Source: Nitrospira japonica (GTDB lineage Bacteria > Nitrospirota > Thermodesulfovibrionia > Thermodesulfovibrionales > SM23-35). From it: DNA of 64,000 bases. Shown piece by piece: positions 1 through 64,000 of the stretch. Each line of letters begins with the position of its first letter. Positions within the stretch are counted from its first letter, which is position 1. Made by a program: the position numbers and the translations under genes. The stretch lies in the NCBI GenBank assembly GCA_020725385.1, contig DYFC01000060.1, positions 1 to 64,000 of the forward strand, written 5' to 3'. Under the pieces are notes generated by a model. That model was not told the DNA's origin, made no database searches, and saw nothing but the letters and a program-made list of their open reading frames with translations.

Positions 1-2
1 AT

Positions 3-116
3 ATTACTAAGCTACAAAATAAACTTATGGGATTGGTTACATCAAAAAACAATATAAAAAAGAAAGGTAATTTCGTTTATAATTTTAATGAGGCAACAGA
101 GAAACTTTTCGTTTAG
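3..116 (+). CDS. 3' end of an ORF entering from the left edge (partial; possibly transposase-like)
   Basis: Open frame from position 3 (ITKLQNKLMGLVTSKNNIKKKGNFVYNFNEATEKLFV*) to TAG at 114-116; family not identifiable. Confidence 0.3.
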   Translation: MTKLQNKLMGLVTSKNNIKKKGNFVYNFNEATEKLFV

Positions 117-227
117 ATTTTTATGTGAGGCAACAGGGAAAAATATATCATTTTAATTGCATTTTGAGCAATCTAAAATATAAAATTCTATTTTATTGTT
201 TTAGAAATTAATTAAAAAGGATCGGAT

Positions 228-1475
228 CTGGAGAAAGAAATATTAAATAACCAATACAGGGGGAAAACTTTTCATTATGCATGGATTATTCTTGCTGTTG
301 GAACACTCGTTGTATTCGGCTCTTTAGGTTTGGCCCGGTTTGGTTATACGATGGTTCTGCCTGCCATGCAATCAGAACTCGGGTTAAGTAACACAGAAAC
401 AGGTGGAATTGCAACCGCAAATCTGATTGGTTATTTAATATTATCGGTTTCAGGTGGAGCACTTGCAGCAAGATACGGCCCGCGTATTGTTATCAGCACA
501 GGTCTTGCTATCGCAGGAATTTCAATGATTATGACAGGATTCTCAAATAATTTTGTGACTGTCTCCTTTTGGAGAGCTATTACTGGTATTGGAAGCGGAG
601 CAAGCAATGTTCCTGCAATAGGGTTACTTGCTGCATGGTTTGCACAACATCGTCGTGGACTTGCTTCCGGAATCGGTGTAACAGGTTCATCCTTAGCTTT
701 GATTGTATTGGGTATTTCAGTTCCTTATATACTTAAAATTACAGGAAATGAAGGTTGGCGTATTTGCTGGTTTATTTTTGGAGGGTTTACCATATTGCTC
801 TCAGCACTCTCAATTACTGTTCTAAGGAATAATCCTGCAGAAATGGGTATTCTTCCTGTTGGTGTGACTGAGAAAACCATTACTGAAATCACAGGCAGAG
901 ATAAACTAAAATGGTCAAAAGTTTACCAGTCAGGCAAAGTATGGCATCTTGGAATAATATATATTGCTTTTGGTTTTTCATACATTATCTACATTACTTT
1001 CTTTTCTAAATATCTTATCTCTGAAATTAATTTTACACAGGAAGCAGCTGGAAGATTGTTTATGCTTATGGGATGGTTCAGTCTTTTCTGTGGACTCATA
1101 TGGGGTGCTTTTTCAGATAAATTTGGACGTAAGACAGCACTTATAATTGTTTATTTAATTCAGTCAGCTTCATTTTTAATATTCGCACTTTTTCAAACAT
1201 GTACAGGCGCAATAATTTCTGCTTTTTTATTTGGAATATCAGCATGGAGTATTCCTGCAATTATGGCTGCAACCTGTGGGGATATACTCGGGCCAAAATT
1301 AGCTCCTGCCGGACTTGGTTTTGTTACATTATTTTTTGGAATAGGTCAGGCAACGGGTCCTGGCATTGCAGGGATGCTTGCTGATACATTTCATTCATTT
1401 TCACCTGCGCTGTTGCTTGCATCGCTTGTGGCAATAACAGGAGCAATAGGATCAGCTATGTTGAGAAAAACGTGA
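228..1475 (+). CDS. MFS transporter
   Basis: 12-TM MFS-like protein. The tracked TTG start (330) falls within TM1; the frame is open upstream to CTG at 228 (LEKEILNNQYRGKTFHYAWIILAVGTLVVFGSLGLARFGYT) with AAAAAGG 7 nt before it. Confidence 0.8.
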   Translation: MEKEILNNQYRGKTFHYAWIILAVGTLVVFGSLGLARFGYTMVLPAMQSELGLSNTETGGIATANLIGYLILSVSGGALAARYGPRIVISTGLAIAGISMIMTGFSNNFVTVSFWRAITGIGSGASNVPAIGLLAAWFAQHRRGLASGIGVTGSSLALIVLGISVPYILKITGNEGWRICWFIFGGFTILLSALSITVLRNNPAEMGILPVGVTEKTITEITGRDKLKWSKVYQSGKVWHLGIIYIAFGFSYIIYITFFSKYLISEINFTQEAAGRLFMLMGWFSLFCGLIWGAFSDKFGRKTALIIVYLIQSASFLIFALFQTCTGAIISAFLFGISAWSIPAIMAATCGDILGPKLAPAGLGFVTLFFGIGQATGPGIAGMLADTFHSFSPALLLASLVAITGAIGSAMLRKT

Positions 1476-1548
1476 TTCTCTAACTGGTCGAACAGTTTAC
1501 AGTTTACGCTTCACGTTATATGAGCAATGTTTGTATTTTTAGTTAACT

Positions 1549-1734
1549 TTATATTTTCAGACAATCTTCACGCCACAAGCATTCGGTCTGATCGCAATAA
1601 TTATTTTGGGCGGTGCCAAAACATTCGAAATTCCCTTCAGCTTTTTGTATAGCACGAATTATATTTTCTTTATTCATTTTCCCGACCTTAACACCTTTTG
1701 ACCTGGCAATTTCCTTTACCTGTTTAAGGTTCAT
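1549..1734 (-). CDS. Small SAP/Rho-N-like domain protein
   Basis: MNLKQVKEIARSKGVKVGKMNKENIIRAIQKAEGNFECFG...CLWREDC; SAP-like helix-extended-helix pattern plus Cys-containing tail. Confidence 0.65.
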   Translation of the reverse strand: MNLKQVKEIARSKGVKVGKMNKENIIRAIQKAEGNFECFGTAQNNYCDQTECLWREDCLKI

Positions 1735-1770
1735 TGTATAGCCTCCTTTTTGTAAAAAGAATATAGCAGA

Positions 1771-2595
1771 TTACCCTACAATTTTCAAGGAAATATCAGA
1801 AGATGGCGCAGAATGTGTAATTGCTCCAATAGAAATGAGATTAACTCCTGTTTCAGCAATGGACCTGATATTTTTTAATGTTACATTACCTGAAACTTCG
1901 AGTACAACTTTTTTATTAGCTATTCTTACTGCTTTTTTAATATCTTCCAATTTCATATTATCAAGCATAACAACATCTGCTCCTGCATCTATTGCTTCAA
2001 TAAGCTCCTGAACTGACCCAACTTCAACTTCTATTTTCTGAAGATGATTGCAGGATTTTTTTGCAAGCTTTATAGTCTTTTTTATTCCACCTGCTGCTTT
2101 TATGTGATTGTCCTTAATCAAAATTCCATCAAACAGACCGAATCTATGGTTAAAGCCCCCGCCTATTTTAACAGCGTATTTTTCCATGATTCTCAAGCAA
2201 GGAGAAGTTTTTCTTGTATCAACTACTTTTGCATTAGTACCCTGAATTTTCTTTACAAAAAGAGAAGTTAAGGTTGCTACGCCCGATAGCCTTTGGAGAA
2301 TATTGAGACATGTTCGTTCACCATATAGAATTGAACGTGTTCTACCTTGAAGTTCAGCAATTATATCACCTTTTTTTACATCAGCGCCATCATCTATAAA
2401 AGCTTTAAAAGCCAATTCAGGGTCAATAACACTGAAAACTTTTATTGCGAAAGGTATTCCTGCAAGTACGAATCTGGATTTTGCGATTATATGTGCGGTT
2501 GAAACACTATTTTCCGGAATTGTTAGAGATGTTGTAATATCTCCAAACCCTATGTCTTCCTGAAGTGCGTATTTTATTAAATCAGATGGTTCCAT
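1771..2595 (-). CDS. nadC: Nicotinate-nucleotide pyrophosphorylase (carboxylating)
   Basis: EDIGFGDITT, RTCLNILQRLSGVATLT, DTRKTSPCLR, KIGGGFNHRFGLFDGILIKDNHI motifs. Confidence 0.95.
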   Translation of the reverse strand: MEPSDLIKYALQEDIGFGDITTSLTIPENSVSTAHIIAKSRFVLAGIPFAIKVFSVIDPELAFKAFIDDGADVKKGDIIAELQGRTRSILYGERTCLNILQRLSGVATLTSLFVKKIQGTNAKVVDTRKTSPCLRIMEKYAVKIGGGFNHRFGLFDGILIKDNHIKAAGGIKKTIKLAKKSCNHLQKIEVEVGSVQELIEAIDAGADVVMLDNMKLEDIKKAVRIANKKVVLEVSGNVTLKNIRSIAETGVNLISIGAITHSAPSSDISLKIVG

Positions 2596-3084
2596 TTACT
2601 TTTTTCTCGTTAAGAGTGAGAAAAAGCCCCATAAACCTCCTAAGACAGATCCAAGAGCAAGCGCTGATTTCCAATCAAGCAAGGTAGTTATATTTCCCTC
2701 AACTTTATTACCTATTACCATAAAAGCAGAGGTATTTTCCGATTTTATTTCTTTTGCAGCAATTATTCCAACAGCTGACCTGTTCGATACAGCATTTTCT
2801 CTTGAAATAGTAACAGGGCTTAGGGAATAATTTATGGAAACTTTATCAGCAGCAGTAACTGTACTTATACTTTGGTTAAGATTAACCTCATTTCCTTTAA
2901 GTAAAGCTGTAGCTCCCTGAATTACCTCAACCTTTTCTCCATCAATACTAAGTGCGCCAACTTGCTGAAGTTCAATATGACTACCCTCAACAGAGCGTAT
3001 TGTACTTTGATTAACTTTAACAAATTCGCCTTCAAGAAATTCTATATCACTTTTTTCTATTTCTTTTCCTTTTTTAACTTTCAT
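2596..3084 (-). CDS. Hypothetical protein, predicted repetitive beta structure plus C-terminal TM segment
   Basis: Adjoins nadC and valS; hydrophobic C-terminal segment (LALGSVLGGLWGFFSLLTRKK). Confidence 0.55.
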   Translation of the reverse strand: MKVKKGKEIEKSDIEFLEGEFVKVNQSTIRSVEGSHIELQQVGALSIDGEKVEVIQGATALLKGNEVNLNQSISTVTAADKVSINYSLSPVTISRENAVSNRSAVGIIAAKEIKSENTSAFMVIGNKVEGNITTLLDWKSALALGSVLGGLWGFFSLLTRKK

Positions 3085-5762
3085 TATTTCCCCTCCGCTT
3101 CTTTTAAAAGTTTAATGCTCTCAAAAATTCTGTCCCTTATATGGACAAACTCGTTGTACCTTGCCTTTTCTTTTTCAACTATATCACGTGGCGCTTTTTT
3201 AATAAAATCGTCATTAAAAAGTTTTTTATTGAGAGAGGAGATGGAAGCCTCTACTTTTTTAATCTCTTTAGTAAGTCTTTCTATTTCAGAAGAAATATCA
3301 AGAATGCCTTTAAGCGGGACATAAATTTCCATTTTACTCTTTACAGAAGTAGCTGAACCCTCAGGTTTTTTTATGTCCCTGCCAATAGTAATTTTATCAC
3401 ATTTTGCGAGGCTCTTTATATAATTTAAATTTTCAATAATTATTTTTTCTACATCATCTGAATGAGTCTTAATAAAGACATTCAATTTTGCTGAAGGAGA
3501 TATATTAAGCTCTCCCCTGACCGTTCTTATACCCGTAATAGCATCTATAACAAAAGACATTTTTTCTTCAGCATTTAAATCTCTTTTTAGATTTTCAGGA
3601 AATGAAGAAATCATGATGCTTTCAACCGGTTCGCTTTCCATTAAATGAGGTATTTTCTGCCATATTTCTTCTGTAATAAAGGGCATGAAAGGATGAAGCA
3701 TTTTTAAAGATGCTTCAAGAGAATAAATAAGACACCATGAAGCTTCCTTGTAGTAAATATCATCCTGCAACTGCAATTTTGACATCTCGATATACCAGTC
3801 ACAGAATTCATGCCAGATGAATTGATAAATACTATTGGCAGCATCATTAAAACGATAATCTTCAAGAGATGCATTTACTTCATCTATTGTTAATGCAAGT
3901 CTGCTCAAAATCCATCTGCCGGCAAGACTTAAATTTTCAGGGCATGATAGTTTCTTATCTTGCTTTAAATTCATTAAAATAAATCTCGCTGCATTCCATA
4001 TCTTATTAACAAAATGCCTGTAGCCCTCGACTCTTTCTTCAGAAAATTTAATATCTCTTCCTTGAGCAGCAAAAGCTGCCAACGTAAATCTGAAAGCATC
4101 GGTGCCATATTTGTCCATCATTATCAGAGGATCAATTACATTACCTTTTGATTTAGACATTTTCTGGCCTTTTATATCCCTTACCAGCGCATGTATATAA
4201 ACATCCCTGAAAGGTACATCTTTCATAAATTTTAATCCCATCATTATCATTCTTGCTACCCAGAAGAAGATAATATCAAAACCTGTTACAAGAACACTTG
4301 TTGGATAATAGGTTTTAAGGTCTTCTGTGTTTTCAGGCCATCCAAAAGTTGAAAAAGGCCACAAAGCTGATGAAAACCAGGTGTCAAGAACATCGTCATC
4401 CTGTTTTATTTCTGATGAATTGCAATAAGGGCATTTTTCAGGCGTAACTCTTGATACAATTATCCCTTTTTTCTTCTGGCACTCATCATTTTGCATCTTA
4501 AGGCAATACCAGACAGGAATTCTATGGCCCCACCATATCTGACGTGATATACACCAATCTTTTATGTCTTCCATCCATGCAAAATATGTATTTTCCCATG
4601 AGGATGGAATAATTTTTATTCTGCCTTCTCTTACAGCCTTAATAGCTTCATCAGCAAGTGATTTAACGCTCACATACCATTGTGGTGTTGACAGAGGTTC
4701 GGTGATTGTCTTGCACCTATAACAATGACCGATGGCGTGTTTATGTTCTACCTGTTTTTCTATGAGTCCGAGTTCTTTCAAATCATTCAGAACTGCTTTT
4801 CTGCATTCATATCTGTCAAGACCTGCATATTTCTTACCAGCCAAAGCTGTCATTTTCCCATCATCACCTATTACAGTGATGAATTCAAGTTGTGGACTCT
4901 GTCTTTTTGCCATGGCTTCATCATTAAAATCATGCGCTGGTGTGACTTTAACAGCACCTGTTCCAAAGGAAGGATCGACTGCTGAATCTGATATAACTGG
5001 AATTTTTCTTCCTGTTAATGGTAGCTCAAGAACCAAACCAATATAATCTTTATACCTTTCATCTTCGGGATTTACAGCAACAGCAGTATCTCCAAGCATT
5101 GTTTCAGGTCTTGTGGTTGCAACAATTATATACTTATCAGACTTCCCTGCTATGGGGTATTTTATATAAGTTAATCTTCCATCAATTTCTTCATGTTCAA
5201 CTTCAAGGTCTGAAAGAGCTGTATGGCAGCGAGGACACCAGTTTATCAAACGATTATCACGATATATAAGCCCTTCCTCGTATAATCTTACAAAAACTTC
5301 TCTTACAGCAATGGAAAGACCTTCATCAAGTGTGAATCTTTCTCTTGTCCAGTCACATGATGCCCCAAGTCTTTTTAATTGGTGAATTATTGTCCCGCCT
5401 GACTCAGCTTTCCATTTCCATACTCTTTTTATAAAAGCTTCCCTACCGAGAGAATGTCTATCAAGTCCTTCGGCTGCCAGCTGTTTTTCAACAACATTTT
5501 GTGTCGCTATACCAGCATGGTCTGTTCCGGGGAGCCATAGTACTTTATATCCTTTCATTCTTTTCCATCTTGAAAGAATATCCTGTAAAACAGTATTTAG
5601 CGCATGCCCCATGTGCAGAGAGCCAGTAACATTTGGAGGGGGGATAACCAAAGAATATGGAATGCCGGTATTTTTAGGGTCTGGAGTAAAAAATCCCTTT
5701 AAAACCCAAAAATTATACCAGCTTTCTTCTAAGCCGTGTGGATTAAAACCTTTTTCTAAAAT
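3084..5762 (-). CDS. valS: Valine--tRNA ligase
   Basis: PPPNVTGSLHMGHAL (HIGH) and KMSKSKGN (KMSKS). Tracked TTG start (5651) truncates the N-terminus; frame upstream reads ILEKGFNPHGLEESWYNFWVLKGFFTPDPKNTGIPYSLVIPPP, ATT at 5762-5760 being the only plausible initiator. Confidence 0.93.
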   Translation of the reverse strand: MLEKGFNPHGLEESWYNFWVLKGFFTPDPKNTGIPYSLVIPPPNVTGSLHMGHALNTVLQDILSRWKRMKGYKVLWLPGTDHAGIATQNVVEKQLAAEGLDRHSLGREAFIKRVWKWKAESGGTIIHQLKRLGASCDWTRERFTLDEGLSIAVREVFVRLYEEGLIYRDNRLINWCPRCHTALSDLEVEHEEIDGRLTYIKYPIAGKSDKYIIVATTRPETMLGDTAVAVNPEDERYKDYIGLVLELPLTGRKIPVISDSAVDPSFGTGAVKVTPAHDFNDEAMAKRQSPQLEFITVIGDDGKMTALAGKKYAGLDRYECRKAVLNDLKELGLIEKQVEHKHAIGHCYRCKTITEPLSTPQWYVSVKSLADEAIKAVREGRIKIIPSSWENTYFAWMEDIKDWCISRQIWWGHRIPVWYCLKMQNDECQKKKGIIVSRVTPEKCPYCNSSEIKQDDDVLDTWFSSALWPFSTFGWPENTEDLKTYYPTSVLVTGFDIIFFWVARMIMMGLKFMKDVPFRDVYIHALVRDIKGQKMSKSKGNVIDPLIMMDKYGTDAFRFTLAAFAAQGRDIKFSEERVEGYRHFVNKIWNAARFILMNLKQDKKLSCPENLSLAGRWILSRLALTIDEVNASLEDYRFNDAANSIYQFIWHEFCDWYIEMSKLQLQDDIYYKEASWCLIYSLEASLKMLHPFMPFITEEIWQKIPHLMESEPVESIMISSFPENLKRDLNAEEKMSFVIDAITGIRTVRGELNISPSAKLNVFIKTHSDDVEKIIIENLNYIKSLAKCDKITIGRDIKKPEGSATSVKSKMEIYVPLKGILDISSEIERLTKEIKKVEASISSLNKKLFNDDFIKKAPRDIVEKEKARYNEFVHIRDRIFESIKLLKEAEGK

Positions 5763-6745
5763 TCTGACCTTATCCTCTCTATTTCTTTAGAAATCATAGT
5801 CTCAGCAAGGTCAGGAACTGTTTCCCAGATTACCTTTTCAACTTCTTTTGCGAGGGATTCAAGTGAGCCCTTAAGCATATCTTTAAGCATTCTTTCTACG
5901 AGGTCCGGAGCTACTTCCCATAGCACCTTTTCGATAGAATCCTTAAATAAGGGTGTAAGAGTTGATATTATAGATTCTTTAATATCCAGAGAACTTAAAA
6001 AGCTACTAATTCTTTCGTTTACAACTGATTTAAATTGTTCCTCGAATTCTTCTCTGGAAGGAAGACTAATTTCCGCAGGCGCAACTTTTAGTTCCTTAAC
6101 TTCAGGTTTTTCGGGTGTTATAACCGGTTTTTCCTCAACTGCTTCTTCTATCCCAGCGATTACTTCTGCTTCTGCAGCAAAGATTTCTTCTGTGCCAGCA
6201 AATATTTCTTCTCCCTCTTCTTCAACAGGCAAAGCTTCAGTTTTGACTTCTTCAGGTGTCTCTTCAAAAGCCCATAAGTCTTCTTCAATAGCAACTTCAG
6301 AAGTTGGTATTTCTGGAGTTATAGCTTCAGCCTCGATAATAGGCTCTTCTATTGCTTCAGCTTCGGCAAAAGCTGTAGAAGCTGTAAGCAAAGAATTAAT
6401 CTTGCTGATAAGTTCCTGTGATTCAAAAGGTTTTATTATAAAGTCATCTGCCCTGACCTGTTTTGCAAGCTCTTCGTCAATTGGTTCAAAAGCACCTGTA
6501 AGTAATATAACAGGTATATCGGCCATTGCTGGGTCCTGTTTAATCTTTTCACACAATTGATAGCCATTCATCTTGGGCATTTCTATATCGGCAAGTATGA
6601 CATCAGGTTTAAAGGATGCAATAGCATTAAGAGCTTCTTCGCCATTAGAAACAGATTTTATCTCAAAGTCCTCCTCGGCGAGTATAAGCTCTACAACTTT
6701 CTGAATTGTAATACTATCATCTGCCAAAAGAAGTTTGTGTGACAC
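5756..6745 (-). CDS. Response regulator: N-terminal REC domain, acidic linker, C-terminal repeated helical module
   Basis: KLLLADDSITIQKVVELIL...DVILADIEMPKMNGYQLCEKIK...FIIKPF; C-terminal EKVLWEVAPDLVERML / EKVIWETVPDLAETMI repeats. Confidence 0.88.
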   Translation of the reverse strand: MSHKLLLADDSITIQKVVELILAEEDFEIKSVSNGEEALNAIASFKPDVILADIEMPKMNGYQLCEKIKQDPAMADIPVILLTGAFEPIDEELAKQVRADDFIIKPFESQELISKINSLLTASTAFAEAEAIEEPIIEAEAITPEIPTSEVAIEEDLWAFEETPEEVKTEALPVEEEGEEIFAGTEEIFAAEAEVIAGIEEAVEEKPVITPEKPEVKELKVAPAEISLPSREEFEEQFKSVVNERISSFLSSLDIKESIISTLTPLFKDSIEKVLWEVAPDLVERMLKDMLKGSLESLAKEVEKVIWETVPDLAETMISKEIERIRSEF

Positions 6746-6821
6746 TATTCACCTCTTGTTATCTTATTCAAGAATTTTATTGCTAAGTATCAAAAAAGTC
6801 AAGAAAATTTCTCGCAAGGTA

Positions 6822-7646
6822 TTAAATTGATTTGATACTTATGTCATATAGTTCTTTTTTGCTTATACCAAACATCTCGGCAATTTTTTTAGCAGCCTCT
6901 TTTCTACCAAAACCCTTCTTCATCAAGCTATGTAATTCTATGAGAGCTTCATCTATATTTTTGTTTTGTACAGGACTAAGCCCTTCTATAACAAGAACAT
7001 ATTCTCCTGCTATTTTTGTTCCCATAATATTATCTAATATATCCGGAAAATTTCCTCTTATTACCTCTTCATGTAATTTTGTAATTTCTTTAACAATTGC
7101 GGCCTTTCTGCCATGAAAAATTTCCGATATTTCTTTTAGTGTTTCTATAATTCTATGAGGAGCTTCATATATTACAACAGTTCTTTGTTCCCGGGATAAT
7201 TCATTTAATTTTTTCATTTTTTGGCTTTTCTTTGAAGGTAGAAATCCGATGAAAGTAAATTCATCCGTTGGTAGTCCTGAAATTGATAATGCAGCAATGG
7301 CAGCTGTAACTCCGGGAACTGATACAATCTGAATGTTTTCTTCAATTGCCTTATTTATCAGAAAAGAGCCAGGATCTGATATGCCCGGTGTTCCTGCATC
7401 GGAGATAAGTGCTATTGAATTTCCTTCTTTGAGTTTATTAATGATTTCTGCTGCTCTTGATTTTTCTTTCTCTTTCCAGTAGCTGATTAAAGGCTTTTTT
7501 ATACCGTAATGATTTAGTAATTTTAAAGAGTGACGGGTGTCTTCTACTGCTATAATATCTACTGCTTTTAAAATTCTTAAAGCGCGTAAGGTAATATCTT
7601 CAAGATTACCGATAGGTGTTGAAACAATGTATAGTGTACCGCTCAT
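6822..7646 (-). CDS. rsmI: 16S rRNA (cytidine-2'-O)-methyltransferase RsmI
   Basis: GTLYIVSTPIGNLEDITLRAL, EDTRHS, SDAGTPGISDPG. Confidence 0.95.
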   Translation of the reverse strand: MSGTLYIVSTPIGNLEDITLRALRILKAVDIIAVEDTRHSLKLLNHYGIKKPLISYWKEKEKSRAAEIINKLKEGNSIALISDAGTPGISDPGSFLINKAIEENIQIVSVPGVTAAIAALSISGLPTDEFTFIGFLPSKKSQKMKKLNELSREQRTVVIYEAPHRIIETLKEISEIFHGRKAAIVKEITKLHEEVIRGNFPDILDNIMGTKIAGEYVLVIEGLSPVQNKNIDEALIELHSLMKKGFGRKEAAKKIAEMFGISKKELYDISIKSI

Positions 7647-7903
7647 TATTGAATATCGAGCAATTTTCTGAGACGCTTGTCAGCTTTTACTATTTCATCG
7701 ACATCGTCACCGGTTAGATCCCATGTGTATTTGCCTTCTGTAGTTCTTTTAAGCTTAATCTTTACAGGTTTTTTTGGTTTAATCTGCTGAATTTCAGGTT
7801 GTTTCTTGATCTGAATATTCTTATTTTCGGCTGATAAGCTAAAATTTGTTGTGAAAAATATAATGGTGAAACAAATTCCTATGATTGATAAAATCTTACG
7901 CAT
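7646..7903 (-). CDS. Small exported hypothetical protein
   Basis: N-terminal signal-like segment (MRKILSIIGICFTIIFFTTNFSLSA); start/stop overlap with neighbours. Confidence 0.6.
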   Translation of the reverse strand: MRKILSIIGICFTIIFFTTNFSLSAENKNIQIKKQPEIQQIKPKKPVKIKLKRTTEGKYTWDLTGDDVDEIVKADKRLRKLLDIQ

Positions 7904-8091
7904 CAGTATTTTATCCCCTTTTCTAATTTGAAAGTCTTAATAGTGGAAGTCGTCCACCCGATTGAATATGATTGACCGCATTTAGGGCATATAAGACCTA
8001 TATATGTTTTGCCTTTATTTTTCTTAAAAAAAACATGAAAGCCTTTTTCGTATCCGCATTCAATACAAATTCTTATTTCTTCGAAATTCAT
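7903..8091 (-). CDS. Small zinc-ribbon-like hypothetical protein
   Basis: Two Cys pairs CIECG ... CPKCG; tightly packed with neighbours. Confidence 0.6.
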   Translation of the reverse strand: MNFEEIRICIECGYEKGFHVFFKKNKGKTYIGLICPKCGQSYSIGWTTSTIKTFKLEKGIKY

Positions 8092-8093
8092 AA

Positions 8094-9824
8094 TTAAAAC
8101 CCCCTGTATTTATTTGTTATAGGGAATCTCCTGTCCCTCCCAAAGGCACGGGCTGTTATTTTTATGCCCGGAGGAGACTGTCTTCTTTTATATTCGCTTC
8201 TATCTACCATTCTTATAACTTTCTGAACACATTCAATTTCACAACCCATAAGTAAAATTTCCTGAAAACTTTTATCTTCTTCAATGTATGCTTTTAAAAT
8301 AGGGTCAAGTTCATGGTAGGGTGGCAATATATCTGAATCTTTTTGTCCTTTTTTTAATTCAGCAGAAGGTTCTTTTGTAAACATCCTTTCGGGAATGATA
8401 AGTTCGCCTGATTTTTTGTTTCGCCATTTGCAGAGTTTGTAAACCATTGTTTTCGGAACATCTTTAATAACTGCGAAACCTCCAGCCATATCGCCGTAAA
8501 GGGTTGCATATCCAACACTCATTTCGGATTTATTTCCCGTGGTCAGAACAATCCATCCAAATTTATTTGAAAAAGCCATCAGGAGATTACCCCTGATTCT
8601 TGCCTGAAGATTTTCTTCGGTAACATTGCTTTTAAGTCCTTTGAAGAATTTTTTGAGTGATGCAATATAACTGTTAAAAATATCGTTAATCGGTATTTCC
8701 ATAATTTTAATACCGAGTCTTTTTGCAAGTTCATAGGCATCTTCGATACTTTCTTTTGATGTGTATATCGAAGGCATAAAAAGAGCATGGACATTTTCTT
8801 TGCCGAGTGCATCGGTCGCGATTGCAGCAACAAGTGCTGAATCGATTCCACCACTCACTCCTATTACTGCACCTTTAAAATCATTTTTCTTTATATAATC
8901 TGATGTGCCCAGTACGAGAGCACTATAAATTTCTTCCAATGGTTCGAGCGAAGTTTTTTGATATGCTTGAACAAGAAATTTACGTTTTGTAATTTTTAAT
9001 TGAGGTACTTCAATTTTTTCAATAGATGTTTTATCAAGTTTTATTATTTCCTGTCTTCTCAGGGGCGCATGAAGCCTTTTTATCATTGTATTTTCGAGTT
9101 CGAGATCCGCAATAATAAGATCCTCTTCAAACTGTTTTCCTCTGGCAATAATAATCCCGTCCTGATTAAAGATCATGCTATGCCCATCAAAGACAAGTTC
9201 ATCCTGTCCTCCAACAGCATTAAGATAAGCAATAAATACAATATTATCAACTGCACGTGTATGAAGCATCTGTTCTCTGAAATGTGCTTTTCCTATATGA
9301 TATGGCGAAGCGTTTATATTTATAATTACTTCTGCACCTGCAAGAGACTGTGTTCTTGCAGGACCTTCCGGATACCATATATCTTCACAAATATTTACTC
9401 CAAATAATGTCTCACCTTTTAGATAAACCGGACATCTCGAGCCTGCCTGAAAATAACGGTATTCATCAAATACTCCGTAATTGGGAAGATATTTTTTATG
9501 GTAAATATCAATTATTTTTCTATCATGAATTATTGCAGCAGCATTATATATATCATCTTTTCTGTCAACAAAACCTATGATTACAGTAATTCCATCTATT
9601 TTTTTAGTTATTTTTTGAAGAGCATCAAGATTGTCATCAATGAATTGTGTCTTAAGAAGCAAGTCTTCAGGAGGATAGCCTGTTATTGCTAATTCCGGGA
9701 AAGCTACAATATCAGCACTGAAATTTTTTGCTTTCTTTATATAATTAAGAATTTTTGCAACATTTCCATCAAAATCTCCAACTGTAGTATTAATCTGCGC
9801 AAGTGCAATTCTTAGTATTCGCAT
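8094..9824 (-). CDS. nadE: Glutamine-dependent NAD+ synthetase
   Basis: N-terminal nitrilase domain ([24 protein letters not shown]) plus synthetase domain ([36 protein letters not shown]). Confidence 0.96.
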
Positions 9825-9920
9825 AATATACTCCGAAACATACCTGTTAAATATTCATATATTTCTGCATATTATATCATTAGAATAAAAAATCAACAAA
9901 GATTATTGTTATACTAAATA

Positions 9921-10811
9921 ATGAAAATAAGGGTTATTATTTTATTTAACATTATTATCCTATCTTTAATTAATTCTGTTAATGCCAAAACTCCTGAGCT
10001 TTCAACAGAAGAAGCAATTATTGTTTATGATAATTCATTAAATTCAGTTGCTCAAGAAACAGCAGGAAAGTTACCTTTAATAATCAGGGAATTAGAGATA
10101 AGTCTCGGACTGAAAATACATTCCAGACCCATGATATTTTTAATAAAAGGCAGTAAAAATTTCCAACAAATTACAGGCAGCGATTTAATAGTTGCTTATG
10201 CTGTTCCTCATAGAAATTCTGTTTTTATTGATATATCAAGAGTATTTTCAAAGCCATTTAGTCTTGAGGCAACACTCAAACACGAGTTATGTCATATAGT
10301 GCTTCATCAAAATATTGAGAGCACTAACCTTCCAAGATGGTTCGATGAGGGAGTGTGCCAATGGGTAAGCGGCGGTATATCTGAAATTATCTCTGGTCAG
10401 GATAGTAATGTTCTTGAGAAAGCTATATTATCAGACAGATTGTTCAGCTTTCAGGAACTCTATAAATTTCCTGAAGAGCGAGATTCAATTTTGCTTGCAT
10501 ATCAGGAAAGCAAAAGTTTTATTGAATATATTTCAGATAAATATGGTGATAATAATTTAAAAAAAATTATTCAAAATCTTTCTTCCGGGAAGAATATAAA
10601 TGAATCTTTTCAGAATGGTATCTCAATAAATCTATATGAACTCGAGAAAAACTGGCAATCTTCTTTAAAGAAAAAGCATACATGGTTTTTATTTTTGAGC
10701 AATAATATTTATACAATTATTTTTCTATTTCTCTCTTTTTTAACGATATATGGTTTTTATAGATTGATTAAGAAAAAAAGAGAATATAAAGATGAGGAGG
10801 AAATAGAGTAA
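9921..10811 (+). CDS. Gluzincin-type (peptidase MA-like) metallopeptidase, membrane anchored
   Basis: Signal sequence, HELCH zinc motif (LKHELCHIVLHQ), WFDEGVCQW, C-terminal TM helix. Confidence 0.75.
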   Translation: MKIRVIILFNIIILSLINSVNAKTPELSTEEAIIVYDNSLNSVAQETAGKLPLIIRELEISLGLKIHSRPMIFLIKGSKNFQQITGSDLIVAYAVPHRNSVFIDISRVFSKPFSLEATLKHELCHIVLHQNIESTNLPRWFDEGVCQWVSGGISEIISGQDSNVLEKAILSDRLFSFQELYKFPEERDSILLAYQESKSFIEYISDKYGDNNLKKIIQNLSSGKNINESFQNGISINLYELEKNWQSSLKKKHTWFLFLSNNIYTIIFLFLSFLTIYGFYRLIKKKREYKDEEEIE

Positions 10812-10820
10812 AATAAAAAA

Positions 10821-11201
10821 ATGGCTAATATTATTCTTAGAATTATGATTAATGCTTTATCTATTGGTATCGCGGTAAAGGTTATTGATGGAATAACATT
10901 TACAGGTGAGTGGTGGAAAATGATTATAATTGGAGCTGTTTTCGGAATAGTAAATTCTTTTATAAAACCTGTGGTGACTTTTTTTGCATTGCCTTTGATT
11001 ATATTTACACTTGGTTTATTTACATTGTTTGTAAATACTCTGATGTTGATTATAACTGTCGAGCTATCCGAGCCATTTAAACTTGGATTGAGCATAAACG
11101 GATTTCTGCCAGCCTTTAAAGGCGCCATTGTTATAAGTATTGTAAGCATATTGCTTTCATGGATTTCAGGGATAAACAAGATTAAAATTTATAAGAATTA
11201 G
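10821..11201 (+). CDS. Phage holin family IV-like (4-TM) membrane protein
   Basis: Four hydrophobic helices, GAVFGIVNSFIKPV pattern. Confidence 0.75.
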   Translation: MANIILRIMINALSIGIAVKVIDGITFTGEWWKMIIIGAVFGIVNSFIKPVVTFFALPLIIFTLGLFTLFVNTLMLIITVELSEPFKLGLSINGFLPAFKGAIVISIVSILLSWISGINKIKIYKN

Positions 11202-11247
11202 AGTTTCTGTTGACTTTATACGCTTGCCAAAATTAAACTTAGAGTTT

Positions 11248-12888
11248 ATGAAAAACGAGATTATTAATATTATTATTGATGCAATTAATAAGCTCAGCGT
11301 TTCCCGGATGCCAGCAATTGAACTTGAAATTCCGCCTCAGGAAATAATGGGTGATTTAGCGACTCCGGTGGCCATGAGCCTTGCAAAATCTCTAAAGAAG
11401 AATCCGAGAAAAATTGCAGAGGAACTGATTTCTCATATAGAGAGTAATGATATTTTCGAGAGGATAGAAATAGCAGGTCCCGGATTCATCAATTTTATTT
11501 TTTCTAAAAATTATTTAATCAGTAGAGTGAATGAACTTTTACAAAGTCCTTCGGTGTTTCTGAGAAAAAATATCGGGAAAGGCAAAAAAATACAAATAGA
11601 ATTTGTAAGTGCAAACCCAACAGGCCCATTGCATCTCGGTCATGGAAGAGGTGCAGCAACAGGCGCTGCTCTGTCTAATTTACTCGAAGCAGCGGGCTTT
11701 AGTGTTGTTCGCGAATATTATATTAATGATGCAGGAAGGCAGGTTAGACTTCTTGGACATTCGGTTTTTGCAAAATATCAACAAATACAGGGGATTGAGT
11801 ATCCATTCCCTGAAGATGGGTATAAAGGTCTATATATAGAGGATATAGCAAATGAAATAATTAAAAAAGAAGGTGGAAAATATCTCCAATCAGGTTTTGA
11901 TGAAGTAGCTGAATTTTTTATTGATTATTCTTATAAAAAAATTCTTGATGATATAAGAGAAGACCTTAGAGCATTTGGTATATTGTTCGATGTATGGCAA
12001 AGTGAAAGAGAACTTTTCAACTCCGGAGAGGTTGATAGCGCACTCGGATACTTAGAGGCTAAAGGGTATATTTATGAAAAGGATGGAGCTACTTGGTTTA
12101 GATCTTCTACTTTTGGAGATGAAAAAGATAGAGTAGTTAGAAAACAGGACGGCGAATATACTTATTTTACTTCTGACATAGCATATCATAAGAAAAAGAT
12201 AGAAAAAGAATACGACGAATTAATTGATATATGGGGCGCCGATCATCATGGTTATATTCCAAGAGTAAAAGCTATTATAGAGGCATTTGGTTACCCTAAA
12301 GAGAAATTAAAGGTATTGCTCGTTCAGATGGTTTCACTTCTTAGAGGAGGGAAACCTGTTCAGATGTCAAAAAGAGCAGGTGAATTTATTACACTCAGGG
12401 AAGTTATTGATGAAGTAGGAGCTGATACAACAAAGTTTATTTTTTTAACGAGAAGACCTGATAGCCATCTTGAATTTGATCTTGAAGTAGCTAAACTACA
12501 ATCATCTGAAAACCCGGTATTTTACGTACAATATGCTTATGCCAGGATAAATAGCATTTTTAGAAATGCTTTAGAGAAAGGCATTGATGTAGAGAATTTA
12601 AATTCTAATCTGGAATTTCTTGATGCACCTGAAGAGTTAAGAATCATAAAAAAATTATTAATGTACCCGATGGTTTTTGAGGGAGCTGTAATAACTCATG
12701 AGCCACACAGAATTACTTTCTATCTGCAGGAACTTGCGGGATTGTTTCATCCTTATTACAATAAATATAGAGTTCTTGCAGATAATCCTGATTTAACAAT
12801 TGCAAGACTTTTATTATGTAAAGCTGTAAGAATTGTTTTAGAAGAAGGCTTGAAGATACTTGGTATAAGCACTCCTGAAAAGATGTAA
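11248..12888 (+). CDS. argS: Arginine--tRNA ligase
   Basis: SANPTGPLHLGHGRGAATG, ADHHGYIPRVKA, VQMSKRAG; start moved to ATG 11248 (MKNEIINIII) because the tracked TTG 11224 lies inside a promoter-like element. Confidence 0.94.
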   Translation: MKNEIINIIIDAINKLSVSRMPAIELEIPPQEIMGDLATPVAMSLAKSLKKNPRKIAEELISHIESNDIFERIEIAGPGFINFIFSKNYLISRVNELLQSPSVFLRKNIGKGKKIQIEFVSANPTGPLHLGHGRGAATGAALSNLLEAAGFSVVREYYINDAGRQVRLLGHSVFAKYQQIQGIEYPFPEDGYKGLYIEDIANEIIKKEGGKYLQSGFDEVAEFFIDYSYKKILDDIREDLRAFGILFDVWQSERELFNSGEVDSALGYLEAKGYIYEKDGATWFRSSTFGDEKDRVVRKQDGEYTYFTSDIAYHKKKIEKEYDELIDIWGADHHGYIPRVKAIIEAFGYPKEKLKVLLVQMVSLLRGGKPVQMSKRAGEFITLREVIDEVGADTTKFIFLTRRPDSHLEFDLEVAKLQSSENPVFYVQYAYARINSIFRNALEKGIDVENLNSNLEFLDAPEELRIIKKLLMYPMVFEGAVITHEPHRITFYLQELAGLFHPYYNKYRVLADNPDLTIARLLLCKAVRIVLEEGLKILGISTPEKM

Positions 12889-12918
12889 TTGACAATTATG
12901 CCTTTGTCTTGTTATAAA
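12889..12918 (+). promoter_or_regulatory. Sigma70-like promoter immediately upstream of ilvE
   Basis: TTGACA (12889-12894), 18 nt, TATAAA (12913-12918), only 8 nt before ATG 12927. Confidence 0.5.
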
Positions 12919-12926
12919 AGAAAGTC

Positions 12927-13844
12927 ATGATACCAAAAACAGATAAGATATGGATGGATGGAAAATTTGTTGATTGGGACAATGCCAATATACATGTAAT
13001 GACCCATTCACTTCATTACGGACTTGGAGTCTTTGAAGGTATAAGATGTTATGAAACCCCAAAGGGTCCGGCTATATTCAGACTTGATGAGCATGTTGAA
13101 AGATTATTCAACTCCGCACATATATTTCTTATTGATATTCCTTTTAGTAAAGAAGAAATTAAGAAAGCAATAATAGAAACTGTAAAAATTAACAAAATAA
13201 AGTCCTGTTATATCAGACCGCTTGTTTACATCGGTTACGGAGCTATGGGGCTTTATCCAAAAGGAAATCCTATTAATGTGTCAATAGCTGTCTGGTCATG
13301 GGGAACATATCTCGGAGAAGAAGGTATTGAAAAAGGCATTAGAGTAAAAACTTCATCTTTTATAAGGAATCATGTTAACGCAAACATGACAAGAGGAAAA
13401 GTATGTGGATATTATGTCAACTCCCAGCTTGCAAAAAAGGAAGCCATCTCATGTGGATACGACGAAGCATTGCTTCTTGATACCGAAGGTTATGTCTCTG
13501 AAGGAAGCGGTGAAAATATTTTTATAGTAAGAAATAATGTACTTAAAACTACGCCATTAACTTCGATACTTGAAGGAATTACAAGAAACAGTATAATCAA
13601 GATAGCCGAAGACAATGGTATTACAGTTAAGGAAGAAAGATTTACAAGAGATGAGCTTTATATATCAGAGGAAGCTTTTTTTACAGGGACAGCGGCAGAG
13701 GTTACTCCAATTAGAGAAGCTGATGGGAGAATAATAGGCGAGGGGAAACCGGGCAAAATTACGAAAAAAATTCAAACAATATTTTTTGATATTGTAAAAG
13801 GCAAGAATAAAAAATATAAATCCTGGCTTACTGAAGTAAAGTAA
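12927..13844 (+). CDS. ilvE: Branched-chain amino acid aminotransferase
   Basis: [50 protein letters not shown]. Confidence 0.95.
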
Positions 13845-13854
13845 AAAATGATAG

Positions 13855-13891
13855 AAAAAGGGTATGGGAAAATTAAACCATACCCTTTTTT
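13855..13891. terminator. Bidirectional intrinsic terminator between ilvE and the cytochrome gene
   Basis: AAAAAGGGTATGG (13855-13867) / CCATACCCTTTTT (13878-13890), 10-nt loop, flanked by A and T runs. Confidence 0.85.
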
Positions 13892-13896
13892 ATTAA

Positions 13897-14271
13897 TTAT
13901 TTCTTTTCCGGTTCTGCTACAGGGGCCGTAGCAGCTTCTTTTTTATGGCATTTTGTGCAATCCGAACCTTCTTTCCAGTCAAAACCTTTAGTGCCATTAT
14001 GACAGACACCGCAGAATTTGCCATCAACATGGTCTGCTTTTGTTATCTTTGCAGAACCTTCGGCACCGGGCATCTTCATCCCAAAAGGAATATTGCCTTT
14101 GTGGCATTCCATGCATTTACCGGGCCCAAGTTTGGTATTATGTAATTTGCCATCAAAAGTAACAGGTCCTAAGTCGCCATCCTTATAAACATAGGTCTTC
14201 ATCCCTGCAAATGCTGAAGTTATAAGAACAAGGGATGCAATAACAACCAGAATTAATGTTAAACGTTTCAT
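13897..14271 (-). CDS. Triheme c7/c3-type periplasmic cytochrome
   Basis: Signal peptide; three CxxCH motifs (CMECH, CGVCH, CTKCH). Confidence 0.88.
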   Translation of the reverse strand: MKRLTLILVVIASLVLITSAFAGMKTYVYKDGDLGPVTFDGKLHNTKLGPGKCMECHKGNIPFGMKMPGAEGSAKITKADHVDGKFCGVCHNGTKGFDWKEGSDCTKCHKKEAATAPVAEPEKK

Positions 14272-14633
14272 TTAATCTCACCCCCTTTCATTTTGTATTT
14301 TTATTACAATTTAAAAATATGCTTTATTTTTATTTTAATATTCCATACATACTATAATCAATAAATATTAAAATTTTATTGCAATTCATTGTAAATTTGT
14401 AAAACTTTAGAATTCCTCGTTTTGCTCGGAATGACAGAGAATGATGGATTCGGAATGATAGGGAAAAAGGTTCGTACTATCATTTAGAGATGGGTATAAA
14501 CGACTGAAAAATCTTGACTCTTTTCACCGTGAATAGCAGAAAATGTTATAATTTTAAGAACATGGTCTTAAAAATATTAGCAACATATATATTATTTTAA
14601 TGACTATAAGAACCTATAGAAAAGATGAGTTAA

Positions 14634-14855
14634 ATGATTAAACATTCTGTAACTTTAAAAAAATTTGAAGATAATTTAGCAATCAAAGATGGAATTATTC
14701 CATTCGAAAAGGCAATGCAAATATTTGCCTCTCTCTGGACAGAAGCATACAATCTCGGTATCTTCCCTTTAAAAGAACCTCTTGAAGGAATAGAGACAGA
14801 TATAAGAATTGCCAAAATTTTAAATTCATGTTCGAGCAATTACTATCAAGAATAA
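14634..14855 (+). CDS. Small hypothetical protein paired with downstream nucleotidyltransferase (antitoxin-like)
   Basis: 73 aa, overlaps the next gene by 28 nt. Confidence 0.5.
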   Translation: MIKHSVTLKKFEDNLAIKDGIIPFEKAMQIFASLWTEAYNLGIFPLKEPLEGIETDIRIAKILNSCSSNYYQE

Positions 14856-15382
14856 GCCAGGCTTTAACTAATAAGAAAATTCCTTATATGATTATAGGTG
14901 GCCAAGCAGTATTGGTTTATGGCGAACCAAGACTAACAAAAGATATTGATATTACACTGGGGGTTAATACTGAAAGACTCAATGATATTTTACAATTAAT
15001 AAAAGATTTGCCTTTAAAATTGTTGCATAAAAATATTAAGGACTTTGTTAATAGAACTATGGTTCTTCCAGCTATTCATGAAGATACAGGAATTAGAGTC
15101 GATTTTATATTTTCATTTACTCCTTATGTAAGACAGGCAATTAGTCGTTCAAGGAGAATACAAATTTTAGGAACAGATGTTTGTTTTGCAAGTCCCGAGG
15201 ATGTAATTATACATAAAGTTTTTGCTGGAAGACCAAGAGATATTGAGGATGTAAGAATTATTCTGTTAAAAAATCCTGATATTGATAAAAAATATATTGA
15301 AAAGTGGCTTAAAATATTCGACGAATCAAATGAAAGTGGTAATTTTTTAGAGATATTTAAAGAGATACTTAAGAATAAATAG
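14828..15382 (+). CDS. Nucleotidyltransferase, AbiEii/MNT-like
   Basis: IIGGQAVLVYGEPRLTKDIDITLG: GG...DxD nucleotidyltransferase signature, plus SPEDVIIHKVFAGRPRDIEDV. Confidence 0.75.
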   Translation: MFEQLLSRISQALTNKKIPYMIIGGQAVLVYGEPRLTKDIDITLGVNTERLNDILQLIKDLPLKLLHKNIKDFVNRTMVLPAIHEDTGIRVDFIFSFTPYVRQAISRSRRIQILGTDVCFASPEDVIIHKVFAGRPRDIEDVRIILLKNPDIDKKYIEKWLKIFDESNESGNFLEIFKEILKNK

Positions 15383-15469
15383 CTTTTATGTATTAACTCC
15401 TTCTTTGTTTTCCGGTTTTTCTTAAACAGTTTTCAAGCAAATTATCCTGATTTCAATTATAATTATTTA

Positions 15470-16201
15470 ATGAGGAAAGGAATATATTTATTACCCAATA
15501 CCTTGACCTTGTGCGGTATGCTCATGGGTTTTTATTCTATACTTGCCTCAATCAAAGGCAATTATATTCATGCTGCATGGGCAATATTTTTTGCAACTAT
15601 ATTTGATGGTCTTGACGGCTGGGTCGCAAGATTAACAAGTAGCACTACAAGATTTGGGATAGAACTTGATTCTTTGTCCGATCTTGTTGCTTTTGGTGTT
15701 GCACCCGCTGTGATGATGTACAAATGGGCCTTGCAACCGTTTGGAAGAATTGGCTGGGCTGTCTGTTTTTGGTTTATGGCATGTGGAGCTTTACGTCTTG
15801 CCCGCTATAATGTTCAGATGGGTTCTACAGAATCAAAAGCGTTTACCGGAATGCCAATACCGGCAGCAGCCTCTATTTTAGCCTCTGTTTTGCTTTTTTA
15901 TAATGAAATCTGGGGTGGAATTCCAGGGAAAAATGTTTATTTACTATTAATTACAATATTATTGGCCTTTCTGATGGTAAGCACATTGCGCTATCATGGA
16001 GCAAAGGAAATAAATTTCAGGGAAAGAAAACCTTTTTGGATACTTGTTGCTTTTGTGATTGTTTTGATGTTAATTATTATTCATCCACCAATATCTCTTT
16101 TCATATTTGCAATGGTTTATTTGTTTGGCGGTATAATTGAAAATATAATTCTTTATTATAAGAAAATGAAGAAAAAGAAGGAGGAACAGATTTTACAATG
16201 A
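15470..16201 (+). CDS. pssA: CDP-diacylglycerol--serine O-phosphatidyltransferase
   Basis: CDP-alcohol phosphatidyltransferase motif FDGLDGWVARLTSSTTRFGIELDSLSDLVAFGVAP. Confidence 0.93.
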   Translation: MRKGIYLLPNTLTLCGMLMGFYSILASIKGNYIHAAWAIFFATIFDGLDGWVARLTSSTTRFGIELDSLSDLVAFGVAPAVMMYKWALQPFGRIGWAVCFWFMACGALRLARYNVQMGSTESKAFTGMPIPAAASILASVLLFYNEIWGGIPGKNVYLLLITILLAFLMVSTLRYHGAKEINFRERKPFWILVAFVIVLMLIIIHPPISLFIFAMVYLFGGIIENIILYYKKMKKKKEEQILQ

Positions 16202-17706
16202 GAATAATAAAAATATTTGATACAACACTTCGAGATGGCGAACAATCTCCAGGAGCATCAATGAATACTGCTGAAAAACTTCTGGTGGCAAAACAACTCG
16301 CCAAGCTCGGAGTTGATGTTATAGAGGCAGGGTTTGCTTATAGCTCACCTGGTGATTTTGAGGCTATAAAAACAATAGGAAATGAAGTGGAAGGACCGGT
16401 CATATGCAGTCTTGCGAGAGCTCGTGAAGAGGATATAAAAAGTGCATATGAAGCATTGAAAGATGCTCCCAAAAAACGTATTCATACTTTTCATTCAACA
16501 TCTGATATTCATTTAAAATATCAGTTTAGAGTAAGCAGGGAAGAAGCCCTGAAGCGTTCTGTGGAGATGGTTAAATTAGCAAGGAGTTTTGTTGATGATG
16601 TTGAATTTTCGCCAATGGATGCTACAAGGACAGATATAAATTATTTATGTGAAGTAGTTGAAGCTGTAATAGAAGCAGGAGCATCAACTGTAAATATACC
16701 GGATACAGTCGGATATATTATACCTGTGGAATTTGGGAATATAATCAAAACTCTTTTCGAGAGAGTTAAAAATATAAATAAAGCGATTATTTCTGTTCAC
16801 TGTCATAATGATCTTGGTCTTTCTACTTCAAATTCTCTGTCAGCAGTTCTAAATGGAGCAGGTCAGATAGAATGCACAATAAATGGCATTGGTGAAAGAG
16901 CAGGAAATTGTTCTCTTGAGGAAGTTGTTATGGCTTTGAGAACAAGAAAAGATCTCTTCAAAGCAGACACCAAAATAAAGACAGAGGAAATTATTCGTAC
17001 AAGCAGATTAATTACAAAGATAACAGGTATAGCAGTCCAGCCAAATAAAGCAATTGTTGGAGCAAATGCTTTTGCTCATGAATCAGGCATACATCAGGAT
17101 GGGCTTTTAAAAGAAAAATCAACCTATGAAATAATTAGACCGGAAAGCATAGGTCTTTATTCAACAAAACTTGTTCTTGGAAAGCATTCAGGAAGACATG
17201 CTTTCAAGACCCGGCTTAAAGAACTTGGGTATGTACTTTCAGACGAGGAATTAAACAAGGTATTCGAAAAGTTCAAGAAACTCGCTGACCAAAAGAAAGA
17301 CATTTTTGATGAGGATATTGAAGCACTGGTATCAGAGGGTTCTGTTGAAGTGCCTGAATTTTATAGTCTTGTTGATCTTTATATAGCAAGTGGAGTGAAC
17401 CAAAAACCAACCGCAGCTATAAAACTTAAAGCCGGCGAGGAGATAATTGATAAATTAGAGCATGGCGACGGACCAGTTGATGCTACATATAAAGCAATTT
17501 CTGCTATAACAGGCACAAAGAGCAAACTCTTGAAATTTGAAGTAAAAGGAATTACAGGTGGCACCGATGCTCTTGGTGAAGTTATAGTTTCTCTTGAGGA
17601 AGATAATAGAACTGTAAGAGGTCATGGAGCCGATACAGATATTATAGTTGCAGCAGCAAAAGCTTACATTAATGCGCTTAATAAACTGGCAGCAAGAAAA
17701 AAATAG
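16198..17706 (+). CDS. leuA: 2-isopropylmalate synthase
   Basis: FDTTLRDGEQSPGASMN, HCHNDLGLSTSNSL, NAFAHESGIHQDG, C-terminal LeuA dimer domain. Confidence 0.95.
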   Translation: MRIIKIFDTTLRDGEQSPGASMNTAEKLLVAKQLAKLGVDVIEAGFAYSSPGDFEAIKTIGNEVEGPVICSLARAREEDIKSAYEALKDAPKKRIHTFHSTSDIHLKYQFRVSREEALKRSVEMVKLARSFVDDVEFSPMDATRTDINYLCEVVEAVIEAGASTVNIPDTVGYIIPVEFGNIIKTLFERVKNINKAIISVHCHNDLGLSTSNSLSAVLNGAGQIECTINGIGERAGNCSLEEVVMALRTRKDLFKADTKIKTEEIIRTSRLITKITGIAVQPNKAIVGANAFAHESGIHQDGLLKEKSTYEIIRPESIGLYSTKLVLGKHSGRHAFKTRLKELGYVLSDEELNKVFEKFKKLADQKKDIFDEDIEALVSEGSVEVPEFYSLVDLYIASGVNQKPTAAIKLKAGEEIIDKLEHGDGPVDATYKAISAITGTKSKLLKFEVKGITGGTDALGEVIVSLEEDNRTVRGHGADTDIIVAAAKAYINALNKLAARKK

Positions 17707-17720
17707 TAAGATTAAATACC

Positions 17721-19460
17721 ATGAATTTGTCGGAGAATGCATTAACAGTTCTTAAAGCCCGTTATCTTCTCAAAGATGAGGCCGGAAATATTATTGAAAC
17801 ACCAGAGCAAATGTTTGGAAGGGTTGCAAGGACAATTTCATCAGCAGAAGAAAATTATTCCGGGAATTTATCCTTCTGGGAAGAAAAATTTTTCCGCATC
17901 ATGACAGATTTGAGATTTCTCCCGAATTCTCCTGCATTAATGAACGCCGGCAAAGAAATTGGTCAACTTGCTGCCTGTTTTGTGCTCCCTGTAGATGATT
18001 CAATGGAAGGTATCTTTAATACACTTAAATATGCTGCTTTAATTCTACAAAGCGGCGGAGGCACAGGTTTTTCGTTTTCAAAACTAAGGCCAAGAGCAGA
18101 TAAAGTTCGTTCAACAGGTGGTGTTGCAAGCGGACCTGTCTCGTTTATGAAAGTATATAATTCAGCAACCGAAGTAATAAAGCAGGGTGGGGCAAGAAGG
18201 GGAGCTAATATGGGTATTTTACGAATTGACCATCCTGACATATTGGAATTTATAAAAATTAAAAGAGAAGAGAAAGAACTCGCTAATTTCAATATTTCTG
18301 TCGCGGTAACAGATGCTTTCATGCAAGCTCTCAAGAACAACGGAGAGTATGAACTTGTTAATCCCCGCACCAGGAAAGTTTCGGGTAGAATAAAGGCAAA
18401 AGAAATTTTCAATGAACTTATAGAAAGCGCATGGAGAACAGGCGATCCAGGGATAATATTCATAGACAGAATTAATGCTGCAAACCCTACACCTCATATA
18501 GGTACGATAGAATCTACAAATCCATGTGGAGAACAACCTTTACTTCCTTATGAAGCATGTGTATTGGGCTCTTTAAATATCTCAAAATATGTAAAAGAAA
18601 GAAAGTTCCATCAAAATAAATCATATGCAATTGATGTAAATAATTTTAACTGGGATGTGCTGCAGGATGATATTAAAACAGCCGTAAGGTTTCTTGATAA
18701 TTCAATTGATGTTAATAAATATCCGGTTCCCGAAATAGAGGAAATGCATAAGGGGAACAGAAAAATAGGCATAGGTGTGATGGGATGGGCAGATGCTTTA
18801 ATACTTCTTGGAATTCCTTATGACCATAAATCAGCCTTAGATTTTGCCGGAACTGTAATGAAGTTTATACGTGATAAAGCAAGAGAAGCTTCAATTGAGC
18901 TCGCATCCCAAAGAGGTTCTTTTCCTAATTTTAAGGGTTCAATTTATGACCAGCAAGGATTGCCCGGCATAAGAAATGCAACTACTACAACAATTGCGCC
19001 TACAGGTACTTTGTCTATTATTGCCGATTGTTCAAGCGGAATTGAGCCCTTGTTTGCTATTGCATATAAAAGATATGCTCTTGAAATGGAACTTACCGAG
19101 ATAAACAAATATTTCCTTGAAATCATAAATAAAGAAGGATTGTATAATGAGACTTTAATGGAAAAGGTTAAAAGAACAGGTTCTTTGAAAGGAATAAAAG
19201 AGATACCTCTTAAAATTAAAAAGCTTTTCAAGACTGCTCATGAAATATCTCCTGAAAAACATATTGAAATGCAGGCTCGTTTTCAAGAATTTACAGACAA
19301 TGCTGTTTCAAAAACTATAAATATGCCACACAAAGCAAAAAAAGAAGATGTTGCCCGTGCTTTTATGCTTGCTTATGAAAAAGGTTGTAAAGGCATAACA
19401 ATATTTAGATACGGCACTGCAAAAAAGGGTACACTCATGAAATTTGCCGACACTGATTGA
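17721..19460 (+). CDS. nrdJ: Adenosylcobalamin-dependent (class II) ribonucleotide reductase, short form
   Basis: LPNSPALMNAG, NISVAVTDAFM, STNPCGEQPLLPYEACVLGSLNIS, TTTIAPTGTLSIIADCSSGIEPLFA. Confidence 0.9.
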   Translation: MNLSENALTVLKARYLLKDEAGNIIETPEQMFGRVARTISSAEENYSGNLSFWEEKFFRIMTDLRFLPNSPALMNAGKEIGQLAACFVLPVDDSMEGIFNTLKYAALILQSGGGTGFSFSKLRPRADKVRSTGGVASGPVSFMKVYNSATEVIKQGGARRGANMGILRIDHPDILEFIKIKREEKELANFNISVAVTDAFMQALKNNGEYELVNPRTRKVSGRIKAKEIFNELIESAWRTGDPGIIFIDRINAANPTPHIGTIESTNPCGEQPLLPYEACVLGSLNISKYVKERKFHQNKSYAIDVNNFNWDVLQDDIKTAVRFLDNSIDVNKYPVPEIEEMHKGNRKIGIGVMGWADALILLGIPYDHKSALDFAGTVMKFIRDKAREASIELASQRGSFPNFKGSIYDQQGLPGIRNATTTTIAPTGTLSIIADCSSGIEPLFAIAYKRYALEMELTEINKYFLEIINKEGLYNETLMEKVKRTGSLKGIKEIPLKIKKLFKTAHEISPEKHIEMQARFQEFTDNAVSKTINMPHKAKKEDVARAFMLAYEKGCKGITIFRYGTAKKGTLMKFADTD

Positions 19461-19466
19461 TGATTT

Positions 19467-19856
19467 ATGGAAGAGAAAAAAGCAATTAAAGAATTTGTTC
19501 AGAAAACACTTGGTTGCGGTTGTCCTGAGGAAGTGTTTAAAATTATTGAGTGTCAAGATAATATTCAATGCGGCGATTTAATTGTAAGAAGAAAAATTAA
19601 TATTGGCAACAGACTCCTTGTATATATTTTTGATTTAAGTAAGAATGCTATCCTTACAGAAATACTTCCTTTACTCTTAGAGTCAGGCAAAGAGGAAAGA
19701 GATAATAATAGATACAATAGATTCAGACTTGTTCTATCTGTTGACAATGTTGGAAGTATTGAAAGAACTGTTTTTGATCTGTTTAATAAAATTAATACAG
19801 ATGAGAAGATTCACCTTCATGTAATAGAGAAAAAGCTATGTAAAATAGCCCTCTAA
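19467..19856 (+). CDS. Conserved hypothetical protein with TLGCGCPEEVF motif
   Basis: 129 aa, immediately downstream of nrdJ. Confidence 0.6.
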   Translation: MEEKKAIKEFVQKTLGCGCPEEVFKIIECQDNIQCGDLIVRRKINIGNRLLVYIFDLSKNAILTEILPLLLESGKEERDNNRYNRFRLVLSVDNVGSIERTVFDLFNKINTDEKIHLHVIEKKLCKIAL

Positions 19857-19962
19857 CTACCTTATAAAAAAAGAGGGTTGTTTAATGGAGGTATGAGGTA
19901 AATCCGAGAGCGAAATTGTCTTTGAAGTCTGAAAGAAGTATAATAATCAGGTATTAGATATT

Positions 19963-20730
19963 ATGAAAATAAATGTAATAGGATGTTCAGGAGCCGAAAT
20001 ACCGGGGCATAATGCTCCAAGTTTTTTACTTAATAATGAGATTGTTTTTGACGCAGGAAGTATTACGAGTGCACTAAATATCAAATCGCAATTAAGAATA
20101 AAACATATTTTTATAACACACGCTCATCTTGATCATATAAGAAGTATTCCATTCCTTACCGATAATATTATTCTTGGAAAAAACAGACACACCATTAATT
20201 TATATAGTATAAATCCTGTTATATCTACCATAAAAAAACATCTTTTCAATAGTTCAATGTGGCCTGATTTTACATTGATACCAGATCCTGAAAATGCTAT
20301 TCTTAATCTGTCGAAATTGAGAACTAATAAACCTGTTAAAATAAATGACTATACAGTAACTCCGTATAGAGTAAATCACCCTGTACCAGCGGTCGGGTAT
20401 CTTGTGGAGGATAAGAAAAGCAGGAAATTATTCTATACAGGCGATACAGGTCCGACACCTAAAACATGGGAAAAAATCAAATCAAAAAAATTGAACTGTC
20501 TCATAATAGATGTTTCATTCCCTGATAGAATGAGAGAATTGGCAATAAGTACCGGACATCTTACTCCTCAATTACTGAAAGAAGAAATAGCTACAATGTA
20601 TAATTTGCCGGAAAAAATCTGTATTACCCATCCTAAACCACAATATTTTAAAGTTATTCAATCAGAATTGAAAAAGACCGGCCTGAAAAATGTTCATATT
20701 TTAAAAGAAGGGGAAATAATAAGAGTTTAG
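19963..20730 (+). CDS. MBL-fold metallohydrolase (cyclic-nucleotide phosphodiesterase-like)
   Basis: HAHLDH motif, FYTGDTGPTP. Confidence 0.85.
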   Translation: MKINVIGCSGAEIPGHNAPSFLLNNEIVFDAGSITSALNIKSQLRIKHIFITHAHLDHIRSIPFLTDNIILGKNRHTINLYSINPVISTIKKHLFNSSMWPDFTLIPDPENAILNLSKLRTNKPVKINDYTVTPYRVNHPVPAVGYLVEDKKSRKLFYTGDTGPTPKTWEKIKSKKLNCLIIDVSFPDRMRELAISTGHLTPQLLKEEIATMYNLPEKICITHPKPQYFKVIQSELKKTGLKNVHILKEGEIIRV

Positions 20731-20736
20731 GTTAAA

Positions 20737-21798
20737 TTGATCGAACAAAAAGATAAATATATAGAACATCTTGTCAGCGCACTCGTACTTTCAATAGTAA
20801 TAATAGGTTGTTTTTTTGTTTTACGTCCTTTTTTATCTCCATTATTATGGGCTGTAATTCTTTCTTTTTCTACATGGCCAATTTATAAGTGGTGGGAAAA
20901 ATTACTAAAAGGAAAGAAAACTCTTGCTGCAACTATTATGACTTTCTTACTATCCGCAGCTTTTGTATTACCAATTTTAATAATTGGACTAAGTTTAGCA
21001 AGCCAGGCATCTACTCTTACAGGCAATATTCGTGAAATGCTTGAAAAAGGCCCTCCAAAACTTCCTTTATGGATTAGTGCTATCCCCATTGTAGGACCTG
21101 AAATTCAAAACTACTGGAATGAATGGACCATTGATCATGAAAGACTTGCTGATATTCTTTTACCCTATATTAAAACTCTCAAAGGAGTAATTATAGAAAA
21201 AGGTGCACTAATGGGCCAGGCTATTTTTCAAATTGTACTTAGTATTATTGTTTGCTTTTTCTTTTATCGTGACGGTGAAAAAACTGCTCAAAGTTTTGCG
21301 AATTTTCTAAGGAGAATAGCAGGAACAAGAGCTGATAGACTTATAAACGTTGCCGCTTCCACCACGAAGGGTGTTGTTTATGGAGTTCTTGGAACCGCTG
21401 CTGTTCAGGGAACACTTGCCGGAGTCGGTTTTTTTATTGCAGGCGTGCCGGCATCTCTATTACTTGGTCTATTCACTTTTTTTCTTGCCCTTATACCTAT
21501 GGGTCCACCTTTGTTATGGATACCGGTAACAATATGGTTATTTTATTATAAAAGTACAATAGCATGGATATTCATGTTATTATGGGGAACCTTTATAATT
21601 AGCGGTATCGATAATATAGTAAAACCAATACTTATAAGCCAGGGGATAGATCTTCCATTCATACTCATTCTTCTTGGAGTATTCGGGGGAATATTTGCTT
21701 TTGGATTTATAGGAATTTTTCTCGGTCCTACACTTCTTGCACTCGGGTATTCTCTTATTTCAGAATGGACTTCCTCTAAGGATATTTCAGCGGGTTAA
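20737..21798 (+). CDS. AI-2E family transporter
   Basis: Multi-TM protein with PLLWAVILSFSTWPIY and GIFLGPTLLALGYSL. Confidence 0.88.
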   Translation: MIEQKDKYIEHLVSALVLSIVIIGCFFVLRPFLSPLLWAVILSFSTWPIYKWWEKLLKGKKTLAATIMTFLLSAAFVLPILIIGLSLASQASTLTGNIREMLEKGPPKLPLWISAIPIVGPEIQNYWNEWTIDHERLADILLPYIKTLKGVIIEKGALMGQAIFQIVLSIIVCFFFYRDGEKTAQSFANFLRRIAGTRADRLINVAASTTKGVVYGVLGTAAVQGTLAGVGFFIAGVPASLLLGLFTFFLALIPMGPPLLWIPVTIWLFYYKSTIAWIFMLLWGTFIISGIDNIVKPILISQGIDLPFILILLGVFGGIFAFGFIGIFLGPTLLALGYSLISEWTSSKDISAG

Positions 21799-21956
21799 CC
21801 CGGATAATATATCTATAAGTTCAATCAAGTCAATTAATTGACTATTTTAATCTTTTCCCTGATACCATCAATAAATAATCTTTAAAAAACAATATATTAG
21901 CTTCTGGCATATTCTTTGATTATATTTAAAAAAAAGAATTGTAAAAGGAGGTTTTT

Positions 21957-22463
21957 ATGGCAGAGAATGTGCTTGATGGTCAAGCTGCTGGCATTAACGA
22001 TGTTCATGATGACAGACCCAAAAAAGGGAAATTGAAATTAATTATTATTGCTGCAATTGTACTCATTATCGGACTTGGCAGCGGTTTTGCTGCTTATACA
22101 ATGTTTTTAAGTAAAAAAGGAAAAACAGCCGAGACTTCTCATGAAAAAACTGTAGCAGAGACAAAAAAGATTGAATTACTCGCGCTTGACCCTTTTGTTA
22201 TGAATTTAGCAGAGCAAAATCGTTTTCTTAAATTATCGGTACAATTCGAACTTGCGGATAAAGCATATCAACAAATGGCTATGGAAAAAATTCCTTTATT
22301 AAGGGATGCAATTATTATTCTTGTAAGCAGTAAATCATATACGTCGGTGACAACACCAGAGGGTAAATTTCAGCTTAAAGATGAAATTTTGCTGAGAGCG
22401 AATCAGGCAATGGGTAAAGATGTTTTTAAGAACCTTTATTTTACAGAGTTTGTAACACAATGA
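21957..22463 (+). CDS. fliL: Flagellar basal body protein FliL
   Basis: Single N-terminal TM plus FliL domain; first gene of the fli operon. Confidence 0.9.
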   Translation: MAENVLDGQAAGINDVHDDRPKKGKLKLIIIAAIVLIIGLGSGFAAYTMFLSKKGKTAETSHEKTVAETKKIELLALDPFVMNLAEQNRFLKLSVQFELADKAYQQMAMEKIPLLRDAIIILVSSKSYTSVTTPEGKFQLKDEILLRANQAMGKDVFKNLYFTEFVTQ

Positions 22464-23455
22464 ACGATATACTTTCACAGGATGAAGTTGATGCCCTGTT
22501 AAAAGGGGTTCAATCAGGAGAGATTGATACAGAAGTAGCACGGGACAGGATTCTTTCAGGTATAAGAAATTATGATTTTACGAACCAGGAAAGAATCATA
22601 CGTGGAAGAATGCCCGGTCTTGAACTTGCAAATGAAAAATTCTCACGTTTTTTTAGAAATTCTATTTCAAATCTCTTAATGAAATTTGTTGATACAGGCA
22701 TTAGCAATGTTGAGGTCACAAAATTTGGTGAGTTTATGAAGATAATCCCGTTTCCTTCGAGTATAAATATTTTCAAGATGGAACCTTTGAAAGGTTATGC
22801 TCTATTTGTAGTCGAAGCTCCTCTGGTATTTGCTTTTGTTGAATTTTTTTTCGGAAGTTCGAATGCTCGTTATGTGAAATCCGAGGGAAGATCATTTACC
22901 CATATTGAGCAGAACGTTATAAGAAAGATAGTGAATATTGCCCTGAAAGATATGGCGAGTGCATGGAGTGGAATATCCCAGATAACCCCTGAATTTGTTA
23001 GCTCTGAGATGAATCCACAGTTTGTTACTATCGTAACGCCAAGCGAGCTTGTTATTAAGGTTGAGATACATATAGAACTTGAGAATTTTACAGGGAAGCT
23101 TTTTTTCTGCATCCCTTATTCAATGGTAGAACCTGTTAAAGAAATACTTTATTCGGGTATTCAGACTGATAAATATGATTTGGATCAGAATTGGGTCACT
23201 TATCTCAAAGAACTATTAAAAGACTCTTATGTAGAAGTAAAAGCAGAAATAGGAAGAGTTCATCTAACTCTTGGTGAATTGGTCGGCTTGGAAGTGGGAA
23301 GTGTTGTAAATCTCGGCAAAGCTTCAAATTCCGAGATACCGGTAAAAGTAGAAGGTATTACAAAATTTTATGGAGTGCCGGGATATAGCAGGGGAAGTCA
23401 GGCTATAAAACTAACAAAGGTTGTAAAAGGAGAAAATTATGCTTCAAAATCTTGA
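22460..23455 (+). CDS. fliM: Flagellar motor switch protein FliM
   Basis: N-terminal CheY-binding-like ILSQDEVDALLKGV; FliM domain. Confidence 0.96.
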   Translation: MNDILSQDEVDALLKGVQSGEIDTEVARDRILSGIRNYDFTNQERIIRGRMPGLELANEKFSRFFRNSISNLLMKFVDTGISNVEVTKFGEFMKIIPFPSSINIFKMEPLKGYALFVVEAPLVFAFVEFFFGSSNARYVKSEGRSFTHIEQNVIRKIVNIALKDMASAWSGISQITPEFVSSEMNPQFVTIVTPSELVIKVEIHIELENFTGKLFFCIPYSMVEPVKEILYSGIQTDKYDLDQNWVTYLKELLKDSYVEVKAEIGRVHLTLGELVGLEVGSVVNLGKASNSEIPVKVEGITKFYGVPGYSRGSQAIKLTKVVKGENYASKS

Positions 23456-23777
23456 ACAAAAAACCGAAGAAGCAGGCTTTGAAGAATTCAAAGAAGAGAA
23501 GAAGGAAAGCAACTCAAAAAAAGATATTGACTTTATTCTTGATATACCATTGGAACTTACTGTTCAGCTCGGGATGACAAAAATGTTAATTAGAGATTTG
23601 CTCCAGCTTGGACAGGGTTCGGTAATCGAGCTCGATAAGCTTGCAGGAGAACCTATGGAAATTTTGATTAATAACAAACTTGTTGCCAGGGGAGAGGTTG
23701 TTGTTGTAAATGAAAAATTCGGCGTCAGATTAACAGATATTATAAGTCCGGCAGAAAGGATAAATCAGTTAAGATGA
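23439..23777 (+). CDS. fliN: Flagellar motor switch protein FliN
   Basis: DIPLELTVQLGMTKMLIRDLLQLGQGSVIELDKLAGEP. Confidence 0.96.
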   Translation: MLQNLEQKTEEAGFEEFKEEKKESNSKKDIDFILDIPLELTVQLGMTKMLIRDLLQLGQGSVIELDKLAGEPMEILINNKLVARGEVVVVNEKFGVRLTDIISPAERINQLR

Positions 23778-24094
23778 CAGAGCAGTATATTCAAATGATA
23801 GCAGCGCTTGGAGGAGTAATCCTCTTAATAATTCTTTTTGGATATTTGATGAAAAAAAGGCAGACAAAATCGGGTGTTCTAATAAATGTGGTTTCATACC
23901 AGCCTTTTGGACCGAGAAAAGGAGTTGCTGCACTTAAGATGGGAAGAGAAGTATTGCTTCTTGGTATAACTCAAAATGATATTAAACTTTTGAAGACTTT
24001 TAATGAAAATGAATTCGAGGAGAAAACAACAGCCGAGATAAACACAAAAATTAGAATGCTAAAAAATATGAAGGAACGCTTAAATGAATCTTAA
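23774..24094 (+). CDS. fliO: Flagellar biosynthetic protein FliO
   Basis: Small TM protein between fliN and fliP. Confidence 0.82.
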   Translation: MTEQYIQMIAALGGVILLIILFGYLMKKRQTKSGVLINVVSYQPFGPRKGVAALKMGREVLLLGITQNDIKLLKTFNENEFEEKTTAEINTKIRMLKNMKERLNES

Positions 24095-24716
24095 TGATCC
24101 GGCAATTGAGGTTTTTCTTCTTATAAGCTTTCTCTCGCTACTGCCTGCTATACTTATAATGTTCACTTCATTTACAAGAATAGTAGTAGTTCTCGCACTT
24201 TTAAGGCAGGCTCTCGGTGGCCAGCAAATGCCTCCTAATCCTGTAATTATTGGACTATCTTTATTCCTCACTTTTTTCATAATGTCTCCAACTATTGATG
24301 TTATTAATAAGGAAGCTCTTAATCCTTATATTGAGAAAAAAATTGATATGAAAGAAGCATTTAAAAGAGCGGAACCTGCGATAAAAAGTTTTATGCTTAA
24401 ACAGACCCGTGAAAAAGATATAGCTTTGTTTCTTAAAGTATCAAAACAGGATGTGCCGGAAAAACCTGAGGAATTACCAATAAGGGTTGTAGTTCCTGCG
24501 TTTGCAATAAGCGAATTAAAGACAGCATTTGAGATGGGAGTTCTGATTTTCTTGCCTTTTCTGATTATAGATATGATTGTATCAAGTGTGCTTCTTTCAA
24601 TGGGTATGATGATGCTTCCTCCTGTCATGATTTCACTTCCTTTTAAACTTCTGCTTTTTGTTCTTGTAGATGGCTGGAATCTTGTGGTTGGAACAATAAT
24701 AAGGAGTTTTCAATGA
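24084..24716 (+). CDS. fliP: Flagellar type III export protein FliP
   Basis: LRQALGGQQMPPNPVIIGLSLFLTFFIM. Confidence 0.97.
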   Translation: MNLNDPAIEVFLLISFLSLLPAILIMFTSFTRIVVVLALLRQALGGQQMPPNPVIIGLSLFLTFFIMSPTIDVINKEALNPYIEKKIDMKEAFKRAEPAIKSFMLKQTREKDIALFLKVSKQDVPEKPEELPIRVVVPAFAISELKTAFEMGVLIFLPFLIIDMIVSSVLLSMGMMMLPPVMISLPFKLLLFVLVDGWNLVVGTIIRSFQ

Positions 24717-24982
24717 CACCTGATATAGTAAGAGAAATCTCCGGGGATGTTTTCAGAACAATATTGCTCGTTTCTGCACCGCCTTTAATGGTAAGTCTTT
24801 TTGTGGGGCTACTTGTAAGTTTATTCCAGGCAGTTACCCAGATTCAGGAATTCACTTTAACTTTTGTCCCGAAGGTAATCGCTGTTTTTGTTTGCCTTTT
24901 TATATTCTTCCCGTGGCTCTCAAAAGTTTTGATAGCTTTCACAACAAATCTTATTGAAAAAATTCCGGTGTATATAAAATGA
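24713..24982 (+). CDS. fliQ: Flagellar export protein FliQ
   Basis: 89 aa, two TM, FQAVTQIQEFTLTFVPKV. Confidence 0.96.
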   Translation: MTPDIVREISGDVFRTILLVSAPPLMVSLFVGLLVSLFQAVTQIQEFTLTFVPKVIAVFVCLFIFFPWLSKVLIAFTTNLIEKIPVYIK

Positions 24983-25740
24983 CAGATAATCTTATTTCTT
25001 CATATATCTCATCTTTTGTTTTTGTTCTGCTCAGGACAGGAATAGTAATAATGCTTCTTCCTTTTTTCGGAAGCAGAAATTTCCCGGCCCAAATGAAGAT
25101 AGGCTTATCTGTTGCGATTGCAATAATTTTAACTCCTTTAATTGAAATAAAAATAACTGATAATGGGTTAATACCTTTAATCGTGATGCGCGAAATAATT
25201 CTTGGTATTGCATTTGGTTTTACAGCAAGATTTGTATTTTTCGCGATAGAGATGGCAGGACAGATGATTAGCAATGCGATGGGTATTTCAATTGCCCAAT
25301 CTTTCAATCCCGAGATAGGCCAATCTACTGAAATGTCCCAGCTTTTTGGATTTATTGCAATGTTATTGTTTCTTAGCATAGATGCACATCACGATTTGAT
25401 ATATGCATTTGTTAAAAGTTATGAGTTGCTTCCGGGCGGACAGATATCAATAAGCGGACTTCTAACTTCTGTTATATCAATCATGAAAGCCATGTTTATA
25501 ATCGCCCTGAAGCTTAGCGCACCTGTTGTTATGACAATGGTTGTATCACATGTATTGCTTGGCTTTGTTTATAAAGCAGCTCCACAGATAAACATTTTTT
25601 TTGTTGCATATCCTGTATATATTTTTGTCGGACTGATAGTTTTATTGATAGGTATGCCAATGATTCTAACGGTAACAAATAACTATCTTGGCTCGATTAC
25701 AGAAGAAATTACAAAAGTGTTAAGCGCTTTAAGAGGATAA
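24979..25740 (+). CDS. fliR: Flagellar export protein FliR
   Basis: Multi-TM, position between fliQ and flhB. Confidence 0.95.
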   Translation: MTDNLISSYISSFVFVLLRTGIVIMLLPFFGSRNFPAQMKIGLSVAIAIILTPLIEIKITDNGLIPLIVMREIILGIAFGFTARFVFFAIEMAGQMISNAMGISIAQSFNPEIGQSTEMSQLFGFIAMLLFLSIDAHHDLIYAFVKSYELLPGGQISISGLLTSVISIMKAMFIIALKLSAPVVMTMVVSHVLLGFVYKAAPQINIFFVAYPVYIFVGLIVLLIGMPMILTVTNNYLGSITEEITKVLSALRG

Positions 25741-25742
25741 AG

Positions 25743-26777
25743 ATGGCTGAATTTCAGGAAAAAACCGAGAAAGCTACTCCAAGGAGAAAACAGAAGGCAA
25801 GAGAAAAAGGACAGATTGCCCGGAGCCGTGAGCTTATTTCCATGGCAGCGACAGCAGGAATGGTTTTGATGTTTTATTTTTCCGGAAATACATTCATCAG
25901 CAGAATTGAAGAAATGATGAGAAAATTGCTCGGTTTTCAATATGGAAGAAATCCTGAAATAGCAATGAAATTTGCATTATCCGAAATGATCTGGATACTG
26001 ATGCCTTTTTTAGGAATTGCCTTTACCTTTGCTTTATTTACCGGTGCGTTGCAAGGTGGATTTGTATTAAAACCGCTTAATATAGAGCTTGAGAGGCTGA
26101 ATCCTCTCGGTGGTATGAAAAGGCTATTTTCATATACAGGTTTGGTTGAATTCTTGAAAAGCCTTTTTAAATTTATAATCGGCGGCTTTATTATGTATCT
26201 TATACTTAAAAACCTTATGAATTTCCTTCCATTTGCCTCGTCTCTTGAGATTCAGGAAATAACTCCTGTAACTGGGAAAATTCTCTTTAAAACAATCTTA
26301 ATTATTTTTACCACTTTCTTTATTTTTGCTGTTCTTGATTATATTTACCAGAGATGGAGTTTTGAACGTTCTCTCAGAATGACACGTGAGGAAGTCAAAC
26401 AGGAATATAAAGAAACCGAAGGAGATCCTATTGTTAAATCAAGAATAAGAAGCATTCAGAGGGAACTTGCAAGAAGAAGGATGATGCAGGAGGTACCGAA
26501 AGCAACAGTAGTTATAACAAACCCTACGCATCTGGCAGTAGCCTTACGTTATGAAAAAGAAGGAATGACAGCTCCTTTAGTCGTAGCCAAAGGTGCAGGA
26601 TATATTGCAGAAAAAATCAGAGAAATAGCAAAAAATCATAGGATACCGATCATAGAGGATAAACCGCTCGCAAGGGCACTTTATAAACTTGACATAGGTA
26701 ATTTTATCCCGCCGGAACTTTATAGAGCAGTCGCAAAAATACTTGCCTATATTTACAAATTAAGAGGCGCTGCATGA
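25743..26777 (+). CDS. flhB: Flagellar export switch protein FlhB
   Basis: EKTEKATPRRKQKAREKGQIARSREL; NPTH autocleavage motif. Confidence 0.97.
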   Translation: MAEFQEKTEKATPRRKQKAREKGQIARSRELISMAATAGMVLMFYFSGNTFISRIEEMMRKLLGFQYGRNPEIAMKFALSEMIWILMPFLGIAFTFALFTGALQGGFVLKPLNIELERLNPLGGMKRLFSYTGLVEFLKSLFKFIIGGFIMYLILKNLMNFLPFASSLEIQEITPVTGKILFKTILIIFTTFFIFAVLDYIYQRWSFERSLRMTREEVKQEYKETEGDPIVKSRIRSIQRELARRRMMQEVPKATVVITNPTHLAVALRYEKEGMTAPLVVAKGAGYIAEKIREIAKNHRIPIIEDKPLARALYKLDIGNFIPPELYRAVAKILAYIYKLRGAA

Positions 26778-28807
26778 ATATAAAAGCAATCTTAAAACAG
26801 CATCAGGATATTGTAATTGCTTTAAGTGTAGTGTCGGTTCTCGGGATTATGATACTTCCTATCCCGACATTTATGCTTGATATTCTTTTGTCTTTATCAA
26901 TTTCGTTATCAATAATAGTATTAATAACAGGAATATTTATTGGCAAACCATTGGATTTTTCAGTGTTCCCTTCAATTCTTTTGTTGTCGACATTATTCAG
27001 GCTTTCTTTGAATATTGCATCAACAAGACTTATATTGTTGAATGGTAATGAGGGAATCGAAGCAGCAGGTCAGGTAATAAAATCATTTGGAAATTTTGTT
27101 GTTGGAGGTAATTATGCAGTAGGTTTTATATTGTTTTTAATTCTTGTTGTAATTAATTTTGTTGTCATTACTAAAGGTTCAGGGAGAATAGCCGAGGTAG
27201 CAGCAAGATTTACACTTGATGCAATGCCGGGTAAGCAGATGGCTATAGATGCTGATCTTAATTCCGGTCTTATTGATGAATCCGAAGCCCGTAGAAGGAG
27301 AGCTATAATTGCGCAGGAAGCTGATTTTTATGGAGCAATGGATGGAGCGAGTAAATTCGTACGAGGAGATGCTATAGCAGGTCTTATTATAACAGGCATA
27401 AATATTATAGGAGGTTTGCTTATAGGTGTAATTCAAAAAGGCATACCTGTAGGTGAAGCTGCAAAAACATATACAATCCTGACAATCGGTGATGGCCTTG
27501 TCTCACAGATACCTGCTTTGCTCATTTCAACAGCAGCAGGTATAGTCGTTAGCCGTGCAGGGACAGATTCAAATCTCGGGAAAGATATAACAAAACAAAT
27601 AATATTCAATCCAAAAGCTCTTGGTACAGCTTCTGGAATTATGGTGGTTCTTGGAATTATACCTGGACTTCCCCATATTCCTTTTTTAATGCTCTCGGCA
27701 GCATCCGGGGTATTGGCTTATGTAATATCCACTGCATCAAAAGTTGATACAATTCAGGAACAAGAAATTCAGCCTATATCTCAAGAACCCGCGATAGAGA
27801 CGTTTATTGAGATTGAACCTTTAACTCTTGAAATTGGATATGGACTAATTCCTTTTGTTGAAGGAGAAAAACCTTCTTTGTTGAATAAGATTAAAGCAAT
27901 GAGAAGACAGCTTGCTACAGATCTTGGATTTATTGTGCCTTCTATTCATATTAAGGATAATCTTCAATTTAGACCACATGAATATTGTTTTTATATAAGG
28001 GGAATTGAGATTGCAAGAAGTGAAATAATGGCAGATCATTATCTTGCTGTTGCATCAGGAACAGCAGAACCAATAGATGGGATTCCAACAAAAGAGCAAG
28101 CTTTTGGATTACCTGCGTACTGGATAAATGGAAAAGACGTGGAAAAAGCACAGGCAAAAGGTTATACAGTAGTTGATCCATCAACTGTAATCGCAACCCA
28201 TATAACAGAATTAATAAAGAATCATGCGTGGGAACTTCTTAATAGAACCGAGGTTCAGAATTTGCTCGATAATGTTTCAAAGAATTATCCAAAAATTGTT
28301 GATGAACTTATTCCTTCACATCTTAGTCTGGGAGGAGTTCAGAGAGTGCTCCAGAATCTGCTAAGGGAGAAAGTTCCTATAAATGACCTTGTCACAATAC
28401 TCGAGACTCTGCTTGATTATTCGCCTTCTGTAAAGGATATCGAGCTTCTTACTGAATTTGTGAGACAGGCATTGTCAAGATATATAACAAAGCAATACAC
28501 AATAGATAACAGTGTTTATGTAATGATGCTTGACCCGCGATTTGAGAAAGAACTTTCAAGTGCAATGGAATCCGGCGGTGCAATAAGTCCTGAAGTTGTA
28601 AACAAACTTGCACGCAGTATTGAAAATGCTCTCAAAGAAGATAAATTTAAGGGCATTCAGCCGATAATATTGTGTTCGGCACATGTTCGGAGATTTTTAA
28701 GAAAGATTACCGAAAGATATTTCCCATCAATAGTTGTTATTTCGAATGCTGAACTTTCTCAATCGGTGAAACTTTATACAACAGGAGTTTTGAGGTATGA
28801 AGATTAA
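26774..28807 (+). CDS. flhA: Flagellar export protein FlhA
   Basis: FHIPEP family; DAMPGKQMAIDADLNSGLI, EARRRR. Confidence 0.97.
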   Translation: MNIKAILKQHQDIVIALSVVSVLGIMILPIPTFMLDILLSLSISLSIIVLITGIFIGKPLDFSVFPSILLLSTLFRLSLNIASTRLILLNGNEGIEAAGQVIKSFGNFVVGGNYAVGFILFLILVVINFVVITKGSGRIAEVAARFTLDAMPGKQMAIDADLNSGLIDESEARRRRAIIAQEADFYGAMDGASKFVRGDAIAGLIITGINIIGGLLIGVIQKGIPVGEAAKTYTILTIGDGLVSQIPALLISTAAGIVVSRAGTDSNLGKDITKQIIFNPKALGTASGIMVVLGIIPGLPHIPFLMLSAASGVLAYVISTASKVDTIQEQEIQPISQEPAIETFIEIEPLTLEIGYGLIPFVEGEKPSLLNKIKAMRRQLATDLGFIVPSIHIKDNLQFRPHEYCFYIRGIEIARSEIMADHYLAVASGTAEPIDGIPTKEQAFGLPAYWINGKDVEKAQAKGYTVVDPSTVIATHITELIKNHAWELLNRTEVQNLLDNVSKNYPKIVDELIPSHLSLGGVQRVLQNLLREKVPINDLVTILETLLDYSPSVKDIELLTEFVRQALSRYITKQYTIDNSVYVMMLDPRFEKELSSAMESGGAISPEVVNKLARSIENALKEDKFKGIQPIILCSAHVRRFLRKITERYFPSIVVISNAELSQSVKLYTTGVLRYED

Positions 28808-29882
28808 AAAATTTCGTGCAAAAAGCTTTTCAGAGGCTTTGACACTGGTTAAAAAAGAACTGAGTGAAGATGCTATAATTCTCTCATCGGAAGAGAAAAA
28901 AGGGTTAAGACCTTATGTTGAGGTAACCGCAGCAGTGGATTATGAAAGCTGTCAGGTTAATCAACAAGAAAATGTTCTTAGCCAGAATACCAACAGCAAA
29001 CCTATAAATAATTCAAAATCTTCTAATGATAATTCCCCTATGATTGATAGTACACTTTCATATTTGAAAAACGAGATTGGAAGCCTTAAAGAGACGATAT
29101 TGAATATGAAAAATGCTGGTTATAGTATTTATCTGCCACCTGAAAAAAGAGCTGTTATAAATTACCTTACAGAACGTGCTATCCTTGAGGAATTTGCTAT
29201 GCGTATAACCGAGAAAGCTACAAATATTGAACAAATCCCTGCTTTAATTGAAAAGGATATTAAAGTAAAATCAGCACAGGGAAGCAAAAAAGCTATTATG
29301 CTTGCAGGCCCAACAGGAGTTGGTAAAACAACTACAATCGCAAAATTATCCGCACGTGACATCAAAGCAGGGAAAAGGGTAGCAATAATAAATCTTGACA
29401 CTTATAGAATAGGTGCTGTTGAGCAAATAAGAATTTATTCAAGAATTATGGGGATACCTTTGTCAATAGTATCAAGTCCCAAGGAACTTGAGGAAACCCT
29501 TTTAAGATATATGCAAACAAGGGACATTGTATATATTGATACCACGGGCAGAAATCCGCGCGATGAGACACATATTGAAGAATTACTATCAGTCTGTGAG
29601 ATCAATGTGCAAATTGAACTTCATTTGCTCATGAGTGCAAGCTGCGATGATTTTTTTATGATAGATGCTTACCGGTTTTATAGAAAATTACCGCTTGATT
29701 ATATAGACTTTACAAAGATTGATGAAGCTGTAAGATTTGGTTCGATTTATAATCTTATTCTTACATATCAAAAACCTGTTTCATTCATAACCACGGGACA
29801 AAAGGTCCCGGGTGATATTGAGTTTGTTACACCTGAAAAACTTTCAAGCCTCATTTTGCATAAAAGGAGTTATACATGTTGA
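28797..29882 (+). CDS. flhF: Flagellar GTPase FlhF
   Basis: SRP-like GTPase: GPTGVGKTTTIAKLSA, TYRIGAVEQ. Confidence 0.95.
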   Translation: MKIKKFRAKSFSEALTLVKKELSEDAIILSSEEKKGLRPYVEVTAAVDYESCQVNQQENVLSQNTNSKPINNSKSSNDNSPMIDSTLSYLKNEIGSLKETILNMKNAGYSIYLPPEKRAVINYLTERAILEEFAMRITEKATNIEQIPALIEKDIKVKSAQGSKKAIMLAGPTGVGKTTTIAKLSARDIKAGKRVAIINLDTYRIGAVEQIRIYSRIMGIPLSIVSSPKELEETLLRYMQTRDIVYIDTTGRNPRDETHIEELLSVCEINVQIELHLLMSASCDDFFMIDAYRFYRKLPLDYIDFTKIDEAVRFGSIYNLILTYQKPVSFITTGQKVPGDIEFVTPEKLSSLILHKRSYTC

Positions 29883-30721
29883 TAGAAGAATCATCAAAAG
29901 AAAGATCAGTTAAAACAATTGCTATAACAAGTGGTAAAGGTGGCGTTGGCAAAACCAATATTACAGCCAATCTTGCAATGGAAATCAGAAAAAAAGGATT
30001 CAGTGTAATGATTCTTGATGCTGATCTTGGATTAAGTAATATAGACATTCTTTTCCAGATTGCTCCGAAATATAATCTTCAGCATGTACTTAACGGACAG
30101 ATGGACCTGCAGGACATTATTGTAGAAGGTCCGATGGGAATTAAGATACTTCCTGCAAGTTCAGGTGTACAGGAACTTACAGCTCTTAACGAATTCCAGA
30201 GATTAAAACTTTTAGAAGGCTTTGATTCATATAATATTGATATTGACTATTTTCTTATAGATACTGCGGCAGGCATTTCAGAAAATGTCGCATTTTTCTG
30301 TGTCGCGGCACAGGAAATTGTAATTGTTACAACTCCGGAACCAACTTCATTGACAGATGCTTATGCATTGATTAAAGTCCTTTTTACAAGGTATCAAGAA
30401 AAAGAGTTTAAGGTTCTTGTGAATTTTGCAAAAAATCCTGAAGAAGGATTCGGGGTTTTTAAAAATCTTTCAAGAGTTGCTGAAAGATTTCTTAGCATAT
30501 CTCTTGATTATATAGGTTATATCCCTTTTGATAATGCATTAAAAAAATCAGTAAAGGCACAGAAGCCTGTTGTTGATATTTTCCCTGATTCGGTTTCGGC
30601 AAGACAATTCAGTGCAATTGCTGAAAGGTTTTTAAATAAAAAGAGCACAGTTAAAGGCTCACTCCAGTTTTTCATAGGAAATCTTTTAACAACAAAAAGT
30701 ATGTCATTACAAAAAGCATAG
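29876..30721 (+). CDS. flhG: Flagellar number regulator FlhG/FleN (MinD-like ATPase)
   Basis: SGKGGVGKTNITANLA. Confidence 0.93.
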   Translation: MLIEESSKERSVKTIAITSGKGGVGKTNITANLAMEIRKKGFSVMILDADLGLSNIDILFQIAPKYNLQHVLNGQMDLQDIIVEGPMGIKILPASSGVQELTALNEFQRLKLLEGFDSYNIDIDYFLIDTAAGISENVAFFCVAAQEIVIVTTPEPTSLTDAYALIKVLFTRYQEKEFKVLVNFAKNPEEGFGVFKNLSRVAERFLSISLDYIGYIPFDNALKKSVKAQKPVVDIFPDSVSARQFSAIAERFLNKKSTVKGSLQFFIGNLLTTKSMSLQKA

Positions 30722-30754
30722 AAAGTGTCAATAAAAGATTGAGAAGGAAATATA

Positions 30755-31525
30755 ATGAAGGCCTATAAGAAGGAAATAAGTGAAGAAGAAAAAGAAAAAA
30801 TTGTAAATGAATTTTTACCTTTTATTAAATATACAGCTCACAGACTCTCGTGGGGATTACCTCCCCAGCTTTCGGTGGATGATTTAATAAGTGTTGGTGT
30901 AATGGGATTGCTCGATGCATTGCAAAGATATACTGAGGGTAGGGTAAAGTTAAACACATTTGTTCAGTTCAGGATAAAAGGCGCAATGCTTGATGAATTA
31001 AGGGCTCATAATTGGGTGCCTAAGTCAATGAATAAAAAAATAAGTAATGTAAAAAATGCTCATTTAAAACTTGAAAAAGAACTCGGAAGAGTTCCGGAAG
31101 ATATAGAAATAATAGATTATCTTGGAATTTCAAACGACGAATATTACGAAATACTTCGTATTGCAAATACCCAGATGACATATAGATTCGAAGACTTCAA
31201 TGATAGGAATCATAATAATGAGGAGCTGGATGCGCTGGAATGCATATCTGATCCCGAGGCAAAAACACCTCTTGATATATTTGAAGAAAATGAGTTGAAA
31301 CAAAAACTTGCATCTGTAATAGAAAAAATGCCTGAAAAAGAAAAGCTTGTTTTGTCTTTATATTACTGGGAAGAAATGACTATGAAAGAAATAGCATATG
31401 TAATGAATCTAACGGAGGGAAGGGTATGTCAGTTGCATAGTCAGGCGGTAGCAAGACTTAAAAGTAAATTAACCGATGATGGAGCAAAGGTCGGAGACAG
31501 AAGCGTTGTTGCTGCGGTTAAATAA
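30755..31525 (+). CDS. fliA: Flagellar sigma factor FliA (sigma-28)
   Basis: Sigma-70 family, flagellar context: DLISVGVMGLLDALQRY, FRIKGAMLDELRAHNWVP. Confidence 0.94.
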   Translation: MKAYKKEISEEEKEKIVNEFLPFIKYTAHRLSWGLPPQLSVDDLISVGVMGLLDALQRYTEGRVKLNTFVQFRIKGAMLDELRAHNWVPKSMNKKISNVKNAHLKLEKELGRVPEDIEIIDYLGISNDEYYEILRIANTQMTYRFEDFNDRNHNNEELDALECISDPEAKTPLDIFEENELKQKLASVIEKMPEKEKLVLSLYYWEEMTMKEIAYVMNLTEGRVCQLHSQAVARLKSKLTDDGAKVGDRSVVAAVK

Positions 31526-31689
31526 GGTACGGGATTAACGTGAGAGGGAACAAAATCCGGTTTGAAATTAATGGATTTTTGGTCAAGCCAGAGAATGACT
31601 ATCTGATAGTATTTTAATTTTAAAGAATTAAACAATTAATTCCGATATAAGATGAGAATACTTATGTTTGAATAGAAGAGGTAAATAAT

Positions 31690-33579
31690 ATGTCAATCTC
31701 GAATAGAAAAATAACAAGATTAATAAAAGACCTTTTTGATATTGATGCACAAAAAAGACATATGGCTGCAGAAGTTCTTGGTGAAGGAGATGAAAGAGTA
31801 ATTTATCCATTAATTCGGGCTCTTAAAGATGATAATCCCGGTGTTCAGGATGCTGCAATGCGTTCATTGATTCGCATAGGTGGTGAAGTAACTGCTTATA
31901 TGATTATTCCTTTACTTAGAGACGAGCCATTATTAAGAAATACTGCTTTAATAATTCTGAAAGAAATAGGTGAGGTTACCGTACCTTTACTCAAGCCGCT
32001 ACTAAAGGATAAAGATTATGATATTCGCAAGTTCGCTCTTGATCTTATATCTGAAATTAAGAAATGTGACTATCCTGAAGAAATAAAAAGGTTATTAAAA
32101 GAAGACCCGAACCCCAATGTACGTGCTTCTGCTGCAAAGGTAATAGGACTTCTCCAATATAAAGAAGCAGTATCTTCTCTCCTGGATGCTCTTAATGATG
32201 AGGAGTGGGTTTGTTTCTCTGCACTGGAATCTTTATCAATGTTCAAGGATGACTCAACAATAAACTCTATAATAGCATTACTCAATAATTCATCCGAGTC
32301 AATAAGATATGCAGCAATTGATACTTTAGGAAAGATTGGTTTTCCGGAAGCTGGAAAAGCATTATTGGAATACTTTAAAAGAGCCAATGAATTCGAAAAA
32401 GAGGCGATTCTAAAAAGTCTTGTCCGGATAGGAATGACTCCAACCTTCCCTGAATCATCGGAAATCCTAAAAAATATTCTTAAAAATGGTGATTGGGATG
32501 AAAAGATGATAGCTCTTAAGGGTATCGCCGATATTAAAGATGTAAGCGCAATTAAAGATATTGTTGACCTTGCAGGTTCTTTAGATTCATCAGAGCCTGA
32601 TGATGAAGATAAACTTATTTTTATTAAACATATTCTAATGATTATAGGAAGTAATGATTCATTAATAGATGTTTTGAATGATCCCGGAATTCGTTACAGG
32701 GGTCGGAGAATAGCGGTTGAAGTTCTCGGGGAACTCGGGTATAGGAATGCTGTCCCGTATATAATAAATTTGCTCGGGATAGATTTTAGAGATGTGAGAA
32801 GAGCTGCTGCAAAAGCGCTAGTTGATATGCCAGATAAGAATATAGGTAATATCTTACTTGATGCCATTGATGATGAAGATGGACATGTTAGAAAAGAGGC
32901 GATAATTGCACTCGGAAAGATTGGCGACAAAACAGCTTTTCTACCTTTAATGAATTGTCTTTTAAAAGAACCTTATAAGGATGTTGTTGAAGAAATAATT
33001 AAAACTCTTCTTATTCTCGATGCAGAATCCGTTTATAAATATTTAAATGAATTCCCGGATTCCATTAAGGAAATAGTAGCAAGATATTCGGATGATATTG
33101 ATATGTTAATTAAGCTTTCGGAAGAAGGAAACAAAGATATTAGAACCGCAGCAATTATTAGTTTGGGGAATTTCAATGAAGAAAAAGTATTTAATAGGTT
33201 ATCTAATGCACTAAAAGATAGCGAACCCGAGGTTAGAAAAGCAGCTGTAATGGCTATGGGAAATATGAATTGTAGTTGTGATGGTATAAAAACCGCGCTT
33301 AATGACCCTGATATGTGGGTAAGGATTTATGCTGTAAAGACATTAAGCCGTACACTTAAACAAGATACGGTTAACTCGCTAAAAAACATGCTTTCAGACA
33401 GAGATATTCCTGTAGTTTTGTCAGCTATAGACGCTATTTCACAGCTTAATAAAGAAGATTCATTCGCAATATTGAGACCTTTACTTGAGCATCATGAAGA
33501 AGAAATAAGAGAAAAAGTTCACAATATTATATTTGGAAATTGTGAATATGAAGACAAAAATATGGTGGTAGTGAGATGA
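31690..33579 (+). CDS. HEAT-repeat protein in chemotaxis operon
   Basis: Many tandem repeats of type VR(K/R)AAV(K/M)ALG-(D/N). Confidence 0.88.
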   Translation: MSISNRKITRLIKDLFDIDAQKRHMAAEVLGEGDERVIYPLIRALKDDNPGVQDAAMRSLIRIGGEVTAYMIIPLLRDEPLLRNTALIILKEIGEVTVPLLKPLLKDKDYDIRKFALDLISEIKKCDYPEEIKRLLKEDPNPNVRASAAKVIGLLQYKEAVSSLLDALNDEEWVCFSALESLSMFKDDSTINSIIALLNNSSESIRYAAIDTLGKIGFPEAGKALLEYFKRANEFEKEAILKSLVRIGMTPTFPESSEILKNILKNGDWDEKMIALKGIADIKDVSAIKDIVDLAGSLDSSEPDDEDKLIFIKHILMIIGSNDSLIDVLNDPGIRYRGRRIAVEVLGELGYRNAVPYIINLLGIDFRDVRRAAAKALVDMPDKNIGNILLDAIDDEDGHVRKEAIIALGKIGDKTAFLPLMNCLLKEPYKDVVEEIIKTLLILDAESVYKYLNEFPDSIKEIVARYSDDIDMLIKLSEEGNKDIRTAAIISLGNFNEEKVFNRLSNALKDSEPEVRKAAVMAMGNMNCSCDGIKTALNDPDMWVRIYAVKTLSRTLKQDTVNSLKNMLSDRDIPVVLSAIDAISQLNKEDSFAILRPLLEHHEEEIREKVHNIIFGNCEYEDKNMVVVR

Positions 33580-34412
33580 GTTTGAATATGACATCATCTA
33601 ATATAAAACTCCGCGATGAGACCTTCAAACAATTAAGGGATATTATCTATGAAAAAAGCGGAATATTTATTCCGGACAATAAAAAGTATTTTCTTGAAAA
33701 TAAGCTTATCCGGAGGATTCAGGAAAAAAATTTTAACAGCTTTGAAGATTATCTATATTTAATTCGCTATAATTCAAACGGGAACGAACTATCCTCGCTT
33801 TTTGACCTTGTGACTACCAATGAAACATTCTTTTTCAGAGAACCATTACAATTTGATATTCTTTTTGATTTTATAATGCCGGAAATATCGAGGGGTAAGG
33901 GAAATAATAACTTTAAAATATGGTCTGCAGCATGTTCTACCGGTGAAGAGCCATATACAATTGTATTAATAAAAACAGAGAAAAAACCTGATATGAAACT
34001 CGATGTTTATGCTTCGGATATAAGTGAAGGTGTTATTAATGCTGCCAAAGCCGGTATTTATTCTTCCTATTCTGTGAGAAACATTCCGGAAACATATTTG
34101 AGAAAGTATTTCAAGCAAAACGGACAGGGATTTGAGTTAGATCAAAATATTAAAAATTCAGTGAGATTTTTAAATATAAATCTCAATGACGAAAAAAAAA
34201 TGAGATCAATGTATGACTTTGATGTTATATTCTGCCGTAATGTTCTTATATATTTTGATGATAAAGCAAAGCAAAAAGTGGTTTCACTTTTATATAACAG
34301 TCTTAGACCGGGGGGTTATCTAATAACAGGTTCAACTGAAAGTTTACACAATGTTACAAGGGCTTTTAAACCTGTTGTTATTAACAAAGCAATTGTTTAC
34401 AGGAGGACATAA
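33576..34412 (+). CDS. cheR: Chemotaxis protein methyltransferase CheR
   Basis: TTNETFFFREP, WSAACSTGEEPYTI, FCRNVLIYF. Confidence 0.95.
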   Translation: MSLNMTSSNIKLRDETFKQLRDIIYEKSGIFIPDNKKYFLENKLIRRIQEKNFNSFEDYLYLIRYNSNGNELSSLFDLVTTNETFFFREPLQFDILFDFIMPEISRGKGNNNFKIWSAACSTGEEPYTIVLIKTEKKPDMKLDVYASDISEGVINAAKAGIYSSYSVRNIPETYLRKYFKQNGQGFELDQNIKNSVRFLNINLNDEKKMRSMYDFDVIFCRNVLIYFDDKAKQKVVSLLYNSLRPGGYLITGSTESLHNVTRAFKPVVINKAIVYRRT

Positions 34413-34414
34413 AA

Positions 34415-34804
34415 ATGAAAATACTGGTAGTTGATGATTGTCCTACTACGAGAAAATTGATTAGCCTTTATCTTAAATCAAAGGGTTTCTTAGTAGTCAC
34501 GGCAGAGAATGGATTGGATGCTATAGAAAAGCTTGGAGCCGGAGATATTAATTTGATACTTTCTGATATAAATATGCCTTATATGGATGGGATTGAATTC
34601 TTAAAAACAGTAAGATCGGATCCAAATTCTTCCCATATCCCGATTTTTATGGTAACAACCGAGTCTGATCCCGAAGAGAAAGAAAGGGCATTTAAAATTG
34701 GTGCAACTGGTTATATGGTTAAACCTGTGACAGCGGAACAGGTAGTTACTGCTGTTAAGCAGATTCTTAAACAAACTTTTATAAAGGCGGGTTGCAATGT
34801 ATAA
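34415..34804 (+). CDS. CheY-like response regulator
   Basis: REC domain ([29 protein letters not shown]). Confidence 0.92.
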
Positions 34805-35186
34805 CTACAAAATGAAGATACTAATTGTGGATGATTTCCCAACGATGAGAAGAATCATTAAAAATCTTTTCAAACAGCTTGGTTTTGAAAATATTGAAGA
34901 AGCTGAAGATGGAGCAATTGCTTATTCAAAGTTAAAAAGCGGTGGATTCGAATTTGTATGTTCTGATTGGAACATGCCTAATATGGATGGTTTTGAACTT
35001 CTCCAGAAAGTCCGATCCGATAACGAACTTAAAGGCATGCCTTTTCTTATGGTTACCGCAGAGGCTGAGAAGCAAAAAGTAATAGAAGCAATTAAAGCCG
35101 GGGTCAATAATTATATTGTGAAACCATTCACTGCAGAAACATTAAAAGAAAAATTAGACAAGATATTTGAAAAATTAGGTAAATAG
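34797..35186 (+). CDS. cheY: Chemotaxis response regulator CheY
   Basis: [45 protein letters not shown]. Confidence 0.95.
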
Positions 35187-35195
35187 GGAGAATTT

Positions 35196-36926
35196 ATGTC
35201 CGATGATTTTGATGAGATAATATCCGAATTTCTTACAGAAGCTGAAGAATCTCTTGATAAAATAGACCCTTTATTTGTTGAGATAGAAAAAAAGGGATAT
35301 GATAAAGATTTACTCAATGAAATATTCAGAATAATGCATACCATTAAAGGTGCTGCCGGTTTCCTTGGCTTCCAGCAAGTTGTTGATGTAGCTCATAGTG
35401 CAGAAAATGTCTTGAAAAAACTTCGTGACGGAGAGATTACTTTTACAAAAGAACTCATAGATGTAATACTTCATAGCGTAGACATGTTGCGGATACTTCT
35501 CGAACATATAAAATTAAAAGACGGGGAGCAAGAAGATATATCGTCTTTATTGAAAGATCTGGATGCTCTGTTGACAGACGGTCAGGAAGCTTGCGAGGTT
35601 CACTGTCAAACTATTGAAACTGAAAGCACAGTTGAGAATACAACGGAACAGGCTTCTGTTTCCGGTGAAATAGTTGAAAAGATTTGCCACGTTAATGAAA
35701 CAAAGGAAAAAGTACAACCCGAAAGAAGGGAAAGCCAACAGACTTTAAGGGTGGATGTAAGCAAACTTGATAAGGTTATGGATCTTACGGGTGAAGTTGT
35801 TCTCGTGAGGAACAGGTTGCTTAACATTGTAAGTTATCTTGAACTCAAATATTCGGATGATCCTTTTGTGCACAATCTTTTTGAGACAGTTTCTTTTCTT
35901 GATCTTGTAACATCTGATATGCAAATCGCAGTAATGAAAATGAGAATGCAACCGATAAAAAAAGTCTTCGGCAAATTTCCGCGCCTTGTCAGGGATATAT
36001 CGGGAAGTCTCGGGAAAGAAGTTAATCTAAAAATATCTGGAGAAGACACCGAAGTTGATAAATCAGTAATCGAACATATAGGAGATCCACTTGTTCATAT
36101 TATTAGAAATTCTATCGATCATGGTATAGAACCTATGGATGATAGAAGACTGAAAGGTAAAGATGAAAAAGGCTTGATCGAGATTATGGCCTATCAAAAA
36201 GGTAACCAGATAGTTATTGAAGTCAGGGATGATGGTAAAGGTATAGATTTGAATAAAGTAAAAGAAAAAGCAATTTCAAAAGGACTTATTACCCTTGAAG
36301 AAGCAGGAAGAATGAGCGAGAACGAAATTATTAATTTAATCTTTCAGCCCGGCTTTTCAACAGTTGATGTTGCGACCGAATTGAGCGGACGCGGGGTCGG
36401 AATGGATGTGGTTAAGACAAATATTTCAAGGTTAAATGGATATGTAGAAGTCAATACCAAGAAAGGCGAAGGAACATGTTTCAAAATAATTATTCCTTTG
36501 ACCCTTGCAATTATTCAGGTTCTCATGGTTGGAGCCGGGAAAGCCCAATATGCAATACCCCTCACAAATATTGAAGAAACCTTAAAAATATCAAAAAAGG
36601 ATATTACCGGTGTTGCAGGAACCAATGTAATAAATATCAGGGGAAGAGTACTTCCAATTTACGAGCTATCGTTAATTACGGGTATAAACGGGTCAAACGA
36701 TGACCCTTATCGTTATGTTGTTGTTGTTTCGATAGGTGAGGTAAAATTTTGCCTTGCACTTGATGAATTGCTCGGTCAGGAAGAGATTGTAATAAAAAAT
36801 ATTGACGGGTTACAAACCGATTCATCTTATGTGCTTGGTGCGACTATAACGGGGGAAGGGAAGGTAGTCCTCATATTGGATCCCGCAGGGATATCAAGGT
36901 ATAAACTCGGATTGATTAAAAACTGA
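35196..36926 (+). CDS. cheA: Chemotaxis histidine kinase CheA
   Basis: Hpt (MHTIKGAAGFLG), HATPase (HIIRNSIDHGIE, ELSGRGVGMDVVK), CheW-like C-terminus. Confidence 0.96.
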   Translation: MSDDFDEIISEFLTEAEESLDKIDPLFVEIEKKGYDKDLLNEIFRIMHTIKGAAGFLGFQQVVDVAHSAENVLKKLRDGEITFTKELIDVILHSVDMLRILLEHIKLKDGEQEDISSLLKDLDALLTDGQEACEVHCQTIETESTVENTTEQASVSGEIVEKICHVNETKEKVQPERRESQQTLRVDVSKLDKVMDLTGEVVLVRNRLLNIVSYLELKYSDDPFVHNLFETVSFLDLVTSDMQIAVMKMRMQPIKKVFGKFPRLVRDISGSLGKEVNLKISGEDTEVDKSVIEHIGDPLVHIIRNSIDHGIEPMDDRRLKGKDEKGLIEIMAYQKGNQIVIEVRDDGKGIDLNKVKEKAISKGLITLEEAGRMSENEIINLIFQPGFSTVDVATELSGRGVGMDVVKTNISRLNGYVEVNTKKGEGTCFKIIIPLTLAIIQVLMVGAGKAQYAIPLTNIEETLKISKKDITGVAGTNVINIRGRVLPIYELSLITGINGSNDDPYRYVVVVSIGEVKFCLALDELLGQEEIVIKNIDGLQTDSSYVLGATITGEGKVVLILDPAGISRYKLGLIKN

Positions 36927-36953
36927 TTTTCTGGTTAAAAGAAAGGATTTAAA

Positions 36954-38144
36954 ATGCAATATATAGCATTCAATCTAAATAAGGCTGAATATTCTATCCC
37001 GATTCTAAAGGTGAGAGAGATAATTAAAACACCATCGATAACAAAAATGCCCCAGACACCAATTTATGTTGAAGGAATTACAAATATTCGCGGGACGGTA
37101 ATCCCTATAATTAATCTGAAAGAACTTATTAATTCGAATGGCAACGGTAATAAAGGAGATAATGTGATTGTTATCTCTTCAGGAAAAGTACTATTCGGAA
37201 TACTGGTCGATGAAATTACAGGTGTTATTGATATCGATGAAACATTGATTGAACCTGCGCAAAAATTTCTTAACGGAAATTCCGAGCAAATAGAAGGAAT
37301 TGCAAAGTTGCCCGATAGACTTATTGTTATGCTCGATACAAGGAACCTTCTTCCACTTAATGACATTAGTTTGTTTGATGATATTGTATCCGAGTTTAAA
37401 GAAAAGGGAGAAGAAGTAGTAGAAGTGACAAAATCAGTTCAGACAATGGCGGGAGAAGTTAAAGTTAAGGAGATATGCGATGCCAAGACTTTTTTTGAAC
37501 AAAGGGGTATAAATTCCAGCGATTCAAGATATGTTATATTCGATGACATTATAAATTTTATAGATGCACTTTCAGAGCACGATTACCAAAAAGCAGACCT
37601 TGCGGTACAGAAAATTATAAAAAAAGGGCAAAATAATCTTTATACTGAAGTTGGAAGAATTACCAGAAAATTACATGATTCTCTCAGGAATTTCAAGGAA
37701 GCAATTGATCCAAGAGTAAAGGAGATGGCTACTGTTGATATGCCAAATGCCATAGATCGATTGCAGTTTGTGATAGAAAAAACAGAAGAGGCTGCAAATA
37801 AAACTCTCGGGATTGTTGAACAATATATATTGAAAATGGATGATCTTTCTTTGCATTTGCGTAACATCGAGGGTTCCGGGGAGTCATTAAAATATCTTAA
37901 AGATTTCAAGAGCAAGCTTGAAGATGATCTTACAGAAATAATAACCACACAATCTTTTCAAGATATTACGGGACAGATTCTTAAAAAAGTTATTAGTCTC
38001 GTTGGTGATATAGAAGAGGAACTCGTAAGTCTTATAACTAATTTTGGTGTAAAAATAGATCAGGGTGTAAAAGCGGATTCTGAAAAATCTGAACAAGTGT
38101 CCCAGAATGATGTTGATGAATTGTTAAAGGAATTTGGCTTCTAA
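36954..38144 (+). CDS. CheW-CheZ fusion protein
   Basis: N-terminal CheW domain (LKVREIIKTPSITKMPQTPIYVEGITNIRGTVIPIINL); C-terminal CheZ with QSFQDITGQ catalytic motif and SQNDVDELLKEFGF C-terminal CheY-binding-like peptide. Confidence 0.88.
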   Translation: MQYIAFNLNKAEYSIPILKVREIIKTPSITKMPQTPIYVEGITNIRGTVIPIINLKELINSNGNGNKGDNVIVISSGKVLFGILVDEITGVIDIDETLIEPAQKFLNGNSEQIEGIAKLPDRLIVMLDTRNLLPLNDISLFDDIVSEFKEKGEEVVEVTKSVQTMAGEVKVKEICDAKTFFEQRGINSSDSRYVIFDDIINFIDALSEHDYQKADLAVQKIIKKGQNNLYTEVGRITRKLHDSLRNFKEAIDPRVKEMATVDMPNAIDRLQFVIEKTEEAANKTLGIVEQYILKMDDLSLHLRNIEGSGESLKYLKDFKSKLEDDLTEIITTQSFQDITGQILKKVISLVGDIEEELVSLITNFGVKIDQGVKADSEKSEQVSQNDVDELLKEFGF

Positions 38145-39202
38145 TGGTAAATGTATTGATTGTTGATGATTCAGCTTTTATGCGCAATGCGCTTTCAAGT
38201 ATGTTGTCTTCGGATCCTGAGATAAAAATAATAGGAACCGCAAAAGATGGTATGGAAGCCATAGAAAAGGTACAACTACTTAAACCCGATGTTGTGACAA
38301 TGGATATCGAAATGCCTCGAATGGATGGTCTTACTGCTTTAAAAAATATTATGGAAAAAAATCCTGTTCCGGTGATTATGGTAAGTTCAATCACAACAGA
38401 AGGAGCTAAAGTAACTCTTGATGCGCTTGATCTTGGAGCCGCTGATTTTATTCCAAAGAACCTTTCCGAACTTTCGGTTAACATCGTAAAAATAAAGGGA
38501 ATCCTTACAGAAAAAGTAAAAACCATAGCCAGAAAAGGAATAATAAGAAATCGTATCAAGAAAACATCAAATATACAAAAACTACCGGAAGTTTCAAAGC
38601 ATATAGGTTCAAATGTTATTGGTGAACGAAGAATAGCTATTGTATCTATTGGGACTTCAACAGGTGGTCCTAAAGCACTCCAGGAAGTAATTCCTAAAAT
38701 ACCAAAGGATTTTCCCGTTCCTATTGTGGTAGCACAACATATGCCGCCAAACTTTACAAAACCTTTTGCGGAAAGACTGGATCAATTAAGTCTTTTAACA
38801 GTCAAAGAAGCAGAGGAGGGCGAACCGTTAAAACCCGGTCTGGTATTTGTTGCACCCGGAAAAGGTAATATGAGAATTGCACGTAAGAAAGGGATAGAAA
38901 CTGTTGTTAATATTACGGAATATCATGAAGAAGAATTTCTTTATCGTCCTTCGGTTGACGCATTAATGCTCTCTGTCGCAGAGTGTTTTCCGGGCAGAGC
39001 CCTTGGAGTAATACTTACTGGTATGGGAAATGATGGTCTTAAAGGACTAATTATGATTAAAAGAACCGGCGGTAGAATTTTTGCACAGAATGAAGAAACC
39101 TGTGTTGTCTATGGAATGCCGAAAGCTGTCATAGAAGCAGGTCTTGCAGACAAAGTTCTTCCCGTTGAACAAATTGCAGGAGAGATTATTAATGCTGTAT
39201 AG
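38144..39202 (+). CDS. cheB: Chemotaxis protein-glutamate methylesterase CheB
   Basis: REC domain; SIGTSTGGPKAL, AQHMPPNFTKPFAERL, LTGMGNDGLKGL. Confidence 0.96.
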   Translation: MVNVLIVDDSAFMRNALSSMLSSDPEIKIIGTAKDGMEAIEKVQLLKPDVVTMDIEMPRMDGLTALKNIMEKNPVPVIMVSSITTEGAKVTLDALDLGAADFIPKNLSELSVNIVKIKGILTEKVKTIARKGIIRNRIKKTSNIQKLPEVSKHIGSNVIGERRIAIVSIGTSTGGPKALQEVIPKIPKDFPVPIVVAQHMPPNFTKPFAERLDQLSLLTVKEAEEGEPLKPGLVFVAPGKGNMRIARKKGIETVVNITEYHEEEFLYRPSVDALMLSVAECFPGRALGVILTGMGNDGLKGLIMIKRTGGRIFAQNEETCVVYGMPKAVIEAGLADKVLPVEQIAGEIINAV

Positions 39203-39213
39203 ATTAGAAAAAT

Positions 39214-39438
39214 CTAATCTTCATATTCTTCAAATGTCTCTTCAAGCTCAAAGAGTAAGTCTCTAATTTCGTCTATCTTTTCAAATATCTTGTCAGCGGT
39301 ATCTGAAATATTTGCTGTATCGTCAATATTAGTTATTTCTTTTGTCTGTGTGATACCTTCTTCACAAAGATTTTCTATTTCTGAAAAACAATTTATTATT
39401 TCACTTTGCAGATCAGATTTTTTTCTAAGTTCAGCCAT
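39214..39438 (-). CDS. Small acidic coiled-coil hypothetical protein
   Basis: 74 aa helical acidic protein. Confidence 0.5.
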   Translation of the reverse strand: MAELRKKSDLQSEIINCFSEIENLCEEGITQTKEITNIDDTANISDTADKIFEKIDEIRDLLFELEETFEEYED

Positions 39439-39521
39439 ACTATCTCCTTCCGGTTAATTTTAATTTTTTATTTTATCATATAGGCTAAATAAAAAGCTTC
39501 AAGCATTTTATTATAGCACGC

Positions 39522-39647
39522 ATGATTAAAATAAATTTTTGGATAATTTTTTTTGTATTATTCACACTGGGTTGTGTCAATACACGATTATCTGGTTCCC
39601 TCTATCAGAGAAAGGGGTATCATCACGTCTTTTTTGAGACCCAGTAA
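39522..39647 (+). CDS. Small putative lipoprotein (41 aa)
   Basis: MIKINFWIIFFVLFTLGCVNTRLSGSLYQRKGYHHVFFETQ; lipobox-like LFTLGC; absent from the supplied ORF list. Confidence 0.35.
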   Translation: MIKINFWIIFFVLFTLGCVNTRLSGSLYQRKGYHHVFFETQ

Positions 39648-39886
39648 ATGAAAGCAAGGATTTCCGCGACAGCCCTGTACAGTTCGGGTGGAATTTCCTG
39701 ATATAATTCAAGCGTTGAAAGGATTTCAACAAGTTTTACATCTTCTTTTATAGGGATATTATGCTCTTTCGCTATTTGTATTATTTTTTCGGCTATAGAG
39801 CCACTTCCTTTGGCAATAATCTTCGGAGCAGAATCTTTATGATGTTCATAACTTAATGCAGCGGCTTTTTTTCGTTGATTTTTCAT
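39623..39886 (-). CDS. FlhB C-terminal-domain homologue (FhlX/EscU-like)
   Basis: APKIIAKGSGSIAEKIIQIAKEHNIPIKEDVKLVEIL...IPPELYRAVAEILAFIY, parallel to the FlhB C-terminus at 26.7 kb. Confidence 0.88.
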   Translation of the reverse strand: MKNQRKKAAALSYEHHKDSAPKIIAKGSGSIAEKIIQIAKEHNIPIKEDVKLVEILSTLELYQEIPPELYRAVAEILAFIYWVSKKT

Positions 39887-41127
39887 ATCTTAATATTTAG
39901 TTTTCCCTCAAAATTACTGATTTTATCCAATTCAGAAACAGAGAATTTTTTATCAATTAAAATAGTATTTCCAAGATTTAGTCCTGATTCTTTAAATCTT
40001 TTATCGAGTTCATTAATATGAGAGCGTAGTTGTTTTAGAAAAGTATCATTTTCAGCCCTAAAATAAACAGTGAAAGATTTATTGTTCATTAAAACCATGA
40101 TATTCAAAATACCTTGTTCTTCAAGGTCAAGATCTATGCGGCAGGAAAAAGTATTTTCTGAAATATCTTTTTTATTCTTTTTAAATCTAATATCACTGTT
40201 TATTAGTCTGTCCCAGAAAATTGGTATGAAAGTGTAAAAAGAGTCTGTTAACTTGGATAGAACCTGATAAGTCTCAATGTCTTTAATAAGACCATTTACT
40301 AACTCTAAGGAATCTTCCTTATTTTCTGATATTAATATGCTTTTTAGTTGTAGTAATTGTGCCTTTAGATCAAGCCTGGTTTCTGATATATCAATTTGTT
40401 GTTTTGAAATATCAGGGGGTACGATTTTATTTAAAATATGACTGATTAATTTTAGTTTTGTTTCAAGAATTACGCCGGTACCTTGAAGTGAATTCTTAAG
40501 ATTTATGTAATGAAATTTTTCAATATCAATAATCATATTTTTTTTATAGAGTTCAAAAGTTTTTAAAAATGATTCTTTTGAAACAAGATTATCAGGCAAT
40601 TTCTGTAGCAACTCTGTAAATCTTGAGATAATGCTTTTGCCACTTGAGCCAAGACTTTGTTTGAGTATTTCTTGAAATTGAGTTTTAATATTTGAAGACA
40701 GATTATTCAAATTATCCGGTAACTCTTTTATAAAATGTTCAAGTAATTCGAGACATTTTTGAGAAGAAATATTATTTTTAGGAAATAACTTTCCAATGTC
40801 CTGAATAATTTTATTTAAAGCATTATTGTCCGATGGTATTACTTTTTGTGGAGGTATTTCTTCTTGTACATACCCGAGAAATTGCAATTTCAATTCAGTG
40901 CCTTCTTTATTGCTTCCAAGAACCTTAAAGATAACATCGGTATTATTTTTAATCGGTATATCGGTCTTGGCAGTAAGAGTACTGCCTTTTATTTTTAAGG
41001 TTATAGCGCCGGAAGCAAGAATATCCAATATCTCAGCTTTAATTAATTCTCCAATTTTAAAAGACAAAGGTTTTCCGAGGGGTTTTATAACAGTCAAAAT
41101 ATCAGGGTTTATTCTAAAATTATCCAT
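39883..41127 (-). CDS. FliK-like hook-length control protein
   Basis: C-terminal hook-length-control-like region (IDLDLEEQGILNIMVLMNNKSFTVYFRAENDTFLKQLRSHINELDKRFKESGL); adjacent to FlhB-C homologue. Confidence 0.65.
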   Translation of the reverse strand: MDNFRINPDILTVIKPLGKPLSFKIGELIKAEILDILASGAITLKIKGSTLTAKTDIPIKNNTDVIFKVLGSNKEGTELKLQFLGYVQEEIPPQKVIPSDNNALNKIIQDIGKLFPKNNISSQKCLELLEHFIKELPDNLNNLSSNIKTQFQEILKQSLGSSGKSIISRFTELLQKLPDNLVSKESFLKTFELYKKNMIIDIEKFHYINLKNSLQGTGVILETKLKLISHILNKIVPPDISKQQIDISETRLDLKAQLLQLKSILISENKEDSLELVNGLIKDIETYQVLSKLTDSFYTFIPIFWDRLINSDIRFKKNKKDISENTFSCRIDLDLEEQGILNIMVLMNNKSFTVYFRAENDTFLKQLRSHINELDKRFKESGLNLGNTILIDKKFSVSELDKISNFEGKLNIKI

Positions 41128-41322
41128 ATACTTATTATACCCATTCGGCGTATTTAATATTCCTGCATATCTGGCGACGGAGTTGCGGTAACGGCGTCAA
41201 TCAGATTTACAAAAAGTCTTTAGATATGTTTTCTTGAATTAAAATTAATGATATAAATATTGATTCTTCTCCAATTTAGTTGCTCTAAAACTCTCTTTTG
41301 TCACTCCTCCGAAAACCTTCTG

Positions 41323-41565
41323 TGTCATTCTCTGGCCCTCTGGGCAAGCAAGAGGATGAACTTGAGCAGAGAATCCATTAGTTACCTGTCATACCGCGAC
41401 TTGATCATGGTATCCAGAAAGCTTAATTTCTGGATTCCCCGATTAAATCGGGGAATGACTCTTTTTTCTGTCATTCTCGGGCTTGACACGAGAATCCAGA
41501 AGATTTAAATAATGATTCCCCGATTCCGCCACAAAAACGGGGGGCAGGCAAGTATGGGAATGACA
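41323..41565. repeat. Cluster of GTCATTC...GAATCCAG palindromic (REP-like) units
   Basis: GTCATTCTCGGGCTTGACACGAGAATCCAG, CCAGAAA/TTTCTGG, GATTCCCCGATTAAATCGGGGAATGAC; related fragments near 14411-14465. Confidence 0.65.
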
Positions 41566-41686
41566 GTGTGTCTATTTATTCAGCAACTTTTTTGGAGAAG
41601 AATCTTATTTTTTTAATCTTGCTATTGACTCTCTTTTTATCTATAATGATATGTTTTTAGATTAATTTTTACAGGAGGTATCAGTT

Positions 41687-42271
41687 ATGAAAAAGGCATT
41701 TTGGAAATTTGGTATGGTTTTATTTGTATTAACAGTCTCTTTAATTTTCGCATGTTCCAAGCCGCCTACGGAAGAAATGGCAAAAGCTGAGAAAGCTGTT
41801 GCAGATGCGAAAGCAAAAGAAGCTGATTTATACGTTCCTGATATTTTTGCAAAAGCTCAGGATGAGATGAAAAAAGCTAATGATTTTGTTGCTGCAAAAA
41901 AATATAAAGAGGCTAAAACAGCGGCTCTCGAGGTTGTAAAATTAGCACAAGAATCTGTTACACTCATCGAACAAAACAAACAGAAGATGAAGGAAGAGCT
42001 TGAAAAAATGCTTCCTGATGTACAAAAAGCACTTGATGAAACAAAATCTGCTGCAACAGCAGCTATAAAAAAGAAAGCTGTATCATCAAAAGAAGAACTT
42101 CAATCTACAATTGGTAAACTTGAGCTTGATATGACATCCGTGAAAGAGCAACTTCAGGCAGGTAAAATCAGGCAGGCAAGCGATCTGGCCAGGACACTTT
42201 CAGAGGAGATAAAAGCTCAAAGACAAAACCTTGCCGATTTGATGGCACAACAAAAACCGGCAAAGAAATAA
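41687..42271 (+). CDS. DUF4398-like lipoprotein, helical
   Basis: Lipobox SLIFAC|S, KAEKAVADAKAKEADLYVPDIFAKAQDEM. Confidence 0.75.
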   Translation: MKKAFWKFGMVLFVLTVSLIFACSKPPTEEMAKAEKAVADAKAKEADLYVPDIFAKAQDEMKKANDFVAAKKYKEAKTAALEVVKLAQESVTLIEQNKQKMKEELEKMLPDVQKALDETKSAATAAIKKKAVSSKEELQSTIGKLELDMTSVKEQLQAGKIRQASDLARTLSEEIKAQRQNLADLMAQQKPAKK

Positions 42272-42291
42272 ACTTATTTTTTGCTAATTCT

Positions 42292-42329
42292 TAACAAAGG
42301 GGTGAATATAATCTGTAACCCCTTTGTTA
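42292..42329 (+). terminator. Hairpin downstream of the lipoprotein gene
   Basis: TAACAAAGGGGT / ACCCCTTTGTTA perfect 12-bp arms; weak T tail. Confidence 0.6.
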
Positions 42330-42411
42330 GTTTTGGCAAAGAATTTTTTGTATTCACGGAATCTATCAAAAGGAATTAAGGAATATTATTAATCCGTAAA
42401 TTTATAAGAAC

Positions 42412-42723
42412 CTATTCAGATTTTATAGCTTTTTGTAGAATTTCAACAGATGGGACATTCGAGAGTCTTCCTGACTCATCAACGAACATTCTTCAGTTAA
42501 ATCCTGCATTACCTAATGGTTGTAATTCTTTGCCATTTATGAAAATTGATGGCGAACCAGAGACTTTTAATGATATGGCTTCCTCCTGAGTAATTCTATG
42601 AAATTTGAGATCAGCCTGTTTATTTTCTTTTTCAATCGCAAGAATAATATTTGTTTTTAAAGCCTCTTCTGTTGGACAGTTTGATGAAAAGTAACAGTCT
42701 ATTTTTAGTCTCTCTTTATTCAT
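42412..42723 (-). CDS. Candidate selenoprotein: thioredoxin-like mini-protein with in-frame UGA
   Basis: MNKERLKIDCYFSSNCPTEEALKTN...VSGSPSIFINGKELQPLGNAGFN-U-RMFVDESGRLSNVPSVEILQKAIKSE; UGA at 42495-42493, true stop TAG 42414-42412; starts at an ATGA overlap with the upstream gene. Confidence 0.68.
42455..42489 (-). promoter_or_regulatory. Bacterial SECIS-like stem-loop downstream of the in-frame UGA
   Basis: AUGUUCG-UUGAU-GAGUC-AGGAA-GACUC-U-CGAAUGU: 7-bp lower stem (two G-U), internal loop, 5-bp upper stem, apical loop AGGAA 20 nt after the UGA. Confidence 0.6.
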
Positions 42724-44426
42724 TCTTTGGATTTTACCGTTTCATTATCGCCTAAAGCTCTATAACAGGCTTCTGAGTAGCTTAAGGCAGTCTGTGAATC
42801 TGGAAAAGCCTGAAAACATTTGAGCGCATCTTCAAATTTGCCAATATTCATATAGCTTATTCCAAGACATGTGGCAATATGTTCGCTTTCAGGATAATGT
42901 TTTCTTGCTTCTTCAAGAATAGTAATTGACTCCATATATTCTCTATTCTTTTGCTTTATAATTCCTAATCCGAGAAATGCCCGGTGATCTGGAAAATATG
43001 ATAAAGCTTTAAAGAAAAGTGTTTCAGCAATTTTTTCTTTATCGGGTATCTCTTTTATATTTGCATAATCTCCATGACTAAATGTCATAGCAAGCCTTGA
43101 GAGAAAATCAGCATGATATTTATATAAATCGCTCTTGTCAACAAGGTTAATCGAACTCGCATTTTCAGGCAGGCTTTTATAAAATTCTGTTCTAAGTTTG
43201 TTTCCATAAGAAAGTATTTTTTCTTTCGAAAGGCTGCTGTCGGTCTCAAAATACATTATATCTTCTATTTTTTTCAGCCATATATCATCTCCTGTTTTGT
43301 TTCTACTCTGGAAGTCTTCGTAAAGAGCAGTGCCCGGAAAAATATCGAGAATATAAAATATTGAATTGAGTGGTTTAATTTCTTTTATTAAAGTTATAGT
43401 TTCATCGATGGTTTCTTCAGTTTCTCCGGGAGAACCATATATAAAATAAGCACGGGGTAAAATACCATATTTAACTGTCAAAGAAAATGCTCTCTTTATA
43501 TCATCTGTCTTTATGTTTTTGTTAAGAACGTGTCTGATTTTTTCAGAGCCGCTTTCAATACCGTAGCTTATTTGAATACAGCCGGCTTTTCTCATCCAGT
43601 AAAGCATTTCATCGTTTACTAAATTCACACGTGATATAGCAAACCAGTTTATTTTTAAATCTCTTTCAATTATATTTTTACAAATCTCAATTACACGATC
43701 TTCTCTCATTGTAAAAGTGTCATCAGAAACATAAAAAAAAGAGACACCTTTTTTGTTTAATAATTCTAATTGTTCAACAAAATATTCAGGAGAGTGAAAC
43801 CTGACCCTTCTTCCCCAGAATTTTGGTGAACCACAAAAGGCGCAATTAGAAGGACAACCACGTGATGAAATCAAATGTTGGAATATAAAATATTTTGCAG
43901 GCATTGGTAGATTATCAATATTTTCTATAAAATCTGAAGATCCGGTCTTAAATAATTTTCCATCTCTAATAAAGGCTATGCCTTTATTAGAACTAATTCT
44001 TTCTTCTTCTTTTCTATCAATGTATTGAATGAGATTTAAAAATGTATATTCTCCTTCACCAAGAACAATATAGTCTATTTGTTTGAAATTTCTAAGAAGG
44101 TGTTCCCACAAAAAAGTTGCTCCAATTCCTCCAAAAACAATCTTGACATTGTTCAATGTTTTTTTGGCAATCTTTGCAATCTCAATGGCACCCCATCTAT
44201 TAGCATTGACAATGGAAAAACCAATTACATCAGGGCTTTTTTCTTTGAATACTTTTCTGATTTCAAAAGAATTCTTATTAAAATTATGCCAGTTTAGAAT
44301 TTCAACATCATATCCATTTTGTTTGAGTAATGCACCAATATAGTATAAACCTATCGGTACAACACTAACGTCTTCAGCATGAATTCTCTGGTCCAGAAAA
44401 TAAGGATAAATTAGCAATACTTTCAT
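42720..44426 (-). CDS. B12-binding radical SAM protein with C-terminal TPR repeats
   Basis: N-terminal B12-binding-like domain, SSRGCPSNCAFCGSPKFWGRRVRF (CxxxCxxC), C-terminal TPRs. Confidence 0.9.
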   Translation of the reverse strand: MKVLLIYPYFLDQRIHAEDVSVVPIGLYYIGALLKQNGYDVEILNWHNFNKNSFEIRKVFKEKSPDVIGFSIVNANRWGAIEIAKIAKKTLNNVKIVFGGIGATFLWEHLLRNFKQIDYIVLGEGEYTFLNLIQYIDRKEEERISSNKGIAFIRDGKLFKTGSSDFIENIDNLPMPAKYFIFQHLISSRGCPSNCAFCGSPKFWGRRVRFHSPEYFVEQLELLNKKGVSFFYVSDDTFTMREDRVIEICKNIIERDLKINWFAISRVNLVNDEMLYWMRKAGCIQISYGIESGSEKIRHVLNKNIKTDDIKRAFSLTVKYGILPRAYFIYGSPGETEETIDETITLIKEIKPLNSIFYILDIFPGTALYEDFQSRNKTGDDIWLKKIEDIMYFETDSSLSKEKILSYGNKLRTEFYKSLPENASSINLVDKSDLYKYHADFLSRLAMTFSHGDYANIKEIPDKEKIAETLFFKALSYFPDHRAFLGLGIIKQKNREYMESITILEEARKHYPESEHIATCLGISYMNIGKFEDALKCFQAFPDSQTALSYSEACYRALGDNETVKSKE

Positions 44427-44464
44427 TACTTGCTCTATATTCTTAGCTCTTTGCTCTTCGCTTT

Positions 44465-44941
44465 TTAAAACCTTAAAGTCGCTTTTAATCTTTTAGGATG
44501 CAACAAAAGATCAAGACCTGCATTTGCATTAGGCACGTGAATATTAGATGCCATGATTGCTTCAACAGCACAGCCTTCTCCCTCGGAAACCGAGATACCG
44601 ATTTTTGCTGACTTCAACATTTTTCTGTCATTATTACCATTTCCGAAAGCAACAACAGTTTCGGTCCCGAGGTTTTTTATATATTCTTCTTTCTGAATGT
44701 CATGTCTTTTACCTTTAAGAATATATATTGTGCATTTAATGCCTTCAAGCTCTTTTCTTGCTTTTCCAAAAGTATCGGCAGTAAGAATATGCACTTTGAG
44801 AAATTTTGAGATTTCGTTTAATTGAGTTCTAACACCAGGTAATAGTACACCGTTTACTGAAAGAGTTCCTGTAAAATCAGAAACAAGATGTTCAAGTTTA
44901 ACCAGACCAAATCCCGGTATTTTAAGCTTAAACATAACCAC
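44465..44941 (-). CDS. HAD-family hydrolase (soluble P-type ATPase-like)
   Basis: DFTGTLSVNGVLLPGVR, TADTFGKA, VAFGNGNNDRKML. Confidence 0.85.
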   Translation of the reverse strand: MVMFKLKIPGFGLVKLEHLVSDFTGTLSVNGVLLPGVRTQLNEISKFLKVHILTADTFGKARKELEGIKCTIYILKGKRHDIQKEEYIKNLGTETVVAFGNGNNDRKMLKSAKIGISVSEGEGCAVEAIMASNIHVPNANAGLDLLLHPKRLKATLRF

Positions 44942-45012
44942 CTCCTTGAAAATAAATTACAATTCAATTATATATAATGTGGTAATATTTTTGTATTAAC
45001 CGGACTGTTAGT

Positions 45013-45075
45013 TTGAACCGCTTGAACCGTTTAAACCATGTAATCTATGTAAACCGTGTGAACTATTTGAACAAG
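45013..45075. repeat. Degenerate tandem repeat of about 9 nt
   Basis: ttgaaccgc ttgaaccgt ttaaaccatg taatctatg taaaccgtg tgaactatt tgaacaag. Confidence 0.6.
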
Positions 45076-45108
45076 TCTTTGTTTTTCGGCAAGTTTATAT
45101 TTCATGTA

Positions 45109-46302
45109 TTACTTTTTACGATTATTTATGACAATAATGAATATGATAAAAAACCCGGCAGATAAACTTGCTGTTATCGAGCCAAAATAAAAGGTTGCTG
45201 AGGGTGAAATCTTATCCCATAACCACCCCCCTATAAAACTTGCCGGAAACATGGCTAAACCGATTGCAGTATTATAAACTCCAAATGCTGTTGCCTTAAA
45301 ATCAGGCGGGATAATTGTTGCAAGAAAAGCTTTCTGTATTCCTTCTGTAAGTCCCATAAAAAGCCCGTAAAAACCGAATAATAACCATATGGTACTTGTG
45401 TCTTTAGCCACTGCAAAACCATAATAGAGCATAGCAAAGAGAATGAATCCGATTAGTATCACTCTTTTTCTTCCGAACCTGTCTGCTGCTATTCCTGCTG
45501 GAATTGCAGATAAAGAATATATGAGATTGAACATAAGATATACAACAGGAATCATGAGGGCTGAAATCCCTATTTGTTGGGCTCTGAGAATAAGGAATAC
45601 GTCACTTGAATTTCCCAAAGCAAACAAGGTTGCTATTGCCACAAAAAATTTAAACTTCCAGTCAAAATGTTTAAGAGTCAGTTTCGGCCTTTCTGAGGGC
45701 ATTTTAATAGCTTGCTTCTTTTCCTTGATAAATAAGATTATCAACAATACAGCTATTGCTCCGGGAATCATAGAGAGCCAGAATACCCATCTATAATTGT
45801 TTGAAAAAATACCCAGCAAAAAAAATGCAAGAGCTGGTCCAATTACAGCACCCATTGTATCCATCGAACGGTGAAAACCGAATGCTCTACCAAGATGTGT
45901 TTTTTCAGTTGACTCTGCAATAATAGCATCGCGTGGTGCCGTGCGTACCCCTTTGCCGAATCTGTCCATAAAACGAGAGCCCATTACATGGTGCCAACCT
46001 GTAGCAAGAGCAACAATAGGTCTGCTCAAAGTAGATATTCCGTATCCTGCAGCCATTAACCACTTCCGATTACCTATTCTGTCTGAAAACCATCCTGAAA
46101 ATACTTTCAATAAACTCGCGGTAGATTCTGCTATGCCTTCTATTAAACCTATAACAGATTTATTTACACCAAGCACATTAGCAAGAAATAATGGCACAAG
46201 TGGATATATCATCTCAGAACTGACATCCATAAAAAAACTGACGAGCCCTGCAATAAATACATTCTGTCCAAAACCAAAAAATTTTCTATTATCCTTTGTC
46301 AC
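45109..46302 (-). CDS. MFS transporter
   Basis: 12-TM pattern, FSGWFSDRIGNRKW, GKGVRTAPRDAIIAES. Confidence 0.88.
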   Translation of the reverse strand: MTKDNRKFFGFGQNVFIAGLVSFFMDVSSEMIYPLVPLFLANVLGVNKSVIGLIEGIAESTASLLKVFSGWFSDRIGNRKWLMAAGYGISTLSRPIVALATGWHHVMGSRFMDRFGKGVRTAPRDAIIAESTEKTHLGRAFGFHRSMDTMGAVIGPALAFFLLGIFSNNYRWVFWLSMIPGAIAVLLIILFIKEKKQAIKMPSERPKLTLKHFDWKFKFFVAIATLFALGNSSDVFLILRAQQIGISALMIPVVYLMFNLIYSLSAIPAGIAADRFGRKRVILIGFILFAMLYYGFAVAKDTSTIWLLFGFYGLFMGLTEGIQKAFLATIIPPDFKATAFGVYNTAIGLAMFPASFIGGWLWDKISPSATFYFGSITASLSAGFFIIFIIVINNRKK

Positions 46303-46322
46303 CTGTATTGTCCTTTCCTTAA

Positions 46323-46856
46323 CTATATATTTTTTTTCTGGCTCTTTTCATAAACCTTTTTTGAAAAATCATCAAACATCTTTTCACATTCTTTTATTTT
46401 CTCTATAGCCTGTTTTCTCAACGGAGCTTTTACTAAATCTCTTTTTTCAATTTTTTTCAACCAATGTTTTAACTTATCAAGTTCTTCTTCATTTTCTTCA
46501 ACCTCAGCGAAAATAAAATTCTTCCTTTCAATCTCAAACTTTATTTCTTTAAAAAAGTCTTCGCATTTTTCTATCACTTCCTGATATTCTTCATTTCTTG
46601 AGTCCATGAATACTTTAATGATTCTTTCTTCCTGTTTTTTATCTACTGCCTTACCTTCAACCAGCATCCCTTCACCCTTATATCCTTCGATTGTTTCGAC
46701 AAGTTTTTTTAGTTCATTTATATTTTCATTAGAATAAGGTATAACCCAGACTGTCTGATAATTTACAGCACCGAGCTTTTTTAATTGACGCCAGACGTAC
46801 ACCCTGGCTTTAGATGGCTCGGCCGGTAGACTATATGAAAAAAATAGCCATTTCAT
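46323..46856 (-). CDS. ChrB N-terminal-domain-like protein (possible regulator)
   Basis: MKWLFFSYSLPAEPSKARVYVWRQLKKLGAVNYQTVWVIPYSNENINELKKL; the longer tracked ORF (46323..47423) is the same frame running antiparallel to real MFS codons. Confidence 0.7.
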   Translation of the reverse strand: MKWLFFSYSLPAEPSKARVYVWRQLKKLGAVNYQTVWVIPYSNENINELKKLVETIEGYKGEGMLVEGKAVDKKQEERIIKVFMDSRNEEYQEVIEKCEDFFKEIKFEIERKNFIFAEVEENEEELDKLKHWLKKIEKRDLVKAPLRKQAIEKIKECEKMFDDFSKKVYEKSQKKNI

Positions 46857-46875
46857 GTAACTATTGTTACATGAA
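46852..46875. promoter_or_regulatory. Palindromic operator, copy 1
   Basis: TTCATGTAAC-TATT-GTTACATGAA, 10-bp perfect arms, overlaps the start codon of the ChrB-like gene. Confidence 0.7.
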
Positions 46876-46888
46876 TATCTCTTCGAAG

Positions 46889-48100
46889 TCAATGCAGTAT
46901 TGACCTGGTCTTTTTGACCATAAGGAGTAAGGGCACGGAGGCCAATTGAGCTGCTATAGAAAATGCGATCAGAAGTGGAATAGAAAAATCGTATAGGAAC
47001 CCTATCAATGCACTCCCCAGAAACCAAAACACACCATAACCTGTATTGAAGATGCCATAAGCAGAAGCACGCTTGTCGCGAGGTGCCATTCCAGCGACAG
47101 CTGCCCGCATGACTGATTCGTGGGCACCCATTCCTATGCCCCAAAGGGCCATGCCGGCAAGGCTCAGATAGAAGCCTCCCAGGAATACCAAAGGTGCAAA
47201 GAATGAGGATAATAGAACTGCTATAATAACTATCGGTATGCCTTTTCGATCGAAAATTCGACCGAATACCAGAGCAGCAATAGCTGCAGTTCCCATTGAG
47301 ACAGAGTAAAAAATAGGGATCCAGTTTCCGGGAACTACCAATGTCTTTTGAAAATGGTAGGCGATAACAGGAAAATCCGCATACCCTGCGGCAATTAAGG
47401 CCATTGCTGTAAGATAAATCCAATAGACTCTGGGCAGTCCTTTTGTCTCGACTTCCGGCTTGGTCGCCTCCAGGTCACGGGGATGTGGATAAAGGAAACG
47501 CGCAAAGATAAGAACACCTATTGTAAGGAGTGCTGGTATCAACAAAAATGCAAACCCCATCTGATAAGTCCCCTTGAAATAAAGCACAGCCGCAACTATC
47601 AGGGGACCAAGCATTGCACCGGTTGTGTCCATGGCTTCGTGCAATCCGAATCCCCAGCCCCTTCCTATTTCATGAGTGGCATGCGAGAGCATCGCGTCGC
47701 GAACCGGGTTACGTATTGCTTTTCCAGCCCTTTCTGCAATGATGAAAAAAGCTGCCACTTCCCAGCGGCCTGCCAGTGCCATGGCAGGCACAGCCAGCAT
47801 ATTGATTAAGTAGCCAATGATAGTAATAGTCCAGTATTTCGCAGTCTTGTCGGTGACATAACCGGAGACAAGACGAAGCGCATATCCGACTAACTCCCCA
47901 AACCCTGAAACTATTCCCACTATGGTGGCATTTGCTCCAAGGAAGGCGAGGAACGGGCCGTAAATGCTTCGTGCTCCTTCGTGTGTCATATCTGCAAAGA
48001 GGCTAACAATACCAAGCAAAACTATGAACAGCACGGTAGATCGCTTGGTTGTTACTATAGGATGTATTCTTTCGTCCGAAACAACGTTTTGTTTATCCAT
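46889..48100 (-). CDS. MFS transporter
   Basis: 12-TM pattern, GKAIRNPVRDAMLSHA, GFGLHEAMDTTGAMLGPL; visibly more GC-rich than neighbours. Confidence 0.88.
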   Translation of the reverse strand: MDKQNVVSDERIHPIVTTKRSTVLFIVLLGIVSLFADMTHEGARSIYGPFLAFLGANATIVGIVSGFGELVGYALRLVSGYVTDKTAKYWTITIIGYLINMLAVPAMALAGRWEVAAFFIIAERAGKAIRNPVRDAMLSHATHEIGRGWGFGLHEAMDTTGAMLGPLIVAAVLYFKGTYQMGFAFLLIPALLTIGVLIFARFLYPHPRDLEATKPEVETKGLPRVYWIYLTAMALIAAGYADFPVIAYHFQKTLVVPGNWIPIFYSVSMGTAAIAALVFGRIFDRKGIPIVIIAVLLSSFFAPLVFLGGFYLSLAGMALWGIGMGAHESVMRAAVAGMAPRDKRASAYGIFNTGYGVFWFLGSALIGFLYDFSIPLLIAFSIAAQLASVPLLLMVKKTRSILH

Positions 48101-48248
48101 AATGCACTCCTTTTCATCAGCTTCTTAAAAATAATGTACATATAAAACACTCCACTGTATTACGTCGAACCCGGCTCTGACGGCGAGCCAACATAGCGAT
48201 CCGGATAACAGGGGAGAGTTGGGGCGATAATCTCATTGATGTTACATC

Positions 48249-49097
48249 CTATTTCACTACAAGCACAGGTTTTTCGCTGTATTCAACAACCCTTTGCGAG
48301 ACACTGCCCCAGAAAATAGCCTCTGTAAAACCTTTTCCATGAGAGCCCATTACAATCAATGAAACATCTTCTTCAGTGGCAATTTTGTTAATCTCAGCAT
48401 AAGGCTTGCCCTTGATAAGCTGCACCGATACCTTAAAACCTTGTGACTGGAACTCCTGCTCCAAGTTTGCTAATTTTTCTTTTATGCCAAGATCGAAATC
48501 TGTCTCCAGAACATGAACAACGATAATTTCAGAGGCTCCTACTTTATGAAGTGTAGGGATATATTGTTTAGCGCGCTCTGCACTCGAAGACCAATCAGTG
48601 GGATAGAGTATCTTTCTGAACATATTGGTACAATATTGTTCGGTGGTCTCACCTGCTGTTTCTTTTAGAACATGGTATTTTGCCACCAGAACAGGAACCG
48701 CTGATTTTCTTATAATGCGGTCTGTTGTGGAGCCGACAAAAAGTTCTCCAAGAATATCCCTCTTCTGCCTGCCTGCAACAATGAGGGATACATCTTCTTC
48801 ATTTGCTGCCTTCAATATTTCAGAAACCAGTGAGCCCTCGACAATTTTTGTCTTGACAGCAACACCTTCGGTTTCCAGATATTCCGCAAATCTATTAATT
48901 TCTTTCTGAGCTTTATCGCGGATTCGATCGAAATCAATCGGAAACCCTGAATCCCTTATTATAAAAAGAGCTTCTGTTTCTATAACATTCATAAGAATGA
49001 CCTCTTCCAGACCAGCTGCTTTCAAACACGTCAAATTTTTCAGTATCGGCAATGCAAATTCTTCAAATTTTGTTGGATAGAGAATTTTCTTAAACAT
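48249..49097 (-). CDS. Tandem universal stress protein (two Usp domains)
   Basis: MFKKILYPTKFEEFALPIL and MFRKILYPTDWSSSAERA; GSHGKGFTEAIFWGSVSQRVVEYSEKPVLVV. Confidence 0.9.
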   Translation of the reverse strand: MFKKILYPTKFEEFALPILKNLTCLKAAGLEEVILMNVIETEALFIIRDSGFPIDFDRIRDKAQKEINRFAEYLETEGVAVKTKIVEGSLVSEILKAANEEDVSLIVAGRQKRDILGELFVGSTTDRIIRKSAVPVLVAKYHVLKETAGETTEQYCTNMFRKILYPTDWSSSAERAKQYIPTLHKVGASEIIVVHVLETDFDLGIKEKLANLEQEFQSQGFKVSVQLIKGKPYAEINKIATEEDVSLIVMGSHGKGFTEAIFWGSVSQRVVEYSEKPVLVVK

Positions 49098-49121
49098 TTG
49101 TCTTCCTCCTCTTTGAAAATA

Positions 49122-50084
49122 TTATTTGACTCCCAGTAAAGGCGACAGCACTGAATATAAGACAAAAGCTACGACTGCTCCTATGAGGGGAGTTAGAAAC
49201 CACGATACAACGATCTCCTTTATAGTTTTCATGTTAATTGCATTAATGCCCCGCGATAATCCGGCGCCTGCTATTCCGCCTATCATTGCCTGATTCATAG
49301 AAGTAGGGTAGCCAAGAGAAGCAGCAATATGAGCAGTAATTCCCTGTGCCAACTGGGCACCAACAGCACTATTAATATCAAGTGAAACAATATGAAGGCC
49401 TACTTTTTCTAAAAGAGGGCGTCCCCATGTAAGAGCACCGATCGCCATGACAATGCCTCCGATAAAACCGGCCAGCATCTTTGACGGAATTGCACCTGTA
49501 CCAAAGAAGACACCTACTGCATTCCCTGTGTTGTTACAACCAAGAGTATAGGCAGCATAGCAGCATACGAGAAGGAGAAGGTATTTTTTAGCTTTATCAA
49601 ATTTCGTTAATGCTGATATATCCATAACCTTGGTCAGGATAAAACCAAGAATCGCCCCTACAATAGGTGTGCCTACCCATGTGATGGCCAGAGCAAGAAT
49701 AGTCGTTTCCCATTGGACTTGAGCTTTCATCCCTATTGCAGCGCCTACAACTGAAAAGATGGCCAACTGAGAGGTCGAAACCGGAAGTTTAAGCCAGGTA
49801 TTTGCAGCAGTCACAAGTGCTGCTGTGAGCATCATAATCATTGCCCCAAATATTGTCATATACTTTGCTTCAATAACTCCTGTACCGACTGTTTTGACAA
49901 CATTATGGCTTTCCAGAGTAGCACCCAGAAGTACAAAAATTGCGATCAGGATTGTTGCATTCCTTGGTTTGATAAGTTTCGCACCAAAAGCCGTTCCCAT
50001 TACCGCCCCTGTGTAATGTGATCCGATAGTCCATCCGAAAAAAAGCCCTGACAAAACCATGCCGATTAAATAAACCGTATCCAT
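49122..50084 (-). CDS. Inorganic phosphate (Pit family) transporter
   Basis: GSHYTGAVMGTAFGAKLI, VTAANTWLKLPVSTSQLAIFSVVGAAIG; ATG at 50084 has a good SD (GGGAGGTGAAAAGA). Confidence 0.88.
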   Translation of the reverse strand: MDTVYLIGMVLSGLFFGWTIGSHYTGAVMGTAFGAKLIKPRNATILIAIFVLLGATLESHNVVKTVGTGVIEAKYMTIFGAMIMMLTAALVTAANTWLKLPVSTSQLAIFSVVGAAIGMKAQVQWETTILALAITWVGTPIVGAILGFILTKVMDISALTKFDKAKKYLLLLVCCYAAYTLGCNNTGNAVGVFFGTGAIPSKMLAGFIGGIVMAIGALTWGRPLLEKVGLHIVSLDINSAVGAQLAQGITAHIAASLGYPTSMNQAMIGGIAGAGLSRGINAINMKTIKEIVVSWFLTPLIGAVVAFVLYSVLSPLLGVK

Positions 50085-50089
50085 TCTTT

Positions 50090-50206
50090 TCACCTCCCGC
50101 ATTTCTTTAGCTTCATTGATATGAAGCGAATTAAAATCAATCCAATATTCCAGCCTAATATAAATCCTGAAACAATAATTCCGATGAACAATATCATTTT
50201 TATCAT
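50090..50206 (-). CDS. Small single-TM protein (38 aa) upstream of pit
   Basis: MIKMILFIGIIVSGFILGWNIGLILIRFISMKLKKCGR*; absent from ORF list; ATG lies in operator copy 2. Confidence 0.5.
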   Translation of the reverse strand: MIKMILFIGIIVSGFILGWNIGLILIRFISMKLKKCGR

Positions 50207-50222
50207 GTAACTATTGTTACAT
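50203..50222. promoter_or_regulatory. Palindromic operator, copy 2
   Basis: TCATGTAACTATTGTTACAT, identical 20-mer to 46853-46872. Confidence 0.7.
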
Positions 50223-50419
50223 TTTATAATAATTTTTGTCAAGCTTTAAAATAGTTATTTATGTTACATTAAAAATTATTTAGATTTTTACAAGCTCCTC
50301 TTATTTGGTTAATAAAAGAAATGGGAATTTTTTATAACAGGAAACTGGTTAAAATATTCGTTTTATTTTTTTCAACTTATTGATATATACTATTTAAACT
50401 TAAAAAGGAGAAAGAATAT

Positions 50420-50545
50420 ATGGATAGTTCTGACGGATGTTGTAGTCAATGTTTTAATCAAAGAATAATTAATAATAAAAAAGAAGAAATGAAACTGTAT
50501 AGATTAAATTATGCAGTCCTGAATTTGAATCGTTCCAGCCAATAA
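50420..50545 (+). CDS. Short Cys-containing leader ORF (41 aa) upstream of the mgtA-like gene
   Basis: MDSSDGCCSQCFNQRIINNKKEEMKLYRLNYAVLNLNRSSQ*; strong SD AAAAAGGAGAAAGAATAT-ATG. Confidence 0.45.
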   Translation: MDSSDGCCSQCFNQRIINNKKEEMKLYRLNYAVLNLNRSSQ

Positions 50546-50558
50546 TATTTTTATAAAC

Positions 50559-50605
50559 GATTCTCCTCTGGATTGCATAGATTAGATTAAAACCAGAGGT
50601 GAATC
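50559..50605 (+). promoter_or_regulatory. Long inverted repeat in the mgtA-like leader
   Basis: GATTCTCCTCTGG (50559-50571) / CCAGAGGTGAATC (50593-50605), 12 of 13 pairs, directly before a 28-aa ORF. Confidence 0.5.
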
Positions 50606-50692
50606 ATGAAAAATCTTTTATGTGACTTTCCAATTAGTGATTCTATTAAATTTCATAGTATCCATTCAATAATAGGAGGCCATAGTGTTTAA
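50606..50692 (+). CDS. Second short leader ORF overlapping the mgtA-like start
   Basis: MKNLLCDFPISDSIKFHSIHSIIGGHSV*; stop overlaps the downstream GTG start by 8 nt. Confidence 0.35.
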   Translation: MKNLLCDFPISDSIKFHSIHSIIGGHSV

Positions 50693-53348
50693 ATTCTTGT
50701 ACAACTTATTCATTCCTTCATGGATACGTGATATGGCGAGTGCTCCCCATGCCCGTACAGATGATGAAAAACGACTTTTTGAAGTCTGCTCGGTTCCGGT
50801 AGAGAAAGCTTTACAGATTATGGACAGCAATATCCGGGGATTAAGCTCGAAAGAAGCTGAGAGACTTTTGGAAAAATATGGGCGCAATGAAATAACACAT
50901 ACCAGACGTCTTAATTTTTTTCAAGATATACTCCGACGTTTTAAAAGCCCTCTGGTAATTCAACTTATAATTATTGCAATCGTGTCTTTAGTAATTGGAG
51001 AGTTGAAATCAACGATTATTGTTTTCTCTATGATTCTGCTCAGTGTCGGGTTGTCTTATGCATTGGACAGGCGTTCAAATAATGCGGTTGAAGCCCTTGG
51101 CAAAAGGGTACAATCACGCTCAATTGTTCTTAGAGATGGCAAAGAGATAGAGTTGCCCTTGGCTGAACTAGTGCCCGGCGACATTATTCTTCTTCAAGCA
51201 GGTTCAATTATACCTGCAGATCTAAGAATAGTTTCAGCTAAAGATTTTTTTGTAAGTCAGGCAACACTTACAGGTGAATCAATTCCTGTCGAGAAAAATG
51301 CTGAAATTTCAGAAAATAGCGGAAAAGAATTATTTGAGTTAAGTAACGCTTGTTTCCAGGGTAGCAGTGTAAGCAGCGGTACAGCACGCGGGCTAGTTGT
51401 AAATACGGGTAGCCACACATATTTTGGTGCAATTGCTGAAAGGCTTTCTGCAACAGCAATCCAAACCAGTTTTGATCTCGGTGTTCGCTCATTCACATGG
51501 CTTATGATCAAATTCATGATAATAATGGTTTCTTTCTGTTTTGTGATTGTCGGGCTTACAAAGGGTAACTGGCTTGAAGCACTTCTGTTCGGGTTAGCTG
51601 TTGCTGTAGGGCTAACACCTGAAATGCTGCCGATGATAGTTACTGTGAATCTTGCAAAAGGTGCAATTTCTATGTCAAAGAAAAAAGTAATTGTCAAAAG
51701 ACTTTCTGCTATACAAAATTTTGGAGCAATTGACATACTCTGCATGGATAAGACCGGAACATTAACTCAGGATAAGGTTATCATGGAAAAACATGTAGAC
51801 GTTACAGGAGAAGACAGTGAAAATGTGCTCCGTTATGCATATCTAAACAGTTATTATCAGACAGGGCTAAGAAATCTGCTTGACAGGGCAGTGCTCGAAC
51901 ATAGGGAATTCGATGTTGAAGGTGCGTGCCGGCTGGTAGATGAACTACCATTTGATTTTCAGCGCAGGCGTATGTCTGTTGTAGTAGAATTTGAAGGAGA
52001 TCATGTCCTGATTTGCAAGGGTGCGGTAGAAGAGATTTATTCTTGCTGTAGTTACTACCAGTTGGATGATGAAATTTATCCTCTTATAGATATGATCAGA
52101 GATGATCTTTTTGATGAAGTTGCACGTTTGAACAATGAAGGATACCGAACCCTTGCTGTTGCTTACAGAGAGTTTCCACGCGAAAAGATACGTTTTTCTA
52201 CAAAAGATGAATCATCTTTAATACTTCTTGGTTATTTAGCTTTTCTCGATCCACCAAAGGATTCTTCTTCCAGAGCCATAAAACTTTTAAAGGAAAACGG
52301 GGTTGGGGTTAAAATTCTGACAGGTGATAATGCTCTTGTTACCGGTAAAATATGCCGCCAGGTTGGGTTTGAGGTCAATCACATTGTTACCGGAGAAGAA
52401 TTGGAACGTATGTCCCGGAAGGAATTTGAAAAGTCTGTTGCAGAAGCGAATGTAATGGTTAAACTATCACCATTACAAAAAGAAAGAGTAATAGAATCAT
52501 TACGCATAGATAGCAAGCATGTAGTAGGCTATATTGGTGATGGTATTAATGATGCACCGGCTTTGCGTGCTGCTGATGTGGGGATTTCTGTCGATTCTGC
52601 TGTTGATGTGGCAAAGGAATCCGCTGATATAGTACTTTTAGAAAAAAGCCTATTAGTCCTCGAAGATGGAATTATTGAAGGCAGAAAGGTTTTCTCTAAT
52701 ATTATAAAATATATCCGCATGGGAGCAAGTTCCAATTTCGGCAATATGTTTAGTGTGCTCGGAGCAAGTTATCTTCTTCCTTTTCTGCCAATGCAGCCTG
52801 TACAGATTCTTTTGAATAACCTGTTATATGATTTTTCACAAACAGGCATCCCTACTGATAATGTAGATGAGGAACAGATTGCAAAACCACGAAAATGGGA
52901 TATCGGAAACATAAAATGGTTTATGATCGTAATCGGACCGATAAGCTCAATTTTTGATTATGCAACATTTGCTTTAATGTGGTTTATTTTCAATACCCGG
53001 GCATTTCTTGAAGTAGCAACCGGTACAGCCGGACGGGAGATATATGCACAACTTTTTCAGACAGGGTGGTTTGTGGAATCTCTGCTTACACAAACACTAA
53101 TTGTTCATATTATTCGAACAAAACGCATTCCTTTTATTCAGAGCCGTGCTTCCATGACTATGACACTAACCACGCTTGCTGTTATGGCAATCGGGGCATG
53201 GTTGCCTTATTCTCCATTTGCATCAACATTCGGATTTGTGCCTCTACCGCTTAGCTATTGGGGTTGGATAGCCGTGTTTCTTTTTATGTATATTATTATT
53301 ACACATAAGATCAAAAAGTGGTTTTTCAAAAAATTTGGAGGTGAATAA
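50685..53348 (+). CDS. mgtA: Magnesium-translocating P-type ATPase (MgtA-like)
   Basis: MDKTGTLTQD, TGESIPVEK, GDGINDAP; MgtA-type C-terminal half (NNLLYDFSQTGIPTDNVDEE); GTG start with AGGAGG SD. Confidence 0.92.
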   Translation: MFKFLYNLFIPSWIRDMASAPHARTDDEKRLFEVCSVPVEKALQIMDSNIRGLSSKEAERLLEKYGRNEITHTRRLNFFQDILRRFKSPLVIQLIIIAIVSLVIGELKSTIIVFSMILLSVGLSYALDRRSNNAVEALGKRVQSRSIVLRDGKEIELPLAELVPGDIILLQAGSIIPADLRIVSAKDFFVSQATLTGESIPVEKNAEISENSGKELFELSNACFQGSSVSSGTARGLVVNTGSHTYFGAIAERLSATAIQTSFDLGVRSFTWLMIKFMIIMVSFCFVIVGLTKGNWLEALLFGLAVAVGLTPEMLPMIVTVNLAKGAISMSKKKVIVKRLSAIQNFGAIDILCMDKTGTLTQDKVIMEKHVDVTGEDSENVLRYAYLNSYYQTGLRNLLDRAVLEHREFDVEGACRLVDELPFDFQRRRMSVVVEFEGDHVLICKGAVEEIYSCCSYYQLDDEIYPLIDMIRDDLFDEVARLNNEGYRTLAVAYREFPREKIRFSTKDESSLILLGYLAFLDPPKDSSSRAIKLLKENGVGVKILTGDNALVTGKICRQVGFEVNHIVTGEELERMSRKEFEKSVAEANVMVKLSPLQKERVIESLRIDSKHVVGYIGDGINDAPALRAADVGISVDSAVDVAKESADIVLLEKSLLVLEDGIIEGRKVFSNIIKYIRMGASSNFGNMFSVLGASYLLPFLPMQPVQILLNNLLYDFSQTGIPTDNVDEEQIAKPRKWDIGNIKWFMIVIGPISSIFDYATFALMWFIFNTRAFLEVATGTAGREIYAQLFQTGWFVESLLTQTLIVHIIRTKRIPFIQSRASMTMTLTTLAVMAIGAWLPYSPFASTFGFVPLPLSYWGWIAVFLFMYIIITHKIKKWFFKKFGGE

Positions 53349-53351
53349 ATT

Positions 53352-54149
53352 ATGCTGCATACAATTCTTCAGGCATTGGAAGATGGCCGGGTAATTGAGC
53401 TACCTGACAACGATAAAAAAGATGCTTTTGAAGTTTTAGCAAGCTTGCTGGAGGCCGTGCCATCTATTCCGGCTGGAACAGATATTGTTGGCGCGGTCCT
53501 GTCACGTGAGAGTATTTCTAACACTTCTCTGGGCAATGGATGGGCATGTCCCCATGCTCCTGTCCCATTTGATGGTGAGTTATTATGTGCTATAGGCTGG
53601 AGCCCGCAGGGAATAAAATATGGTAAACAGGACGAACCTCTTGTAAGGTTGATTATAATGTTTGTTGTCCCTGAAAATCAGAGAAGTCGTTATATTAAGG
53701 AAGTCTCAACTCTTGTTAAGGTAATTGAAAAACATCCTGAATGTAGAAATCTTGAAAATGTAGAGAATTTAAACGCTATACGTCTAAGATTGCTGGATAT
53801 GGCAAATTTTGCTATGGAAAATGGCGGACCGGATACCCGTGCTAAGATGATTGAATTGAAGACAAAGGCTGCTGTTATTCCAGCGATTGTACCAGAATTC
53901 GAAAACATGATAATTGAACCACTCATGATTATATCGGGACCCGGGATTGAACCTATTGTTCTAACACAGAACAAAGAATTATTTGATATTACTAAAGAAG
54001 ATAAAATACTTGCTACAGTTATTGCAGAAAAAAACTGGCATACTCTGAATGGATGGCGAATTGTGCGTAGGAGCAGTACAAATTATCAAGCGGATATAGT
54101 AGTTTATGATTGCTTTGCTATAAGGTCGGCCAGGAATAGTACAGTATGA
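53352..54149 (+). CDS. PTS EIIA (fructose-type)-like domain protein with extra C-terminal domain
   Basis: GNGWACPHAPVPF resembles the EIIA phospho-His region; LVRLIIMFVVPENQRSRYIKEVSTLVKVIE. Confidence 0.65.
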   Translation: MLHTILQALEDGRVIELPDNDKKDAFEVLASLLEAVPSIPAGTDIVGAVLSRESISNTSLGNGWACPHAPVPFDGELLCAIGWSPQGIKYGKQDEPLVRLIIMFVVPENQRSRYIKEVSTLVKVIEKHPECRNLENVENLNAIRLRLLDMANFAMENGGPDTRAKMIELKTKAAVIPAIVPEFENMIIEPLMIISGPGIEPIVLTQNKELFDITKEDKILATVIAEKNWHTLNGWRIVRRSSTNYQADIVVYDCFAIRSARNSTV

Positions 54150-54269
54150 CAAGTAAATAATTTTCATCCGGATTAAAAACATACTTAAGTAAATGCATTC
54201 TTATTGGTTATAAATTTATTGAACTCTTCATTTCTTTAAATGCCTTCTCAACGCTTCTTTTTTAATCGT

Positions 54270-56420
54270 TTATCCGGCTACTGTCAGCACCAGCACAAGT
54301 GAAAGAACCAGGGTTAGAAGACCATAGCCAACATATGCATTGAGCCGTCCATGGTGCATAGCAGCTAACGCGTAAGCGATTTTTAAAGCACCTGACCGCA
54401 AAGGCGTAATGACTGAGCGATCAACGATATGAACTTCCTCCCTGCGCCGGCGAATAGCAGCGCGGAAATGGGCTTCAACAGTAGCCTGTGTATCTTGAGT
54501 GGTAGGTCGCAGGATAGTATCGAAAATCACCCTAACAGGGTTGGAGAATCCTGTAGCAGTGTAAGTCATTTCAGGGAGCAAGCGCCGGATGCCACCATCC
54601 CAGCGTTGGTTGCGTATCACGCAACGGTCTCGCGCCAAACCAAATCGTACCACAACGAATACAATTGCAAGAAGAATGATCAATACAGGAAACATATACG
54701 AGGTTGACATAGCGAAGACAACCGGATTGTGCTCGCCACCACGATGCATTACAACCAATCCTTGTCCCGGGAAAACCTCCTGTCCAACCTGTGCTCCAAG
54801 ATCACGGAACTCAGCTGCGAATTCAGGCTTTAGTTTTATATGATCCGGACTCGTAGCGAAAAAAGGCGGTGTAAGCGCTTCCACAGCACTCGCCTGTGTG
54901 ATCGGTTTGAGGACACCATCAAGCGCTGAAATTACAAATGTCGGTAACACACCGAGCAGGAGGCAGAACACCATTAACACTACCATTGGCGAGGTCATTG
55001 ATCGTGCGGCCTCGGTAGTTTTTTCTGCATGAGCCGAACGTGATATCCCAAGAAAGCCCATAGCAAAAGCTTTTACAAAACATGTAACTGCAAGAGCAGC
55101 AGTAAGTGCTAATATGGCGCCACAGAGTGCAAAAACCACTTTCACGCTTACTGATGAAAGTTCGGCGCTTCGCAGCATTGTTTGCAGTGTGAGCCATTCG
55201 CTCACAAAGCCATTAAAAGGCGGAAGGGCTGAAATAGAAAGAGCACCTGCAAGAAAACAAAGAGCGGTTAATGGCATACGACGGATTAATCCACCAAGTT
55301 GGTCAAGGTGACGGACACCCACCTTCATATCTACTGTAGCTGCGCTGAGAAACAGAAGGGCCTTGTAAAACGAGTGATTGGCCATATGATAGAAAGCAGC
55401 AACAAAAGCGATAGTCGCAATTAGAGTATGACCTGTTGCGGTAAACACAAAACCCGCGCCCAATCCTGCAGTGACTATACCTATGTTTTCTATAGAACTA
55501 TGGGCAAGCATCACCTTCAGGTCGTTTTTTGTCGTCGCGTAAAGAATACCGACAAAGGCAGAGACTGTGCCGATAATCAATGTAATCAAACCGGGACCAG
55601 TCATTGTCATTGGCAATATATCCATATTAATACGCACAATGCCGTAAAGCCCCAGATTCAAAATGACGCTGGAGAGCAGCGCTGAAATATTGCCTGGCGC
55701 AACAGGATGTGCGCGCGGCAGCCATGCATTAAAAGGTGCCAGTCCTGCTTTTACTCCAAACCCGAAAAAAGAAAGCAGAAAAATAGCCCATTGTAATCCT
55801 TCCGACATACCCCGGGATGTACTTTTGAGAGCAGGGAAAGACAAACTATCTGCAGGAATAGCGAGTAGAAGCAGCGCAATGGCAGCGGCCAATGTTCCGG
55901 CCTCGCCCATTGCCAGCATCAAGTAGCCAGCTGCTGTATGCTCTTCATCCCTGTGCTCAAAATTAACGAGAAGATAGCTCAGGATAGACATCGCTTCCCA
56001 TGCAAGCAAAAACATCAACACATCACTTGCGAACAGGATTAAACCAATCGATAAAAAAAGTGACAGATACCAAATATTGAAAACTTTCAAACTGTAATGG
56101 CCCAGATAGTGTTTCAAATAACCAGAGGAAAAGACGGAGACCGGCAAAAAAATCAGAGCAGTGACAACAAGAAAAAGAGCTGAAAGCTTGTCCAATGAAA
56201 GTTCTAACGTTCCCAGCACAGGTATAGTCCAAAGCGAAAACCGGAATGTGTCTCCCCCAAGCAGAACCGTCCCGGCGCTCAAGAGAAGTGCAAGCGCAGC
56301 AACTGACCCGAACCATGCAAGCACATTAGGACACCATCGCTCCGGGATAAGAATAGTCGTTACGACTCCAGTGACTAACAGCCAAAAAAAGATTTGAAAC
56401 AAAATATCCGAGCTTATCAT
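54270..56420 (-). CDS. HyfB/NuoL-like proton-translocating membrane subunit
   Basis: LAWEAMSILSYLLVNFEHRDEEHTAAGYLMLAMGEAGT, KAGLAPFNAWLPRAHPVAPGNISALLS. Confidence 0.9.
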   Translation of the reverse strand: MISSDILFQIFFWLLVTGVVTTILIPERWCPNVLAWFGSVAALALLLSAGTVLLGGDTFRFSLWTIPVLGTLELSLDKLSALFLVVTALIFLPVSVFSSGYLKHYLGHYSLKVFNIWYLSLFLSIGLILFASDVLMFLLAWEAMSILSYLLVNFEHRDEEHTAAGYLMLAMGEAGTLAAAIALLLLAIPADSLSFPALKSTSRGMSEGLQWAIFLLSFFGFGVKAGLAPFNAWLPRAHPVAPGNISALLSSVILNLGLYGIVRINMDILPMTMTGPGLITLIIGTVSAFVGILYATTKNDLKVMLAHSSIENIGIVTAGLGAGFVFTATGHTLIATIAFVAAFYHMANHSFYKALLFLSAATVDMKVGVRHLDQLGGLIRRMPLTALCFLAGALSISALPPFNGFVSEWLTLQTMLRSAELSSVSVKVVFALCGAILALTAALAVTCFVKAFAMGFLGISRSAHAEKTTEAARSMTSPMVVLMVFCLLLGVLPTFVISALDGVLKPITQASAVEALTPPFFATSPDHIKLKPEFAAEFRDLGAQVGQEVFPGQGLVVMHRGGEHNPVVFAMSTSYMFPVLIILLAIVFVVVRFGLARDRCVIRNQRWDGGIRRLLPEMTYTATGFSNPVRVIFDTILRPTTQDTQATVEAHFRAAIRRRREEVHIVDRSVITPLRSGALKIAYALAAMHHGRLNAYVGYGLLTLVLSLVLVLTVAG

Positions 56421-57190
56421 TGTTTTTTTACCTCTTCATGCTTTAGGCTCACGGACTGTGTAATCAGTGATGCCGGAGGTTTGAGTCCAGCAACTACGAG
56501 TAGCGCGTGCAAGATAGCAAGAGGAGGAGGAGGTTGACCGGGAACTTCAACATCAACCGGAAGAAACTCGCTTATATTTTCATCACATACGAAACTCGGG
56601 CTGAAGACACCTCCTGATAGCGCACATGCTCCCACGGCTATTACCCACTTTGGCATTGGTATTGCGTCATATACTTTCCGGAGCGGTTCCCGCATGTGGT
56701 CAGTAAGTGGCCCAACTATAAGTAATACATCAGCTTCCCGTGGGGTCGGTGTGATGAAGAAGCCCAGGCGATGCATATTATAATAAGGATTGTTCAACTG
56801 ACGAACTTCATTCAGACATGCACCACAATCACCGGTGTCAACAACAATAATGTTAAGAGACCGATCAAAAGCCCGAACAAATTTTTTCCTTGTTTCTATG
56901 ATATTTGTGTCTGTAGCCCATTCATAACCTTGCTGCCAAGCTATGGGCAATGTTACACCACGAATGCATCTGTAACAGTGCACACAGCGGCGGTAATCAA
57001 CCACAAGCTTGTGATTTTGAAAGCTGAGTGCACCAACCGTACAGCGTTTGACAAGCTCACTGGCTTGTTTTTCTGGATAATCCCCGCCAAGTGGCAAGCC
57101 TGGAGATACTCCTGGTGCTGTTTCCTCTCGGCCTGGATAACAAGTTGTTTTGATACCGGTTGCCAATCCTTTTCTAACCCACTGGCTCAT
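56417..57190 (-). CDS. HyfI/NuoB-like small subunit with N-terminal ferredoxin-like segment
   Basis: RCTVGALSFQNHKLVVDYRRCVHCYRC; DTGDCGACLNEV...VGACALSGGVF...VDVEVPGQPPPPLA. Confidence 0.87.
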   Translation of the reverse strand: MSQWVRKGLATGIKTTCYPGREETAPGVSPGLPLGGDYPEKQASELVKRCTVGALSFQNHKLVVDYRRCVHCYRCIRGVTLPIAWQQGYEWATDTNIIETRKKFVRAFDRSLNIIVVDTGDCGACLNEVRQLNNPYYNMHRLGFFITPTPREADVLLIVGPLTDHMREPLRKVYDAIPMPKWVIAVGACALSGGVFSPSFVCDENISEFLPVDVEVPGQPPPPLAILHALLVVAGLKPPASLITQSVSLKHEEVKKQ

Positions 57191-57214
57191 ATCTCTTTTC
57201 TCCCATTTATCGTT

Positions 57215-58810
57215 TTATCGATCGTTTTCAGCTACCGAAAGATCGAATGTTGCCAGAATAATCGGGAAATCCTGAAAAGCGAAATTTTCCGCAGCCACGT
57301 GAAAACCATGCCAATTTACAAACGAAGGTGTAATGAGGCGGTACCGGGAAACACGCCCATCTTCTCCTATGCGTAACCAATGAAAAGCCGCACCACGTGG
57401 TGCCTCGACCCATCCCAGTGCTGAACCGGGTTTGATTCGTACCTCAGAAAAAACCGGACCTCCCGGCAACGAAGCTGTTGCCTGCTCCATAATTTTTACC
57501 GACTGCCGTGCTTCTTCAAACAGGACACGCAGCCGGGCATAACCGTCGCCTTCCTGCTCACATGGCACCTCAAAAGTATATGCTTCGTAACCCGAGTATG
57601 GTTGAACTTTACGCAAGTCACGTGTAATTCCTGATGCACGGGCAACAGGCCCTACAAGGCCGTGTTTCATAGCCTCCAGTTGATTTACAATTCCGACTTC
57701 TTCCAGCCGGTCGAGAAAGCTACTGGAAACTCGCAGCATTTCTTCCAGTCTGTCAAAGCGCTTAAGAATAGCCTTTGCCTGTTGAACTGCCTCGTGGCAG
57801 ACTGAATCGTCAAACTCCTTGTTTAATCCTCCAGGAACTGCCAGGCCAAAGAGATATCGGTGTCCTGTAAACCAACCTGAAAGCCGCAGCAATTCCTCCT
57901 CCATTATTGCGGCCTGACTGGTGGCTACAGCCAGAGCGGTTGACTCGCAGATTTCCTGTACAGCGCCTACATGATGACGTAGTCGCTCCAGTTCTGCTAA
58001 AAGAACGCGGAGAACTTGTGCCCGCTCAGGAACTTTTATACCACAAATATTTTCGATCGACTGGACAAATGCAAGCGAATGGGCAAAAGCTGTAGTTGCT
58101 GCAAAACGTTCGGCCAGCAGCAAAGTGCTTTCAGTTGTAAGCCTCTCAGCAATTTTTTCGATAGCTCGATATTTATAAAATAGGCGGGGTATTGTACGTA
58201 TCACATCTTCACCAACGGTTTCCAGCAAGAAATGCACTGGTTCAGTTACACCGGAAAATTTCGGCCCAATCGTCATGCCAAAAGCCCCGGGTGCTTTTAC
58301 AATGAGATTGGGCTTCCACTCGAGATCAGGCATTCGATGCTCTACTGATTTTTTTCCATCAAAGCTATGGAGCATCGGTCTTAGTTTTTCCTGCCACCTC
58401 TCATTGTGAAGCACAAAATCTCCGAGACGTGGATGACCGGCAAAATATAGTCCAAAGAGGTCTTCTGCTTCACGTTCATGCCAGTCAGCAGCATGTAAGA
58501 AACCGCTAATGCTGGGAAAAGCGGGATCAGATAGCGGCTGGTGTGTTAGAATGTATATCCAACCCGGCTCGTGGTCGCTATAAAATACATAGCGTAGCTC
58601 CCAGTCCGAAGAACCTTCCTCAACTATCAGACCGGCGAAGACGTAATGCATTTCTAAACTCAACCATTTACAAACATCTGGAATATCCTCTAACTCACAT
58701 TCCATTTCACATAATGAATGACTGAGATCAAGGCGGGGCTTAATGTCCGGCCAATGTCTGATAGCAATTTCCTGAATGTTATCTAATGTCATGTGCTGTT
58801 CACCTCTCAA
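57215..58810 (-). CDS. HyfG/HycE/NuoCD-like large subunit lacking NiFe ligands
   Basis: NuoC-like N-terminus (HAADWHEREAEDLFGLYFAGHPRL), NuoD-like body; AERFAATTAFAHSLAF at the CGIC position, FDLSVAENDR at the DPCxxC position. Confidence 0.9.
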   Translation of the reverse strand: MRGEQHMTLDNIQEIAIRHWPDIKPRLDLSHSLCEMECELEDIPDVCKWLSLEMHYVFAGLIVEEGSSDWELRYVFYSDHEPGWIYILTHQPLSDPAFPSISGFLHAADWHEREAEDLFGLYFAGHPRLGDFVLHNERWQEKLRPMLHSFDGKKSVEHRMPDLEWKPNLIVKAPGAFGMTIGPKFSGVTEPVHFLLETVGEDVIRTIPRLFYKYRAIEKIAERLTTESTLLLAERFAATTAFAHSLAFVQSIENICGIKVPERAQVLRVLLAELERLRHHVGAVQEICESTALAVATSQAAIMEEELLRLSGWFTGHRYLFGLAVPGGLNKEFDDSVCHEAVQQAKAILKRFDRLEEMLRVSSSFLDRLEEVGIVNQLEAMKHGLVGPVARASGITRDLRKVQPYSGYEAYTFEVPCEQEGDGYARLRVLFEEARQSVKIMEQATASLPGGPVFSEVRIKPGSALGWVEAPRGAAFHWLRIGEDGRVSRYRLITPSFVNWHGFHVAAENFAFQDFPIILATFDLSVAENDR

Positions 58811-60242
58811 GGGCAGATGCTCCGAGGCGCAATAACTGATGAAGGGGTTCAGGAAGATAAAAGCCTAACCAGATCACAAGCAAAGCTGTTACGAGGAGCA
58901 CCACCAAACAACTTGCCGGCAAGCGTACCTTTAGCTTTGCATCGCTATTGCTTCCACCAAAAACCATTTGGTTAATGTGCTGTAAAATTCCAAAGAACCC
59001 GATTGCTATAAATAAAACCAGCAGCGCCATTTCTATAAAACGGCCTTCAGACAGACCTGCTCTGAAGATAGAAAACTCGCTCAGGAATACTACAAAAGGC
59101 GGAGCACCGGCGATAGCCAGTCCACCCAGGAGCAGGCTCGCACCGGCAACAGGCGATGTGCGAATGAGACCGCGTACCAGGGAGATTTCGCGAGTGCCGA
59201 CTGCCAGGAGTGCTGCGCCTGCAGCGAAAAAACAAAATGATTTGGTAAGCGTATGGCTAAAAGCTTGATATAAAGCTCCATAGTGTGCAGAAGAAGTGCC
59301 AAGGCCTGCAGCCAGCAGAATAATACCCATGTGTTCCACTGTGGAAAATGCAAACATCCTTTTGTAATCGCTAACTTGTAGCAAAAGAAATGCAGCAGCT
59401 CCAACCGATAGCAGACCGAAGACGATCGCATACACCTCTGCATGAGTTCCAGGAGCAGCCTTGAGAACCGGGAAAAGTCGCAGAATCACATAGAGCACAG
59501 CAGTAGTCTCAACACCGGACAACAAGGCACAGACTGGCGACGGCGCCTGACTGTGAGCATCGGGTAGCCAGGTATGCATCGGTACGAGCCCGGCTTTTGT
59601 ACCAAGTCCTACCAGAATCATTACGAACGCTACCTCTAACAGGACAGCAGGCATTCGCGGCGCAGCAGCAACGAGACCATCCCATGTATAAGTGCCACCG
59701 CCTGCAGCCTGCATTGTGGCGAAAAGCATCAAAAAACCAAGCAAACCCACAGCAGCGCCCATAAGTGAGAGCACAACATATTTCCATGCTGCTTCAAGTG
59801 CTTCGTGTGTATTTTCAAAGCACACCAAAAGGGCTGAGCATAGTGTTGTCAATTCCACAACGATCCAGACCAGAGTCGGTTCTACCAGAACAGGGATGGC
59901 AAGCATCGAAAAGATGAAGAGATTGAAATTCGCGTAATAAAGGCGCAGACGTCCGGGTTTATGAGAATTCATCGACATGTAGCCTAACGAAAAGAAAGCT
60001 GCCATTGCTCCGACAAAGGCGATCATGAGAAGCATAAGCACACTTAACCCGTCTACCGCAATCCATTTCGGGAACACTGATATAGGCTGGCCTGTGCTCA
60101 CAACCTGTTCGGCGAGTTGCAGACTTATAAAAAATATTGCTGAGGACGAAGCGACGGTAACAACTGATGCAAGCCGTGGCAAAGGCAGGAAGGACAGGGC
60201 TGCAGCTGCTAAAGGTAGAATAAGAAGAATAATTACATTCAT
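58800..60242 (-). CDS. HyfF/NuoN-like membrane subunit
   Basis: GTKAGLVPMHTWLPDAHSQAPSPVCALLSGVETTAVLY. Confidence 0.9.
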   Translation of the reverse strand: MNVIILLILPLAAAALSFLPLPRLASVVTVASSSAIFFISLQLAEQVVSTGQPISVFPKWIAVDGLSVLMLLMIAFVGAMAAFFSLGYMSMNSHKPGRLRLYYANFNLFIFSMLAIPVLVEPTLVWIVVELTTLCSALLVCFENTHEALEAAWKYVVLSLMGAAVGLLGFLMLFATMQAAGGGTYTWDGLVAAAPRMPAVLLEVAFVMILVGLGTKAGLVPMHTWLPDAHSQAPSPVCALLSGVETTAVLYVILRLFPVLKAAPGTHAEVYAIVFGLLSVGAAAFLLLQVSDYKRMFAFSTVEHMGIILLAAGLGTSSAHYGALYQAFSHTLTKSFCFFAAGAALLAVGTREISLVRGLIRTSPVAGASLLLGGLAIAGAPPFVVFLSEFSIFRAGLSEGRFIEMALLVLFIAIGFFGILQHINQMVFGGSNSDAKLKVRLPASCLVVLLVTALLVIWLGFYLPEPLHQLLRLGASALER

Positions 60243-60958
60243 TGACCTGTCTCCTCCAGCGCTTCATCGGTTGTACGTTCTTTAAGCCTTGCCATTGCAC
60301 CAACTTCGGTAGTGCCGATATGCTGATGGACTGCACGGATAAGGACGCCTGTAATAAAAACGATGATTAGGCCGTCTGTGGCAATAGCAAGTTCCACAAG
60401 GAGTGGCAATGTACGGGCTAGACTTATACCCGCAAAAAAAGCGCCGTTTTCCATCGCCAATAAGCCGATAAGTAGAGGCACCGCTTCACGCCGTACTGCG
60501 AGCGTATAAGCTCCCAGAAAAAGCACAGCAAATCCGATTGGAATATTCGGCCCGCGAAATTCAACCGCTATTGCTTGCTGCAACGGGATAGTAAGAAAAT
60601 AGGCTATGATTACAAGCGCCAGCGAAATAAGAAGTGATGAAGGGATATTCAATACCTGGTCGATCTCGCGGCGGGTATAGACTTCTTCATGCACTGTTTT
60701 CCGTAGAACCCAGGGAATTAAAATTGCTTTTGCGACCACATTCACAAGAGCAACGCCATAAAGATGCAAAGAGGAGTGCCGAAGTCCAAGCAGGAAAGCG
60801 GATACTGCCAGCAGCAATGATTGTGTGATAAAAAGTGTTAGTGTCCCCTTTGCCTGACGTGTAGCGACAATGCCGAAAGCAGTGAGTAGAAATAGACCAC
60901 CTGCGAGCATATTCAGTGAATCCAGAATTGAAACTGCTATTAAATTATCATTTATCAT
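60239..60958 (-). CDS. HyfE-like membrane subunit
   Basis: HyfE-type multi-TM protein between HyfF- and HyfC-like genes. Confidence 0.85.
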   Translation of the reverse strand: MINDNLIAVSILDSLNMLAGGLFLLTAFGIVATRQAKGTLTLFITQSLLLAVSAFLLGLRHSSLHLYGVALVNVVAKAILIPWVLRKTVHEEVYTRREIDQVLNIPSSLLISLALVIIAYFLTIPLQQAIAVEFRGPNIPIGFAVLFLGAYTLAVRREAVPLLIGLLAMENGAFFAGISLARTLPLLVELAIATDGLIIVFITGVLIRAVHQHIGTTEVGAMARLKERTTDEALEETGQ

Positions 60959-60965
60959 GGTTTCA

Positions 60966-61916
60966 TCAAAGAGAAAATAACCTCATAAGCATTGCTGCCA
61001 CCGATGTAACGAAGGCGCTACCCAGAAATTCGGTAATGCGAAACAAACGAAGTTTGGCCAGCGATGATTCGATGATAACGAGCACCAGAATAAAAATAAA
61101 TATTTTGAAAAGGACAAGTGGAACAGCTAATAGCACATTACCAAACGTCTGTTTGTAGGCAAGCCCCCATGGTGTGACGAGAACGTTGAGAAAAATACAT
61201 AGCAGCACAAACAACTTCATATAACCACCCCATTTTATCAGGGCTGCACCTTTGCCCGAGTATTCCAGCATTTTAGACTCGTCGATCATAGCTAATTCAA
61301 AGTGTCCGGAAGGATTGTCAACCGGAATACGCCCGGTCTCTGCGAGGATTAGCATGAAGAAAGCAGCCATCAGGAGCACATGTGATGGTTCCAGAAAATT
61401 TGATGGTGGCGACATCCAGCGTTTTTGTACAATATAGGGGATGGTAGAATCAGCAACAAAAGCAACCGTGAAGAATACAATAATAAACACAGGTTCTGCC
61501 AGGAAACCAACCATACGTGTCCGGCTTGCACCCATAGGGCCATAAGGGTTAGCAGTGTCAACTGCAGCTAGTGTTTTAAAAAATCCACCGAGTGCCAGCA
61601 CAAAGCCGCCACCCACCATATCAGCCATAAACGCAAAAAAGAGTGGATAATCTGTGAGAACCGGGATGAGTAGTGTGACAAAAATAGGAGTGATAAATGC
61701 AATATACGGTGTAGCACGGAAAATCCAGGAACTTTCCTCAGAGATTACCTCATCTTTTTGGAAGAATTTCCACAGATCGCGATAAGGCTGGAAAATACTG
61801 GGACCACGCTTTGATTGTACAATTTCCTTTAGGCGATTTATCACGCCTGCAACAAGCGGCGAGAAAACAAGTACTACCAGTACTTGTAAGAGGTTGAAAA
61901 AAATGCGCTCAATCAC
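60966..61916 (-). CDS. HyfC/HycD/NuoH-like membrane subunit
   Basis: RGPSIFQPYRDLWKFFQKDEV, ETGRIPVDNPSGHFELAMIDESKMLEYSG; GTG start. Confidence 0.92.
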   Translation of the reverse strand: MIERIFFNLLQVLVVLVFSPLVAGVINRLKEIVQSKRGPSIFQPYRDLWKFFQKDEVISEESSWIFRATPYIAFITPIFVTLLIPVLTDYPLFFAFMADMVGGGFVLALGGFFKTLAAVDTANPYGPMGASRTRMVGFLAEPVFIIVFFTVAFVADSTIPYIVQKRWMSPPSNFLEPSHVLLMAAFFMLILAETGRIPVDNPSGHFELAMIDESKMLEYSGKGAALIKWGGYMKLFVLLCIFLNVLVTPWGLAYKQTFGNVLLAVPLVLFKIFIFILVLVIIESSLAKLRLFRITEFLGSAFVTSVAAMLMRLFSL

Positions 61917-61996
61917 GGACCGACTTCTCTGACCGTTACTTTGCCAGACGGTCTTTTATACTGAGCGTTATAGGCAGCCACCAATGAGCGTTCCAT
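61913..61996 (-). CDS. Short ORF between riboswitch and hyfC-like gene (possible gene remnant)
   Basis: Open frame AGVGKPDDPIRNKLGKVMERSLVAAYNAQYKRPSGKVTVREVGP*, stop overlapping the hyfC GTG (GTGA); ATG at 61996. Confidence 0.35.
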   Translation of the reverse strand: MERSLVAAYNAQYKRPSGKVTVREVGP

Positions 61997-62055
61997 AACC
62001 TTCCCAAGTTTGTTTCTGATGGGATCGTCGGGCTTACCGACTCCCGCATTTTCTC

Positions 62056-62115
62056 AAACTATAGGAGTTATCAGCCCCAGGAGGGCGGCGCTTCAAGGCG
62101 AACTCCATCGCCTAC
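62056..62115 (-). promoter_or_regulatory. Fluoride (crcB-type) riboswitch aptamer
   Basis: Minus strand: UAGGCGAUGGAGUUCGCCUUGAAGCGCCGCCCUCCUGGGGCUGAUAACUCCUAUAGU; GGCGAUGG..UUCGCC stem, GGGCUGAU, pseudoknot GGAGUU/AACUCC as in the fluoride riboswitch consensus. Confidence 0.88.
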
Positions 62116-62171
62116 GATAAAAAGAATACTACCACAATTTTGATCAATGTGCAAGTTTTTTTTAAACCGGT

Positions 62172-62693
62172 TTACTTTACTACAATTACCGAGCATGGAG
62201 CGAGCTTCGTAATGTTCTGTGATGTCGAGCCCCACACCCTTCCAAATATCTTAGAATGCCCCATGAATCCGATTACAAGAAGGTCGAAATTACCTTCTTT
62301 TGCATATTGTACTATTGTTTCAACTTCATGGCCTGCCAGAATCTTTGTGTGAAGTTCAATACCCTCTTTTGTTGCTTCTTCGATTGCTTCCTCATTGAGT
62401 TTCTTAAAGAACCCGTTTGCCTCTTCTTTGTATTCAACTACTTCGCCTATAGTTGCTGCATAATGTGGAATTTTTTCTTCCACTGAGAGGCTGTAAAGTT
62501 TTGCATCATATTGCTTTGCAAGATCTATTGCAACTTTCAGTGCATGTTTAGATCCTTCTGAGCCATCGTATGCAATCAATATCTTTTTATACATCAATCC
62601 CCTCCTGTCCCTATTGATGTTTTTGAAATTTGGCCTTATCGATACCTCCGTCAAAAGGTCAGATAAAACCGCACATTCCCCCATAAAAATCAT
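62172..62693 (-). CDS. Universal stress protein
   Basis: MYKKILIAYDGSEGSKHALKVAIDLA, GFMGHSKIFGRVWGSTSQNITKLAPCSVIVVK; the initiator may be the internal MYKKIL. Confidence 0.9.
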   Translation of the reverse strand: MIFMGECAVLSDLLTEVSIRPNFKNINRDRRGLMYKKILIAYDGSEGSKHALKVAIDLAKQYDAKLYSLSVEEKIPHYAATIGEVVEYKEEANGFFKKLNEEAIEEATKEGIELHTKILAGHEVETIVQYAKEGNFDLLVIGFMGHSKIFGRVWGSTSQNITKLAPCSVIVVK

Positions 62694-62803
62694 GCCAAGA
62701 AATCAAAATTTTCATTGTAAAAAATCCTTTTTTATAGTCTCTCTTGCCTTTTTTCTGACAATGCCTTCTTCTGAATCGGGCAAGTCTATTGTAATTAATT
62801 ACA

Positions 62804-63226
62804 TTAATGGGTTTTCCCTTGCTTTAATGTAATCAGAAAAATGCCACCGATCAGAGTCAGGAAACCCGCGTATAAAAATCCTGCAGCTGGTGAAACCTTT
62901 GTCCACAAAATACCGACTACAAAGCTCGATATAAAATCTCCAACTCCGTTAACCATTGATAGTGCTCCATAGCCGGTGCCTCTCAAATTTTCTGGCAAGA
63001 GGTCACCTGACAAAGCCCTTTCCATGGAATCAACGATTGCTATATAAATGCCAGCGAGAGAAAATAGTATGAACATAGCCCAAAGCTTGGGAGGTTCAAA
63101 AATAAAACCCAGACACATCAAAGAGAACCCATAATCACTTAATAGGCTTGTTAGACCTATTCCCAAAATGCTTTTAGTCAGCCATTTATTTTTCACAGGC
63201 TTTCTCCATTTTGAGATCAATATCAA
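62804..63226 (-). pseudogene. Internally deleted MFS transporter remnant
   Basis: TM1-like KNKWLTKSILGIGLTSLLSDYG joined directly to a C-terminal MFS region (SMERALSGDLLPENLRGTGYGALSMVNGVGDFISS). Confidence 0.55.
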
Positions 63227-63950
63227 TCAATTTCAGGTTCACGCGACCTCCTGTAAGATATTTCGGCAAAACAGCTTTATTAGCAAATTTTTTTGTCAAT
63301 CCTGGATTACCGTTTGTGATGTCATATATATCCGGGAAGACCTCTTCTACTAAAGCGTTGGCTTCGCCTATGGTTTGCATGGTTAATAAGAATGAGTCGT
63401 ACTTTGATAGATTTTTTATCCGCACTTTTGGCAAAAGCCAGAGACAGTATTCAAGACATGCTGTAAAATTGTAATCAGACATCTCCCAGCTCTGCCGGCT
63501 TGCTGTAATTATGATTGCAAGGTCTTTTAAGGGTGTCAAAAATGCGTTAATTCTGGGAGTCACAGATTCAAGGTGGTCAAGTATTATACAGAATTTCTTA
63601 TGTCCGATATTATTAAATATCATATTTTTCATTTCCCTTGAATTTACCTCTTTTAGATCGCTTTGACGACAAATCTCTCTAATTCTTTTATATTTGTCTA
63701 TATTTGCAAGGGTTCTGGAACGTTGCAGCAGAACCTCGGCGATGGGCAGGAGGATTTCTTTAAGTGTCCTGCTTTCCCTGCAAAATACAGGTATTAATGA
63801 AGTATTCATATCCATCCAATTTTGATATATATGTTCAAGAATTGCAGTTTTACCGACTCCCTCTGGCCCGTAGATATGAAAGGATTTCATTTTGTTGATA
63901 TATGATTTAATTAGACTGATTTCATTATCTCTTCCAATAAGTTTACTCAT
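63186..63950 (-). CDS. AAA/STAND-like ATPase
   Basis: Walker A GPEGVGKTAIL, Walker B-like FCIILDHLE; start set at MSKLIGRDNE since the tracked 63983 start lies in a hairpin. Confidence 0.7.
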   Translation of the reverse strand: MSKLIGRDNEISLIKSYINKMKSFHIYGPEGVGKTAILEHIYQNWMDMNTSLIPVFCRESRTLKEILLPIAEVLLQRSRTLANIDKYKRIREICRQSDLKEVNSREMKNMIFNNIGHKKFCIILDHLESVTPRINAFLTPLKDLAIIITASRQSWEMSDYNFTACLEYCLWLLPKVRIKNLSKYDSFLLTMQTIGEANALVEEVFPDIYDITNGNPGLTKKFANKAVLPKYLTGGRVNLKLIDIDLKMEKACEK

Positions 63951-63971
63951 AAAGCAAATCTTTAAATAAAA

Positions 63972-64000
63972 AACTCCTACCAATTTTATTAGTAGGAGTT
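63972..64000 (-). terminator. Intrinsic terminator of a minus-strand gene beyond the right edge
   Basis: AACTCCTAC / GTAGGAGTT hairpin, followed on the minus strand by TTTTTTATTT. Confidence 0.8.

Follow-up and report, generated by a model that had tools for sequence, protein, structure and literature searches.

We identify a fluoride riboswitch at the head of a six-gene operon whose products resemble hydrogenase 4 and whose large subunit lacks the cysteine ligands of the NiFe site. In our judgement, the operon probably encodes a fluoride-induced, complex-I-like ion pump of the energy-converting hydrogenase-related (Ehr) type, which closes a fluoride-resistance island of four riboswitch units and would restore membrane energy and pH under HF stress. 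Both the riboswitch regulation and the loss of NiFe ligands are read from the sequence. The riboswitch-associated 'formate hydrogenlyase' of the literature is, at least here, probably a different machine and most likely an ion pump. Throughout, the window is the whole stretch of DNA analysed, the first 64 kb of a 70.8-kb contig.

The riboswitch, its leader and the fluoride island

Scanning the whole window against all Rfam families returned a sole match, to the fluoride riboswitch family RF01734. This match, which we call RS4, covers the full model (positions 1-64) and scores 48.9 bits, above the gathering cut-off of 34 bits. The sequence-only reading had placed a fluoride aptamer on the minus strand at 62056-62115 and had named an Infernal/Rfam search with the crcB RNA model as the way to check it. 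The search bears the aptamer out, and the GGCGAUGGAGUUCGCC stem-loop, the GGGCUGAU segment and the GGAGUU/AACUCC pseudoknot strands described in that reading are all found in RS4. Its next full-length gene was also correctly taken to be HyfC-like (61916-60966), the first of six. RS4 is like other members of the crcB motif family in sequence, fold and 5'UTR position upstream of fluoride-response genes; it differs from a typical member in standing in a tandem of four and in having no obvious terminator. The features of this region, in the direction of transcription, are as follows.

63986-64000, minus strand: 3' end of the third fluoride riboswitch, running on to contig position 64053 (RF01734, 34.9 bits)
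63186-63983, minus strand: AAA/STAND-like ATPase, first gene behind the third riboswitch (PF13191, E 2.2e-7, slightly below the curated cut-off)
62804-63226, minus strand: MFS fragment of 140 aa (PF07690, profile positions 71-174 of 347 only)
62172-62693, minus strand: universal stress protein, closing the third riboswitch unit (PF00582, E 8.3e-30)
62055-62121, minus strand: fluoride riboswitch aptamer RS4, heading the Ehr operon (RF01734, cmscan 48.9 bits, E=1.6e-10)
61913-61996, minus strand: possible 27-codon leader ORF in the 5'UTR (MERSLVAAYNAQYKRPSGKVTVREVGP, then a stop; translation and leader folding)
60966-61916, minus strand: HyfC/NuoH-like membrane subunit (PF00146, E 4.9e-33; closest solved chain 7z0s_D, FHL subunit 4, E 2.3e-40)
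60239-60958, minus strand: HyfE-like membrane subunit (NF008556, hydrogenase 4 membrane subunit, E 2e-20, below the curated cut-off)
58800-60242, minus strand: HyfF-like antiporter-like subunit (PF00361, E 1.2e-44; Lys/Glu/His pump residues conserved in the clade)
57215-58810, minus strand: HyfG/NuoCD-like large subunit with neither of the NiFe cysteine motifs (PF00329 and PF00346; alignment to HycE, 7z0s_E)
56417-57190, minus strand: HyfI/NuoB-like small subunit with an N-terminal 4-Cys ferredoxin-like segment (PF01058, E 2.8e-23)
54270-56420, minus strand: HyfB-like antiporter-like subunit, the last gene of the operon (PF00361, E 1.5e-48; closest solved chain 7z0s_C)

RS4 is the last of four consecutive fluoride riboswitches within the final 9 kb of the contig. 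The genome holds four RF01734 matches, all on the minus strand of this contig (62055-62121, 63986-64053, 68954-69019 and 70631-70701), and all but RS4 fall on the edge of the window or outside it. In order of transcription, the first unit has, behind its riboswitch, genes for a CPA2-type Na+/H+ exchanger and for a universal stress protein; the second consists of a riboswitch, a dynamin-like GTPase, a 147-aa protein and PEP synthase; the third of a riboswitch, the AAA/STAND-like ATPase, the MFS fragment and a second universal stress protein; and the fourth of RS4 followed by the six Hyf-like genes, from 61916 down to 54270. The first riboswitch unit occupies contig positions 68954-70770 (L005:14955-16771), with the contig end about 70 nt upstream of its riboswitch. 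Because the contig ends just past this first riboswitch, the island may continue and further units may be missing.

The AAA/STAND-like ATPase is given with its listed start, and an internal ATG lies 11 codons downstream; its orthologue in a family relative (L121:4858-5628) is also riboswitch-headed, the RNA scoring 33 bits, just under the cut-off. The 140-aa MFS protein is probably a remnant, and comparable matches lie near the complex in several relatives. The dynamin-like GTPase (L005:13135-14889), which has its own fluoride riboswitch here, is found near the complex in 21 of 81 loci. The 147-aa protein (L005:12587-13030; L121:2007-2426) gave no Pfam or NCBIfam match and recurs in fluoride islands (six loci, phmmer); genome G013 carries a look-alike downstream of weak riboswitch matches. 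On the plus strand at 50685-54149, convergent with the Ehr operon, are a Mg2+-translocating P-type ATPase (TIGR01524) and then a PTS EIIA-like protein, and MgtA homologues lie near the complex in L056 and L090 as well. Since fluoride binds Mg2+, the ATPase may belong here functionally. A comparable system is the FRM fluoride operon of Enterobacter cloacae, deletion of which lowers fluoride tolerance (PMC5533749). It too is a fluoride-riboswitch island with UspA and a cation-ATPase annotation; unlike the island described here, it includes crcB along with enolase and pyrophosphatase and lacks any machine of the complex-I type.

Terminators complementary to the aptamer 3' strand follow the first three riboswitches, and a clear one is absent after RS4. 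Terminator-type platforms do precede HyfC in at least some relatives (e.g., L036, L037 and L082). The stop of the leader ORF overlaps the GTG start of HyfC, and in the predicted free fold the aptamer 3' strand pairs with a stretch holding the possible ribosome site and the AUG of this ORF. Translation control by RS4, with the ribosome site hidden when fluoride is absent, is unsupported: predicted accessibility shifts from 0.23 to just 0.28, and no convincing release of the ribosome site was seen on folding the leader.

Identity of the complex

The complex shares subunit types and architecture with the E. coli formate hydrogenlyase (FHL)/hydrogenase-4 (7z0s), whose chains are the nearest solved relatives of HyfC, HyfG and HyfB; HyfB and HyfF closely resemble antiporter subunits of Mrp and MBH. 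The earlier label 'hydrogenase-4-like' holds for the architecture and fails as a statement of hydrogenase identity, HyfG being without NiFe ligands. In the alignment, the RVCGIC and DPC of HycE become RFAATT and DLS, so that HyfG reads ERFAATTAFAH and TFDLSVAE where the NiFe CxxC motifs are expected. Both cysteine pairs are absent in all 81 aligned sequences (HyfG and 80 close relatives), and three true group 4 hydrogenases aligned alongside retain them as AERICGICGF and DPCFSC. Homology to group 4 hydrogenases together with the lost NiFe ligands assigns the complex, on sequence grounds, to the Ehr type, the name for group-4-like complexes without these ligands (PMC6349859), and not to hydrogenases or FHL.

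Other features separate the complex from its better-known relatives. No formate dehydrogenase partner was found among the island genes with a family match, and, as a further difference from E. coli FHL (7z0s), the small subunit here carries its own 4-Cys ferredoxin-like segment. The operon comprises six genes only and has no NADH module (NuoEFG), which sets it apart from respiratory complex I. Where complex I has its quinone-site Tyr (Nqo4 Y87), the sequences inspected have Ala or Gly, making ordinary quinone reduction doubtful. Ehr complexes such as archaeal Mbx and Mbs are likewise group-4-like, with antiporter-like subunits and no NiFe ligands (PMC6349859); compared with these, the proteins described here form a separate clade tied to fluoride riboswitches, and none of the other Ehr loci that we sampled from related genomes lies close to such a riboswitch.

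The membrane arm retains its pump residues. HyfB and HyfF are both Mrp/complex-I-type antiporter-like subunits, as expected of the Ehr type, with the Glu of TM5, Lys of TM7, Lys of TM8 and Glu of TM12 kept in 70-76 of 73-76 sequences. HyfC shows almost no variation across the clade at its acidic residues. In HyfI, the four N-terminal ferredoxin-like cysteines are present in 77-78 of 79 sequences and the first three proximal-cluster cysteines in all 79. The usual fourth proximal cysteine (PGCPP) is kept in 28 and missing in 51, often replaced by Asn, Asp, His or Gln, and about half of the sequences (38/79) have an alternative cysteine 17 residues upstream. Both cysteines occur together in 2 of the 79, only one or the other in 36 and 26, and neither in 15; such rare coexistence suggests that some members of the clade have swapped one ligand for the other. 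Where the fourth proximal cysteine is missing, electron transfer may be weakened.

Pairing of riboswitch and complex across phyla

Searching GTDB genomes with an alignment of three HyfG sequences yielded 80 loci at 52-64% identity, from Acidobacteriota, Pseudomonadota, Myxococcota, Planctomycetota, Verrucomicrobiota, Actinomycetota, Nitrospirota, Thermodesulfobacteriota, Campylobacterota, Spirochaetota and others. Our set of 81 loci consists of 78 of these, two duplicate records having been removed, with the window and two relatives. Pairing was counted where HyfC and at least 150 nt of upstream sequence were available, which left out 17 of the 81 loci because of contig ends or no detected HyfC. 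Riboswitches were located by covariance models and Rfam checks; a pattern-based scan had missed many real copies. The loci were fetched by protein similarity and not by RNA, so that any riboswitch at them is observed independently of the search.

Each of the 64 scorable loci has a fluoride-riboswitch match at the head either of the operon itself or of a short operon that leads into it. The match lies within 500 nt of the HyfC frame in 57 and ahead of CrcB, DUF190 or dynamin genes running into HyfC in the remaining 7; six of the 57 direct matches, mapped by position, score under the Rfam curated cut-off (L087, L092, L094, L095, L104 and L113). RF01734 occurs in 76 of 79 carrier genomes versus 4 of 14 controls. 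The order to which the window belongs, sampled through 81 genomes, yielded 36 further Ehr/hydrogenase loci; none has a riboswitch within 15 kb, and 18 of the 36 sit in genomes that do have fluoride riboswitches. This control included few true hydrogenases (3), and a riboswitch-linked true FHL may accordingly exist elsewhere. The riboswitch-linked proteins form one clade (support 100) in which phyla are interleaved, as would be expected from horizontal transfer.

Some loci show further peculiarities. L080 has apparent tandem copies of the complex (HyfF-G-I-B, then HyfC-E-F-G-I-B), and HyfC of L037 (7132-8100) is split across two frames through a frameshift or an assembly error. Pairs of MutS-like genes, most of them under fluoride riboswitches, stand beside the complex at L036:470-3621 and in L047, L066, L070, L105 and L113, consistent with the published mutS association.

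Possible roles under fluoride stress

Since 2010, lists of fluoride-riboswitch genes have included 'formate hydrogen lyase' (Weinberg 2010, PMC2864571), a link that the sequence-only reading stated correctly, and a 2024 review reads the association as part of a metabolic shift (PMC11139923). Entering as HF, fluoride makes the cytosol more acidic and depletes the proton-motive force that export requires, and Na+/H+ antiporters rank second in frequency among the partners of fluoride riboswitches (PMC11139923). A pump of the complex-I type, induced by fluoride, fits the need that arises from such a loss of pH and proton-motive force. In the mechanism that we propose, fluoride entering as HF would accumulate in the cell and bind the aptamer, which would raise expression of the six-subunit Ehr-type complex. 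Having no NiFe ligands in HyfG, the complex would neither make nor consume hydrogen. A putative cytoplasmic donor would feed electrons into the complex by way of the ferredoxin-like and proximal clusters of HyfI, and electron flow would drive ions through HyfC and the antiporter-like HyfB and HyfF. Pumping would restore the proton-motive force and cytosolic pH collapsed by HF influx, both needed for fluoride export. We infer the fluoride induction of the operon, as we do the redox drive, ion specificity, transport function and benefit of the complex. Three findings add weight to the earlier suggestion of a complex that responds to fluoride or pH stress: the pairing in 64 of 64 loci, the co-directional crcB genes in some copies and the riboswitch-headed CPA2 exchanger next door.

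Neither crcB (PF02537) nor CLC (PF00654) has a match anywhere in this 96.6%-complete genome, in agreement with the earlier statement that the window holds no such exporter. G013 (100% complete) also has the complex and no crcB or CLC match. We rejected the notion that the complex is confined to genomes without known exporters, as crcB is found in 29 of 49 carrier genomes and some CLC in 45 of 49, CLC-F and chloride CLCs being counted together. In L036, a co-directional crcB follows HyfB after 28 nt, and crcB or DUF190 genes adjoin many other copies of the complex. The CPA2 antiporter as a general substitute exporter is unsupported, four other carriers without crcB and CLC matches having no homologue of it.

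Several other readings of the operon were weighed. A true formate hydrogenlyase or hydrogenase 4, induced to shift metabolism toward fermentation under fluoride as the literature implies, would account for the hydrogenase 4 family names, for the FHL chains as closest solved relatives of HyfC, HyfG and HyfB and for the naming of FHL as a riboswitch partner (PMC2864571, PMC11139923). It is already contradicted by the loss of both NiFe cysteine pairs in every one of the 81 relatives, and no formate dehydrogenase stands among the identified island genes; we regard it as very unlikely. Unlikely, in our view, is a redox-dead, Mrp-like Na+(K+)/H+ antiporter in which the soluble arm is structural and the membrane arm manages pH by swapping cations for protons. 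The closeness of HyfB and HyfF to Mrp and MBH subunits, the CPA2 antiporter of the same island and the loss of the fourth proximal cysteine in 51 of 79 sequences speak for such an antiporter, whereas near-complete retention of the ferredoxin-like cysteines and of the three other proximal ones would be unexpected in a redox-dead arm.

The complex might instead expel fluoride itself, for example as F- or HF through the membrane arm, replacing CrcB or CLC-F. The presence of the complex in this genome and in G013, neither with a crcB or CLC match, points that way; against it, 29 of 49 complex-bearing genomes also have crcB, sometimes adjoining, and the CPA2 antiporter could be the exporter here. 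We hold this to be improbable, and think it similarly doubtful that the riboswitch-dedicated Ehr clade as a whole is a multi-subunit fluoride-export or F-/cation-coupled machine. If the clade does export fluoride, genomes like this one could live without CrcB or CLC-F. A riboswitch that acts on a short leader peptide, or that is a mere relic, would leave the complex outside fluoride regulation; this reading would be in line with the 27-codon ORF between riboswitch and HyfC and with the lack of a clear terminator. Such a neighbourhood effect is hardly credible given the pairing conserved in 64 of 64 loci over many phyla despite varying leaders, and given the terminator-type platforms before HyfC in L036, L037 and L082. 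We continue to favour the Ehr-type ion pump.

Of these elements, the association of fluoride with 'FHL' has been known since 2010, and the identity of the partner as a NiFe-less clade appears unreported in searchable papers. Our literature search, which covered papers outside subscription, found none that names these genes NiFe-less Ehr or describes a clade-specific pairing. The riboswitch-linked complex here belongs to a specific NiFe-less clade spread over many phyla and cannot be a NiFe hydrogenase. If the same holds for the published 'FHL' cases, an ion-pump explanation would replace the metabolic one. Should our proposal be true, an Ehr complex would gain a known inducing signal, and its function would become testable.
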